Shown here one piece after another: positions 1-64,000 of a DNA stretch of 64,000 nucleotides; the first letter of the stretch is position 1; each line of letters opens with the position of its first letter. The stretch covers positions 1 through 64,000 of the forward strand of contig NW_026516272.1 in assembly GCF_025602895.1 (NCBI RefSeq), given 5' to 3'. The notes below the pieces were generated by a model, which was given only the letters and a program-made list of their open reading frames with translations, was not told where the DNA came from and ran no database searches. The position numbers were made by a program, and so were the translations under genes. This DNA is from Polychytrium aggregatum (lineage: Eukaryota > Chytridiomycota > Chytridiomycetes > Polychytriales).

Positions 1-1
1 G

Positions 2-196
2 CTCCTCGGAATCCGGCGTGGATTCTTTGAGTCTGGTCTGCAGGCGCACGAGGAGCTGGACGAGCGTCTGGTCCGGTTCGGCAGTGGCGAGAAGGTCGAG
101 AGGCTGATCTGCGATGCAGTCACCCAAATGGTCAAGTTTGCCCCGGCCGAGCGCGGCTCAGCCAAGTATTTCGCTCGCCTGTTTCACGATCTCTGA
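2..196 (+). CDS. 3' end of an unrecognised protein-coding gene (5' truncated by the window)
   Basis: An open frame enters from the left edge and ends at a TGA at 194-196. It reads through about 64 residues, starting LLGIRRGFFESG and ending with GSAKYFARLFHDL. Codon use is strongly GC-ending, like the other genes here, and the peptide is mixed charged and hydrophobic, consistent with a helical C-terminus. I do not recognise a family from this fragment. It converges on the PMT gene that ends at 964. The reading frame is well supported by codon bias and the absence of stops, but the function is unknown. Confidence 0.6.
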   Translation, partial: LLGIRRGFFESGLQAHEELDERLVRFGSGEKVERLICDAVTQMVKFAPAERGSAKYFARLFHDL

Positions 197-963
197 GGCT
201 GTCCTTGCGTGGTTGTATTGCTTATCGAACCTCTGGACACCAAAGGACACTGGCGCACCAAAGGACGTTAGATGCCGTCTCATCATTTCGGGGGGGGGGG
301 TTTTTTACTTTGACTTGCTGCTGCTTTTGGGATGGGTCATGGTGCGCGGCTGCGTGCTCTCGTTCGCTGACACTGCGGCTCGTGCTTTGATTCTTGTCCG
401 GGCGACTCTGTTTCTTTTCTGTTTCTGTCGAACCGAGCCAATGTACGCTTTACACATGGGCAAAATGGACACCTTTCATATTCCCGCATGTCAGCGCAGT
501 ATGGGGATGGCTTGCATCCTACTCAGCCATGTGCAATTCGACAGATCGCCAGCGAGGTGTCGAAACTGATTGGTCGAGGCTAATTTGGCTCCCATGTTGT
601 CGATGTGAGTGGCGACGGTGATGTTTGAACTGCTCAAGGTACCGAGCAAACCGCTGCCTCCTTTCCACCCTGAATGCTGCTGTCAGAGCTGCGAGCAGAC
701 CACCGAGCACTTGCTCGAAACACTGATTTGGTTTGAGGATTGTATTTGCTTGGGCAATTACGGCTGAGATGTCAGCGTGTGATTGTGGGCCGTTCCATAC
801 ATAACCAACGGACAGCGCATCTCCATCCTGATTGATCCCTGCAGCAAGAGTCCGTTCCTCCGCCCACCCCGAGCCCAATACTGGAGAATACGACCAGTCG
901 AGTCAGGACGCGAAGGAAGCGAAAGGAAGGCAAACCATCTAGTCGTCCTCGTCCTCGTCGTCA
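197..963. other. Convergent intergenic region, no gene recognised
   Basis: This is the space between two convergent stop codons. It contains an 11-base G run at 290-300 followed by six T. The open stretches on either strand (for example 519-878 on the minus strand) have no recognisable domains, so they are not called. Confidence 0.5.
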
Positions 964-3900
964 TCATTGGTCGCTCGAATAGTCGACCGGGCTCTGCTCC
1001 GGGATGATGGCATCATCCGAGGTAGGCGAGACTGAGGGCGCGTCGGAGGTGGGAGGGACCACAGCCGCGTGGGTCTCGGTGTGCAGAGGGATTCGGTTGC
1101 AGTCCCAGTCCCAGGTGGATCGCCACTTGATGGACTCGCAGTGATCTCGGGTCATGCTCGTGCCGTATGTGATCGGGCTGAAGAGACGGAACACATGCAG
1201 GGCAAAGATGACGATGATGATGGTCATGCCCCACTTGACTTGGCGCGGGAATCGCACAGTGACCATGTCAAAGAGCGAGCCGACGAGCAGGATGCTAAAG
1301 TACAGGGCAGGGAGATAGTGGTGCAGGAAGAGCTGGGAACACGCGGGTTGATTAGTGGCGAGGCCGCCGACACGCTCTGCTTGACCTCGACCTGTTGCTG
1401 CCCACTTGCATCAGACTCAACAACAGCATGGCCAATCCATTCCAGCAGCGGGTACCAAGCGCAGCTGTCTGTAACCTTACCTGACGGGCCATCAAGAAAA
1501 CGGGAAGTAGTGGAAGGCCCAGCCAGAGAGCAGGAGCACTGCGCCGCCAAACTCTTGGTTGAAGTAGTCGGCAATCACTGAACAAGACAGGCAACAGATT
1601 AATCAGCATCATCGGTGGACCAACAGAAGCCACTGAACAACGGATGTGCGAAACCTTCAAGCACAGGCCCGTTAGGGAGTGCCTCGCTCTTTGCGCACAG
1701 TGTCAACGAGTTCTGCAATGCATGGACTACTTACCGCCGCGCGTGGGGATGTAGCCGCGCTTGTCGAGCACAGCACGGATGACCAGGAAAGCAATAAAGA
1801 CGACATAGGAGGCGGCAGCGATCCACCACACGAATGGGTTGCCGAGCAGGTAGATTTGGCTCGAGTTGCCACCCTTGCCAGTCCAGAAACTGATGCCTCG
1901 ACGGAGTCCGGGCCACGCATCTGCCGAGGAGCGGGTTTGGAGGAGAACGGGGATCAGCATCAGAAGAGTGCTCCTGTACGAAGCGTTCATATGCAGCGCC
2001 GCTTGTCACACATATCGACAAATGGCGAGAGAACTCACTCGGTCGCGACTCGTAGGCATGGGGCGAGGTCAGGCCAGCGTTGGTGACCCACATGACCTTG
2101 TGCAGCTCGAGGAATTTGCCAAGGAATCCTGGCTTTTTGTAGTTGACCTTGGGGGCGTTGGCAGGAACTGGGGTTGGGGACGATGGGACTTAGCGACACG
2201 GCCAAGGACGGTCGACAAGATCAAGGCGGCTGCTGCTCTCCTCGCACCCGCTGGGCATTACACCAAGGCCACTTACGCAAGTCATGCTGGCTCGCCTCGA
2301 TTCTCCAGCTGCGATGACGGGATGGTGGGTGAGATGGTGTCGTGATGGTGTCGTGGTGGCAAAGCAGATCATGGCAGGGGGGACACGATGCCTACCTGGT
2401 GAGCGAAGCCTTGCCCTTCTTTGAGCAAGTAACCTCCTGCTGCTCGAAGCCTGGTGCGACAACAATGGGATAGGGACATTGGTCAGTCAGACAGTCTTTA
2501 ATCACTAGTAACAAGTCCGATGTACGACTGGCTTTCATCGAGCAGACCGCGGGTCGATCGATACATACCCCACTTGGGGAGCTTGACCTTGTGCGAAAAC
2601 AGCTTGCAACCCTGCATGGCAGAAATCAGCCGGATGTTCTTGCCGAGGGTATAGACGTAGGGGTCCTTCTCGTTGTTGTCGATGATTTCGACTCGCCAGT
2701 GGTCATTCGCGTCTCCCAGGAAGGTCGTATCGCCGTATCCGGAGACTTCGTTGTGCTCCTTGTTGTCGGTGACGGGAGGTCTGGAGGACCCGAAATACAA
2801 CGGGTAAGACGATCCGAGTGGCAAATCGGCCGTATCGAGGCGCCAAATGCGGTATCACAAACCTGATGTCGTGCGTATGGAGGCGCTTGTGGGTGGCAAT
2901 GTGCTCGAGGCGGATGATGTCGTTGTGCTTGATTCGGGTAAACTCAGTGATGTTGGGCTCGACTTGGGCACCGTGTTCGTCGGTGGTCAGAACAGGTCGG
3001 ATGATCCATTCGCTGTTCTCGTCGCGGAAGGGATAGCAAGTGATGTGTTGCTGCTTGGATCCGGTGGGATAATCGCCCTTGTGGGAGTGGAGATAGCCGC
3101 CACCGGTGCCATGGTGGCGGATGAAGACACGAGAGCCATATCCAACGTCTGCCACGGCACGGGATCGTGGTGTTAGGGGCGATCGATGCGCATTCGGAAT
3201 ACTGGGCATATCGCGGGGATGCGTATGCAGCAAAGGTACCTCGGAAAGTGTCGGGAACTTCGTTTCCCTGGAGGGTGGCCTGGAACTCGGGGCTCATGAA
3301 GCCGTTTCCGTTGCCAGACTTATACAAGACCATAAAGTGCACTTGGAACAGCAAGGCGTAGACAACAACGGGCAGGACGATCAGGCAGAGGGCGCGGGCA
3401 GCAAAATGTCGGCCAAACTTGGACTGTGCAAGAGATATGTGTGTTTGGGGGGCAATGAGATATCGGGCAAACGAGCAAGGAAACGGCGACATGCGTGTAC
3501 CGATAGTTTCACGGGCTGAGCAGCGGCACTTACAAAGCTGACGGACTCGTCGCCGATCACGTTCCACAGATTGACGATCGTGGCGACACCGATGGTGGCG
3601 ATCAGGAAAAGGCCTGCAAACCAGTTCGTGTGGATCAGCACAAGTGCAAAACAACGTTCGGCATCGAGGGCATACATGCCGATACTTACCAACCCATTTG
3701 ACGCTTGAGGCCAGGCCGAGGGAAACGCCGGTCAGGGCAAGGCTGTACCACCAACTGGCAGAGAAGGGTCTGGGGATCCAGAACAGATTGGAAATTGCAG
3801 GCGGCAGGTGAGGACGAGTCGAAGCTCTGGGCAGAGGTCGGGGCGGCGACGACCACGTACCTGTCCTGGTGGATCAAAAACTCGGTCCACATCATCACGG

Positions 3901-5435
3901 TCAAGGCGGTGAAGAAGATGAGCATCGGATCCTGCAAGGAAACGGCGTGATTAGAGCTTGCTCAGCGCGTATGGACACTCAATCCAGAAACGGCATGTGC
4001 AACTTACAAGCAGGATCAAGCGAGATTGGCTATGACGAGCAGCGCGAGAAAGGAAAAGGTGGGTCAGTGTGTGAATGAGCTGAATCAGCATGGGCTGTGT
4101 GGGCACAGAAGCAAACTAGGACCGCCCTTACGCTGCGAAGCCGTTTTCTGGTGATAACAGAGTGGCGCCATAGGGTTAGTCGGGTTAGTCGAGTGTGCTA
4201 TTGGCTCGATCATCGTCAGCGACGATCTTGTGCAAGATCGGCGTTGACCTGGCCGACCGACAGCTGGAGCAGCTTCCGGCAATACAGCGACAGACCCACG
4301 ACAACGCACGAATACCGAGTGATCGAGCGCTCGATCAGTACAGCTACATACCAAAGAGCACAAGGAAGGCAGAAAGAATCGAAGCAGACATGGAGTAGCC
4401 GAGATTGCGCATAGTCACAAATGCAATCTGGGCGATCCCAAGAGTCAGTCGCGAGACTCCGGTGGCGGATTTGCAATCGACAGTCGACAGCCGCTTTCCT
4501 CACCCCTCACGAGCACCCCGAAAGAATTAATGTGCTTACAGGAACGAGCAGGACACCCAGGATGCCCTGGAAGAGGCGCATGGTGATATAAGGCACTCGG
4601 GGCTCGACGTAGTCCATTCCAATGTCCTGTGGGGCAGCGGGAGAGTGAGTGTCGCGAGCGCAATCCCGCATAGAGCTCTGCGAGCGAGCTACTCACCTTG
4701 AAGGAGAACGAGCCATTGTAACCAGCAACAGCTCCGCTGGCGGCAACCAGCAATTTTCCAAGCTGTGGACAGAAAGCAGTATCAGCACCATGTCGATGCG
4801 TTGCTCTGGCGAAGTGCAAAGGGCCAGAGCTGCAGCTCGGAGACGCCCAAGGGGGCTTACCGGCGGATGCACATCCATGAAGAACTCGCCCTTGATGTAG
4901 TGGCTACCGAATCCACCTGTGTGTCGAACGAGCCGTTGAATGATTATGCGTGGGAGCAGTCGGGGGAGGATGGAAACAAGGCACTCGGCAATATGCACGG
5001 ATGATCCTGGGCCGAGACCAGAGACAAAAGATCTAGCCGGTGCATACCGAAATGAACTTCGTCAAAGACAACCTCGCTCGGGTTTGAGATGCGGTACAGA
5101 CGAATCAGAGCCGCGACGATGGTCAGGGCGATGACGACGTTGATGTGGTTCTGGCGGACGCCGACATCCTTCTGGGCATTGAACTGACGAGTCACGGTCC
5201 ACAGCGGTTAGATGGTGCGCTCTGCGAGATCCTTTGGATCGTGCAGATATGCCCTGCTCGGTATATCTGATCCCGAGAGGGCAGGTGGCTGCGTCTGGAG
5301 CCGGGGTGGCCAGAATACGGGCCGCAACCCCGAGGGCGGCCTTACTTTGTCGTACTTGGAGTCCGGGTCGAACGCCGGCTGCGCCTTGGTGGGCAGCACA
5401 GACGACTTGGGCTTCCGATGCGTGACGGAGCTCAT
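964..5435 (-). CDS. PMT2: Dolichyl-phosphate-mannose:protein O-mannosyltransferase, PMT2-like subfamily
   Basis: This ER multi-pass enzyme transfers mannose from dolichol phosphate to Ser/Thr of secretory proteins, a step needed for fungal wall integrity. The gene is split into many exons. The first exon starts at 5435 with [15 protein letters not shown]. It is followed by the luminal loop-1 segment [15 protein letters not shown] (about 5045-5100), whose Asp-Glu pair is catalytic in the family, then EFFMDVHPP and [10 protein letters not shown] (about 4690-4890). The MIR domain reads [17 protein letters not shown] and [11 protein letters not shown] (about 2500-3110). Several hydrophobic segments follow, and an acidic Ser-rich cytosolic tail ends SPVDYSSDQ at a stop at 964-966. 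The [11 protein letters not shown] and LHTHD motifs are closest to the PMT2 subgroup rather than PMT1 or PMT4 (from memory of the family). Exon boundaries were not all resolved. It is divergent from HIS6. Confidence 0.9.
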
Positions 5436-5782
5436 GAGCAGCAGGGGCGTGGCAGGGAGAGGGCCAAGGCTTGGAGCGGGGCAGGCGGTTGGCTTTGGGC
5501 AAGAGCAGGCGCGGAAGGACAGCGCCGGGCGGTCTCGGAAAAGGCAAGATGGCGAAAGTTGCGCTGGCGGAATCTCGGCCGGCCACAGGAAGCACAGCCG
5601 CACTGTGGCCGGCCAGTGCGCAGCATGTGCTTCCCGTTATCTGCCTCTCATTGCTGGTCTGCGACCGACATCGACTTGGACCGCCCCGGGACTGCAGCAG
5701 AAGCGACAGAAGCAACAGCGGAAGCAGCAGCAGAAGCAGAAGCAGCAGAAGCAGCAGAAGCAGCAAAAGCAGCAACACCGCA
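5436..5782. promoter_or_regulatory. Shared divergent promoter region of PMT2 and HIS6
   Basis: These 347 bases separate the PMT start codon from the HIS6 start codon, so they must carry both 5' UTRs and promoters. No TATA box or Gcn4-type site was recognised. The HIS6-proximal part is an AGC/AAG-rich tract at 5694-5778. The HIS6 frame is open upstream to 5471, but homology places the start at 5783. Confidence 0.5.
5694..5778 (+). repeat. Imperfect CAG/AAG triplet tract
   Basis: About 85 bases of alternating CAG, AAG and CAA-type triplets lie immediately upstream of the HIS6 ATG, on the coding strand. They are probably 5' UTR. Translated in frame they would give a Ser/Arg-rich stretch that no HIS6 homologue has. 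Confidence 0.8.
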
Positions 5783-7651
5783 ATGGCCTCCCGCTCGATT
5801 TTCAAGCCGTGCATCGACCTGCACAACGGCGCCGTCAAGCAGATCGTCGGCGCCTCTCTCTCCGATGATACGCCCTCGATGCTCAAAACAAATTTTGTCT
5901 CTGAGTAAGGCGATCGGTCGATCGGTCGCGCCGAGCTGCAGAGGGTCTGCTGTAGATGCTATAAAGAACAGCCAACGCACCACTGAGAGCGCAGGGACAA
6001 ACTTCTCTGCTCGATTCAAGCGATCGTGCTTGCATAGGCACCGAACTCATCATCGCTTCTCGCAATGCACCTTCCTTTCGGATCTCAGGGAGCCTCCCGC
6101 TTTCTACGCCAATCTGTATCGCACACACGATCTCCGGGGTGCGCACGTCATTATGCTGGGCCCAAACAACGAGCAGGCAGCCAAGGAGGCTCTTGCCGCA
6201 TGGCCAAAGGGACTGCAGGTCGGCGGCGGCATCAGTATCGACAATGCCCAGCACTGGCTTGACTGCGGCGCTGACAAGGTCGGTTGAGATTGCAGCATGT
6301 CTCGACGTTGCCTCCCAGGCGCTCGGTCGACCAACTGGCCGCTGGTACTGGCACGTTCTCATCGGCAACATCGACCCCTTCCAGGTCATTGTCACGAGCT
6401 GGCTCTTCCCTGAAGGCAAGCTCTCGATGCAGCGACTCAAGGATCTGTCGGCTCTCATCGGCAAGGACAACCTCGTCATCGATGTCAGGTACGCATGGGT
6501 TCTCCCAAGGCCACCTAACCGATTCTGGCTCGTCTCCACCCAATCAACATGACGGCCACACGCACGAGACACCCACACCCACACCTATGATTAGAGCTGA
6601 TTTGCGTCTTCAACAGCTGCCGAAAGGGGGGAAGCCAGTGGTTCGTTGCCATGAACAAGTGGCAGACGATTACCGACGTCGAGGTCTGCCGAGGTACGCA
6701 TCAAATCATCGGCCCGAGTGATTGCGATTCTGTGCGGCTTCGATCGCTGCTTTGCCAGGGTTTCCGCTGTGCTTAACATGGCAACTATACATCTCAGAAA
6801 CACTTGTGGACCTCGCGCAGTACTGCAGGTAGGAGCAACAGGTTGTGCTGAGCAAAGAATCGTCGTGCGCATGGTACATTGACTGGACAGCGCCTGAGAA
6901 GTGCAATCAATATTTCTCGCAAACCCTGGTTGACATGATCCGGCCCATTCGGATACGCAGCGAATTCCTTGTTCATGCGGCGGACGTGGAAGGTCTTTGC
7001 CAAGGCATCGACGAGGAGCTAGTTCAAAGTATGTACCTCTCTTGTGTGCTGCGCTACATTGCATTTGCTGGACTGCACCTTGCGGCAGTATCATCCGTGC
7101 CGTACATGCTGTGAACGAGCGCATGTCGACTGCCTTTACACAGAGCTCGGAGAATGGTCAACGATTCCCTGCACATACGCCGGTGGTGGTAAAGGTACGT
7201 GCTACATGACGGCGTAGAACGGAGGGCGCCGCAGCAACGGGTATCTCAGTCCAAAGCTCTTGACGATTTCGCCCATCCGTGCCTGGTCTCGCAAGCGACG
7301 AATAATCCTCATCCCGTGTATCAGAAATCGAGGACCTGAAGCTGGTCCACGAGCTTTCGAATGGCCGAGTCGATCTAACCTTTGGAAGGTAACCGCGGGT
7401 GACGCTTCGTTGGCGGCTCCGGATAGTGCTCCGAGGCCGCATGCGATGATGCTCTCGCACATTCTGCGCTGCCTGGATCAGAATCCGGCAACGATCTTGC
7501 CATCCAACGCCCTATTCGACTAACGAGCGCTTCACCTTTGGATCGGACCGTGGCCATGCGTGGCTGCCACAGTGCCCTTGATATCTTTGGAGGATCCGGC
7601 GTCAAGTTCATGGACGCAGTGGCCTGGAACAAAGGCGCGCTTGTTCTCTAA
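5783..7651 (+). CDS. HIS6: Phosphoribosylformimino-AICAR-ribotide isomerase (histidine biosynthesis)
   Basis: This cytosolic (beta/alpha)8-barrel enzyme isomerises ProFAR to PRFAR, the fourth step of histidine synthesis. Exon 1 starts [20 protein letters not shown], with the catalytic-strand Asp in CIDLHNG, and splices at 5904 (TCTGA|GTAAGG) to 6089. Later exons read [81 protein letters not shown] and [18 protein letters not shown], ending at a TAA at 7649-7651. The HAADVEGL and GGG motifs are diagnostic for HIS6. All blocks occur in the order of the yeast protein, separated by short introns. It is convergent with INTS7, with only 184 bases between stops. Confidence 0.95.
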
Positions 7652-7835
7652 ACATCTGCAATCGACGCAGTGGCCAAGTGTATCGCGTTCATTCCCCGCC
7701 TGTGTGGCTCGAATATAATCTCGAACATGGCCCTCTCACGAAGGGTCCTTTGTATTATACCGATACATACTTTTGGCTCTTTGAGCAAGCCTGTACCGAC
7801 CAGAGTTCAAGTACTCGTGGTGGCGAGCGCTTCTG

Positions 7836-10800
7836 CTACGTTCGGAGCTGAATCGGCAACGCGATGGACGGCCCAACTTCCCACTCAATGCCGTCATCGT
7901 CGATCATGCGGATGTCGATGTGGATCTCTGCCAGATCGCCCTCCAGCATGGTGACGGGTGGAAACTGCACAATAGTCGAGAGTGCAAAGTAACTATCGAC
8001 CACTGAGACGCGGTGATCTTGCATGCTGTACTTCTACAGCGATGGCCGGATGGTTCGTTTGACCGTTGGCCGAAAGTGTCCGCAGACCCATGGACGAGAA
8101 CACAGTCGAGACGCATCAGAGACTGCTCGATTGCTATGCCGTCATCGCGCACACATCAGCATCACCGCGAGGACATGAAACCTACCGTCTTCTCAGCGCC
8201 AGCGAGGCTCGTTTGTGACTCTAATGCAGTCACCCATATGAGACACCGGCATTGCACTGCCTTGCGATAAATGCCCCCTGATCGATCCGAAGAGATTGCA
8301 GAGTCGAGTCAGAACGAGTCAGAACTAAGCGCATCATGCTTTCGGCCGTGAGACACTGAGCAGCGTATTTCTGCTGTCATCATGACCTCCGACCTGCATC
8401 CAACAACTGCTGCTGGCGAGTGACGATGCCCTCGAGATTGAGTACGAATCGCTTGAAGCTTGCCACAACCAAGGGCTCGTTCCGCTTCCATCGAGGAGTC
8501 ACGATGAGCTGAACATGGCGTGTACATGGCGCCAAAGGAAAGCAAGTTAGTGTGCTTCAAGGGCACATACCATTCGCTGGTAGCAACCCAAGCGAGTATT
8601 GCGCAGACACCTACCTCGATGGTGTAGTTGGGCTGAGTCACGAAAAAGTGTGACGGGATGCGCAAGTGCTGCTGCATCATTAAGCCGAGCCAGGAGACCA
8701 GGTCCTGCAGAATGGGGTCGTATCCACCATCACCCGGTTCGTTAGTTTCAAATACAGCCACAGCCGCAAGACGCGTCGGACCAATCGAGCCGCAAGCACA
8801 ATCTCCATTCGAATATCTTCAGGAGCGGTGAAGCATCATGGCCGCAGTTGGTTCTAACGCACCCCAGTGGCGACAGTTTGGCTCGATGCGGCATCACGAA
8901 TCGACAGAAGCGACTGCATGTCGTGTCCGGGACCATGATCTTGACTCTCGGATGCCTGTTGCTCAAGGATCGCACCGAGTTTCCAGTCACTTATGGCACT
9001 GCAGGATGCAAAACGATTAATCGCTGGTTGTCTGCGTCGCCGATGCACCAGCCAGAGTCATTTAGCTTGCCTACCTGGGGGGATGCCCAACACGCACAAG
9101 AATCTCGGACAACAGCCGAGTCGCGGCCTGCCATGTGAAAACAAATACAACCAAGCCGGACGACAACGGGGAGAGGCCCAAGGCGCTCGAGTCAAGGATA
9201 CATCAAAACCAGTCAACAGCTCACAGGCGATCCAGTCTGGCACACACACACACACACACAGCCTGGGCCCATCAACATCGTCGCATTGAAAAGGATATCG
9301 TTCAAGGACCGAGAGACTCGTTAGGCTGATGTCAAAATTCATCCGGCTGAGACGCCCAAACTGCCCCGAGAGCTGGAGTGCGCGTATGTTGAGGTCCCGA
9401 AGGGCGACAAGCGAGCTTGGGGAGGCATCGGCAGATGCCGTGTGGCTCAGTATATCATTGGCAACCGCAGTGAATTCGGAGAAGAGCATGAGAAACTGCC
9501 TCTGGAATATCCGCGGTCCATCGATTGCTTCTAATTTCTATCGATAGAGTCATACATGTACGCGTTATCGAGGATAAGCATGCCGTCTCCATCTGGAGCT
9601 ACGAAGCTGAGTCAACACGACCCAGCCAAAAATGACCACGGCAGTAACCTGCAGGTGGAGCACCATTCGTTTCGGCAAAGTAGATCATCAAAGCAACATC
9701 GGGTTTCAAGATCTTGGCCAGTGGTGCCGCTGCGTACCTCGTGCGCTTCTCGCGCCTGTTTCGCGAACTGGACAGCCGAAGCAGCATCGCCCTGTTTCAG
9801 CCCGCTGTGGGCCAGCGACAAGTTGGCCAGAACATTCAACCAAACGACATGCTGATTTGCTGACGCGCCGTTCTGCCGATTTCGAGTGCCGACGCGGTGC
9901 GTGTGGGTGGGAAACAGATCGATCGAGTCAGCCAGAGCACCATCATGGACAGTGAGAACCCTCCGAGCTCAGAGTAGTGCGCATCATGGCGAAGCTGGCG
10001 TACGATGCGATTCGAGATTACCTCCGCAAGCCGTTTCTGCAGGTCGCCAAATACAACAGCAGCAAGTGTCGAGTTCTCGGCACATAGCGAATCTTGGCCA
10101 AACAAATACAGCTGCTCGCCGTTTAGCCTTTGGAGCTGGGCTGAAATCAAGGCGGCTCGGGCTGGATCGTCGGTCAGGTTGTGGACCAGCTTTGTGATCA
10201 GAGTCGCCAAATAATACTGGAAGGTGACAACAAATGACTGTTCAGTCTTCCACAGCCCATGTGATGCCAGTTGATCGAGGATCAGGGGTCTGCTCTACAG
10301 CCGTAGCTCATGGGGCACAGTGCCGTTTGGTGGCGACAGGATGTATGCACGTACAACGCGAACGGGGTCGGAAGCATGATGCAGAGTGTCGAGCAGCTCC
10401 TGTTGTGGGAGAGAGGCAATGTGCGGAAGCCGCGCATGCAGATTCAAGATTGTCTCCAATAGCGCTGGATGACCTATGCGGCAGGAAGGGCGTGTCGAGG
10501 GGGTGGTTATTGATGGCAACGCAGCGAGCAAACGGGCGATGCCGACAATTCCATCTATCCACCCACCCAGAGGTGCATGTGGGTGGGCTTAACCTACGGT
10601 GCTCGATCCGAAGCAATCGGAGACACATTTCGGGGACATCCGCCGCCGAGTCCGAGTGCAGCGACATGCACAAAAACGACTTGGCCAGGTTTGTAATCTG
10701 GATTGGTGCGAGCATGCAGAACGGGTTCAGTCTCACCACAGCCAGACTCACAAGCGATGATGGACAGATCCAAGTATATGAAGCCAGCATTCGGTCCGCA

Positions 10801-13350
10801 GAATCATGGATTTCCAAGCACTGCCCCGATTGGGAACAGCAATACTTGCCTTGGAATTGTCACAAGCGCCAGCGTGGTGCTCGATGGCAGATACAATGGA
10901 CTCGAGTAGGTCACGATAGAGCATGCGTTCTGGGCATCGCATCGATAAGAATCAGTCAAATCACAACGCAGGGCCGCGTATTCAAAATCTTTGGTCGCTT
11001 CTCTTCGGCACTTACTTTTCTGAAGCACCATGGTATCAGCCTCGTCGAGGCTCTGCAGGACCTCCACAACCACGACTGAAGCGTCGTAGGAGCTTTCGCC
11101 TCCGCTCTGAATCTCCTTCTTCATGACGGTGAGCCACTCGGACGACTCGGGCGTTGCGAGCCCTGAGGTCCTCAGCAGCATCTGCGAGAACGCCTCGGTG
11201 ATGGAAAAGTTCTTGCACAGCCGACGGAGAATCGGAAGACACTTTGGGAAGACGCTGACGGCGGTTCCGGCGATCCGCAACACAAACTGTGCCCGATCAA
11301 CCAAGCAGAGCGATATCGGTGATCATGATGCGACGAAAGAGACAAGCAGTCGTCACTCCTGCACCGCTGAACGCATACACCAGACAAAGGCGTGCCTCTA
11401 AAATCATACCTCAAAATCGTTGAGCGTAAAGTGGTCATACCGCTGAGCGAGTATCCAGAGGTTTTCAAACGCCGAATCGCGAACTATTCCGTCTGGATCG
11501 GCACTTGCAATCGACAGCAGTAACTCGATCTGGTGGGCGACAGGCAAGGCGGAATGTAAACCAACAGATCCAACAAGAACTCAAGACCGGACTCGGTTGC
11601 AGCTGTCGGCATCCGTCCGAGCAAGTAGTGCGCCGGTCGTACCTGGGCCGAGGTGTGAACTTGGGACCGGAGAGACAGAATCGTCATGGTCTTCAGGACG
11701 TTGGCGACAAAGACCGGCCGCTGGCGGGTCAGGATCAGCTTACGACACTCGTCCATCGCCTGGGTCCAAAGGGTATGAGTGTCAAACGCACATTTAGCGG
11801 TGTGCTCGGATCTCGCTACGAAAGCCGAGCTGTTGCTGTAAGGCTTACTCGTTCGGCGGTTTCGTAATCGTAGTGCATGTGACGGTACATTAGTATGAGC
11901 TTGGATGCCACCGACGGATGCTCTGTTCGTTCGAGTACGAGAAGGCATTCAGCGCATTGTCTGTTTGGTTGGTGCCCATGGGGCTGCTGTTCATCATGTG
12001 CGAGGCAACTGACGAGGACCAGCTGCTATCCGACCCCACTGAAACTCACTGTGGACGAGGCGAGAGATCCGGATGCAGATAGTCCGGGCGAACGCAGGCG
12101 AAAACGGGCAGAGCCGATCGGCTGCAAAGGCTGCGGCTTCGAATTCCTCTGGGACCTCGGAATTCAGTGCCTCCTGGATGCTGTGTGGTCAGATAGGTCA
12201 GCATCCACCGCAACCCCCATCGAGATCGAGACGGAGAAGTCTGAGTCCGGGCTTGAATATCGATCTGCCGTATCTCTGGACGCCGAAGAACACTCGACCG
12301 CACCTGTGACAGACTTCGATTTGGGTGTGAACTGCCGCGCACATGTGCCCGAGGAACCTGTGGATGGCTGCGTGAGTCGGATATCTGTTGCGGCGTGCGA
12401 GTTCTCAACTGTCCACGGCTCCCGTCTCTGTCCGAACCTGAGGGTCAGGGCCTTGGCTATCGGATCGTTGCTCGTGAGAACCACACAGATCCGCCGCGAG
12501 AATCGATCGATGCTCCTGATCTTGGAGTGCGACAAGGTGCATTTCTTGATGGTCTTGAGAATTTCCTGGCGGATAAAGTTGTTCCTGGAGTTCGACAGGG
12601 CCGGTCCAAAGACGTCAGATCACAAAGCCGGCAATGTTGTAGATCGATCAGAGCCTCGCTGCCATGGCTGTCCTTGCAGCCGACAGCGACTTTGACGAGG
12701 TGCTCGACACCAGCGAGGGCTCTGACGTGAAATGGGGTCGTTCTCCCAGCGACGACGTTGATTTGGCTCCGTGCGGATGAGTGGCGACAGTTACCCGATC
12801 TTCCACAGCTCGGCAAGCTTGAGATATCCTGAGTGATGCAGCGCAATCGAACAATCAAATCGACAGCGAAAGGGTGCAAATCGGAGGGTTGTGATTCAAT
12901 CAAAACGGAGGCAGGTGATAACGATGGAAGAGGATATCGGTGTCAGTTGTCTTGCGGATATTACGAATGTGCGGGCTTCCGAGAGCAAGCAGGGACGTGG
13001 TCAGTAGATCGATGGGTGGTTGTGTGGGCGGATCGAGGGATGGGTGAATGGGCGGATCGATGGATGGGGTAGGCCAGTTTGCAGCCACTCTGTCATCTGT
13101 TTGGCAGCCATGAAGCAACCTCAATGCCTCGCCCGATTGTGCATATTCAATGCATCTGGACCACCACAGTACCGAGATCGATGAGCACTGGAATCGGGAA
13201 CTGCGTGAAAAAGTCTGGAAAGTGGAGGATGGCTTCATGCTGCTCGTGGAGCTTGCCGGAACGACAGGCTTTATCAAGCGCCCCGAAGAACAGGTTGCCT
13301 CGCTCAAGGAGATCGTCGAGGTTGCCTGCGTTGGCGTCGCTGTTGATCAT
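7836..13350 (-). CDS. INTS7: Integrator complex subunit 7 (INTS7)
   Basis: INTS7 is a HEAT-repeat subunit of Integrator, the nuclear complex that cleaves snRNA 3' ends and attenuates Pol II. Exon 1 (13350-13173) starts MINSDANAG and contains LDKACRSGKLHEQHEAILHF, matching the human N-terminal block LDKGLRSGKLGEQCEAVVRF. It splices in phase to YLKLAELWKIG (about 12787-12830). The next exon (about 12435-12590) reads NNFIRQEILKTIKKC and SNDPIAKALTLR, matching human NNFLRLCVLK and SNDPVARAITLRMLG. EVPEEFEAAAFAADRL (about 12100) matches the EVEAAVFAAANF region. The C-terminal exon contains FPPVTMLEGD and DDDGIEWEVGPSIALP, matching the human beta-sandwich DANGIVWKTGP, and ends at 7836. The gene is cut into many short exons, not all resolved. 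Comparisons are from memory of the human protein. Confidence 0.85.
9241..9260. repeat. (CA)10 microsatellite
   Basis: Ten perfect CA units lie within the INTS7 gene span, probably in an intron because no INTS7-like reading frame crosses them. Confidence 0.9.
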
Positions 13351-13780
13351 GGCTGGTGGGTAGACGAGCGGCGGGTGTGTAGGCAGATGAGGCCGGTGCT
13401 GCGAGATCGAGGGCTGTGGATGGATGGGCAGGATCCAGGCACGACGAGGACGGAAGGCGACCCCGAAATCCAGGACGCCGCGCTGTCGCTTGCTCGCGTT
13501 GGCTGTTTGATCGTCTGCGACTCGGCGCAACTGTCTGAGCGACCAGGTTGCCGCATGGATATCACTACCGAGTCGACGATGGGCAGAGTGAGGGGCAACT
13601 GATGTATCGGACAATGCTGTTGGTTAGAGCTATTGTGTGGAAGTAGGTGGTGTATTCTGCGACCTGAGATGCACACTGGGAAGCAGCTTCTTGGGAACAG
13701 GATACTAGAGGGAAATCATAGCGTGCGAGCACAGAATGGAAGGGCAGGGGTGGGGCAAAGGTGGCCGGAGACACTGCTCA
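13351..13780. promoter_or_regulatory. Tandem intergenic region between SAS-4 stop and INTS7 start
   Basis: These 430 bases must hold the INTS7 promoter and 5' UTR and the SAS-4 3' UTR (both minus strand). No clear motif was recognised. Open frames across it on the plus strand are antisense shadows of INTS7 exon 1. Confidence 0.5.
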
Positions 13781-16700
13781 TTAGAGGGTGTACTTGAGCC
13801 ACAAATCGCACGAGGCGATCGGTAGCAGCGACAATGGGGTATTGGAATAGTGGGTTAGTTCGCAGTTGGCGGGATCAGCCAGACGGCGTTGCAATGCGGC
13901 GGACCGGCAAGACAGACACTCACCCTGGTGCCATCGGGCTGTTCGATCGTCTTGATTCCCTTGGTGTCGATTTTCTGGATGGTGCCGTCTGGAGCAATGA
14001 TCTCTTGCTGCAGACCCCATGGCGGCCACACCGTCGGCGTGAAAGCACGGGTCAGGTCTAGTGACAAGCATATCCTGGCCCTATCCCGCTCTGCGATTGA
14101 TAGACGGATACAGCCACAGGCTTGCGCAGCTGCAGTAGTTGGCAGAGGCAGGATGCGCATCGCGGGCAGAGCCGAGAGCCATACCTCTCCGTTCGAGTAG
14201 ACGAACCGCACGGTGCCGTCGGGATAGTTGATTTCGCTGGCACCGTCTGGATGGTATCGCTCGGACTGGCCGTTGGGGAACTCAAAGAACTGGATGCCGT
14301 TCGGGAACGTTGTCTTTGTGACTTGGTTGGATGCAAAGTAGTAGACCTCGACTCCATCGGGGGTTTGCTGGAGCCACGGCAGCGTCAGTCCAGCCCAGTT
14401 CGGTCCAGCCCAGTTCGGTGCACTCAACCTCGGTGACCACAGCAAAGTCCCAGATACGCGATCGACACTTACTGTTTTGTGGTCGCCCTTCTCGAAACGG
14501 ACAATCGATGTGCCGTCGGGCCGGACTTCCTTCGTATATCCCTTGGTCCGGTACCACGTCAGCGAAATGCCGTTTGCGAAGATGCGGTCCTTCCGGTCCG
14601 TCGAGTCGATGGTCTAACAGGTGCGGCGCCGCGAGTCAGTCGGGCCATGGGCTGGGCTTTGATGCCTCCCTCGATGCTGGCTCGGCATCTCCGCACGCAA
14701 AACCCACAGCCTCGGCTCCTTACTGATACAGAGGACTCTGCCGTTGGCACCTGTCAACGCCGCTCTCAGCCGCACAGCTCCTGCAGTCCCACCTTGAATC
14801 CGACGTCGTTCAGGCCCACTTGGCTCTGGAGCTTGTCCAGGGCAGCATTCCCCTTATCGGTGACGCGGACCGGCGGCTCCGTCTTCGACAGCCTCGATCC
14901 TATCGGTGTCTTCTTGGCATCCGACGAAAGCGGCCGCGACCTTGCTGGCGGGGTCTTGGCCGGTGGGGTTTTGACGGGTGGGTTCTTTGGCGGAAGCTTA
15001 GTGTTGATTCGTGCTGGCGACGGTACCGTCGTGCTCGACGGACCGGTTCCCGTTCCCTTGGCTCTTGATGCTGCCGTGGACATGCCAGAATGTCTAACGA
15101 CCACCGGACGCGACTTGGAACCCGGAGCCACTGGCGATATCTAGTTCGGATCCAGAGCACTCATCAGTTTCTTGAATCAACATCTGCTTACAGCGCAGAT
15201 CTGCGTCGGGCAAGGGCTACGAGTCCAGGATTTCCTCAGTCCATACCGGGTTGGCCTCGGGTCGCTGGGCAAACACGGCGCGCTCCTGTTCCAACAACTT
15301 GACCTCCTCCTGAAGCTCCTCGTTTCTTATTCGAAGCTCGTCGATTCGGCGCTTCATGCGATCCTCGTTCTGAATTGCTCGCTGGTCACGTTGCTTGAGC
15401 ATCTCATTCAGCTCGGCGATCTGTTTCTTGAGGGCCTCAACTTCTTGCCGCTCCCTAGTTAAGTCGACGTTGATGCATGGTTAGGAGTACCGCGGCCATG
15501 GGGCAATCGATGAGATGATGGGCAGACTGGCGCAACTCGGCATCAGGGCGCTGGACTGCGGCGAGCTGGCTGCGGAACTGAGGAAGCACCAATCCGCGGC
15601 AGAATCGATAGTGAAAGTGCGGTCGAGAGATCCGAATGCGGCAACCAACGGACCCATTCGGAGTCAACGACTCTAACTACCTCTTTGTTGGTAAGATCTC
15701 GACGCTCTTTCGGTGCTTCTCCCACAGCGTCCGCTCACTCTTGATCTGGCGCAAACTTTCATCCTGCTGCTCCTTGATGCTTTGAAGTTCCCTAAGCCTG
15801 TAGTCCTCAAACTCACGCTTGAGGAGACACAAATGTGGTCAGGGCTCCTATCTCGGCCATCTCGTTGGAGAAGCAAATGCGAGACCAGCCTGTATATATA
15901 CCCTTTCTCGACTGAGACGCTCCAGACCTTCGCAGAGCTCGATTTGGAGGGGGCTGATGGGGGATTCGGCGGCTGGTGACAATGCCTCTGGCTGTCACGG
16001 TCGAGAGCATGGAGCGGATGTGTGAGATTGAGTGCGGTGCAGGCGAGCCATCGGATTTTGGTCATGATCACTCACCTGGTTGTGTGGTTGCGCGAGAAGC
16101 TCAGCAATCGGCGGCTCTTTGGGCAGGGAGTCCTCTGGCGAATCCGCACTGGGGGATGCCAGACCATTGCTGGGTTGGATTGTGGACACGACCGGCTCGG
16201 TCTGTAATGCCGGGAACAGCGATCGGATGAGCTTGGAGGGCGCCGGGGCTGTGAGTCGAATGGGCCCAAGCACTGTCGGAGGAATGATGGGATTTCGAAG
16301 CTGGTGCTCGGACTCGGCGGGAGGCTCGTCCCGGAAAGAAAAGTCTGGTACCGAGGGTCCATGTCCGATCGGGGGGGGGATGAATCAGTCCGTCTGATGC
16401 ACACTCCGGCCCGAGACCAGCATGGTGGCGTTGTCGAGTGCGGCTGGACCCACCTTCAATGTCGACTTCGGAAAGCAGGACCGAGTTTTGGATGGGCTGC
16501 ACGACAGAGACATCCGCGTCCTTCCAGTTCTCGTATTCACCGTCCTGGATAGGAGAGAGAAGGAATGGAACGAGGGAGTGGCGTGGAGTGGGGTGGGGTG
16601 AATGGGAGAGTGAAGCGCCAGACTGCTGTTTCGCACCGCTACGATCAGCCTCTAACTACACTCGATCGACTTGCATTGCAGACGGTAGGGTCACAACTAC

Positions 16701-17319
16701 AACGTGGCTGGCAATGCCAATGTGCCAAATAGACACCAAAGAGACCGCAACATACCATCCGGGCTGGGAGCGCTGGCGGCTCAAGTATATCGGGATCACT
16801 GCAACCACAACCACAGAATGCAGGAGTCAGAGGACTCGCTTCTCATCAGTACATCGCGGATACCATCATCACCGATGCACCCACGATCCCAGAGACTGTC
16901 GTCGAATCTTTCGAGACTCACTGCCCAGGTGCATCGCCATGGATGTCGGTCTGGTCCATAGCTCCGAGGATGGACCGGTTTGCGCCCGAGGCTGCGTCGT
17001 CGGAGGTATCGGTCGATATCGAGTCCATTTCTGGGTGAGCGAGCGACACATTCGAGCGCGAATGCTCCCGGGACAGGGCGGCCTGCTCGGGCGCTGCCGT
17101 TGCCTGGATCAGGTTTTCGAGCTTGAGGAACTCTTCGAGCTCGGCGGCCTGCCTCTGTCGGTTCTTGATCCACTTTTGGCGGCTGCGCTGGCGAGCGGGC
17201 AGGAAGATGCGATCGTCTGGGTCGGCAATCGATCCGGCGCTGCTGTTGCTCACAAACGAGACGTCGTATCGATCGATGGTATCCCACAGGGACGCTGAAG
17301 GGTTGATGTTGTCGACCAT
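13781..17319 (-). CDS. SAS4: Centriole duplication protein SAS-4/CPAP (TCP10-C/G-box family)
   Basis: SAS-4/CPAP builds centriolar microtubule walls and controls centriole length, so it implies basal bodies and flagella. The start at 17319 gives MVDNINPSASLWDTIDRYDV, followed by a basic/coiled region (RQKWIKNRQRQAAELEEF). The middle exons are coiled coil: RRIDELRIRNEELQEEVKLL (about 15300-15360) and IKEQQDESLRQIKSERTLWE (about 15700-15770). The C-terminal exons carry the beta-repeat G-box typical of CPAP: FPNGIQFFEFPNGQSERYHP, INYPDGTVRFVYSNGE, IIAPDGTIQKID and TIEQPDGTR (about 13925-14340). The last exon is only 12 coding bases (YTL-stop, 13781-13792), reached by the intron GTGAGT...CTAAC...AAG. 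The G-box is the decisive signature and binds STIL/Ana2-type partners in animals. Confidence 0.85.
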
Positions 17320-17900
17320 GGCGAGGGCTGAGAGGGAGGGATGCACCAAAGTTGGCGCAGAGGGAGCATTGTCAGCGCAAGCTGGGGCGAGCGGGGGGCC
17401 GGGAACAGGCGCTGCGGAGATGCGTCCGCCGTTGCACTCGACAGGAGGCCGATGCACCCACAGACCTGGAGATGGAGTTGTGCTGGCTGATGGCGCTGGA
17501 GGGGGGTAACGAGGAGACCGAGGATGATGTTGCCGACGCAGCCGAACGCACGTTTGCAAAAGTGAAAAGCAGGTTCCGCAAAAGGAAGGGGCACAAGGAG
17601 AGCCAAGCTGGGCCCTGTGTCACCCACTATGGAAGCGGGTATGGACGCTGGGAGGAAGCTGGTGGATGGACGCTGGGAGAAGCCGGTGGATGGGCGTCTT
17701 CTTGGTTGTGCGCAAGTCTCCTCCGGCTGTGCGCATGGGCCTCTGCATCCAGGAGGGGATCTCGGGCACAGTCTGAGCCCTGCATGCAAATGCCTCGCCT
17801 CGTCACATCGCATTCCGCTTGGTTCGTTTCATGGGGAGCGACACAGCCACCGCGCCGGATCGAGCCGCTGGGCCGGATCGAGCCACACGCGATCTCTGCG

Positions 17901-17930
17901 AGAGCAGCCGAGAGCAGCCGAGAGCAGCCG
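17901..17930. repeat. AGAGCAGCCG x3 tandem repeat
   Basis: Three perfect head-to-tail copies of a 10-base unit in the EF-P upstream region. Confidence 0.9.
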
Positions 17931-17994
17931 AGACGCAGTTCGCCACAGTTCGCCACATCAATCACATCCTGTCACCATCAAATCGGATCTACTT

Positions 17995-18060
17995 CCCATC
18001 CCACACCGATCCCATCCCACACCGATCCCATCCCACACCGATCCCATCCCACGCCGATCA
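17995..18060. repeat. CCACACCGATCCCATC tandem repeat (16-base unit)
   Basis: Three perfect 16-base units (18001-18048) plus partial copies on both sides, ending about 25 bases before the EF-P start codon. It probably lies in the 5' UTR or core promoter. Confidence 0.9.
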
Positions 18061-18084
18061 CATCACCCACATCGATCGTCTGCC

Positions 18085-19160
18085 ATGTCGCTCCTGCTTC
18101 GCCAGCTCCAGTCACCGAGACCCCTGCCGTTGCCGCTCAGCCGCCTCCATCCGCGATGGGCAATCCAAACCCGCAACTACGAGCTCCCCGTCAGTTCGCT
18201 CAAGAAGCGGGCCGTCATCAAGCACAAGGGCAAGCTGTGGGTCGTCTCCAGTTTTGCACATCGGCACCAGGGCCGCCAGGGCTCGCATTTCAACCTGGAT
18301 CTCGTCGACATCAAGTCCGGGGCCAAGCTCTCGGAACGCTTCAACTCGGGCACGGTCCTCGAGGGCGTTGATCTGGAGAAGCGCCAGCTGCAGTATCTCT
18401 ACACCCTTGACGACCAGATCCATCTGATGCACCCTGAGACCTTTGAGGAGACGGCGATTGCGGTCGATCTGCTTGACGGTAGGAATTTGGGTTTGTCTCT
18501 GGCGCTCTGGCCGCCATGATGCCAGCGTGTACACACTGCTGTTCGGTTGTCCAGCGTCTTGACAATCCCCATCGCTCCTTCGACCGACCCAATCGCCATC
18601 CGCAATCTCACCAACACCAACACTAACTCCGATCCCAATCCAATGGTCGAAATCGGGCTCGCGTCTGTCTTGCTCGACCCATGTTCCTGCCTGCAATTCG
18701 GGCCAATGTGCGCTCGTCCATGTGCTCCCCAAATCTGGCCAACGAAATACTCGCCCGCCCTCATCGCTTGAATCTCGTCCGCCTCGGCACCATGTCTCTC
18801 TCTCTCTTTCGTCTGACCCGGATCCAACCCCAACTCCAACTGCAACTGCAACTGCACCACTGTTCCCCAGGCGGTGCCAAGGCCGTGCCCTTCCTGCAAG
18901 ATGGCATGATGATCCGCGTCGACCTCCACGAAGGCGTCCCTGTTCAGGTCGAGGCTCCCGATCGCGGCAACTACCTGATCCAGTTCACGGCCCCGCCCCC
19001 GAGTTCGTCCACCAACGAGAGCAGCAAGGGCACCGCCAGCAAGTATGCCACCCTCGACAACGGCGTCGAGATCCTGGTGCCGGACTTTATCGAGCCTGGA
19101 GATTCCGTCACCGTCCATATTGCCGAGCAACGCTATCTCGGCCGTGCGGCAAAGAAGTAG
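18085..19160 (+). CDS. efp: Mitochondrial elongation factor P
   Basis: EF-P relieves ribosome stalling at polyproline. Here the N-terminus MSLLLRQLQSPRPLPLPLSR is basic, hydroxylated and lacks acids until about residue 33, as expected of a mitochondrial presequence. Exon 1 (18085-18478) and exon 2 (18871-19160) join in phase to give 227 residues. Domain I contains VIKHKGKLWVV and the tip loop QGRQGSHF. Domain II contains YLYTLDDQIHLMHPETFEE, a hallmark YxDGDxxxFMDxxTYEQ-like block. Domain III contains VPVQVEAPDRGNYLIQF and GVEILVPDFIEPGDSVTVHI, the conserved C-terminal EF-P signature. The tip carries Arg/Gln instead of the modified Lys of E. coli EF-P. Two upstream minisatellites lie close to the start codon. 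Confidence 0.9.
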
Positions 19161-20592
19161 AGAAGCCATCTCATCTCGCCCCTCCTCTCTTCATGGCTGA
19201 TCTCGGGACGATGCCCCTCTCCCCTCTCTCTTTGTCATCACTATCATCTTCTTGCCTCCACCCTCGCCTTGATATGCTCAAAATAGCGATCGGCCCTCGT
19301 ATTTTTCCTCAAATGGACGGCCTGGTTGATGACTCGCTTGCACATCTTGCTTACACATCTTGCTTGCACATCTCGTGGACAGTGCGCTGTTGCTTGCTGT
19401 GGAGATCGAGTCGCTTGAATCGCCGTCGCCTGGGTGATGTCTTTCGCTTGTGGGGAGCCATCTGAGCGAGAAAGCGTCCATGATTCAGACCCAGAAACGT
19501 ATCGCTGAATGGTCATGGCCAGCGTGCGGTGTGTTGAGGCAACAACATACTTGTTCAACGACCAAAATCCGGGGGGTGTATCCCGTTTTTTTATTGGATT
19601 GGCTGTAAAAGTACATGGCGGGGAACCCAGAGCTGCGCCATCGTATCCAGGGTCAAGGCGCCGTTCAGCAGGGATAAGAAACCGTATGTAATGGGCGAAA
19701 GAAGGCATAGGGGGCGGGAAAGAGAAGAAGGAAAGGGAAGAGCGAAGAGAAGGGAATAAGGTGTACGTTGTTTTATGGGCGATCAAGATGCAAAGGAAAG
19801 AAAGCGGATAACAAAAGGAACGATCGATAGAGCAAGGCAAATGAAGAGAGCCTGAAGAGCATCGCGGATGACGGCGAAGCGAGGTCAAAGAGTGTCGTCG
19901 CGCCACAAAAATATCGGGTTCATGGCCGATGATGGCATCGAGAATTGTCAACATGCAAGGTCGGGTCACGATATGTCGCCGTCAGAGATCCGATCCACGC
20001 GCGTGCGCTGTGTGTGTGTCGATAATGTGGTGTGGTGTGGTGTGGTGTAGTGTGGTGTGGGAAGAGAGCAGACATGGCTGTGTCGAAGAAGATCCATCAT
20101 TGAATAAGCTGGCGCAACAGTGGTCGCGGACGTTTGCAAAACAAAGTCGCGACCGCAACCAACATGCGTTCGTGGGCTGACTGAGGCCGAGGTGTCGGGG
20201 TCGAGAGGGCAATGTGAGACTTTGGCAAGGTGATTGGAAGACGCAGAACTGAGCTGAATAGAGAGGGCTGGAGAGGCAACCGATAAAATGTCAATATGCG
20301 AGTGTGCAACCGTGGTCTGGGTTCTCGCCTTGAGCACCAGACTGCTGTGTTCGAAAAACAATGTCATGCGCGAAGCTCCAGACAGGGACACACATAGTTG
20401 GCGTCAAGCTGACACATGCCGTCGGCAGTCAGGAGGACCGCAGAACTCGCATCGCAACTCCATCGCCCCTGTTGGTGCATGGCCCCCGTTGCTCCGAAAG
20501 CACTGACACAGTCACGATGCTCTGCGCAGACACGCTGCGTCTCAGCGCCTGTCTGTCCGCGACCGAAACCTGCCTTTCTATATTCGTGAGAA
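19161..20592. other. Convergent intergenic region, no gene recognised
   Basis: These 1.4 kb lie between the EF-P stop and the PPZ stop. Open frames on the minus strand (for example 19244-19969) are Ser/Arg-rich with no domain and look like 3' UTR or spacer. A TGTGG repeat lies at 20026-20060. I see no tRNA or rRNA. Confidence 0.5.
20026..20060. repeat. TGTGG x7 tandem repeat
   Basis: Seven 5-base units, one carrying a G-to-A change (TGTAG). Confidence 0.9.
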
Positions 20593-23500
20593 TTAAGGCG
20601 TGACAGAGGGGAGCATTGGCGGCGATAGTCGTCGCTTATTGCGGCCAAACTGGGGCTGTATGATCTTTGGCTGCAGAATCTCGAAGGAGCACATCAGCTC
20701 CTCGTTCACTAAAAAGGCAATCGGAAAGCACAGTCAGAAAGACGCAGGGTTCCGACTGAAAGCCGATCGCACAGATGCAAATGCAAATGCACATGCACAT
20801 ATACACAGTCCACCAGCCAGTGCTTGGGCCTGTCGGGTACTTACCGGCCATGACCGCTCTGGCGTTGCATTGGTTAGATAGCGCAATTGGTTAGATAGCA
20901 TCCACATAAACACAGCAAGGACGGACTACCCTCGCGGCTTGAGCGGTTGGTTCACTTACCCCTTGTTATCTATTGCAGCAGATAGCCAAACGAAGCGGAT
21001 CAGTATGCTGCGGCTCCGAAGGGCCTCTCAAACGTACAGCCACATCAAGGGCGAGAGCAAACAGCCCGCTGCGGCGACAAGCCCAAGGGCCACATACCAA
21101 ATTCACCACAGTAGTTGGGGGCCGAGAAGATGGTGACAAGAGTCCGGTCGTTGAAGAACTCGTATCCTTCCTCCACAACCATGTGTGCTCGGCAGACCTG
21201 TTGGCACATCGGAATACCGGGTCAACTACACCGCCTCACATGGCAACTCGGGACAAGCACGGTTGAGCCAAGCACAGCCGAGGAACCGATGTCGCCAGGG
21301 AAGGGATCTGAGATGGTGGTCCTACCAGATCAAAGTCGTGCTTGGCCAAAAACTCAGTCACGATTGTTTTCCCAAAGCCTATGTGCGAGAAAGCGCATCA
21401 GTATCACGACAAGGTTCGATGATGTCCACGCGGGCGGCACTCGAATCGTTGGTGCTTACAGTAGCTAACGCCGCGCTCGTTGTCCTGCAGGAGAAGGCGA
21501 CAACGTTAGCGGTAAATCCGCAAGGATAGCATGCAGACAGTGGGGTTTGTCGGTGGTCAGAGAAGCCACAGGTGTCAAGGAGCCTGAGATGCGTCTCCAT
21601 CATGCTCGAAGGCTGACACGCGGTTATGACGGCAGTAGAAGCCCACGACGGTCGAACATACCTCCCAATCAATGGCAGTTTCGCTCGGATCGGACCACAG
21701 AAGATCTGACGACAGAGTACAATCACTGGTTAAGGGCAGCGCCGGATCCGCTGCGATCGATTGAACTGCAGCTACAGAACGACCGCGGGAGCAGATCGTA
21801 TTGCGGCACGCCGACGTACCGTTGAGCAGACCAAAGTCCGGGACGTCGCAAGGTCGCTCGATCATGCGAACCTCATCCATGCTAGAACGATTGGCAGAAG
21901 TAGCAGCGGGTCAGCAATGCCCGTAAGTCAGCAGCACCTGCGAGTCGGTAACACCTGCGAAGCAGCGACACGACTGGCATCGCTCAGATGCGCCATGAAT
22001 CGGAACAGTCCTTACTTGTTTAGGCTCGGTGACAGCCCGCCATGAACGCAGAAGATCTGCAGGATGAAAATGGATGAATCAACAAGCACACAAGGGTGGT
22101 GAATTTGAGAGAAGAGCTGAACCGCGCAAAGGTGGTAAAGGTGACAAGGAGCACACATCCGAGTCCATCGACCAGCAGATCCGGCCAACTTTGATCATGC
22201 CGCATGAACAAAGATGCCACGGGGCCAGCAACTCAAAGCCCACGAATGAGGTTTGAGAGGCGAGCCGCTCAGGGCCAACATGCACGTGAGTTTAGTCGCT
22301 TGGATGCTGAGGATCATACCTTGCCTGTAAGCGGAAACAACACACATGTGGTTAGTTCCCCTCCCGACAAGAGAAAGACAGGCGAGCGTCGTGAGGCTCG
22401 TACAGCGAGAAAAATCAACTCTGGAGTCACAGGGATGCATGGTCAGCCTCCGCAGATCCAATGCTTACCAGCAACGATGGCTGCGATGGGCAGGCAGTTG
22501 AAAGCATCGGTGAAGACCTTCCAGATCTTCAAGTTACACCGTCTTTTGCACTCATCGTAAAATCCATAGACTGGCGATAGACGATGAAGTGGGCTCAGTC
22601 CTGTAGTTCGACCCACCAGAAGAGCAGTCCACCGCCGGCGAAGCTTGGGGGATAACAGTCTCTCATAGAGGATGCCACCGATCGTTCCTCTGAGCAGATT
22701 CAGAGTGCGCTGAGCTGCAACTTGTTTGCTCTCGAGGTACTCAAATCCATGCGACCGCCGAGCTCGCTCCAGACATACCTCGGTTCACGGATGCGGATTC
22801 GTGATTGCCTCGCAGGATGAAAAAGTTCTCTGGGTACTTGATTTTGTACGAAAAGAGCAGCAGGATGGTCTCGAGACTCTGCTTTCCTCGATCGACATAG
22901 TCGCCTGATTGATCAATGGCATGCGGGATAAGGTTAGTGTTGGCCTTGACGTTGGAGGTGCCGCGACCGCGGTAGCCAACATTGCGCGCAGCTGGTCGAG
23001 CGGACAGACCAGCCGGACGAGACGGATGAAGCGGATAATACGGCTGTTGCACAGCAAATAAGGGTACTTGCCCAAAAACAGGTAGTTGGCTGACGGCGGG
23101 TAGCCACACATGTCAAAGACTCGGCACAGGTCATTGTACTGCCCATGGATGTCGCCTATGCACGATGAGCCGGCGGAATGGATCGGTTGAAGCGAGATTG
23201 ATGTTGATCCGGACAGATATACACCACAGGAAGATCCAGAGTAGCCACGCAGAAAAAAGGATGCAGGGCAACGATTGCCACGATATAGGGAGTGAGAATG
23301 TTTGCCGGCCATTGCACAGACATCTCAGGCTGCCTCTGACTCAGCCGCGGCTGCAGCGGCAGCTGCAATGACAGCATCGGCGCCGAGTCCGTGTCCAGAC
23401 AACAGCGCCTTCTGATGGGGGGCGAATCGATATCGCCGACAGTCAGCTGGCTCGAGCATTTGGACGCTACCGCATCAAGCCGGCATTCAAGTGAAAGAAA

Positions 23501-24246
23501 AACAGAGATTCTCCAAAAGCAGACCACGGGCGGATCGCTCGGACACATGCAATGGCTGCTGGTGATGGCGAAGAGCGCAGACGACGCATATGCCACTCTC
23601 AGCCCTGGCAAAAGAACGAGAGAGAAAAACAAAGACAAAACAAAATAGGAACCACGCCGAAAGCGAAAGCGAAAGCAAAAGCCAAAGCAGAGATGGGAGG
23701 AGAGACGGACTCACCGACGATGTGGACGGGCGGGTTCAGCTCCAATAACACAGGCTGGTCCAACAAGACCTCGCGGATCTTTTGGCATATCCAGGTGATT
23801 TCAGAGTTTTTGATGCATGGGGTTTTGCTGAATTTTTGGGATCTGGCCTGGATGAGCCGCTGGATGATGTCGTCAATGTCGAACTTGAGGTCGGTCTTGC
23901 CGGCAGCCTGGGCAAAGAGGGTGGCCCTCGTCAAGGGTGACACCTCGACGGCAGAGGAATTGTCGTAAGGAGTCGAGGACGAGAGCGAGCCGGGTTGGAC
24001 ATTTGGCGAGCCGATGAGGATAGGCGGGGATCGCGGGGCGAGAGTGCTCCCAGGGGCGGCTCCGGGCTGGGCCTTTGCCCCGTCGATCGGAATAGCGGCA
24101 GCATCTCCGGCCGGGGCTGGCTGGCCAGGCTCGGGCAGAGGAAGACTCTTTTCGGATTCGCTCGGACGAGTCGACTGCGACTGTGAGAGTGGCTGCGGAT
24201 AGCCCTGCAACAGCTGCTGTGGCGACTTTGAGTTTCCGTTGCCCAT
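20593..24246 (-). CDS. PPZ1: PPZ-type serine/threonine protein phosphatase
   Basis: PPZ enzymes are fungal PP1-related metallophosphatases that control cation homeostasis and wall stress at the membrane. The start at 24246 gives [11 protein letters not shown], a good N-myristoylation signal as in yeast PPZ1, followed by a Pro/Ser-rich tail and then [18 protein letters not shown] and [12 protein letters not shown]. The catalytic core shows [69 protein letters not shown] and SAPNYCGEF, which cover the metal-binding residues of the PPP family. After two microexons it reads [17 protein letters not shown] and ends [11 protein letters not shown] at 20593. The intron interrupting GDYVDRG uses a GC donor. 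The Z-type is assigned from the myristoylated Ser-rich N-tail and [16 protein letters not shown] block. An upstream in-frame extension exists but would remove the N-terminal Gly. Confidence 0.9.
20845..20858 (-). other. PPZ1: 14-nt microexon of the PPZ gene
   Basis: AG|AGCGGTCATGGCCG|GTAAGT. It completes the Gly codon started by the previous microexon and encodes A-V-M-A before splitting the next Val codon. Its 3' splice site is preceded by a tandem duplication of a 16-17-base segment carrying the CTAAC branch point. Confidence 0.8.
20960..20969 (-). other. PPZ1: 10-nt microexon of the PPZ gene
   Basis: CAATAG|ATAACAAGGG|GTAAGTG. With the G left over from the SAPNYCGEF exon it encodes D-N-K and the first two bases of Gly. 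This restores the invariant PPP segment CGEF-D-N-x-G-A-V-M. Without it the only usable splice deletes four conserved residues. Confidence 0.8.
22905..23071 (-). other. PPZ1: GC-AG intron in the PPZ gene
   Basis: The exon ending YLFLG (TTTTTGG) is followed by GCAAGTACC rather than GT. The 167-base intron ends ATCAG and joins in phase to GC GAC TAT GTC, rebuilding LFLGDYVDRG. The rest of the donor (GCAAGT) is perfect consensus, as is usual for GC-AG introns. Confidence 0.85.
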
Positions 24247-24600
24247 TGCAAAGGACGGCGAGCGATGTGACGATCGATACGGAGGAGAGAGGAGAGAGGA
24301 GGCAAAGGAGAAGGGAGGGTTCGCTTCTGGCGGGCTGGGCTGGAGCGAGGCGAATCGCAGACGGCCAGGCGGGGTGGAGGTGATGCAGGGAAGAGCAGGG
24401 ACGATAGGGGTGTGCGGATGGGTAGATGAGAGGAAAAGAGTCCAAGAGAGAGACGGGAGGTGATGCCGTCGGGGCAGAGAGGCGACGCTGGGAGTTGCAG
24501 ACAGAGCGGGTCTGTCGGGGGCAGATCGGTCTCGCAGATGTATGGAAAACGCCGAGCGAGGGGCGGCAGCAGAAGCCCAAGTCGACAGGGGGGAGAGGAC

Positions 24601-24650
24601 TGAGAGGGACTGAGAGGGACTGAGAGGGACTGAGAGGAACTGAGAGCGAC
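24601..24650. repeat. TGAGAGGGAC x5 tandem repeat
   Basis: Five 10-base units, the last two diverged by one base each. Confidence 0.9.
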
Positions 24651-25544
24651 TGTGGGGACAACAGAGAGAGCGACTCCACGGCAGCGGCACAGCGACTGTA
24701 CGGCGACAAGCTGCGGCTGCGACCGCCACTGTCGCTGTTGGAGCGCCGCTGTCCAGAGAAAAATCCACCGACACAAGCGTGGGCGAGGCCGCACCGAGAC
24801 GCTGCACGCCCGGCGAGAGCGCACCGAGAGGGCCGGCGAGAGCACACACACACACACGCTGGGTCTGCACCCGTTGCCAAGTCATCGAGCGAGCACCGCT
24901 CCGACCACGGGCATGGCCATCGCCGTTCTGCTCTCTGGGCATCGCCGTTTTGCTTTTGCACATCGACGTCGTCTTGCGCATTGCCGCCGTCTTGCACACG
25001 GTTGCCCTCTTGCACACGATCTGTCCGGTTTTGTCCAGCCGTCGTCCGTGCGCTGACACAGCCCCGTCTGTCCCCCGCCGGCCCTTGTCGGTGCTGCGTG
25101 GTTGTCGGCGCCGGTGCTGGTCGGGTCTGGTGCGGGGCGATTGCTCGCCAAACACGTTCGTGGGCGGAATCGGCCTGCTGAAACCTGTCTCGTGCTCCAT
25201 CCTGTCCTCCGTCCAACATGTCGCATCAGGCCCGGCGATGCTGCTCCGGCGAGCGCTGCCAACCAGGCCGGCCTCGCCGACCGGGCCATCCGCGGGCAAC
25301 CACCAGCGATCAGACCCGCCGCGTTTGGGCTGGCTGCTTCAGCCGCAGACACGCTGTCGGCAGTCCGCCCAGGCCAAAAGCGGCCTTGGTATCGCGGTGC
25401 CGCACCCACCCCTGCTGCACTTGTCCAGACCCACAGCACCCCGCCGCCTGGCCGCGGGCTGGACTGGATGTGGCGCGGGTCCGACTGTGCCGCCATGTGA
25501 CACGCACATGACTTCGATGGCTGCTTCCTTTCGATTCGGCTGCC

Positions 25545-25640
25545 CACCACACCCATCACACCCATCACACCCATCACATCCATCGCATCCATCACACCCA
25601 TCACACCCATCACACCCATCGCATTCATCGCATCCACCAC
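25545..25640. repeat. ACACCCATC-type 9-base tandem repeat
   Basis: About ten units of CACACCCAT/CATCGCATC-type sequence, ending 40 bases before the start of the downstream gene, in its probable 5' UTR. Confidence 0.85.
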
Positions 25641-25682
25641 ATTCCTGCATTCCTCCCGGCGGCCGTCTCTGCATCCGCCTCC

Positions 25683-28600
25683 ATGATGGCGTCGCTCGCT
25701 GCACATCCAGGTCATCCGCAACCGCCGGTCCAGGCCCACTGCTCGTTTTGTCGTGAGCACGCCCGCGACTCGCCCAGCGATCTCCTCGAGCTCTGCTGCA
25801 AGCTCTATTTCGCCAACCAGGGCATTATGAAGCAGATATCGGCCGGGGAGCTCGAGATCCAGCGGCTTAAAGAGAAGATTTCTTCGCTCCAAGCCTCTGC
25901 GCCGATCGCCCCTGCCTCTGCGCCGATGAAACGGCCCTCCCAGCCCCCTGATCGGGTCGTCCACAAGCGATCTCGCCACGCCTATACGCTGTCGCCGTCA
26001 TCCGAATGCTCGGCAGGTCCTTGGATCGACCCAATATCGAGCGTCTCTCCCTCACTGGATCGAGATCAGCCTCACCTCTTCCTCGAGTCTCTTCCTTCCG
26101 AGCACTTTGTCGACGCTGTCATCGGCTCATTCGACCCCGAGTCGCCGCCCTCTCGAGGTGCTCAAGCTGCGATCTCGGATACCCCCGATCCGCTAAGGGC
26201 CCCCGAAATGGCCCCCGAAATGGCCCCCGAAATGGCCCCCGAAATGGCCCCCGAAATGGCCCTGCATGATCGCCCCAACCCCGCCTCTCCCACGCACGTC
26301 CGATCCCGTCCAACCTCCATCAAGCTCATTCTTGGCCCCCGAACACTCAGAGCTCAGTGCACCGATCAGCCATATGCACCATGCCAATCTCTCATCAGCC
26401 AGTCAATACCCTCAGGCAGCACGACACTATCAGCGTCCCACCGCGCCAGCCCGAACAACTCAAGCACCGACGAGGTATTTAAGTGTGACGACCCACAGCC
26501 TCTCGCTCCGTCGGCCGCCTGTGGCAATGTCGGCGTTTGTGCTTCTTCTCCGAGTGAGGCTGGACGGCCGGGTGCCTCAAGATGGTCTATCGACAGTGAC
26601 CGTCGGCATGCGATACGAGCGAATGCATCCTCCCCGGGACCGTGGCCGCTGGATGGCCCCATCGACTCCCTGCCGAGCCCGCCTCCTCGCTGGGACCCTT
26701 GCCGCCCCCCTGCCGTAAGTAGTCTCCCTCAAGAACGCCGTGTTGCTGAGTATTCCGGCCTCGATCACCCCCACGGCTCCTCATCACTCCCGACTTGTCC
26801 AACAGTCGATCGCAAGTCAAGCACATCGTCGCCAATTGTACGTCCAAGCCATCGAGATCCAGCGGCTGCAGCAGGCGATCGGCCACACTCCCATGATTCC
26901 ACAAGTCGTTCGTATGCGCCGTCGTCGTGGATGCCCTCCGATCTGCTGGGTGCCATCGATACGATTCTGAGCTGTCCGACCTTTGATGTCTCCAAGAGTA
27001 TGCCATCAGGACAATCTCCTGCGGCAGCTTTGGTTGTCGACTGGAGCCAAGCGCGCGAAAAGCATCTCCTGATAGCAGAGGCACCGGCGGCATGGAAGCG
27101 CAGAGTCGGTGAAATTGACAATGCCGTCGATAGCTACATATGCGGTAAGTGCAAGCCCCTCTAGATCGCGTCTGGAAGCGCAAGCTGCTCCTGTTTATTC
27201 GATGTGGGCACCCCAACAGCCTCAGCAGCGACCCTGATTTACACTGACATTGTCACCTTTAAATCTCGGTTTGTGCCCCTTCCCATGCAGTGCTTCGTCA
27301 AGCCCACCAATCGTTCGGCAGCGTCCACAAAGCTGCCAAAGTAATCCTGGGATCCTCACAACCCTCCAGCGGGCCTGTGCGGCCACATATTGTCGCGCAG
27401 GCCCTTCGTGGAATCGTCAAGGAGCTAGATACGCCCATATTCCTGCGCACACACACTCCGGTTGAAGCCACGAGGATTGCGTCGAATATCTATGGCGGGG
27501 CGCATCTCGGCGCGTTTGTGATCGATATCCCGACGGCGGTCCCTCTCTCGGAGCAGCTTGTCGCATTGCAAGTCTGGAGCACGCTGCTTCAGGATCCTTG
27601 GGTGAGTCGAGAGTCGCGCGGCGCCATACACCGAGCAAGTCAAGCACAGGGATTAGTGAATGCTGCATGGTCCTTGTGCTCGATGGATAATGGATGCATA
27701 TTCTATCGCGAGACGGACACAGAGGCGTCCCGGCGGCTGATACGCCAAAGTCGGCCCTCGGACCGTGAAACGTACATACCTTTAACAAACGTCTGTGCGC
27801 CACAGAGTCTGCCGGCTGTTTGCTTGACGCTATTGGACTTGCTCTCGACCATCCAATGGACCGACCAGGAAATCGGAGCCATGTGGTAAGCTGTCGCGTC
27901 CGCGCTTGTTCCGACATGCCCGCTTTAGCACCGCTCTAACGCCCCTTCCTTTCTGCGCTTGTGCTGCAACACAGCCGTCTGGCCCGGATATTCACGATGC
28001 TGTGTCGGTTCCAGAAGTGGCCCGAGAGTGCACTCGAGCTCATCTACAACCATCTCACCACCACAAAGGGGCGAGTGTCGCTGCTGCTTGTCGACAGCGT
28101 CACCAAGACATGGAAGTCGATCATTTCAGTCATTGGTAAGTCATCGGTCTCGGTGGATGCACCTGGGCACTGCGGCGTTGTTATTGATAATATTTATCCG
28201 TTTCCTCCCCGCTACCAGTCAAGGATCCCGTTGCAGCATCGACTCTAAAGCACATGGTCCTCAAGGGACAATTTGACCGATCGGTAAGCATCAATAACTC
28301 CCACAGTCAACATCTGTGCACTGACATGGGATATTCGCCCACTTACGAAGCATATCGTCCCCATTCTGCGCAGATCTGTCCGTGGATTCATGCACTCAGC
28401 CCAGCTCCACTCGAGGCCTTGATTAGCAGCTATGTGCAGCGTCTTTGTCGGGGCAGTGTTCGAGGTAGGTTGTGGAAGGCGATAGCTCCGTCGTATGCAC
28501 TTTTATTCTACGGCTGTACTTCTTTCGATCAGGAGGTGCGCAAGGTGTGTGCTTGCTGATTCCTCTGTAGCTCGGCTGACCCATGAATTCTTTTGGCTTG

Positions 28601-29512
28601 TGGTTTATAGAATGGCAAACGATCGGCCCGCCAAGATACGTCATCCGCGCATTGGCGTTGGCTGTTGCCCATCTCCCCTGGAATGTTTTGTAAGTGGGCC
28701 TGCGCACACAGCTCTATCGTACATCGACGTTGGCCGAATGAAGCCATGCAGACCGCTGGACAGCACTCACTCACTCACTCACTCACTCACTCACTCACTC
28801 ACTCACTCACTCACTCACTCACTCACTCACCCAGGCATCTCCATGTCGCTGCATTATACCACCGGCTTCAATCACTGGACGAAGACGAAGCCATCATATT
28901 CTTTGCACATCTCGTAGCCCAGTTCTTTGCCACGCCCAAGAAGGTCACGCCAGCATCGCTGCAGCGTGTTTCACAGAAGGAGCTGGGCCAGTTTCTGTGG
29001 GACCAGTTCGGGAAACTCTTCCACGAATCACGCGAGATTGAGTGTAAGTATATCTGTGGACTGCCGTGAGCCCGTCGTGCTTGCTGCCAAACATCGCAGA
29101 TGGCGCTGGAGAGGCTTTTCTGATGGAATGGTATGGCTGCCGGCGGAGTCAGCAATGTGATTTGCGGTTGACTGGCCTGGAAATGCGGGGCGTTGTCGTT
29201 CCAACCCACTCGGCGGGTGAATCATTCTGGGCCGACTCGCTCATCCCTATCTCACCTGCTCCGCCTCTATTTCGTCGTCATTTCCTTGCAGATGGATACC
29301 GACTCGCCCTTCTTGATGCGATTTCGCAGATGAGCGGGTACTCTCTCGATTGCTCGATCGTCCGGTGGTTCGGATCCTTGACGACCGAACAAGCGATGGC
29401 TGCCTCGCGACGGACAGTCGATATGATGACGCGGCACCAAACCCGCATGCCCTCAGTCCAACGGATGGACAAGGCTAACAACACCACGATCCGCACAGCA
29501 TCAACCTTGTAA
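25683..29512 (+). CDS. Candidate Little Elongation Complex subunit 1 (ICE1-like) protein
   Basis: Nine exons join in phase to 956 residues: 25683-27144, 27291-27601, 27806-27885, 27975-28135, 28219-28283, 28374-28464, 28611-28689, 28835-29043 and 29100-29512. The N-terminus has a Cys-x-x-Cys-like pair (HCSFCREH), then a coiled segment (ELEIQRLKEKISSL). A long disordered Ser/Pro region follows with five PEMA repeats, then a helical C-terminal half. That half contains IVAQALRGIVKELDTP, MCRLARIFTMLCR, LLLVDSVTKTWKSI and YRLALLDAISQMSGYS. In the same order human ICE1 has AIANALKKIAEFSFDLLP, LCRVYVGICR, LTLFIANMWHDIF and IQLAAVYALCDLS (recalled from memory). ICE1 scaffolds ELL-containing complexes on snRNA genes. 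The gene model is firm, the identity is inference, and a fungal-specific helical protein is the alternative. Confidence 0.5.
26199..26258 (+). repeat. In-frame 12-base repeat x5 (Pro-Glu-Met-Ala)
   Basis: Five perfect GCCCCCGAAATG units inside exon 1 of the ICE1-like gene. The 12-base unit preserves the frame and encodes PEMA repeats in a disordered region. Confidence 0.95.
28764..28831 (+). repeat. (ACTC)n microsatellite in an intron
   Basis: About 17 tetranucleotide units fill the 3' half of intron 7 of the ICE1-like gene and stop three bases before its CCAG acceptor. Confidence 0.95.
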
Positions 29513-30039
29513 TCATGTATTTATTACCCGCAATAGAACATATTCTGGCACAACAGAGCGGCTCCTGCTCATCGAGAGGAAGCGGTTCGGCTTCGATGTC
29601 GTGGGCAATTGACACATCAATGAATGGTGGTTCGCTAAATCCATCTGCGGAACGGGGAATCCAACTCGAGGCGAGGGGCTCCAGCTCCGCTCGGCAGTGC
29701 AGGATGTCTCCCACCCCCTTCTTCCTCCATGCGCATTGGTTTCAATAGTCCGGATGTAGAGATTCATAGAGAAATCGCTGATGTATTCATATTTGTCGAG
29801 CGGCAGGAGCCATAGAATTGGACAAAAGCATAGCATTATCGAACGCGTTTTAGCGGCGATGGGAGGGGCAAGTTTCTACATAGATATAGACGGACTGTAG
29901 GGCGACAGGGGGAACCTTAAGGCCTCGAAGGGCCTGTGAGTGAGTCGGAGGGCGGAGTGCAGAGGAGGAATCGAGTCTCACCCTCCCATGCAGCCCCTGC
30001 TCAACCTTTGGGCTCTAGGAATATAGATGGAGAGCGCAT
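29513..30039. other. Convergent intergenic region, no gene recognised
   Basis: These 527 bases lie between two convergent stop codons. They are more AT-rich than the flanks, as expected for 3' UTRs. Nothing else was recognised. Confidence 0.5.
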
Positions 30040-32793
30040 TTAAGGAGCAGCGGCGGTGATGGCGATCTTGGAGACAGTGACACCGGTGTACTCAGTTCCG
30101 GGGTCCGAAACAAACTCGAGGATGATCTCGGCAACCGAGTCGTCAATGGCCCAGGTCTGGCTGACGGGGCGGGGCTGGTGGTCGGAGATGGCATCGGCCT
30201 TGAGCAGCTGGGCGACCTGGCCGCTCTTGTTCTTGGCATAGACGTAGAAAAAGTCATAGGTGGCCTCGGTATCGACGGTGGCATTGATCGAGAGCTGGTA
30301 CTTGCCGGCGGGGAGCTGGGTGAAGATGGTGAAGGAGGTGTCGACGTTGTCGGCATAGAGACCGGTCTTGGGATCGACGGCGATCTTGAGGGCGCCGTCC
30401 TTGAGGATCCAGCCCTGGCTAGCAGGGGAGGTGGGGTTGTAGATGCCGGCAAAGCTGGGGATCTGCTGGAAGTCGTAGTTGAAGGGAACAGAGGAGAGCT
30501 TGGCCGAGGGGACGATGCGGAAGAGGCGGTTGGTCTTGAGGACAGCGTCGCCGCGAGAGTTGGTGCCGGAAATGGTGCCAGTGAAGGTGCTGAGGGCGGT
30601 GGGAATCTGGTAGGTGGAGTTGAGGGTGAAGTTGGACTTGCTGGTGGAGGCGCCGGCGTTGAGAGAGCCGACGACAGTGCCGTTGACGGTCAGCTGGAGG
30701 TTCTGGAGACCCTGCTGGACACCCGAGATGGACAGGGTGGAGCCGACAGTGACATCACGGGTGAAGGGCTCGGCAATGAAGTAGAGGCTGCTCTGGCCAG
30801 TCTGATGGCCAAGGTCCTTCAGGGTGGAGGCGATAAAGTCAAACTGGCTGAGGGCCTTCTTGCCCGAGAACAGATCGTCCCAGGTGGGGCGGAGGGTGTA
30901 CTCGGAGAAGACACCGTCGTCCTCGATGAGGGCGCCGTTGTTGACACCGTTGCGGACGGTCTGTCTCCATCCGACACGCATATCGGCCTTGCCGAGACCG
31001 CCGTTCTGAGCATTGAAGGTGGTGTAAGGCAGAGGGCTGAAGATGCGGGTGCCGTTGAAGGCATCGTGGTTCACGGTGCCAAAGTACTGAACCAGGTACG
31101 AGGCGTGCTCGACGACGTTGGCACCGCCGCCACCAGTCTGGCCGTCCTGGCCAAAGATGTAGGCAGTTTGGCTGTCCTGCATGTTGGCGGAGAACATATC
31201 ACACGACGAGAAGCACACGGCGTCGTTGAAGATGGCAACGGGCTTCAGGTAAACGTTGCCGAGCTGGTTGACGCTGTTGAAGTCGCCAAAGTGGCCCAGG
31301 TCGCCGTACTCGGCCTTGCTGTTGAGACCAGCATCGTAGGCAGTGATCCACTGGGGGCCAGCGACGAGGGGAGCAACGGGGCTGTGGAAAATGGCGGTGT
31401 TGGTGTCGGAGATCAGAGCACGGGCGCCGTTCTGGATAAAGTCGGGCTTGAAGAGCTGGGGAATGGAGTTGGCCATGGTGATGTCACCACCACCGTTGGA
31501 GCGGATGTCAAAGACGACGGCATCGGTATCAGCGAGCTCGTTGACGAGGAGACCGCGGATCAGAGCGACGATGTTGGTAACCGAGGTGCTGGGCTCAAAG
31601 TCAGCCAGGAAGATGACACCGAGGTTGGCACCGTTCTCCTTGTAGATGGTCCAGGAGAGTTTGGTATCGGGAGTGCTCTGGTAAACGGGAGCGACGTTGC
31701 CGGCGGGGAAGACCTCCTTGAACTCGGCCAGGATGGGGTTGGAAAAGTCGGTGTTGGGCTGCATATGGGGAATCTTGGGAGTGACGACCTCAGCCTCGCC
31801 CAAGAAGTCGTTGACGGTGGCCTGGGGGTTCAGGATGGGGGCCAGGCAAGCCAGGGACAGGCGCGAAAAGTACGGGACCTTGATGGTGATGAGCTGGCCC
31901 GAGGGCTTCTTGAAGACAAAGGTGCGGTTGTCCTCCTCCTCGGTGGGCAGCGGGTAGAAGACCGAGGCACGGTAGACCAGGATGTTGGCAAAGTTGCGCA
32001 TGCCGCCCATGTCGTTGGCGCCCTGGGTCTTGTCCTGGTACTGCTCGAAGAAGGTGGGGCCGAACTCGACGCTGTCGATGGAGACGAGCTCGTCGCCGGG
32101 GGTGATCTGCTTGATCTGGTTCATCAGGTCGGCACCAAAGAACGAAGTGGGGTCAACGGCCGGGCCGTACGAAGCCAGGCCAGAGACCACCACGACGGGG
32201 TTCCAGTAGTCGTCGTTCTGGAGAAAGTCGAAGGACCAGGGCAGGATGGAGCGGACACAGCCGTAGGGGGCAGGGATGTAGTAGTTGGTGTGCTGGTCGC
32301 GGGCGGCCAGGAAGAGGGCAGCAAGATCCTCGTGGAACTTGACATCGCTGGTGTAGGACTTGTAGTTCTTGGTGATCTGGTCCTTGACGGGGATGGCGTC
32401 AAAGCCGTACTGCCAGAGCAGGGGGTGTCGTCAGTATTAGTCCAGCCATCGATCCTGGCACGCAGAGCTGTGGGAGCCAAAGGAGGCAGCGTGGGAAGGG
32501 GAAGACGAGGAACCTACGTGTTGGATCTTGGAGTCGCGGTTGGCCCAGATGTCAAAGAGCTTGTCGACCTCAGCAGCAACCTGGCCACGACCAGTCTCTC
32601 CGAGAGGCAGGACCGAGGTCAGGACGGTGTTGCGGATGTTCTTGAGGGGACCGACAATGTAGTTGCCCTGGATGGCGACCTTCTTGGCGCTGATCAGGCT
32701 GTTGAGGCCCTGGGTGAAGTTGAGGGAGTCCTGGGCCAGGACAGCAGGCGCGCCGAGCAGAGCAGCGGCAGCCAGAACCGACTTGAAGAGCAT
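30040..32793 (-). CDS. Secreted S41-family (tail-specific type) serine peptidase
   Basis: Two exons (32518-32793 and 30040-32409) give 881 residues. MLFKSVLAAAALLGAPAVLA is a clear signal peptide. The S41 core shows LGVIFLADFEP, then DAVVFDIRSNGGGD, the family strand that shapes the oxyanion region, then AVCFSSCDMFSANMQD, which places the nucleophile Ser, followed by GQDGQTGGGG. The region before the core (about 40-330) resembles the extended N-terminal domain of fungal S41 proteins, and the C-terminal 280 residues are beta-rich and Thr/Ser-rich, probably an accessory or adhesion domain. Many NxS/T sequons fit secretion. Such proteases are expanded in chytrids (established knowledge). Codon use is extremely biased, suggesting high expression, and this also keeps antisense frames open. 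Confidence 0.85.
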
Positions 32794-34609
32794 CTTGGCC
32801 GTGGAGGAAGAGGGGTGGTGGTGATGAGGATGGTGCGGTGCGGCAGGACGGCGGGGAGCGGGGCGAGATTTATAGCGGTTGCAAGCCGTTGCGAGTGCAG
32901 AACCGTCCACGGCCTTGCTGCCGTGCCCATGGCATCCATGTCCCACAGAAGGCCATTTCAGCTTGTGTCAGCGAGCCAAGGACAAAGCCGACAAGTGCGC
33001 GTGACTGTGTGCCTTGCTCGGGCGAACAAGAGGTGCGACGGGCTGGGAGGCACCCGCTGGACGACAGAGAGGTCGGCTCCCCAAGAGGAATCCCCTTGTG
33101 GAGATGGCAAAGAGTGGGCCTGTGCCGGATGGGCTGGCGCGCAAGCCCACGGCAGCACAATGCAGTTCATGCTCGCCGGGTGTGTGGTTCAAGAGCAGCC
33201 ATGTGCTGTTTGTCGTTGCAGTCGTTGCAGTCGTTGCAGTCGTTGCAGTCGTTGCAGTCGTTGCAGTCGTTGCAGTCGTTGCTGTCGTTGCTGTCGTTGC
33301 TGTCGTTGCTGTCGTTGCTGTCGTTGCTCGCTGGGAGCAGTGTGGCCGGGGGAAAAGTGCATCGGCTGCAGCCGCCCATGAACACGGAGTGCGATGCAGA
33401 TCAGCGACCATTGTCGGCTTCAACCCACGGCCGACCGGGAAGACGCAAGTGTTTGTTGGCGCGGTTGCGTCTGTCTTGCCACGGCGGACACCCTGTGCTT
33501 GCCGACCGTGCATGCGTGTATATACAGAGCCACTGTGTACTGCTGTATGGCTTGCTGACCATTGCTGTACAGTCGCTGCTGTGCTGCAAGCTGTATTTCC
33601 GCGCAATTTTGCCTCAGCGAGTCGCGGCAGCGCCATCACATGGACCGCCCCACGCCCACCCAGCGCCGCCTGGTGCCACCGCCGTCCCACCATCGCCCTT
33701 CGCAGCCGCGATTCCCGCGTCGGTGGGCTGGTTGGCCGGTCTGGCAGGTGACCTGCGCTGCCCCAGCCCCCTCCACCCTCAAAGCGCCTCTGCCAAGGCT
33801 CCGAGCCATGGTCCGGCGTGGGACTCTCGTGGGCCCACATTCGCTTGCATTCGCTCTCTGCGCAAGCGTTCTCGAGACGTGTCTGGCGAGATGGGCCTTG
33901 TCTCGATCTGCCGCAGCCCACCAGCCCAGTGGTGTGTCAGGGCTGTCGCTATCCAACACACAAGGACTCTTCTGGTCTGTCGCCTCCGCGCCCTCTGGCC
34001 ATGGTGGTTCCATGCCGATGTCTCCCCACCACAGAGAAGGAGAGACTGTGCTCGATTTCGCCTAATTCGCTCAAGCAAATCGTGGTGGATCAACAGCGAT
34101 CCTTCGGGCGGCCCATTCGCAGCAGTCTCGAATCGGCTGCCTGGTTGGCAACGTCAGATGACCGCTCCCCATGACCCACCGGCTTTCGGAGACTCGCCAA
34201 TCCATGTTGGTGCAACTTGCGCAATCGAGAAGCGGAATCTGGCCTATCGACAATGTGCTTCCGATTTCAAATCCTGGCCGTCGCTGCGCCGGGCCCGAAA
34301 TATCTGACCTCCGGGCGAGTCGAGACGGGTTGGGTCTGGATCCGTGGTGCCGAGAACAGGGCCTCCCAGAAAGCTGCTATGATCTCGGCATGATCTCGGC
34401 ATGATTTCTCCTGCCTCAGGCTTCCATCGCACTGTCCACGTGATCGTGCGCAGCCGCCATGCATTGCCACACCACTGCACCGCCACGACACCCCTGGTCG
34501 CACGTGCGATCATGTGTCTTGCGCCAGGGACCGCCCTGTCGCCGCGCACATCACCGCCCTGGCCATCGCCCGTCCTGTGGTCTGCTCTCTGCTTCGACAT
34601 CCAGACACC
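32794..34609. promoter_or_regulatory. Divergent promoter region of the S41 peptidase and PRE9
   Basis: The longest intergenic stretch in the window (1.8 kb). It holds a 13-copy 9-base minisatellite at 33212-33328. Frames open on both strands (for example 32838-34307) are driven by this repeat and by base composition. No RNA gene or conserved domain was recognised. Confidence 0.5.
33212..33328. repeat. GTCGTTGCA/GTCGTTGCT 9-base tandem repeat x13
   Basis: Thirteen uninterrupted units. The first seven or eight end in A and the rest in T, so two variant blocks expanded separately. Confidence 0.95.
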
Positions 34610-36016
34610 ATGGCCCGACGATACGACTCCAGAACCACCATCTTCTCGCCAGAGGGCCGACTCTACCAGGTCGAATATGCCATGGAGGCCATCTCTCATG
34701 CCGGCACCGCCCTCGGCGTGCTGGCCACCAACGGCATCGTCCTTGCCGCCGAGAAGCGAGTCACCAGCAAGCTGCTCGAGCAAACCCACTACAGCGAGAA
34801 AATCTACCAACTCGACGAGTAGCCGTCGCTCCATATGCATTGATCGGACAGCGTGGCCCTGGGATCCTGTATCGCCGAGGCTAACATTTCGATGCACCAT
34901 CATTTGTTGCTTGATCTCCAACAACCTCAGCCGGATGGCCTGTGCCGTTGCTGGTCTGACCGCCGACGCCAACACCCTCGTGAACCAAGCCCGTCTGGTT
35001 GCCCAGCGGCACCTGTTAACATACAACGAGTCCATCCCGGTCGAACAGCTTGTCGAGAGGCTATGCGATATGAAGCAGGGCTACACTCAGTACGGAGGTA
35101 GGATATGACTCTCGGCCCTTGGCGATGGTGGAATGACCTCTTGGAAACCGCGGATGTTCAGAATACCAACCACCGCGACCGCTCTGCCCGGCCCGGCCCG
35201 ATCCGAGACAACTTCACCCTGGCAGAACAGCTTTGGATATCTCGTGCCGATCTGTGGCCAGACTTGAATTACTCGATGGCGCCACAGAGCTGCAGTGCAG
35301 CTTCAGCCTGATGATTGGCCCAGAGCGGCAGCGTCGCCAGGAATCAGCCGGACGGAAGCCACATCGTGGCGTTATCGATGGAGCATGTCACTCGGAGCCT
35401 CCACAGCTTCTCCGCCACTCCGGCCTGTGACTGACCCCTGTGGCTGTTGAATCGCGGCTCTCCAGGTCTCCGTCCCTTTGGTGTCTCCTTCCTGTACGCC
35501 GGATATGACGAGCGTTACGGATTCCAGCTCTATCGATCGGATCCCAGTGGAAACTACTCTGGCTGGAAAGCCACCTCCATCGGCGCAAACTCCACAAATG
35601 CCCAGTCGATCCTGAAGCAAGACTACAAGGAGGAGGGCATGACGCTCCGAGAGGCGATTTCTTTGGCGATCAAGGTCCTGGCCAAGACGATGGACTCGAC
35701 CAAGCTCACGTCCGAAAAGTGTAAGTCGTCGCCGAGTGCAGCGTTGGATGTGCGGCCCTTGGTGCAACTCCGCCTGTCTGATATTGAGGCAATGCTGTGC
35801 AAACGAGCTGCAACATCAAGCGCAACTCGATTTCCCAGCGATCCCTGGCTGCACATGCTAATGGTCCCGAACGATCCTGCAGTGGAGTTTGCTACCCTCA
35901 GCACCGACGCGCGCGGACAGGTCGTCTATCACCTGTACAAGCCCGACGAAATGGAGGCCTTGCTGAAGGAGGAGAATGTGGAGCTGCTGCAGCAGACCCA
36001 GCAGAACGACCAGTAG
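34610..36016 (+). CDS. PRE9: 20S proteasome subunit alpha-3 (PSMA4/Pre9)
   Basis: This is a structural, non-catalytic subunit of the outer alpha ring of the 20S proteasome. Four exons (34610-34818, 34931-35097, 35466-35720, 35883-36016) give 254 residues. The N-terminus [20 protein letters not shown], followed by [12 protein letters not shown], is the alpha-subunit signature. Next come [54 protein letters not shown] and [16 protein letters not shown], each nearly identical to human PSMA4 in order. The charged C-terminus ([19 protein letters not shown]) matches the family tail. Pre9 is the one alpha subunit dispensable in yeast. No PACE-type promoter element was seen upstream. Confidence 0.97.
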
Positions 36017-36393
36017 AGCCCGCTCGTCCCGCTTGACAATCCCGGCCGCTGCGCACATCCAGCATCCGTGCGCGATCTCTACTGAATATACAGTTATTTC
36101 GATCTGACCTCTGCCTGCCGCGGTTGATCGGCCGTCGCTATTGTGAGAGGCGCGAGCATGCCAGTTCCGGGGAGGTCGCACCGCCCCGCCCAGCCACGTG
36201 CACGTCCGTCCTGGCTATGAGAGCCACGTGTCCGACCAATATTGCCGTTTTGGGTCCCCGGCTCTCCGCCCTGCCAGCGACGATCCTGTTCTCCATCCCA
36301 GCCCGCCATCGACACCGGCCCGCATCACATCCACCAACCGAAGCGGCCCCAAGGCGTATTGCCGCGCCCACTGCACTCGCCCATCAATCTACA
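36017..36393. promoter_or_regulatory. Tandem intergenic region between PRE9 and KNL1
   Basis: These 377 bases must hold the PRE9 3' end and KNL1 promoter. No recognised elements. Confidence 0.45.
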
Positions 36394-39300
36394 ATGTTCC
36401 CAAATCCTTCGCCGAGGTCTGGATCGTCGTCGGGGCCCACGTCAAACCACCGCCGCTCCCGATCCGCTCGGCCCGTTGCAGGACCGGGAAGACTCATCGC
36501 TTTTGCATCCAACCCAATTCCTCGCCACAGGAAACCAAGTCGCCGCGTCAGCTTCGCGCCGACAGTCCACATCAAGCCGTTCAGGTCTGTCTTTGGATCC
36601 ACTCTCCCTCCCCCCAACTTGAACACGTTCCACATCCGATTGCTGCTGCTGTTGCCTGGATCATGTTTGCTTTGGCCATTCGGACCGTGCTCATCCTACC
36701 CTGGTCTTGCAGACGGGAAACCCCAATCAAGAACCCTGCGAGCTTCAACGACTTTGATGGATCAAGCCTTGAGATCCCGAATCTGTCCTCGATCCCTCCG
36801 AGCTCGTATGTCTCGTTCATTGTCGTGCTGTCACTTTGCCAAAGCAGGCGGCTGCGTGGTCAGCAAAGGCGGCTGCATGACCAGCAGAGTTATGGCGGGC
36901 AAGCCGGCTCACGGTTCGTTTTGCCTGCGATAACTGCAGAGAAACATACATGAACGATCTCAGCTATTCGCTACATCGCGATGACTACACCGAAGAGTAC
37001 GTTGCACCTGCCGGATGAGATGCAGTCTCGAGCCAGCCGGAGAGTCCGTCGCATCGGTCTCTTCGACCCGCAGCAGCGCTTGTCCTGCACTGCGCTGCAT
37101 CAGAGGATCAGCCGCACAGGCAACGAGCGATACCGAGATACGAGTGCCAAAGCTGTCCGTTGCTAACCCCGCTATCATCCCACGGGGCTCTCCTCCTCCT
37201 GCCCATTCATCCCGAATGCAACAGCGAGTCGAGCTTCGACATGAACACAAAGGGCTCGCCCGTCAGCTCCCCCTCCGACCGCCACACCCCACAGGCACAA
37301 AGATCTGATCTTGGAGCTTCTGACGAGAGTCTGGACGACGAGGAAGATCGGGAGCTGAGACAGTCGTCATATGCCGAGAATCAGCCCGACGGCTCTGCAA
37401 TCCTCCCTCTGGGAATCGCAACTGAGCCACCGGTCCAAGCAGAGAGCTCATATGACGTCTCGATGGAAATTGAGGACGAATCCAGCTTCAGTCGTGCCCC
37501 GGTCCGTACCCTCGCTCGCGACTCGCCGCTGCCGAAGCGCCAGGCACTGCAGCAGATTGCCTCGCCCCGCATCTCCAACAAGCACAGACTCGAAAACGAG
37601 GACAATTCGTTCCCATCCCCTGCCCTCAAAAAGCCACGGACGGCTTCGAAGGGCACCCCGCACCGCTTGACCGCGTCCATTGTCTCGCGGCACTCGACAC
37701 CGGAGAGCACCAAAAGCGATAGCGATGACACGGTGCAGATATTCACATCAAGGATCAGCTCGACCCCCAAAAGCCAAGCCCGTCCAGAGCCTCCCCGCTC
37801 AAACAGTGGTGTCACGGCACAATCGTCTCCGTCCGTCAAGCGCCTCCAAGACCTTGTACCCATTCAATTTGATGCCCAAAGCCCCTTGGTTCTGCCTGTC
37901 AAGATCTCCAAGGGTGCATTTGACTGGCGTAAGGACACGCCTCTCAAAATCGGCGCCAACTCCCCCATGGGCACGCCGAATCCCAAGGGGGGCTCGTCTC
38001 GCATGCTTTCTAGCCCCAGTCCGTTTGTGTCTCGGAAGCCTCGAGCCTCGCTGTCGCTTCTTGGCGGCGCCGACTCGCCCGTGCCTCGCAAGAAGCTTGG
38101 TCCGAGGGACAGCATTGCACCGCTCTTCGGACTTCAAGCTGCCAATGGAGCCAAGGGCTCCCACCAATCTCGCCAGAGCATCGACCCCATGTTCAGGATC
38201 CAAGGCCGTGAGTCTCTGGAGCCCAGCGTCGTTCAGAACAGCCGCAAGCTGAGAGCGCGCGACAGCATCGCGCCACTGTTCGCCTCGGCACATCAGTTTG
38301 AAGGTGAAGATAGTGATGAGGATCCGGACGATGACGTCGATGAGGTCGACGCCCTTCGAGCAGGGTCGTCACAGTCGCTGTCCGCCGATAATCGCCATAC
38401 ACAGGCCCGAGAGTTGCAGGCTGTAGCGGAATCATCGCCAACTGTCCCCGCCCAGCGCAAATCCGCCCTTCGCAAACGCGACAGCATCTGGCCGCTCTTC
38501 AATGCCGAAGCGCAGAGTCCGGCCTCCCGAGGTCTCCAATCCAGGGCCAGCGAAGCTGATGGCCGCAAAAATAGCCGCGTCAGCTTGGCGCCCATGTTCA
38601 AGCACGCCTCTGCCCATGGCTCTGACCCACTGTCACTCGAGAGCTCGGACGAAGAGGCCGCAGCCACTGCATCTTTGTCTTCGACTCGCAAGCCAGCCTC
38701 GGGACGCCCCAGCTTGCCAGCGATCTTCTTCGAAAGCAAGGTGTCTGATGAGGCCTTTGCAGATGATAGCTTCGATGACGATCGTGATCTCGCCGACCAT
38801 GAGCAGCAGAGCAACACCTGGGACAACGGAGATAGCATCGGCATTCTGTTCCCTAAACAAGCGGCCCAGCCTCGTCTGAGCCTTGCTGCAGCCGCGACAG
38901 CATCGCCTGTGGCTCCAGCGCCGACTCTCTCCAAGGGCCGAGCAAATGGCGATGACGAGGCGTATGAGTTTGATGAAGATCCCTCGATGGATTTGGTGGA
39001 CGAGGACGAGGCAGCCTCTCGAAGCGGCTCACCTCGACCCCTCCAATCTGCACAGGCGGCTCAGTCCCGCTCCAAACTCTCAAACGAGCTCACTGTTGGC
39101 GATGCCGCTGACAACGACTCCGTTGCAGAGCCAACCGAGACAGATGAGCAAGATATCGCGCAAGTCCAAGATACGCACACGACAGCGGGAGACCAAGGTA
39201 CCACCATATTTACCAAAGCACACATGCTTCCTCAGAGCGCCTGTCGTCTATACGCTGACATGGTTTGGCTGTCTCTTCTCTCGTCAGTAGCCCGGACTCG

Positions 39301-42300
39301 TGACACGGCGTTCGAGACTCTTTTCTCCCTCGATTCGGCTGCAAAGACACCCAACAAAACACCATCAAAGGCTCCCATGACCCACCCAACAGCCTTGCTC
39401 TCCAGCCGAAAGTTCCGCAAGAGCCTTGGCATCCCAAGCCCCACGCAGTCGCCCGCCATTGCACAAAAGATTGGTCAGTACCAGCTACCCTGGCTTCACC
39501 AGTTCGTGGTATCACGACTGCAGTCTTCCCGCAAATGCAAGCACACGATCAATGCACTTGGCTGCATCTGCGCCAACTGACAGCGCCCTTGTTCTTGACT
39601 GGCTTGGCCCTCACAGCCCTTCTGCAACAGCAAGCCCAAGCATCGGCGTCCAAGCTGGCCTCTTGGACCCAAATCTCGTCGTTCACGCCGACGGGTCTGA
39701 AAGAGTTCAATCCCCAGTCACACTCGGACGAGCCCGCTTCGTCGCCCACTCCAAAGAAACCCTCTCTGGCTGCTTCCTCACCCGTGGTTCAAAGCGATCT
39801 TCCCGAAGCCAAGTCCCATTCCAGCTCGTCTGTCGCCACACCCAAATCAACGCTGATACAGCAGCGGTTGGTCAGCACCGAAAAAGATAATCCTTTCGTC
39901 GATACATCATTTGCGTCGCCCATATCCAGCAGCACCGGTCCAAATGCCCTGATCGACTTTTGCGAAAGACTCCAAAGCGCAAATGATGGTACGGATGCCA
40001 CCGAGAGTCGCAACAGCTCAGCGACCAGATGTGTCGCAGCAGAATTTTCCTCGCTGTTTTCGAGTACTGACCCTGAGCAATCATCCAGACGACTACGACT
40101 TGATGAACGAGCAGATCCCAGAGTCGGCCGACCTCGACGACGACCCCCATTTTGCGTCGGGCATGGATGACGAGGGTGTAAGTCCTAGTCCAGCGGCGTG
40201 TTTGCTTTCTGCCCGGACATCCGCTCCCACGGCCTCGACTAACTCGATTCGATGTTTGTGGATCAGAACATTGGCTTTGACCAGCTCCTGAAAGCCGCAC
40301 AGGTTACGTTTTCGGACGAGACTGGGGCGAACTTGAGGTTCCAACGTGGGTCGTCACGATACCAGATCGCTCGGAGTGAGTACCAAATGCTTTACACGAT
40401 GTACTCAAGCACAGCCCATGCATCAGTACGTTGTGCAGCCGCCGATGTGGAAGCCCTTGCTAACCTACACCACAACACCTATCTCAGCCAAGCAACCAAC
40501 ATCGCACGATTACGCGCGTGGCTACTGCGTCACGCTGCCACTTATGGAGGCATTTTCGCGCAAGTGCAATGAGGTGGTCGATGAGATCCAAATGCGGGGC
40601 CAGGATATTGAAGAGCTGAAACAAATCATTGAAGAGACACGACCCATCGTCGTTGATGAGTACAGTCTTGGAGATCCAAGCGAGCAAGAAACGATCGCGG
40701 TGAGAAAACGCTTGTTGTTGCTGTTGTTGTTGCCCTATTCTCGTGCTCACGACTTTTGACTGACTCTGGTTCCCTTCGCCATCGGCTGCCTCGACAACAT
40801 AGTCGGGTCTGAGATCACTCAGGGCCTGGTGCAGCTTGGAGGCCGAGCGAGATTGGATTCGTTCGCAATGCCAGCTCTTTTCGGATCTTCTCTCGGCTGA
40901 CCATCTCGAGGCCCTGGAGATGGTATGTCTGGGCGTTGTCAACGGCAGTACGAATCGTGGTTGTATCATGGCTGTATCGTGGCAGTGTCTCCGCAAGTCA
41001 CCGATCTGTTGAATGGTCCAACGGACTGATCTGTTTGCTATTTGGGCTTGGTGCGACGGTGTTTCCATCTGCATGGTGTCTCCTGCTGCAGGACAACCAA
41101 ACTCTTGGCGATGTTTCCATCAGGGCCTCGAGCAACCTGCTTGACTTGCAGGAGTCTGTGGATGAGCTCCGGCGCAAGGTTGAAACCGAGAAACAACGAA
41201 AGAAGCTGACGCAGGAGACCAACTTGGCTCAACAGCTTCAGCTGGAGGAGCGAGTAGCCAACAACAGGTGCCGTATGTGTGCCCGCGCCGGGAGAGAGAG
41301 GCACGAGTCTCCGTCCGTGATGCCAAGCAACCGCATCCAACCGCATCCAACCGCATCCAACCGCATCCAATGGCACTCGGTCACAGCGGCTAATGCAAAG
41401 CCGCGGCCCGTATTGTGCTTCTCCATCCTGCAGAGCCGAAATCGAGCGGCTCAAGGCCGAGCAGGCTGAGCTCCTTGCCGCAATTGAACATGGTCGTCAG
41501 CAGAGACAGTTCCTGCAGGAAGCCAAGGAGGACAACGAAAAGGCACGTTCGCTGTCTTTGATGATCTTCTGAGCATCCAAGCACGCAACACCTGAATCTC
41601 AGCTTCGGTCGCGATGAATCAGCCAGTAGCCGGCACCCCATATGGCGATTTCTATTTACTGCTTCGGGTGTCCCACTTATGCCCCCATTCTCTTTGCTCC
41701 TCGGACTCCAGAGCATCACCGAGGCTTCGGCTGCCATCGAGGTCATGCAGTCTGCCACACTGGCCGATGACGAGTACATCGCCGCCAGAGGTACATGCCG
41801 CCGCCTTCGCTACTCCATACATGCACTGACCCGCTTTGATGTAGCTGCGGATTCCTGGCACTAATGCACATCGGCCTATGCCTTCTTGGTGAACAGAGGA
41901 CTTTAGATTCTACCTCCAAAGCCATATGTGGGCCCCGATTCAGATCGATGGATGCGTAAAGCTGCTCTACGACGGCGGTGTCGCCGTTCGGATCGACACA
42001 AACGCGGACAGCATCAAGCCACGCCTTGAGCTCTGCTTTGATCACGAACAGGCAAGCTCCGTTGGATGTGTACATTGTCGTGGCCACTTTTGTTTTGGAG
42101 TATGTGCGTAGCTAACATTCCTGCCCCACGCTGTGCCCGTGGATATTAGGTTGTCCAGCAGGAGTATTTCAAGATCCCGCAGGGGAACATCGTCGAGGTC
42201 TTCAGTAAAATTGGCACCAAGCGGGTATGTATCGCCAGTAGCCCGGAACCTAGCAGCGAGCCAACATCCCAATCTGCGCTCTCGCATAGATGTAGCCGCT

Positions 42301-43132
42301 CATACGGCTACAGTGGCATCAACTCCCTCATTCGCAGCCGATGTGAGCTTGCTGTGCCTTACACAAACCCACCTCCAACCCGTTGTTTTCAGATCAGCCG
42401 CCTCTTCGCCGACTACAAGTTCCCCGAGTGGCTGACCAAGGGGCAGATACCGAAGGTGCGCTCGAGCTTGATTTGCTGTGCACTCGTTATCTGCTTTTCT
42501 TTGCCGGTAGACTGCATAGCGCATATGACTGATCCTGGATCAACACAGGTGCTCAATGAGATCGCGTACAACTGCACCAAGCTGCAGACACTCCAGCGCG
42601 ATGTCCAGCAGTGCGGCCAGTACTGCCAGATCGAGTTCTTGGACGAGTTTGCCCGGAATGCGTCGTCGAGGCTCAGGTGCAAAATCAGCGTTGGCGCCAC
42701 GTTCATCAACCTCCACTCCAAGACAAAGTTCAGCATTCAGGTCGGATGCGACGATGGCAACGGAACCATTTTGTATCCGCACTTGCCTCAAGAGCTCGTC
42801 ATGGTCACACCGGATCGTGCCAGGTGAGCCTCAGCCGGTCCTCAGCAGCCTGGCATGCCCGCCTGCCCGCTTGCCCAAGCAGTGCTCGGCCATGACCACG
42901 CTCTCTCGGCCTGCAACCGATCATCGCAAAAGTTTGTCTTGACTGGGCACAGTACTCACCATCGCTCGTCCATCTTTGCGACACCGGTCCGATCGCTGCC
43001 AGCAGTCCGGATCTTTTGGCTGAGATCAGCCAGATCATTGCAACGGAGCCCCGAGGCTTTGGTTGGCTTCCGCGCGTATGCTCGCGGCTTGAGATGATGT
43101 GTCGACCCAACCTCATGATCGACTGCAGCTGA
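36394..43132 (+). CDS. KNL1: Kinetochore scaffold KNL1/Spc7
   Basis: KNL1 is the KMN-network subunit that recruits PP1, Bub1 and Bub3. Exon 1 (36394-36584) contains RRVSFAPTVHIKPF at residues 50-63, the Spc7 RVSF PP1-docking motif. It splices in phase to RETPIKNPASFNDFDGSS, then to SYSLHRDDYTE, then at about 37212 into the long exon DESSFDMNTKGSPVSS. That exon is disordered and carries seven copies of a Ser-hydrophobic-x-Pro-hydrophobic-Phe motif (38105-38851) plus MELT-like segments (VSMEIEDESS, PSMDLVDEDE). The Spc7 domain follows: GFDQLLKAAQVTFSDETG (about 40267), then a helical region, SVDELRRKVETEKQRKKLTQ coiled coil (about 41155-41215), and a C-terminal RWD-type domain (VLNEIAYNCTKLQTLQ, FINLHSKTKFSIQVGC; about 42550-43132). 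The gene has many short introns, one with a CCGCATCCAA repeat. Confidence 0.88.
38105..38851 (+). repeat. KNL1: Seven spaced copies of an R-x-S-[IL]-x-P-[LM]-F protein motif in KNL1
   Basis: Copies lie at 38105-38128 (RDSIAPLF), 38171-38194 (RQSIDPMF), 38258-38281 (RDSIAPLF), 38477-38500 (RDSIWPLF), 38576-38599 (RVSLAPMF), 38705-38728 (RPSLPAIF) and 38828-38851 (GDSIGILF). Spacing is irregular (66 to 219 bases), so these are conserved short motifs in a disordered linker rather than a DNA tandem repeat. Confidence 0.85.
41331..41370. repeat. CCGCATCCAA x4 tandem repeat in a KNL1 intron
   Basis: Four perfect 10-base units in the intron between the coiled-coil exons of KNL1. Confidence 0.95.
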
Positions 43133-43598
43133 TACATATAATACAGCTGGAGCACGGATTGGATTCTGGTCTGGACAGCGCCAGAGAAGATCCTGCTCTC
43201 AAAGTACTCTGAAACCCCAGGCCTCGCCCCTCCCCATGGTGTGGATGAGTATGAGCGGTGTATTCAAGATCCATAACAAAAACGATCATTGACCTCAAGC
43301 AGATGGAGATGGGCCTCTTTTCTTGGAAGAGCCGTGGGACAACGAGACGGATACAGAGACGGGCCAAAAAGCAAGCAGCTGCGCAGCAAAGGACGCGAGG
43401 GAGGGAGAGAATGAAAAATAGGGCTTGGGAGAAACATATCCGCGATGGCCAGACAGTTGGTAGAGGAAAACAGAAATCAACAAAGAGACGGAAGGCATTC
43501 TGGCAATCAATCCGGTAAATCGAAAGAGCGAGCCGTTTGGGTGTTCAGCGCGACAAGCAGCCCAGATACTCGATCGTCTGGAGCACCGCCACAATGGC
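43133..43598. other. Convergent intergenic region between KNL1 and the arrestin gene
   Basis: 466 bases between convergent stops, with no supported gene. Confidence 0.5.
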
Positions 43599-46022
43599 TC
43601 ATGCAAAGATCTGGTCGGCAGGCAGGGTGCGTCGTCTGCGTGACTTGGACGACAGCACGAATCCAATGATGCGGATCGACGCTGGGTCCGAGAGATTGAA
43701 GGTTGGGAAATACGACAGGTTGCTTGTCTCGGTGGTGCTGCATGAAAGCGCCGAGCGCGAACAGCCCCTCAGGCTTCGGGCCGCTCCCTTCTCCAGCTGA
43801 ATGTGTCCGATGCTAACGGCCAGTGCAAACTGCACTACGTACGAGAAGATTGTTTGAAGCTTTTCGACGATCTGCGGGATGCCGGCGACGTTCTTGGCTT
43901 GGTCGGGAAGGGCAGTTGGCTGATGTGTAGCCAGCGATGAGGCTGCGATGGGGGTGTCGCTTTCAAAGTCGGCGTTCTCAGCGTCGCTGCTGTTACTGAC
44001 GCTGGAACAGACATTGGGAAGGGACTCGGTGGTCGATATCGTACGGACAGACAAATCAAGGACGGACGGTAGAGGGACCACTGTCTCTCCATCGCAGCCA
44101 ATGCGCCGGTCAATGTTGCTGTCTTGGGGAGACTGAGGCAGCGACTGGTCACCAGCCTCGAGCTTTGGGAACGACGAAAGCGTCCCGGTGGCCTTGAGAC
44201 TTTCGTCGTGAGTAAACGGGGGCGAGATGGGGCGCAGGTATGCTTGGACGATATCGCCTGTGCAGGTGGTGCGGATTGTCTCGGCGGCGTCGCTGCCAGA
44301 TGGAGGCCTGCCGTTGAGCGTCGAAAGGCCGTCGGTCGTGAGAGACTCGGTCTCGAAACTCTCGTCCGCATACTCAGGTGCGCTGGACGGGTTGTCGGGA
44401 GTGCTCTCGGGCTGGAAAACCTCGTCCTCCCGCTTCCACTCGGTGTTGTAGCCAACGCCAGAGATTTGGATGGGCGCCTCGAGACGAAGATGGATGACTT
44501 TGCGGTTGCACCTCTCGATCTGGGCTGTCACTTGGACGAGATGCCAGACCTCGATCGATCCGCCCCAGCGGCCGGACGGGGCAGTCGTGGGCATCAAGGG
44601 GATCTGCAAGTCCGTCACGTATTCGAGACACTCGTTCGGATTGCATATTTCGGCAGTGTCCTCGTCAATCAGGATCTGAGAGTGCAGCACATCGGTGCCG
44701 TGGAGCTTCATCAGCGTTGGCCGGTTGGTGTCGAGGTGATGGACGGCCCCTTGGGTGATCTGGCTGTTGAGACTGCTGGCGACGTCGAGAATTGCAAAGG
44801 ACTTGCGACGGCGAATGCCCGCCTTGACCTTGCAGGCATGCTTCTGCAGGATCTCGAGCTGGAGATGCTTGATCTCGAGCGGGAAACCATCCTGGGAAAT
44901 CAGTCGGATGTGACCCTTGAAGACTGAGCCTGTGAACGTGACCTGCCTGTCGATATCGAGCATGGCCATGATGCGGCCGTTCCTACGGGCCATGGTTTCG
45001 GTGTGCAGAGGCTTTGGCTGCAGGAGAGCCAACAGCTCCTCTCGGTGCGAGTATGCCACCGGCCCAAGAGCCACCCGGGTGCGCAGGTACTCGGCCTTGG
45101 CCTTGCGGAGCTGTTGCGATCGGTTGTGCTGCAGCTTGAGGCCGGCAATGAGGCTCCGACGACGGGCGAGCGGAGCAGGGGCACCGTCCTTGTCGGCTGG
45201 GTCTTCAGGGGTAGTCCGGAGCGGAACGACCTTGGCAAAAGCCTCCAGGTCATATGTGCACTGCAGCCGATGCGCTGGCGACGAGCCGTTGGTGCAAGTC
45301 ATATCCAGCGACGGCAAAAGCACATTTGAGTCGAGCGGGCCAATCGCAAACGGATAATCTCGGAACTCGCCTGGGAGGATGTGTTCGGCCTTGTCCAGGC
45401 ACGAATCGCCCCCGCCTATGAGCGACAAAACAAGCGATGCACTGCTGTTCTGCGTCTGGCTACCAAAGCTCCCATGGCGGGCGGTGTCTTCAGGATCCGC
45501 TGCAGCATGGGCCTGGGCTTGGACCTGCGCTTGTGCCTTGCTGTCGACACTACGGCGGTGGCTGTCCCGGTCAGCCGAGATCAGGTTGACGGTGGTGTTG
45601 ACGATGGTTTTTTCACTCTTGTAGCCAATCGTGGCCGCAGAGATCTCGAGTCGACCGAGCAGAGTGACCTTGACACTTGTCGGAACGATGCAGGGGGAAA
45701 GATGGGCCGTTTCGGGCCAAGGCATTGCCGAAAGAGAGCGCTGGGGCTCGTTGCTGATTCGCAGAATGCCTCGGACGTAGGTCTCGATGACGCCCAGGTG
45801 TCCGTCCAGGAACCCTGGCGAAGATGGGACGGGCAGGATCTTGATTGTGGCCATGGGAGCTGGCATTGAGGAGCAGAACAGAACGTCAGCCATGTGGTCC
45901 AGCGAGCCTGTCGACGACAGTTCACATATGGTCTGCTCGACATGCAGCACAATGCAAGCCGGTCCTCGCAGCAGAACGGATGGCCGTGAGAGCCGATATT
46001 CCGACGCGCGGCCTGCAAGTTC
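43599..46022 (-). CDS. Arrestin-fold (alpha-arrestin-like) protein, first exon not located
   Basis: One long exon reads about 807 residues and ends at a TGA at 43599-43601. The frame begins directly at a splice acceptor (CCCAG|GAACTTGC, 46022) with ELAGRASEYRLSRPSVLLRG. The N-terminal arrestin domain shows LDGHLGVIETYVRGILRIS, VKVTLLGRLEISAATIGYK and the LPGEFRDYPFAIGPLD turn. The C-terminal arrestin domain shows VTFTGSVFKGHIRLISQDGF and VWHLVQVTAQIERCNRKVIH. A long Ser/Thr/Pro-rich tail follows. Alpha-arrestins link ubiquitin ligases to membrane cargo, but I found no clear PPxY motif, so that role is inference. In-frame codons upstream of 46022 run into a TAA, so at least one 5' exon is missing from this model. 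Confidence 0.75.
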   Translation of the reverse strand, partial: ELAGRASEYRLSRPSVLLRGPACIVLHVEQTICELSSTGSLDHMADVLFCSSMPAPMATIKILPVPSSPGFLDGHLGVIETYVRGILRISNEPQRSLSAMPWPETAHLSPCIVPTSVKVTLLGRLEISAATIGYKSEKTIVNTTVNLISADRDSHRRSVDSKAQAQVQAQAHAAADPEDTARHGSFGSQTQNSSASLVLSLIGGGDSCLDKAEHILPGEFRDYPFAIGPLDSNVLLPSLDMTCTNGSSPAHRLQCTYDLEAFAKVVPLRTTPEDPADKDGAPAPLARRRSLIAGLKLQHNRSQQLRKAKAEYLRTRVALGPVAYSHREELLALLQPKPLHTETMARRNGRIMAMLDIDRQVTFTGSVFKGHIRLISQDGFPLEIKHLQLEILQKHACKVKAGIRRRKSFAILDVASSLNSQITQGAVHHLDTNRPTLMKLHGTDVLHSQILIDEDTAEICNPNECLEYVTDLQIPLMPTTAPSGRWGGSIEVWHLVQVTAQIERCNRKVIHLRLEAPIQISGVGYNTEWKREDEVFQPESTPDNPSSAPEYADESFETESLTTDGLSTLNGRPPSGSDAAETIRTTCTGDIVQAYLRPISPPFTHDESLKATGTLSSFPKLEAGDQSLPQSPQDSNIDRRIGCDGETVVPLPSVLDLSVRTISTTESLPNVCSSVSNSSDAENADFESDTPIAASSLATHQPTALPDQAKNVAGIPQIVEKLQTIFSYVVQFALAVSIGHIQLEKGAARSLRGCSRSALSCSTTETSNLSYFPTFNLSDPASIRIIGFVLSSKSRRRRTLPADQIFA

Positions 46023-47166
46023 CTGGGTGCGGGATTAGCATCCGCCAACGAGCGGCATGAGCATCGACCTCTGCCGCCCAGCGCCATCAGACCAGGGCCG
46101 TTTGGATCTCTGGCACAAACGCTTACTCTGTTGTATGCTCAGGCTAGCGGGGTGCGCAAAGGGTCAGCCTGTAGACGTATGCAGAAGCGGGACGGCAGTC
46201 TCCGGAGCGATGTGCTTGCCGGAGGCGGCATGCTCTTTCGCTGGGCTTTATATCCTGGGTCGGACAGAGGGGACGAGGGCAAGCTGTCGAGACAGGCCGC
46301 TGAGGGGGGGGGAGCGGTTTCGATGTGCAAAAGTGTCGAGGGAACAGCGAGCTGCATCCCGGCAAAGTGCGGATCGGGCATCCGACATGTCCGAACAGTC
46401 CCCACACAGGCATTCCGCCTCATCGTCTCCGCGACCACCGCCCGAGTCGCACCCTTCCTTGATGCCATGGGTGGATGTGCGTTTGCTGGACGGAGGGCGG
46501 CCATCTGTGGGCCGTGGGATCCAGGTCAATGCATCATGTCCGGTAAAGACGTCCATGTCAGGCAAAAAAATGAGGCTCTAATGAGAGCGCAGTGTATTTC
46601 CAGCTGCAAATTCGCATCCGAACAAGCCCTGTTGTTCGCACATAAAAAAAAAAAGAGGCAGGGGTGCTTGCTGACATTGGCATTTCGACTTGATTTCTTT
46701 GATGACTTGGTTGGCTGCATGAATCCAGGTCCTCCGGACAGAAGTGGGGGGGGGGGCGAATACACATAGAATGAGAGACAGTGGTCGTCCGACAACGATG
46801 GAGCAGGGCTCCAGAGGGAATAGTTGGGTGTGTGCGAAGGAATGAGTGCAAGCAAACTATACAAGTTCTGTTTTGCCTATAAGAGCTTCCGACGGGGCAG
46901 AAAAGGTTCTCAAAATACCAAGGAAGATGAGGGCAGCCTGGCGCAAAGAGAAAATCCCACGTGGATCTCTGAGCCGGCTTGCCTGGGTCGGCGTGCAGGA
47001 GCATCGAGATCATGGAAAATACTGTGTCTCTATTTTGGCCTGGGTGGGTCGACAAGACGAATGAGTAGCAAACAAATGACTTCAGTGAAAGAGTGAGAGG
47101 GAAAGTGGGAGTGGGAGTGGGAGTGGGAGGAAGGGACGAAAAAAGACAGAGGTATGTGTTGTCAAA
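46023..47166. other. Region upstream of the arrestin gene, likely holding its first exon and promoter
   Basis: Contains an A11-12 run near 46645, an 11-base G run at 46746-46756, and a consensus donor on the minus strand near 46125 (CAGA|GTAAGC). Its reading frames do not join the arrestin exon with an ATG, so no exon is assigned. The 3' UTR of the Sel1 gene also lies here. Confidence 0.4.
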
Positions 47167-49020
47167 CTACATGTATCCTCTGCTCTTGGGCTTGAAGGCA
47201 TACTTTTCGTTGAAAATCCATCGATGGTCCTTGACGGGATGACCCTGGTAAGCGACAGCAGCGTGGTTAAGTAGCCAACCGCAATCAAGCGACACTGTTT
47301 TGGTCAAGAAGGGATGGGTGCTCTCAGGCGGGTCGTATCGCATCAACGCTGGTTGGCAACAGTGCATGAGGGGGATGCTTGCATACCTGCTCGCCGGCCA
47401 GTCGCAGGTAGGCCGCGGCCTCGTGTTTGTCTTTTCGGACGCCGTCGCCGTTGAGATAGCTCATGCCGAGGGCATAAAGGGACTCTGTTTCCCGCAGAGC
47501 GAGACGATGGCATTGGTCACTAGACGTTTGAGGCACCGGGACTGCACGGCGGGCGCTAGTTTTGATCTCCCACATCCCTATGCACCTGACAGGGTCACTT
47601 ACTTGCATCGCACAGATCGGCACCGCGCCGGAACCATTTGACCATAATCTCCTTTCGACGGTCGTCCTTGCGCATGCCAGCAGGTGCAATGTACTCATCG
47701 ATTCCCACGCCCTTCTGGAAGATGAGGCCGAGCTGGTAGCAGGCCAGGGGCTCCTGGTGAGCTGCTGCCTTGGTGAGCCAGTTGATGGCCATGGGATAGT
47801 TGATGTCGACGCCGTAGCCGTTGAGTAGACATATACCAAACGCATAACATGCAAGAGGATCACATCCTTTGTGGTTCTGGCCATTGGCGGAGCATCCAGT
47901 GGCTCGGAAAAACGTCTGGGAAGACATGACGTAATCGCCCGTTTCAAAGTAAATCAGGGCCTGTCGAATCAAGGCCACGACCTCGGTCCGACACGGGGGA
48001 TAGACGGGTATGAATGGGACCGAGGGCGGTCGATAGTATGCCATGGCGCGGGAGTCTGTCGCGAGCGAGGAACCAGCCAGTCTGGAGGGCGGTGTGAGCC
48101 CGGATGTGTATGGCGATGAGGGAATGCTGAAGGACGCGCTGTGGGTAGACATTTGACTGATTCGCCGGCTCGAGCCTGGCAGACCGATGGGGATGGGCGA
48201 GACAATGTGCGGATCGAGGCTGGACATGGTGGAGCTCGAAGAGGTGCGAGAGTGCGATGACCGGAACTGGGTGTCCGTTTGGTGGTGGGAACAGCGTTGG
48301 TGTTTCGGTTTGAGAGTGCATGGATTGCAGTTGAGCGCGGAGAAGGAAACGGCGGCAGAGCGAGTGTCGTCAGTACAGCTGGTATAGCCGGCGCAGTGGC
48401 CCTAGTTGGCATGTGTGCTTGCCGATATGGAAGCGAGCACACCATGCAGCGTCGGTGCAAGTCTTCTGAGAGACAGGCCGTCTTTCAGCGAGGAAGCGTC
48501 CTGCACGGCCCAGCTCAGCCCCGCCTGCTTCAGAAACCCTCGCGAGCCTTACGCTGTCATATCCGTTCACCGGTGATGATTCTCTGGAAATTTGAGGAGA
48601 GCTCTCGGCACTGCTTCCCATCGGCTCCAGAGTACTGCCCTGGTTCGAGGACGAGCCAAAGCCCAGGCTGGAGAGAAAATTGAACGTGCCCGATGAAACC
48701 GACGACGCCGAGATCGGAGCGAGCTCTGGCGACCGGGAAGGCGACTGCACGACCGATGGCGGCGGGCTAGACAGGGTTGAGGAAGCTTGGGAAGCCGAGC
48801 TCGACAGTGACGGGAAAAACGACGTTCGTCGCCGGTTCGAGCGCTCGAGCGACGACGCAGGGCTGATGGAAGGCGAGCGGGTGAGGCTGGCCAGGACGGT
48901 GAGCCGATGCTGGATCAGTTCGACGAACTCATCGTCGTCGTCCCACAGCGGGGCATTCCGCCGGTAGAAAGATTGTCTGGAGGACGACCTTGAAGGCGAA
49001 AACGCGGACGTTCGCTGCAT
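47167..49020 (-). CDS. Sel1-repeat protein
   Basis: The start at 49020 gives MQRTSAFSPSRSSSRQSFY, a long Ser-rich disordered N-terminal region interrupted by introns. Sel1-like helical repeats follow: DPLACYAFGICLLNGYGVD (about 47815-47875), EPLACYQLGLIFQKGVGID (about 47700-47755) and ESLYALGMSYLNGDGVRKD (about 47430-47490). The C-terminus HPVKDHRWIFNEKYAFKPKS ends at a TAG at 47167-47169. Sel1 repeats build protein-binding solenoids. In fungi, Ser-rich N-tails plus Sel1 repeats occur in chitin-synthase activators (Skt5/Chs4) and Dsf2-like proteins. The C-terminus here lacks a prenylation box, so the partner is undetermined. Exact splice sites were not all checked. Confidence 0.8.
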
Positions 49021-50499
49021 GATAAGGGGAATCGCTAATAGGGTGGTGGTGTTGGGATATGTGCTTTAAGAGAGACCAGTTGAGCAAGTGCCAGAGCAAG
49101 TGCCAGAGTCAGAGTCAGAGTCAAAATGTGGATGCAGTCGAGTCGGATAGGACCGAGGCAGGTGCCCAGACACGAGAAGGGGCTCTCTATGGCTGTGGTT
49201 GGGAGGAAGGAGCAGGCCAGCAGGCTCGGCGCTGCGGGATGGGCGGAATAGCCCGGGTCTTGAAGCAGAACGGGTGGATGGACAGAGCGGCACGCCGGAG
49301 TGGAAGGCAAGCCCAGGGCAGCCAGCCAAAGCGTATGCGGGGACGGTGGCTGAAGAGGCACCCAGTCCAACGAGCGATGCTCTGGCCGCAGGGAGGCACT
49401 GAGCCACAAGACGGGACTGAGGCGAAGAGGGATGGAGGACGAGGAGCCAGCGGCCGAAAGGCCCAAGCCGAGGCAGAAGAAAAACCCGGGCAGAAGCGAG
49501 GGGGGAGGGAGGCCGCATGTGGTCTGGGACTGCGCCAGCAAACCCACCGCCTCAGGGTGTCTGTGGGCTGATCGGCTGCAACACCGACTGCAACACCGAC
49601 TGCAACACCGACTGCAACACCGACTGCAATACCGACCGCCGTCGCCGCCCCACGCCGTCGACAGAGCCCGACAGGAAATTTACTAATGTCCGATCAATGC
49701 AGAGACGGCGATTGGCATCGGGAGGAGTGTTGCAGGAACGGCGGAATGGTGCAGCACGGCTCATGTCCAGAGTGCGCGACTGAATGGACTGCGGGTGCAT
49801 TGGAAATAGGCATTCGCTCTCGGGCGAGGCCGTTTCTCTGCCCCAAAGCCCTGCACACCCGCCGTCGCATGGCTGCTGGTTGGCAGCGTCGTGGGCAGAG
49901 CCAGCCAGGTCTGCTTGCTATGGTCGCCTGGCCTGGGAAAGCGAAATCAGACCCCCTGGCCATGAAAAAAAAAATTGTGAAGGGCCGAAAGCGGGGGCTC
50001 TTGGTCCTTGTTCACAGTGCTGATGGGGAGCAAGAGGCAGCTGGACCAGATAGCTCGTCCTCCAGCACAGCTGCCTCTGCTGGCCATGCCCGGCGCATCC
50101 AGCGCTGCACCCAGCGGCAGCCACCATCGCACCCACCCGCAATCGACGCAACAGCTCCACAGCGCGGTATGATATTGAGCCAGCGTCACCACAAACCCGG
50201 CGACCGAAACATGGTCTCGCTGGACCCGCCGTGGCGCAGGACATGCTGACCTTCACATGACCGCGAAGGTGTTGCTGAATCGCCTTTCCAATCCCGGAAA
50301 CCCAGCGCCCCGCCAGCTCATCCAAGTCGTCTGCATCCTGTCGCTGGCCCGGCCCGCACCCAAGCTCACACGGACGCCCTCTCCTCCGCCAGGATGCCCA
50401 AGAGGTGCGTCTGGCCGCCGATCGCTGCCCGATCGCTGCCCGATCCCAGTTTTTGCCGGCCCATTAATCTTCCTCGCCCTCCCATGCGCCGACAGCCCC
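49021..50499. promoter_or_regulatory. Divergent promoter region upstream of the Sel1 and PIP-motif genes
   Basis: About 1.5 kb between divergent starts. It contains AGAGTCAG-type repeats near 49085-49125 and a 12-base minisatellite at 49576-49635. An in-frame ATG at 50257 could extend the downstream gene by 81 residues but the extension has no recognisable sequence. Confidence 0.45.
49576..49635. repeat. CTGCAACACCGA x5 tandem repeat
   Basis: Four perfect 12-base units and one with a single change (CTGCAATACCGA). Confidence 0.95.
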
Positions 50500-53400
50500 A
50501 TGAAGCCAATCACCCACTACTTTGTTCGGAAGCCAAAGTAGGTTCTCCGCCGGCTCGCCCGCTTCCCAGCTGCATCTCCGGTCACGCACAATAGGATGTG
50601 TATATAGAAGGCATGTGCTAACGCATTGGAATCCCTCGCACACAACAGGCCAGGTACTTGGATCCAGCGACGACAGATGCTGCCTCCTCCGCTCTCCCTC
50701 CAGGTCCGGTCCAGCCCATCGATCTCGACCCGATCCATGCTGATTGTCTCTGCGGCCGTCTTTCTTGTATCTACCTTTGATTCATTCAGCCGATGACCAA
50801 GGCGCGGATGCTACGACAACCGAAGTCTCCTCTGGTCCTTTGAAAGCCGCCGACGGATCCAAGGCCATGAAGCAGACGACCCTATTCTCCGCTCTCGGCA
50901 GCTCAACCGTTCCCGCCTCAGGTGTGTTTCTGTCTGGCGATCTGCACTCGCTCTGCTTGAGCGCTCGTCCAGTGATAATCTCGTTTGGCTTCAAGGCTGC
51001 GTCGTGGATCATTGGCGATGCCGTCTTTGGAGGCACTGATCGATGTATTTGCTGCTCATTACCCTTGATGCAATTTCCGCATATCCCCATGGGCACATCC
51101 ATCCATCCATCGTGCCCACCAATGCTCTGTCGTCCATAACTCCTCCGATCACCAAATCACCCAACAACTCATGGTCGTCAGTCCCGTCGTCACCGTCGGC
51201 AACGAGATCCCGCAACCATGTCGACGAAGTCACATCGATTGCGGTCGAGACCCCATCGGGTGAGTTCAAGCCCAGATCTGTCTACATTCGTGGCACTTGG
51301 GCGATTTGCCCAGATGACGGAGGGCCGTGCCTCTATGCCTTTCGCAAATCTGCTGACTCGTATCGTGTTGGGTGGACAAAAAATCAGCCAAACGCTCAGA
51401 GTCTTCGCCAAGCATACATGAGTTCATCAACTTCCCTTCGCGAAAGAAGCGGGCGGCTCCCAGGCACAAAGAATCGGATATCGTTTCCATATCAAGTAGC
51501 TCCGAGCTATCGGATCTCTCGGACCTGTCGGATCTGTCGAGCGTATCTGAGCTGGAAACCTGGCCAGAGGGTACCAAGCACAACAGGCCCAAGCGGCAGC
51601 GACGAACTGATTCATCACCAACAACCCGGTCAGCGCGGCTGAGGCGATCAGACGAGCCCAGTCGCCCAAGCCAGGGCGTTGGCAAACCCGTTGACTCAGC
51701 TGCGAATGTGCCTGAATTGCAGACACATGATCATCGGCATGGTGATCACACTGATCCCCAGAGCGGCCCCGATACATCGTCCATGGATCCGACCGCACCA
51801 ACAGAGACAAGGCTCGATGCAGCGCAGATCGACTCGCCATTCAGCCCAACACTTGCGCCCGACTCGGAGGATGAGCTCCTATCCTCAGCCATAAGCAAAA
51901 CTGGAGGCAGCCGATCGACAGCAAACCGTGCGTCCTCGTCAGCGTAAGTCACCACCGGAACAATTCCGCGTGCATTCTTGAATCGATGCCCGTCTTTGAT
52001 TCGTGCGCTGTCGAGGATACAGTCGGCCTTCCTCCATGGGATGCGACAAGCGAATGCGCCCTGGGGTCTGGGTATATGGCTGACCTTCTCGTAGCCCCTC
52101 AAAACAGCGCTCCTCGCGAAGGGACCCAGACACCAGCTTTGGATCGATCATAAGCTCAGAATCAGACGGCTCTTCCGACAGCGATTTCGAGGACTTTCCC
52201 TCTGTTCCAAAGACGCCGGGACCTGAATCCGAGACAGTGGAGGAGTATTCACATCGGTGCGTCATCTTGATCACTGTCGCTCCCACCCAATTCGCAACAA
52301 GAGCGTGGTCACCTCGGACTATCGCCGAGTGGGGATCAAAGTGTTTACGGTATCGAGCGTGTCTCATTATTGATGCGACGAATTTGATCGGTTGATACCG
52401 AATCGCGTGCCTATCTCCACAGGTCCTCAAAGAGCCGCCGTGCAAAGAGGAACGTCAATTATGTGTTTTCTCCGCGAGAGTTTCTCAAGAGCGGTCGAGG
52501 CTATCGACTCCCGGTCAGCACAATGCCTGTCGAGACACCTCGGGTTCGGAAACGAGCAGAATTCCAGCTGGACGCTTTGCTCAGAGACGGCATCAAGCGC
52601 CTCAAATCAAAGGAGCTCCATGACACCGTCGCTAAGCTGGTAACACACAACTGTATTGAATGTGTACGGGTGAGGGTATTCTGATGCGCCATCGAAGTTA
52701 CTGAGTTGCACATCACACTCTGTGGCTGCACTGACACGGATAGATGGAGGATGACCGCTCCGACGAAGATACCAAGCCCGCCTCGGAAGAAGCGAGCTAC
52801 AACCTGTTCCTGAGCGACGATCAAGCAAATATGTACAAGGTACCGATGGCTGCGATGAAATGCCGCCGTGGTTGTGGATGCCGTGATGCAAAACGGATCT
52901 CTTGGTCTGTGGATCCAGTAGTCTGACACCACTCAACGACATTATTCCTTGAATTATCAGGAGTTTGCCCAGAAGAATGCCTCGCTGCAAACTCCGGTAG
53001 CACATCAACTCCATGTATTTCATCGCGTTGCCAAGTCAGCCGACGAGAAGCACTACTATCAAAGCCTTGTCAATGAGATTGAGCTGCCGTCGGAAGTCCT
53101 GTTGAAGCGCATCAAAGGTATGACCCAACAGCAGAATCTCGGCGGGCCTGGGGCCGCTACGTTGCCACCATGATGCTTCCCGCTATTGCGGTGACCTCAA
53201 CTCGATATCACATGTTGTTTGCAGTGTCGCAAGAGCACCGAGAGGTTCTTCTCTCAAGCCGGCTGCTCCATATGCATCCGTCAAGACACCTGCTGGTAGA
53301 GTGGCTGTATAAAGAAGGTAGGCGCGCATGAGTGAGCCAGCGAAGCAGCCTATCAAACCAGCACAGCGAGACTGGCGATTTTCTTGTGGCTCAAGTCGAA

Positions 53401-55557
53401 ATCGAAGCACTTTGACCTTTCGCTTCCGGGTTGTCGGTCCTGATCTGTGTATTTCTCTTTGCCAGCGTGCTTCTCTGTCGATCGCCATTCGGAAGCGCAA
53501 GAGAGTTTGCTCCAGATCGTGCGATCGCATGTGAGTGCCCGTGAATCCACCAATCTGGGTTTCGGTGAACATATTATTGCACCTGCAGATTGCCATTGCT
53601 CGCTAGGCTCACAGTGGCGCGGAGTGGCTCGGTGCACTCTCTGTTATCAAAGCTTTGGATGCCGCTGCTCTCTAACTCCTCATGTTTCTTGCCAGGCGGT
53701 TTCGAAGATGAAACATGAAATCGGAGTCGAGGACTTCAAAGATGTGGTGCAAAAGCTTGGGTTCCCTGATTTGATTGTCGACGCCATCGAGACGAGCGAG
53801 TACGACGATGGAGACTCTGTATGGAACAGCCGCAAGTTTGAACCCGCAGCCCGAGCCGGGACTGGAGACGAGGCTGGCCAGAGCGAGCCAGGTTGGTTGA
53901 CAAAGCCCGATAGATAGTGCAGCAAATCCCTTTCCGCTGTTCGAGCCGATATGATGAATTGCATCTGACAGGCCGCCACCGGTTGCTCCACAGACGATAA
54001 AAAGGCGGACGTCATCAGCGACTTCACAGCAAGAGCAATGTATCGATCGGTGTTTTTGTTTGCCGAGATTCACCGATACTCGGAGTACGTTGCCCCTGGC
54101 CTGGCTTGCTTGTTTGGAATCGAAACTCACAGCAGCGACATGCCAAGGACCGAAGCAGGTTCCCATCGCTGTTTTTGTTGGCACACGCCCACCTGGCCGC
54201 ATTAACCAACGCCAAACTGCGGCCTATCTTCTCTCCAGCACCGCATTCAAACTCGAAGAGATCCTCGAAATCACCCTGATATTGGCAGTAATGTCATTGG
54301 ACAGCCGGACAAGCAGGCTCTACGGGGTGTGCCGGACAGCTCTGGAGGTCTTTGTCCAAAAGCTGAGCCACGACGACTGGATCGGCTGGGTAAGCGGCAT
54401 TTCAGGGTGTTGTTCGGTGACCAGCACATTCCACGGCGCTATTGCAACTTGCCACTCACCATACCGCCACTCACAATGCTGCTACTCACTGTGCTGCCAC
54501 TCACGGACCCTTTGCCCACCACCGAATCGAATGATGCTAGGCACAATCATTTGGAAATGCAGTCGCAAGGCTGCTTGGCTCCAACTGCTTCCACCAGTTG
54601 GCGATGTTGGAGAGACTCTTTAGTGGATCCAGCCACAAACGGGTCAAGTTTATGGGCCAGCGACTGGCTGCCTGGTTTGTCTGCACTCGTAGCGAGCTTG
54701 GACCTCAAGAAGCCGCGCAGGTATGGGGGAGCTATGATGTCGTCTTAGCTGTGCAGCTTGGTGATATAGCCTTGGCGATGTGGACTTGATGACGCAGACG
54801 CCAATGGAAAGGCACCTCCCGAGTCAGCTTTTCAACTGGATTATCTGTCGCCCCCCTCCCACTTCCACACTCTCCGCAAAGCCCCAGTCACAGTTTGAGC
54901 TGTGGGAATCACTGAGTCTGCAGCGGATCCTTGAGGCGCTCCAGAACGACTCGCTCTACCGGTGGAATCCGGGCGCCGACTTTGACCAGATCCGCGCCAT
55001 GGTGCGGGTGCTGCAGGTGGCTGTCGGCGGGATTGCCTGCGTCAAGGCAGAGAAGGTGAGTTCATGGATTTGGAACGTGCACAGTCCCTGAGTGGCCTTC
55101 TCGGCCAGCATTATTGCATGGTGCTAAACATCCTGCGACTCTTCTTCTGCCACCAGGAAACCTCTCGGCAAATATCGGTGTTTCTGCGAGCCTTCCACGA
55201 CAAGATCATCGACGCCAGGGCAGAGTTCCTGGACAGAACCAAGGTAAGCCTCCTCGCGACGAGTCTTTGTCAAGTGCGAGGAGTCTTGTCGAGCCAGCTC
55301 GATACCACCCTGCCTGCACCCTGCACCCCGCAACCGATCCGACATTCGATTTGGCATCGGACTGAAGAAGCACTGACTTGGATGCATTCGATGCTGCGCT
55401 ATCGCAGGCCAAACACGTCCTGCTTTCGCTGTCGCTCTGGATGCAGTATGCCTGCGGCGTCGAGAAAATCGAAGGCTATCGCCAAACCGTGCTGGATCCT
55501 GGGTCATGGACGAAGGCCGACACCGAAATGACCGTGGCCGTGGAAATTGAAAGCTAG
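50500..55557 (+). CDS. Unrecognised many-exon nuclear-type protein with PIP-like and SIM-like motifs
   Basis: Exon 1 (50500-50537) encodes MKPITHYFVRKP, a degenerate N-terminal PCNA-interaction (PIP) pattern, and splices in phase at 50654 to YLDPATTDAASSALPPG. Later exons give KQTTLFSALGSS (a second degenerate PIP), then DIVSISSSSELSDLSDLSDL, an acidic SUMO-interaction-like motif. A charged region follows, then FSPREFLKSGRGYRL and QLDALLRDGIKRLKSKELHD (about 52470-52625). The helical C-terminal half contains LPSEVLLKRIKVSQEHREV, MKHEIGVEDFKDVVQKLGFP, FDQIRAMVRVLQVAVGG and FLRAFHDKIIDARAEFLDR. It ends TVAVEIES at a TAG at 55555-55557. The layout suggests a chromatin or DNA-repair scaffold. An SLF2/CANIN-type SMC5/6 loader is one possibility, but similarity is too weak to assert. 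Intermediate exon boundaries are approximate. Confidence 0.55.
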
Positions 55558-55974
55558 ACCGCGATCCAGACCGTGCAGGGCCTGAAAAATGGAAGCCAAT
55601 GTGCCCGGATGATGTGCAAATGCACAAGCCCGTCTCGCAATGGCAAACCGAGACAGCCATCGTTCATCCGGCTGGGCCACGGATGCGCCACCAAGCACTC
55701 GCCGAGCAGTGTCCAGTTTTCGTTTCGTGAGCGCTGTAGTATTATCGCTGTTCGCACATGATGATCCATGCTGTGGTGTAGACACAAGTTGAGCACGGCG
55801 GCATGGCGACGTACCAAAAAAGAAGAAGAAGCGTAGAGTATGGTTGAGCGCAATCCAAAGCTGGATACTACGAGCAGTCAGAGAGTGTGGGAGAAATGGT
55901 GCTGGGCGGATCGGTGAAGGGGAGCAGAGATAAAAGCAGCAACGGCGTTGACAGCAAGCGACCGAAGAAAGCGA
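55558..55974. other. Convergent intergenic region
   Basis: 417 bases between the stops of two convergent genes, with no supported feature. Confidence 0.45.
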
Positions 55975-56391
55975 TCAGAAGCCACGGGCATCCTCCTCGG
56001 ACAGCAGGAAAACGCCGTGGTGGGCGAGCTTGGAGGTGCAGGTACAGACTCGGCGAGCGAAAAAGTCCTCCTCGGCGAGCGAGACAAACTCGGTCTGGCC
56101 GACAAAGCGCACTTCGCCGGGGAGCACGGGCGTGTGCCTCGCAGACAGTGGAGCAATCGAGGCCACCGATTCCCGGGGCGATGAGGATGGCGAGGGAGTC
56201 TGGACCTTGGTCGAGAGATCGTCGTCGTCGTAATCGCTATCGGACCTGGAGGCCGGCGAGGGCGTGCAGCGGGCTGGCGGGATGTGGTTCGACTCGGAGT
56301 ACGATGTGAACAGGTTGGCGATGGTCTGGGAGATCATGTTGGGCGAGCGCAGACGGGAGTGGACGATGGAGAAGCCGGTGCTTGCAGGCAT
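55975..56391 (-). CDS. Small hypothetical protein, 138 residues, single exon
   Basis: The frame from MPASTGFSIVHSRLRSP ends at a TGA at 55975-55977. It is Ser/Pro-rich with an acidic run (SDSDYDDDDLSTK). Its C-terminal third looks structured: LPGEVRFVGQTEFVSLAEED, then FFARRVCTCTSKLAHHGVFL and LSEEDARGF. The frame is open further upstream to 56673, but the added sequence is compositionally biased, so the first clean Met was chosen. Family unknown. The pattern of low-complexity N-terminus and compact C-terminus argues for a real gene, with moderate confidence. Confidence 0.5.
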   Translation of the reverse strand: MPASTGFSIVHSRLRSPNMISQTIANLFTSYSESNHIPPARCTPSPASRSDSDYDDDDLSTKVQTPSPSSSPRESVASIAPLSARHTPVLPGEVRFVGQTEFVSLAEEDFFARRVCTCTSKLAHHGVFLLSEEDARGF

Positions 56392-57402
56392 GTTGAGCAG
56401 AGACTTGGCCGGAGGGGAGCTATTTCTGGGCGGCAAGAAAAAATGCAGCGAGGGCGAGGGGCGGCGAGAAGATAGGGCGAGATAACGGCGAGGAGCCAAC
56501 TGTGAGTGCGGCCTCGACGAACAAAGATGCAGCTGGCGAGATGAGATGCTCGAAGGCCGGCACGATGGACAACAGGGAATAGCACCGAGGGCGAGCCGGG
56601 AGGAAGACGGAACCGCCAAGGGCCAAAGGCAAACGGACCATGCCGGCCAGAGCGCAGGTTTCCCAATCGTCACAAAGCCAACGACCGAGCAGCAGCAGCG
56701 ATGACGATAACAATTATAGCAATAATAGCAACGAAACAGCTACACCAGCACCAGCGCACAGAGCGAGCCAGCGGGGATACGCTGCGGCGCACTCCTACCT
56801 GGACGAGATGGGCAGAGACGATCGGGAGCAGGAACAGAGCAGAGCAGGAGCAGAGCAGGAGCAGAACAGGAGCAGCATTTGGTTCTGGGCAGGCCTGGGT
56901 CCAACGGCTGCGATCCCCGAAGGCGTCATTTCATGTCTGCGCACGCCCATTGGTCCGGCGCTTCTGGCTTTGCTCGATACTGCCTTCTGGATGCCTTTGG
57001 CCGTCCGTCCTGCTGCCAGGGTGCTCGATAGTGCCATCGCTCCGACAGGGCTGGGATTCTGCGATGCATACGGCAACCAGAGCCAGGCGGATGTGGGCGG
57101 TGGAATGCAATGCGGGAGCACCGAGCGAGCGACCCAGACAGAGTCGCCACTGTCTGGCGTCTGTCTGGCGGGCGCTTGATCTGGCATCGCACCACAGACG
57201 ACCAGCCCGACAGCAAATCCAGACCCAGTCGCTCGCATCTCCAACGAACCAACGCTCGAAACGGTCAGCGCAGTTCGTTCTGGCGATAGCGATCGGCAAG
57301 TCATCCCTGAACGTCCAACGACCCCCCAGCAGCACCTCAGAAGCCGCATTCTCTGCCTTCAGATCGCCTTCGCTCTCACCTAGCCTTCGTCTGCCTTCCG
57401 CC
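56392..57402. promoter_or_regulatory. Divergent intergenic region upstream of IMP2
   Basis: About 1 kb. It includes AGAGCAGGAGC-type direct repeats at 56836-56876. The IMP2 frame is open upstream through most of it, but the predicted peptide has no IMP2 similarity. Confidence 0.45.
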
Positions 57403-57954
57403 ATGACTGCAGCACCTGCGGCATCTGCCGGCTCATTTGCTCGCCGGCTCGGCTTCTTTGCCGTCACGTTCGTCCCTCCGGCCATTCTCTTCAACGACTA
57501 TGTCGCCTCGGTCGCGACCGTCAAGGGCCGCTCGATGCAGCCGACATTCAACCCCGACTCGAATGGCGTCTTCCAGGACATTGTTCTGCTCGACCGGTGG
57601 TCCATCACCAACCACCGATACCGCCGTGGCGACGTTGTGTTCTTCACCGCTCCACACAACCCCGACATGATCTTGATCAAGCGCATCATCGCACTCGAGG
57701 GCGACACTGTGCGGCCGCGGCCCAAGTATGTGTCCGCCAACTTGCCGCCGATGCCCATCAACCCTGTCAAGATTCCCAAGGGCCACTGCTGGCTCGAGGG
57801 CGACGAGTCGTTCCACGGCATCGACAGCAACAACTTTGGCCCGGTGCCGCTGGGACTGGTGACCTCGCGGGTGTCGTTTGTGCTGTGGCCGCTCGATAGG
57901 TTTGGTCTGGTGCGATCGCGCATGCCGTCTGGGCGGCTGCTGGAGGAGCGATAG
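57403..57954 (+). CDS. IMP2: Mitochondrial inner membrane protease subunit 2
   Basis: This intronless gene encodes 183 residues of the signal-peptidase S26 family, which removes sorting signals from proteins delivered to the intermembrane space. An N-terminal hydrophobic segment (FFAVTFVPPAILFNDYVASV) anchors it. The catalytic Ser is in VKGRSMQPTFNP and the catalytic Lys in MILIKRIIALEGD. The S26 box IPKGHCWLEGDE and the conserved NNFGPVPLGLV follow. The length and the RSMQPTFNP motif fit IMP2/IMMP2L rather than IMP1. The start at 57403 is the only Met that gives the expected short N-terminus. The absence of introns is unusual beside its intron-rich neighbours. Confidence 0.95.
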   Translation: MTAAPAASAGSFARRLGFFAVTFVPPAILFNDYVASVATVKGRSMQPTFNPDSNGVFQDIVLLDRWSITNHRYRRGDVVFFTAPHNPDMILIKRIIALEGDTVRPRPKYVSANLPPMPINPVKIPKGHCWLEGDESFHGIDSNNFGPVPLGLVTSRVSFVLWPLDRFGLVRSRMPSGRLLEER

Positions 57955-58282
57955 GCTGCACCTGCAAACGCCGCACGAGGCTCGGATTCGGTCTGCCGGA
58001 TGCAATACAATGCCGCAGCGTCCCCAGATCAACCCCGTCTGCCAACCGGGTCCCTGTGTCTGTTTCGGTCTCGGTCTTGGTGCCCGTCTGGTGCATCGCG
58101 GGCTGATACGCGCTGTGGCCCAAGATCCGTGGCCAGCCACCGATCGGCTGCACGTGACGTGTGTGGCTGTGTCGCCGCTCGCCTCGCTCTTGTGCTTGTT
58201 GGCCGCTGGGCCGGCCCTCCTCGGCATTCCCCGTCATCTCCCGCCCAGCTGCCCCTGCTCCTCCTGCCTCGACCCGCACACC
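57955..58282. promoter_or_regulatory. Tandem intergenic region between IMP2 and the next gene
   Basis: 328 bases with no recognised element. It must hold the promoter of the 58283 gene. Confidence 0.45.
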
Positions 58283-59785
58283 ATGTCTGTCCAGCCCGAC
58301 TTCTCGCCAGTGGATGCCTTCAAGGCACTCGAGACCCTCCAGGGGGCCCTCTCTGTGCACGACGAGCTCGATTTCAGCGACATTCTAGACCTCATGGCCC
58401 GTGTCCTCAAGAAGCAGCAGCCGCTGGCCGACGTCATCCAGACCTTTGGCGAGCTGCCTCCCGAAACCATCCAGCAGATCAACCCCGTCATCGAATTCGT
58501 CGACCTGCACCTCGAGTTCCACCACGCCTTTGTCAGCCTGTGCGAGTCCTTCTTTGCCCAGCAGAAGGTCAAGGCCGTCCTTGCCGAATACACCTCGGAT
58601 CCGTCGTTGTTCGAGGGCTATCTGCGTGCCCTGCAGCTCGAGTCCGTCGACTCCAAGCACGAGGACATCATGACTGGTGTCTGGGCTTACTTTGACAGCC
58701 GCGTGAGCACCGAGGCCATCCTCAAGATCAAGCTGGTGATTCTCGAGCAAAACGTCGAGTACTCTCTGGGTAAGCAGCGTTTCGTTTGGATGGTGTCCGC
58801 CTGGACCGCTGGTGGATGCCGATGGATGCCGATGGGTGTCGCGGCACTTGACCAGCGGCTCAACGCCGCTTTGAGGGCAGGATGCCTTTCAACCCGCATT
58901 TTTGGTGTGGAGGTGTCGAGAAGCGACGGTCCTCTGCCTTTGTGGACAGTCCGATCTTCCGTTGATGCCTCTTCAACGCCTGCGCCGCTACATTCTTCGA
59001 CGCCTCTGCGTCCCTGCTTTCGGCTCACCGCTGCTCCACTGCCTCACTGCTCCTCTGAACCGCAGGGATCGAGGAAGACACCTTTGCCGATATGCGAAAG
59101 GCTGTTGCCGACGACGGCCTCTATCTCAACATTCTTGAGTATCTCGGGGAATTCCGCGGCGGGCTTTCCTGGGAACAGGTAATGTTACGCCGCGCCGACG
59201 ATGATGTTCCCAAAACGAGCTACCCAGTCGTTGTTCGGGCCATTGTGCATGCCACGCACCCGCAATGATGTTGCTGACAGTGCTCCTAACGCGATTATTG
59301 TCGATTTGAACCGCGCCAATCTGCTCAGACACTTGATATGATGCGTAGTATGGTCCTTCGAATCAAACCCGACATTTGGGAAAGCCTCGAAACGATTTTG
59401 ACCGAGTGGAAATCGGCAGCTGGTCAGTGTCTATCCCGGGCAACGCAGCTGAATGCATCTTTGGTTACTCGGCTGTGATACACAATCGATTGATTGCTGT
59501 CGGAGCGCTCCCGAGTGCCTGAGCTTCGGATCCACCGATCGCTGACACCGCTTCCCAACCCATCGATGTTCAGACCAAGAGTTCCTCGACGAGGCCAGAG
59601 ACCTCCTTCAAGATGAGGCCCTCTACGAGGAGTTCTACCAAAAGTTTTCCCAGGAGGCCGACGAGGAAACCGTCCTGGAGCACATCGAGTCTCTGTCCGT
59701 CGACCCTGCCCTGGCTGAGGGCCTCAAACAGCTCTACGTCTCCAAGAGCCCCTCGGCTGTCCAAGCCCGACTCGGCATCCGATAA
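58283..59785 (+). CDS. Unrecognised all-helical protein, 301 residues
   Basis: Four exons (58283-58769, 59066-59178, 59329-59422, 59574-59785) join in phase to 301 residues, and every junction has GT-AG ends. The protein starts MSVQPDFSPVDAFKALETLQ and is predicted helical and acidic throughout: FSDILDLMARVLKKQQPL, IEFVDLHLEFHHAFVSLCES, VWAYFDSRVSTEAILKIKL, EEDTFADMRKAVADDGLYLN and LYEEFYQKFSQEADEETVLE. There is no signal peptide or membrane segment. The GC-rich codon use and phase-perfect splicing make the gene firm. I do not recognise a family. It could be a small HEAT-like or coiled adaptor. Confidence 0.75.
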
Positions 59786-60503
59786 ACGGATGGATAAGAG
59801 GACATGTGCCTCTGTCTTGGGGCGGCCTCATGTCGTCCGCCCGCCCACCACCCACTAGACTATGGCTCGCTCTGGGCTGTCTTGATTGCTCTGCTATGAC
59901 TTGGTTCGATTGCTGTCCCATTGACTATCTGGGTCGCACCCGCTTGACCTCTCGCTCATTTTCGTTGTGCTTTGCCTTGCTCATTTCGTTGTGCTTGCCT
60001 CTCTCTGCCTTCCCGTCCACGGAAGCCATCTGCTCTGCTCGGCTTCATCTCTGCCGACCTATCGTTTTTGACACAAAACAATCCAAAAATAATATGCATG
60101 CCCCCCCGTTACACCCCCTCCAATTGCTTGACCTCATGTAACTTTGACTCGGACGAAAGTGAACCGCCCCCCCCCCAATTCATGCAATCTCTGTATTCTG
60201 TGAAGCTTGTGCGCAATACAGCTCTTTCGTGAGACGAGTTCATCTCGACAGAGAGTGCCCTAACCCCTGGCGCCAATCGCTGATCCGGGATCGATGCTCG
60301 AGCACGTGCCTGACAATCACGTGCTCTCAATCAGCCGGCCAGTCCGTGGCTGGCTGGTGCGCGGCTATTGTCTCCACAGACCCCTGCAATCGACCTGCCT
60401 GGAATGCATTTCTGCTTGTCATCACCGCTCCATTGCATCTGGCGTGCTTCTGCGGCCGATTCGATTGCACTCACCGCCGGTCTGTAAAATAAGAATAATA
60501 AGC
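59786..60503. promoter_or_regulatory. Tandem intergenic region upstream of VPS51
   Basis: 718 bases, with a C10 run at 60167-60176. AAAATAAGAATAATA lies just before the VPS51 start, an A-rich leader. No gene recognised. Confidence 0.45.
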
Positions 60504-63500
60504 ATGTCCGAAAGCTTCTCCCCCTACACCCGCATGTCGCTCGCCGAGCGGCCGCGGGATGGCCCCTCGAACTTTGGCTTGCCCACCAGCCGCTCGTTCT
60601 CGGGCACCCCATCCGGAATCGTCTCGCCGACACAGGAGGGATCCTTCGAGACTCTGTCACAGGAAAGCGCCCCAGCAGCATCGACCGCCAGGCCACGACG
60701 AGCACGCAACCTCCTCCAGAGCTACTACGGCACCATTGCCGGCTCAGACGGCGCCAATGATGCCCACAACATGGGTTGGTGCCAGCCTGCTTCAAGCCTG
60801 CTTCATCTTGCCCGCATCATCGCCTCCGCTTGTGGGATATCAGCGACTCCCTCCCTGCAGTCACTTGGGGGCGCGGGCCATTTCGCAGAGTCTGTGTTGC
60901 AGGCACTGATGCCTGCATGATTCCACGGCCCCGACGGGATAGATGCCGGCTCCTTCGATAAAGACAAGTACATCCAGAATCTCCTCGCCAATTCCTCCCT
61001 TTCCGAGCTGATTCAGAAGGACAACGAGCTTGTCGCAGGTACGATCGCATGGCGAACGAAGGAGCGTATCTGGCACACGATGCAACGACTGAACCATCGG
61101 CAGGCATGTGGCTGCGGATGAACGAGTCCTAACAACCGACCCAATCTCAATCTGCTCCCCCCCCCAATTCAATTGGGCTTGATTGACATGCATATCTATC
61201 GTCTATGGCTGTCAAAACTGGAACTGAATCGCCTCTTCGCCGTCACAATCCGTTGCCCCTGGCCAAACCCGACGTCAGCAATCAAGTCCTTGGACGGCGA
61301 CATGAAGACCCTCGTTTATGAAAACTATAGCAAGTTCATCAGCGCCACAGACACCATTTCGCGCATGAAGCGGAATGTCGACAACATGGACGCTCAGATG
61401 GGCCAACTTCACGAAAAGATGGAGCGCATTTCGCTGCACTCGACTGGCCTTCATTCGGAGCTGGAGGAGCGACGCACCAAGATGCATCAACTTACTGGAG
61501 TCCACGACCTGCTCAAGAAGGCGCGTGTTTGGTTCAGTTCCTCTCCGCTCTTGAGACCAAGCCGCACGGACAGACATGCTGCGGGACACTGTGGCTACTG
61601 GGTCCCGTCGTTTGGTGACATCTCACCCGATACGACGGCGCTCCGAGGCGACTGGAAGTAGTGCTTGGGGCCTGAATGCACAACATGATATGCTGACAAC
61701 TCGATTTGGTGCTATTTGTCATCTGCAACAGCTCAACTTTGTGTTCGACCTCCCGACCAAGCTCAAGCAGTGTCTCAAGAAGAAAATGTACCAGCAGGCA
61801 GTGGACTATTACTGCCGTACGGCCGGGCTGCTGGCACACTACCAACATCTGGCGGTCTTCAAAAACATCACGGAGGAGTGCAAGGACATCATGACATCTG
61901 TTTCAGTCAAAGTTCGGGCAAACCTGTCCAAGCCGGAGGTGCGTGCGCTGGATAGCCGCCGTGGCAACAATCCAGCATGTCAGTGCGATTGATGTAATCG
62001 ACGCCATCGACATCCTCACTCAACTGTCATGTCCGACACTGCCACCTGCACAGATAACTGCGCAAGAGCTCTCCGACAACATGGGCATCCTTATCGGAAT
62101 CAGCATGCAGACTCCAGCAGTTTTGACGCGCGAGTACCTAACCCTGTATGTGCACGGTCATCGCTCCGGGTGGCACAGTCTGACTCGAAGGAGCCCGCCA
62201 TAGAGCAGTGTAATCCGTGCTGACAAGTGTTGCGAATCAATTCAGTTCTCAGAACTTGCTCGATCAGACGAAACAAGTCATCGACCGAGACATGAAGCAA
62301 CGGGCAGCCAATGCACGCTCGCCTGGCGCAAGCGACAAAGTCCAGCTGCTCAGGGACATCAACACTAAGCTTTTGCTGCCCTTTCTCGAACTTGTACGTG
62401 GCTACGAGCTGTATTTTCTCGGAATCGGGCCCGATGCCTCCCCATCGATCATGTCTCCTGAAAGCGCCAACAGCACCGTGTCATGGAAGTCGGCAATATC
62501 GATCAAGATGAGCGCAGAGGTGGGTGGATGGATCGCATCAACTGCATTGCCGTATTGATGCCGCAGATGCGATCATGCCTTCTCTAAGCTCACGATTGGC
62601 ATGCCCGTGTCCGCGCAGGAGAAGGAAGCGGCTCGAAAGGATCTGCTCGAACTAGCCAATGCTTTCATGGAACAATATTACAGCCGCCTCGAGAATCTGA
62701 TGGGCTCGGTTCGTGTCCCTCTGCTGCCTGACTGGTCCCGATGATATCTACCTCTGTTGCTGCTCACACGGGAGTCTGTCGTTGATGTATGGATTGCTCT
62801 CTTTCTCCGCTGCAGCTTGCACTCACTCCAGAGAGCGTCGTTGATTTCTTGGGTCTTTTGAATGCGCTGTCGCAAGAGCTCTCCATCATCGACGATCGCA
62901 ACAGTGTGGTCCAAGTATGCCGGAAGATCCAAGCCAAAATGGAGTCATGGCTCCGACTGGCCGTCGAAACAACACTGGGGCGCGTTCAGGACCAGTTTTT
63001 TGGTATGGAGCTGAGTCGGACAGCTGGAACTGCGTCGGGTGCTGGAGATGCGCCGATATGTCAGGGAACTTCAACGTCAACACTGTTCTGGACTCCCACG
63101 CCTTTGAGCTTGCAGAACCTGTGAGCTAGCACCAGCGACAACCCATCAGAAGTACGCCTTGAGTTGACCAGTGCATGGCCCACCGCTCTCTACACAGCAC
63201 AATTCAATATCCCAGCTGTTCCAGGCGATCTCCGGGCGTTTATCACTCAGATATCTTCCTCAGTCAACGACGGTATCATCAACCTACTGCCGATTCTGGA
63301 GGTTGGTCTGGTTGCCCGGCTATCATAAGAACCCCCGATGAATCAGTGTCTCCAACGCCGCTCGCTCTCGTTGGGGGTTGCACCGGCGTTGTCGCTAATC
63401 CGGAGCCTCGAATGCACGAATGCACGAATGCACGAATGCACGAATGCACAGATCGACTTTAACAACTCGCTCCCCTGCCAATTTACCAGACACTTGCCCA

Positions 63501-64000
63501 AAAGGACGTGTTGCTTGTGCAGCATATGACCCAAGGGCTCGACGGCCTGCTGGACTTGATCGAGTCTGGCTTCTCCAAGTTCTGGAGCAACCTGACCAAC
63601 GCGATGATGGTAAGGTGTTTGAGACACTGTAGCCAGATGCCTTCTAGAACGGCGCAGCCCAGGCCTATCTGTGCTCGTAAGATGCTGTATGAGCTGTGAC
63701 GAAACAGTTCGGAGACGTGTCCCGGTAAATGGGCCTGCGTTTCCGCAAACTTCAGAAGATGGTGCCCACTGAATCTCCGCATATTGCCGCTTCACCATTG
63801 CCACTCCATTGATTGTCCGGATTTGGTTCGCGTCCGGCTCGCAGAACGCCCGTTCAGGGACACAATCAACTCTCGGCGCACAGCGATTCCTAATGTACTC
63901 AAGGGTTGCCAACGAGCTCTCGGCCGTGACGATCGAGTCCATATACGGAATACTTCTGGAGCGCCTGTTCTCCAAGAGCCGAAAGTACAGCTCAGACACC
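60504..64000 (+). CDS. VPS51: GARP/EARP tethering complex subunit VPS51 (3' end beyond the window)
   Basis: VPS51 tethers endosome-derived vesicles at the trans-Golgi network with VPS52, VPS53 and VPS54. The start at 60504 gives MSESFSPYTRMSLAERPRDG and a Ser/Pro-rich tail, then RARNLLQSYYG, matching the LKLYYG block. Next are FDKDKYIQNLLANSSLSELI (about 60955-61010) and the hallmark LDGDMKTLVYENYSKFISAT (61293 on), nearly identical to human VPS51, then ISRMKRNVDNMDAQMGQL coiled coil. Later exons read LNFVFDLPTKLKQCLKKKMY, LLAHYQHLAVFKNITEECKD, SLDLIESGFSKFW-like sequence near 63550 and RLFSKSRKYSSDT at the window edge. About a dozen short exons are visible, and the frame is still open at 64000. 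Confidence 0.93.
63410..63449. repeat. GAATGCAC x5 tandem repeat in a VPS51 intron
   Basis: Five perfect 8-base units. The array ends next to an AG, so it sits at or close to a 3' splice site. Confidence 0.9.

Follow-up and report, generated by a model that had tools for sequence, protein, structure and literature searches.

The window, as we call the whole 64,000-nucleotide stretch of DNA analysed here, carries at 25683-29512 on its forward strand a spliced gene that is real and goes beyond chance open frames. Judging from its sequence, we favour, with some reserve, a functional gene found at one locus in two haplotypes of what is probably a zoosporic fungus, with a nuclear-looking scaffold protein as its product. 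The leading specific identity for this protein is a very diverged ICE1 (KIAA0947, subunit 1 of the Little Elongation Complex, LEC), which the alignment and chimera results described below lead us to hold at about one in three. In that role it would be a docking scaffold for ELL at snRNA genes, working together with Integrator.

The initial annotation had proposed nine exons spliced in phase, and retranslation reproduced exactly 956 aa across eight GT..AG introns (Table 1). The gene is more than chance because its own frame scores above the others (-0.10 bits/codon versus -0.45 in both other frames, a gap of 0.35) and because base changes between the haplotypes spare its exons. The locus is present on two contigs, C387 (the window) and C386, with 99.3% identity across 10 kb. 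Relative to the second haplotype (L010), none of the 2871 exon bases of the nine-exon model is changed, against four of its 959 intron bases (at 27620, 27709, 28309 and 28506), and the chance of all four being intronic is about 0.004 by length (our arithmetic, from 959/3830 bases). Exon 1 is an open frame closed by a donor, GTAAGTG, at 27145, and it is backed by the codon score and by zero base changes between the haplotypes; an indel of 24 nt in this exon is in frame and falls within a MAPE tetrapeptide repeat (26198-26221), of which the other haplotype has two units fewer. The other haplotype likewise lacks 28 nt of an intronic CTCA repeat (28764-28791). A non-functional locus, either a decayed gene or chance open frames, would be consistent with the slightly negative in-frame codon log-odds against base composition, but the eight in-phase introns, the advantage of the right frame and the confinement of the base changes to introns argue against it and leave it very improbable. 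Two changes to the model were also considered: an intron at 26715-26805 was rejected, the frame being broken, and 27602-27805 is disfavoured as coding sequence, with two of the four base changes inside it and a codon score of -0.70. Beyond the gene, a 1120-aa open frame at 30019-33381 (+) is antisense to an ORF at 30040-32430 (-) and is probably a shadow frame; the latter ORF has, by eye, the look of an S41-type peptidase.

Table 1. Features of the candidate gene and of its INTS7 neighbour in the window.
Feature	Position	Strand	Remarks
Exon 1	25683..27144	+	N-terminus, CxxC, coiled-coil-like stretch, NLS-like stretch, long low-complexity region
C20-S-F-C23 motif	25740..25751	+	direct reading of translation
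Bipartite NLS-like KR-x10-KRSR, residues 83-98	25929..25976	+	direct reading of translation; inference
Exon 2	27291..27601	+	C-terminal domain begins here
Intron, 204 nt, in-frame, stop-free, GTGAGT..CACAG	27602..27805	+	haplotype changes and codon score
Exon 3	27806..27885	+	splice model
Exon 4	27975..28135	+	blocks 1 and 2 of the initial annotation, CRLARIFTMLCR and LLLVDSVTKTWKSI
Exon 5	28219..28283	+	splice model
Exon 6	28374..28464	+	splice model
Exon 7	28611..28689	+	carries RYVIRALALAVAHLPW; used in chimera tests
Exon 8	28835..29043	+	splice model
Exon 9 (initial model)	29100..29512	+	alternative: 29100-29291 intron, exon 9 at 29292-29512; block 3 of the initial annotation
INTS7 exons (neighbouring gene)	12048..13281	-	PF24436 matches of 49.8, 35.1 and 30.6 bits; 56.9 bits for joined pieces

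The end of the gene can be read in more than one way. Two acceptors, one ending at 29099 and the other at 29291, preserve the frame, each being followed by ATGG. The stretch 29100-29291, which is 192 nt long, in phase, stop-free and identical between the haplotypes, may therefore be an intron, giving a protein of 892 aa. Its first 38 codons (29102-29216) score -0.42 bits/codon, resembling the wrong frames of the gene, and its last 25 (29217-29291) score -0.16 bits/codon, resembling the rest of the exon; a protein of 931 aa, with an intron at 29217-29291, is a third possibility, which was compared by local alignment only. We came upon the 892-aa model by way of the codon score and took it up once its improved spacing had been seen; a selection factor of perhaps three therefore applies to its alignment figures.

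The predicted protein opens with a short segment holding a Cys-x-x-Cys and a coiled-coil-like stretch. After a bipartite NLS-like stretch come about 400 residues of low complexity, followed by the C-terminal domain; CxxC and NLS-like patterns of this kind arise by chance. The residues P, S, G and T together account for 41% of positions 91-440 versus 25% of positions 501-930. Within the latter range the helical hydrophobic moment is reached by 4 of 200 shuffles and that at the strand angle by 172 of 200; the C-terminal domain, of about 390-460 residues, is probably helical, though this assignment is weakly supported. Neither the 956-aa protein nor its last 542 residues nor a 202-residue core had a Pfam match at E<=10, and the N-terminal 80 residues gave two matches, both below cut-off with E about 0.1. 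In the 892-aa model, the C-terminal domain recovered only DUF1400 (E 0.047, below cut-off). No chain among the PDB sequences matched the 956-aa protein at E<=10, and no homologue outside its own genome was confirmed among bacterial, archaeal and viral collections, a result that accordingly carries little weight. We infer a role as a nuclear scaffold: the protein would most likely act through protein-protein contacts, with the helical domain docking partners, an N-terminus that may dimerise or bind zinc, and a linker that would tether the two.

Human ICE1 likewise has an N-terminal Cys-x-x-Cys and coiled coil, and the fungal protein resembles it in this part of its layout, as well as in its long low-complexity middle and probably helix-rich extreme C-terminus. 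Of the ICE1-like N-terminus put forward in the initial annotation, the C20-S-F-C23 motif is indeed present, whereas the alignment to an unvalidated human N-terminal sequence falls off the CxxC and is reached by 54 of 500 shuffles, which leaves this argument for ICE1 weak. The fungal protein is unlike ICE1 in its length, 892-956 aa against 2266 in human (PMC6351623), and in having no match to the ICE1_C profile PF25817 at E<=10, whether in the 956-aa protein, its pieces or the C-terminal domain of the 892-aa model. A PF25817 profile search of the genome also gave no match, as it did in the control genomes. The positive control was the human ICE1 C-terminal sequence used in all comparisons here, which matches PF25817 with 331.6 bits; the profile recognises its residues 75-265, making that part genuine ICE1, while the 74 residues before it are unvalidated. 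Searches from this human stretch returned nothing in the fungal genome and no match among solved PDB chains, and hhalign of the single sequences assigned the fungal domain and ICE1 a probability of 0.4%. According to PMC5896957, the ICE1 C-terminus takes a MIF4G form in a Phyre2 model and suffices for association with eIF4A3; the helix-rich C-terminal domain of the fungal protein is like such MIF4G-type helical repeats but has no MIF4G Pfam match.

The three sequence blocks quoted in the initial annotation are all present in the translation. Their supposed order and spacing as in human ICE1 is not significant for the 956-aa model, where end-to-end alignment with the whole human stretch is matched by 52-80 of 500 shuffles over six scoring schemes; it merits attention only once the last exon is shortened. 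For the 892-aa model the corresponding counts are 0, 1, 2, 2, 6 and 64 of 500, one scheme giving no signal; the BLOSUM62 count of 0/500 became 1/1000 in a repeat, and two schemes gave 1 and 2 of 1000. The domain of this model attains z 3.66 against 3.25 for the best control piece, with none of 49 pieces from the window as good; ORF translations containing exon 1 of the gene were excluded from this control set. This suggestive end-to-end alignment, which beats nearly all shuffles in five of six schemes, speaks for ICE1. Retaining 27602-27805 together with the short last exon aligns about equally (1, 2, 2, 7, 1 and 103 of 500 shuffles as good), and shuffling in 12-residue blocks is less favourable to the 892-aa model (7, 9, 19, 29, 34 and 255 of 500).

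The end-to-end signal is fragile, because it rests partly on the 74 unvalidated human residues and because the Pfam-validated part alone (human residues 71-265) is not significant, with 56 and 75 of 1000 shuffles as good, and aligns in a different register, which tells against ICE1. The first 74 residues on their own gave 45 and 89 of 1000 end to end, and in local alignment the first 75, nearly all of them unvalidated, were reached by 5, 0, 0, 4, 5 and 5 of 300 shuffles in the six schemes. Locally, the 892-aa domain is reached by 3-47 of 500 shuffles against the whole human stretch and by 63-265 of 500 against its Pfam part. The best local match, on blocks 1 and 2 of the initial annotation, pairs AMCRLAR..KTWKSIIS with ALCRLCR..TTWPNVLS and is equalled by 40 of 500 shuffles.

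An alternative, which we regard as an even bet, is that the protein is particular to its lineage and that its generic helical (HEAT/MIF4G-like) domain shares no ancestry with ICE1, the similarity being one of helix composition. The reversed domain, with the same composition and helix period, beats the real one in two of six local-alignment schemes and comes near it in others; the local score of 43 obtained by the domain is reached by 4 of 62 ORF translations from the window; and the lack of any Pfam match above cut-off points the same way. End to end, however, the real 892-aa domain reaches z 2.9-3.9 in five of six schemes and the reversed control 0.6-2.0; under the sixth (PAM250) the reversed control is the higher of the two (1.9 versus 1.2).

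The ICE1 identity was further probed with chimeras, in which the human piece recognised by PF25817 was joined to pieces from the window so as to reveal weak similarity hidden by the HMMER filters. The real blocks were picked by eye or taken from the initial annotation, and the nulls, comprising shuffles and the reversed domain (plus one from INTS7 in the RYVIRAL and YRLALLD sets), were placed by automatic best match. Support for ICE1 came from the block DQFGKL..YRLALLDAISQMS, whose start is placed better than any other in the domain (score 20; 10-16 for six nulls): DQFGKL..YRLALLD of the 892-aa model raised the score in register from 215.5 to 225.2 bits (+9.7), and none of six selection-matched nulls scored as high (218.6-223.3). 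Against this, the profile match of the 892-aa tail chimera still ends at position 72 of 193. The other two of the three chosen blocks fared less well. The RYVIRAL block raised the score from 63.3 to 71.9 bits (three shuffles, 61.4-63.0), but it is beaten by one of ten selection-matched nulls (72.8) and is only the third-best-placed start. The YRLALLD block, block 3 of the initial annotation, took it from 244.0 to 250.8 bits (three shuffles, 244.3-247.3), but in the initial model nine of ten selection-matched nulls do as well and it lies outside the five best-placed starts, which makes it a weak argument for ICE1. Also unfavourable are the segment before RYVIRAL, which lowered the score from 253.4 to 252.5 bits, below all five shuffles (252.6-253.7), and the whole-domain chimera at 329.1 bits, against 328.6-328.9 for three shuffles and 332.8 for the human piece alone, although the latter test is insensitive.

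The INTS7 gene that had been noted nearby was confirmed by its PF24436 matches, 12.4 kb away, and its detection exon by exon indicates that such a profile search does find intron-rich genes in this genome. Adjoining it, at 13924-14250 (-), are Tcp10_C repeats of a CPAP/SAS-4 type centriole protein (45.9 bits together). As for ELL and ICE2, LEC partners named in the initial annotation, ELL is probably encoded in the genome: a candidate near 611673 on contig C90 matches PF10390 with 19.7 bits (E 6.5e-4, below the curated cut-off of 22.9) and has an N-terminal exon that is ELL-like by eye. ICE2 went undetected, the only match of a genome profile search with NARG2_C (PF10505) being eIF3d on contig C113, which was therefore rejected as ICE2; no control genome matched either, and absence is unprovable by such a search. 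EAF (PF09816) likewise gave no match in the genome at E<=1, nor in any control genome. The failure of these profile searches to find ICE2 and EAF weighs against ICE1, and the former sets the fungal genome apart from the known ICE1 setting; the INTS7 gene in the window and the probable ELL weigh for it. In support of the same identity, PMC7044329 describes binding of ICE2 and ELL by the C-terminal half of human ICE1, occupancy of snRNA genes by human ICE1, and copurification of the LEC with Integrator including INTS7.

The match of eIF3d is an observation in its own right: its C-terminus (L012:1501-1653, the same as G000 C113:695593-695745) matches PF10505 around profile positions 97-157 with 21.7 bits (E 1.6e-4), and an unverified stretch of human eIF3d does so with 17 bits (E 0.004), both below the cut-off of 30.8. 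The match, seen in two species, raises the possibility that ICE2 and eIF3d are distantly related.

In the human exon junction complex CASC3/Btz is a partner of ICE1. The genome examined here has a Btz (CASC3/MLN51)-like exon (24.1 bits versus a cut-off of 22) at L019:1507-2442 (-), with a second copy, L020, in an ORF whose sequence includes ..NDPSATPHSGTFWLHDNRFHGR... This ORF contrasts with the report, in PMC6351623, that MLN51 was not found in the fungi surveyed. In the assembly, of 64.7 Mb in 418 contigs, chitin synthase is matched 47 times at E<=1e-10, which together with the Tcp10_C/CPAP-type centriole gene would fit a fungus with flagellated zoospores. Elsewhere in the window, a large low-complexity ORF at 37019-39580 (+) with repeated RDSIAPLF/RDSIWPLF motifs has, by eye, the look of a KNL1/Spc105 kinetochore scaffold; Pfam recovered nothing above cut-off for part of this ORF or for a joined piece from 40-41 kb. 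Scanning the whole window for Rfam families and tRNAs gave no match.

Our search of the open-access literature found nothing on fungal ICE1/KIAA0947, including ICE1 together with Integrator in early-diverging fungi; prior publication elsewhere is possible. A survey (PMC6351623) recovered no ICE1 from Saccharomycotina or Basidiomycota and suggested its early loss in fungi, a suggestion that a true ICE1 here would contradict. If the protein is not ICE1, the gene adds another scaffold protein particular to its lineage. Should the ICE1 identity be correct, which we put forward tentatively, a zoosporic fungus would have kept a true orthologue alongside ELL, INTS7 (and so at least one subunit of Integrator) and a CASC3/Btz-like gene. 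The LEC scaffold, and with it the link of ICE1 to the exon junction complex, would then be older than the animal-fungus split and would have been lost in other fungi, possibly functioning without ICE2 here, and this fungus would offer a small system for studying how elongation factors came together with Integrator on snRNA genes.
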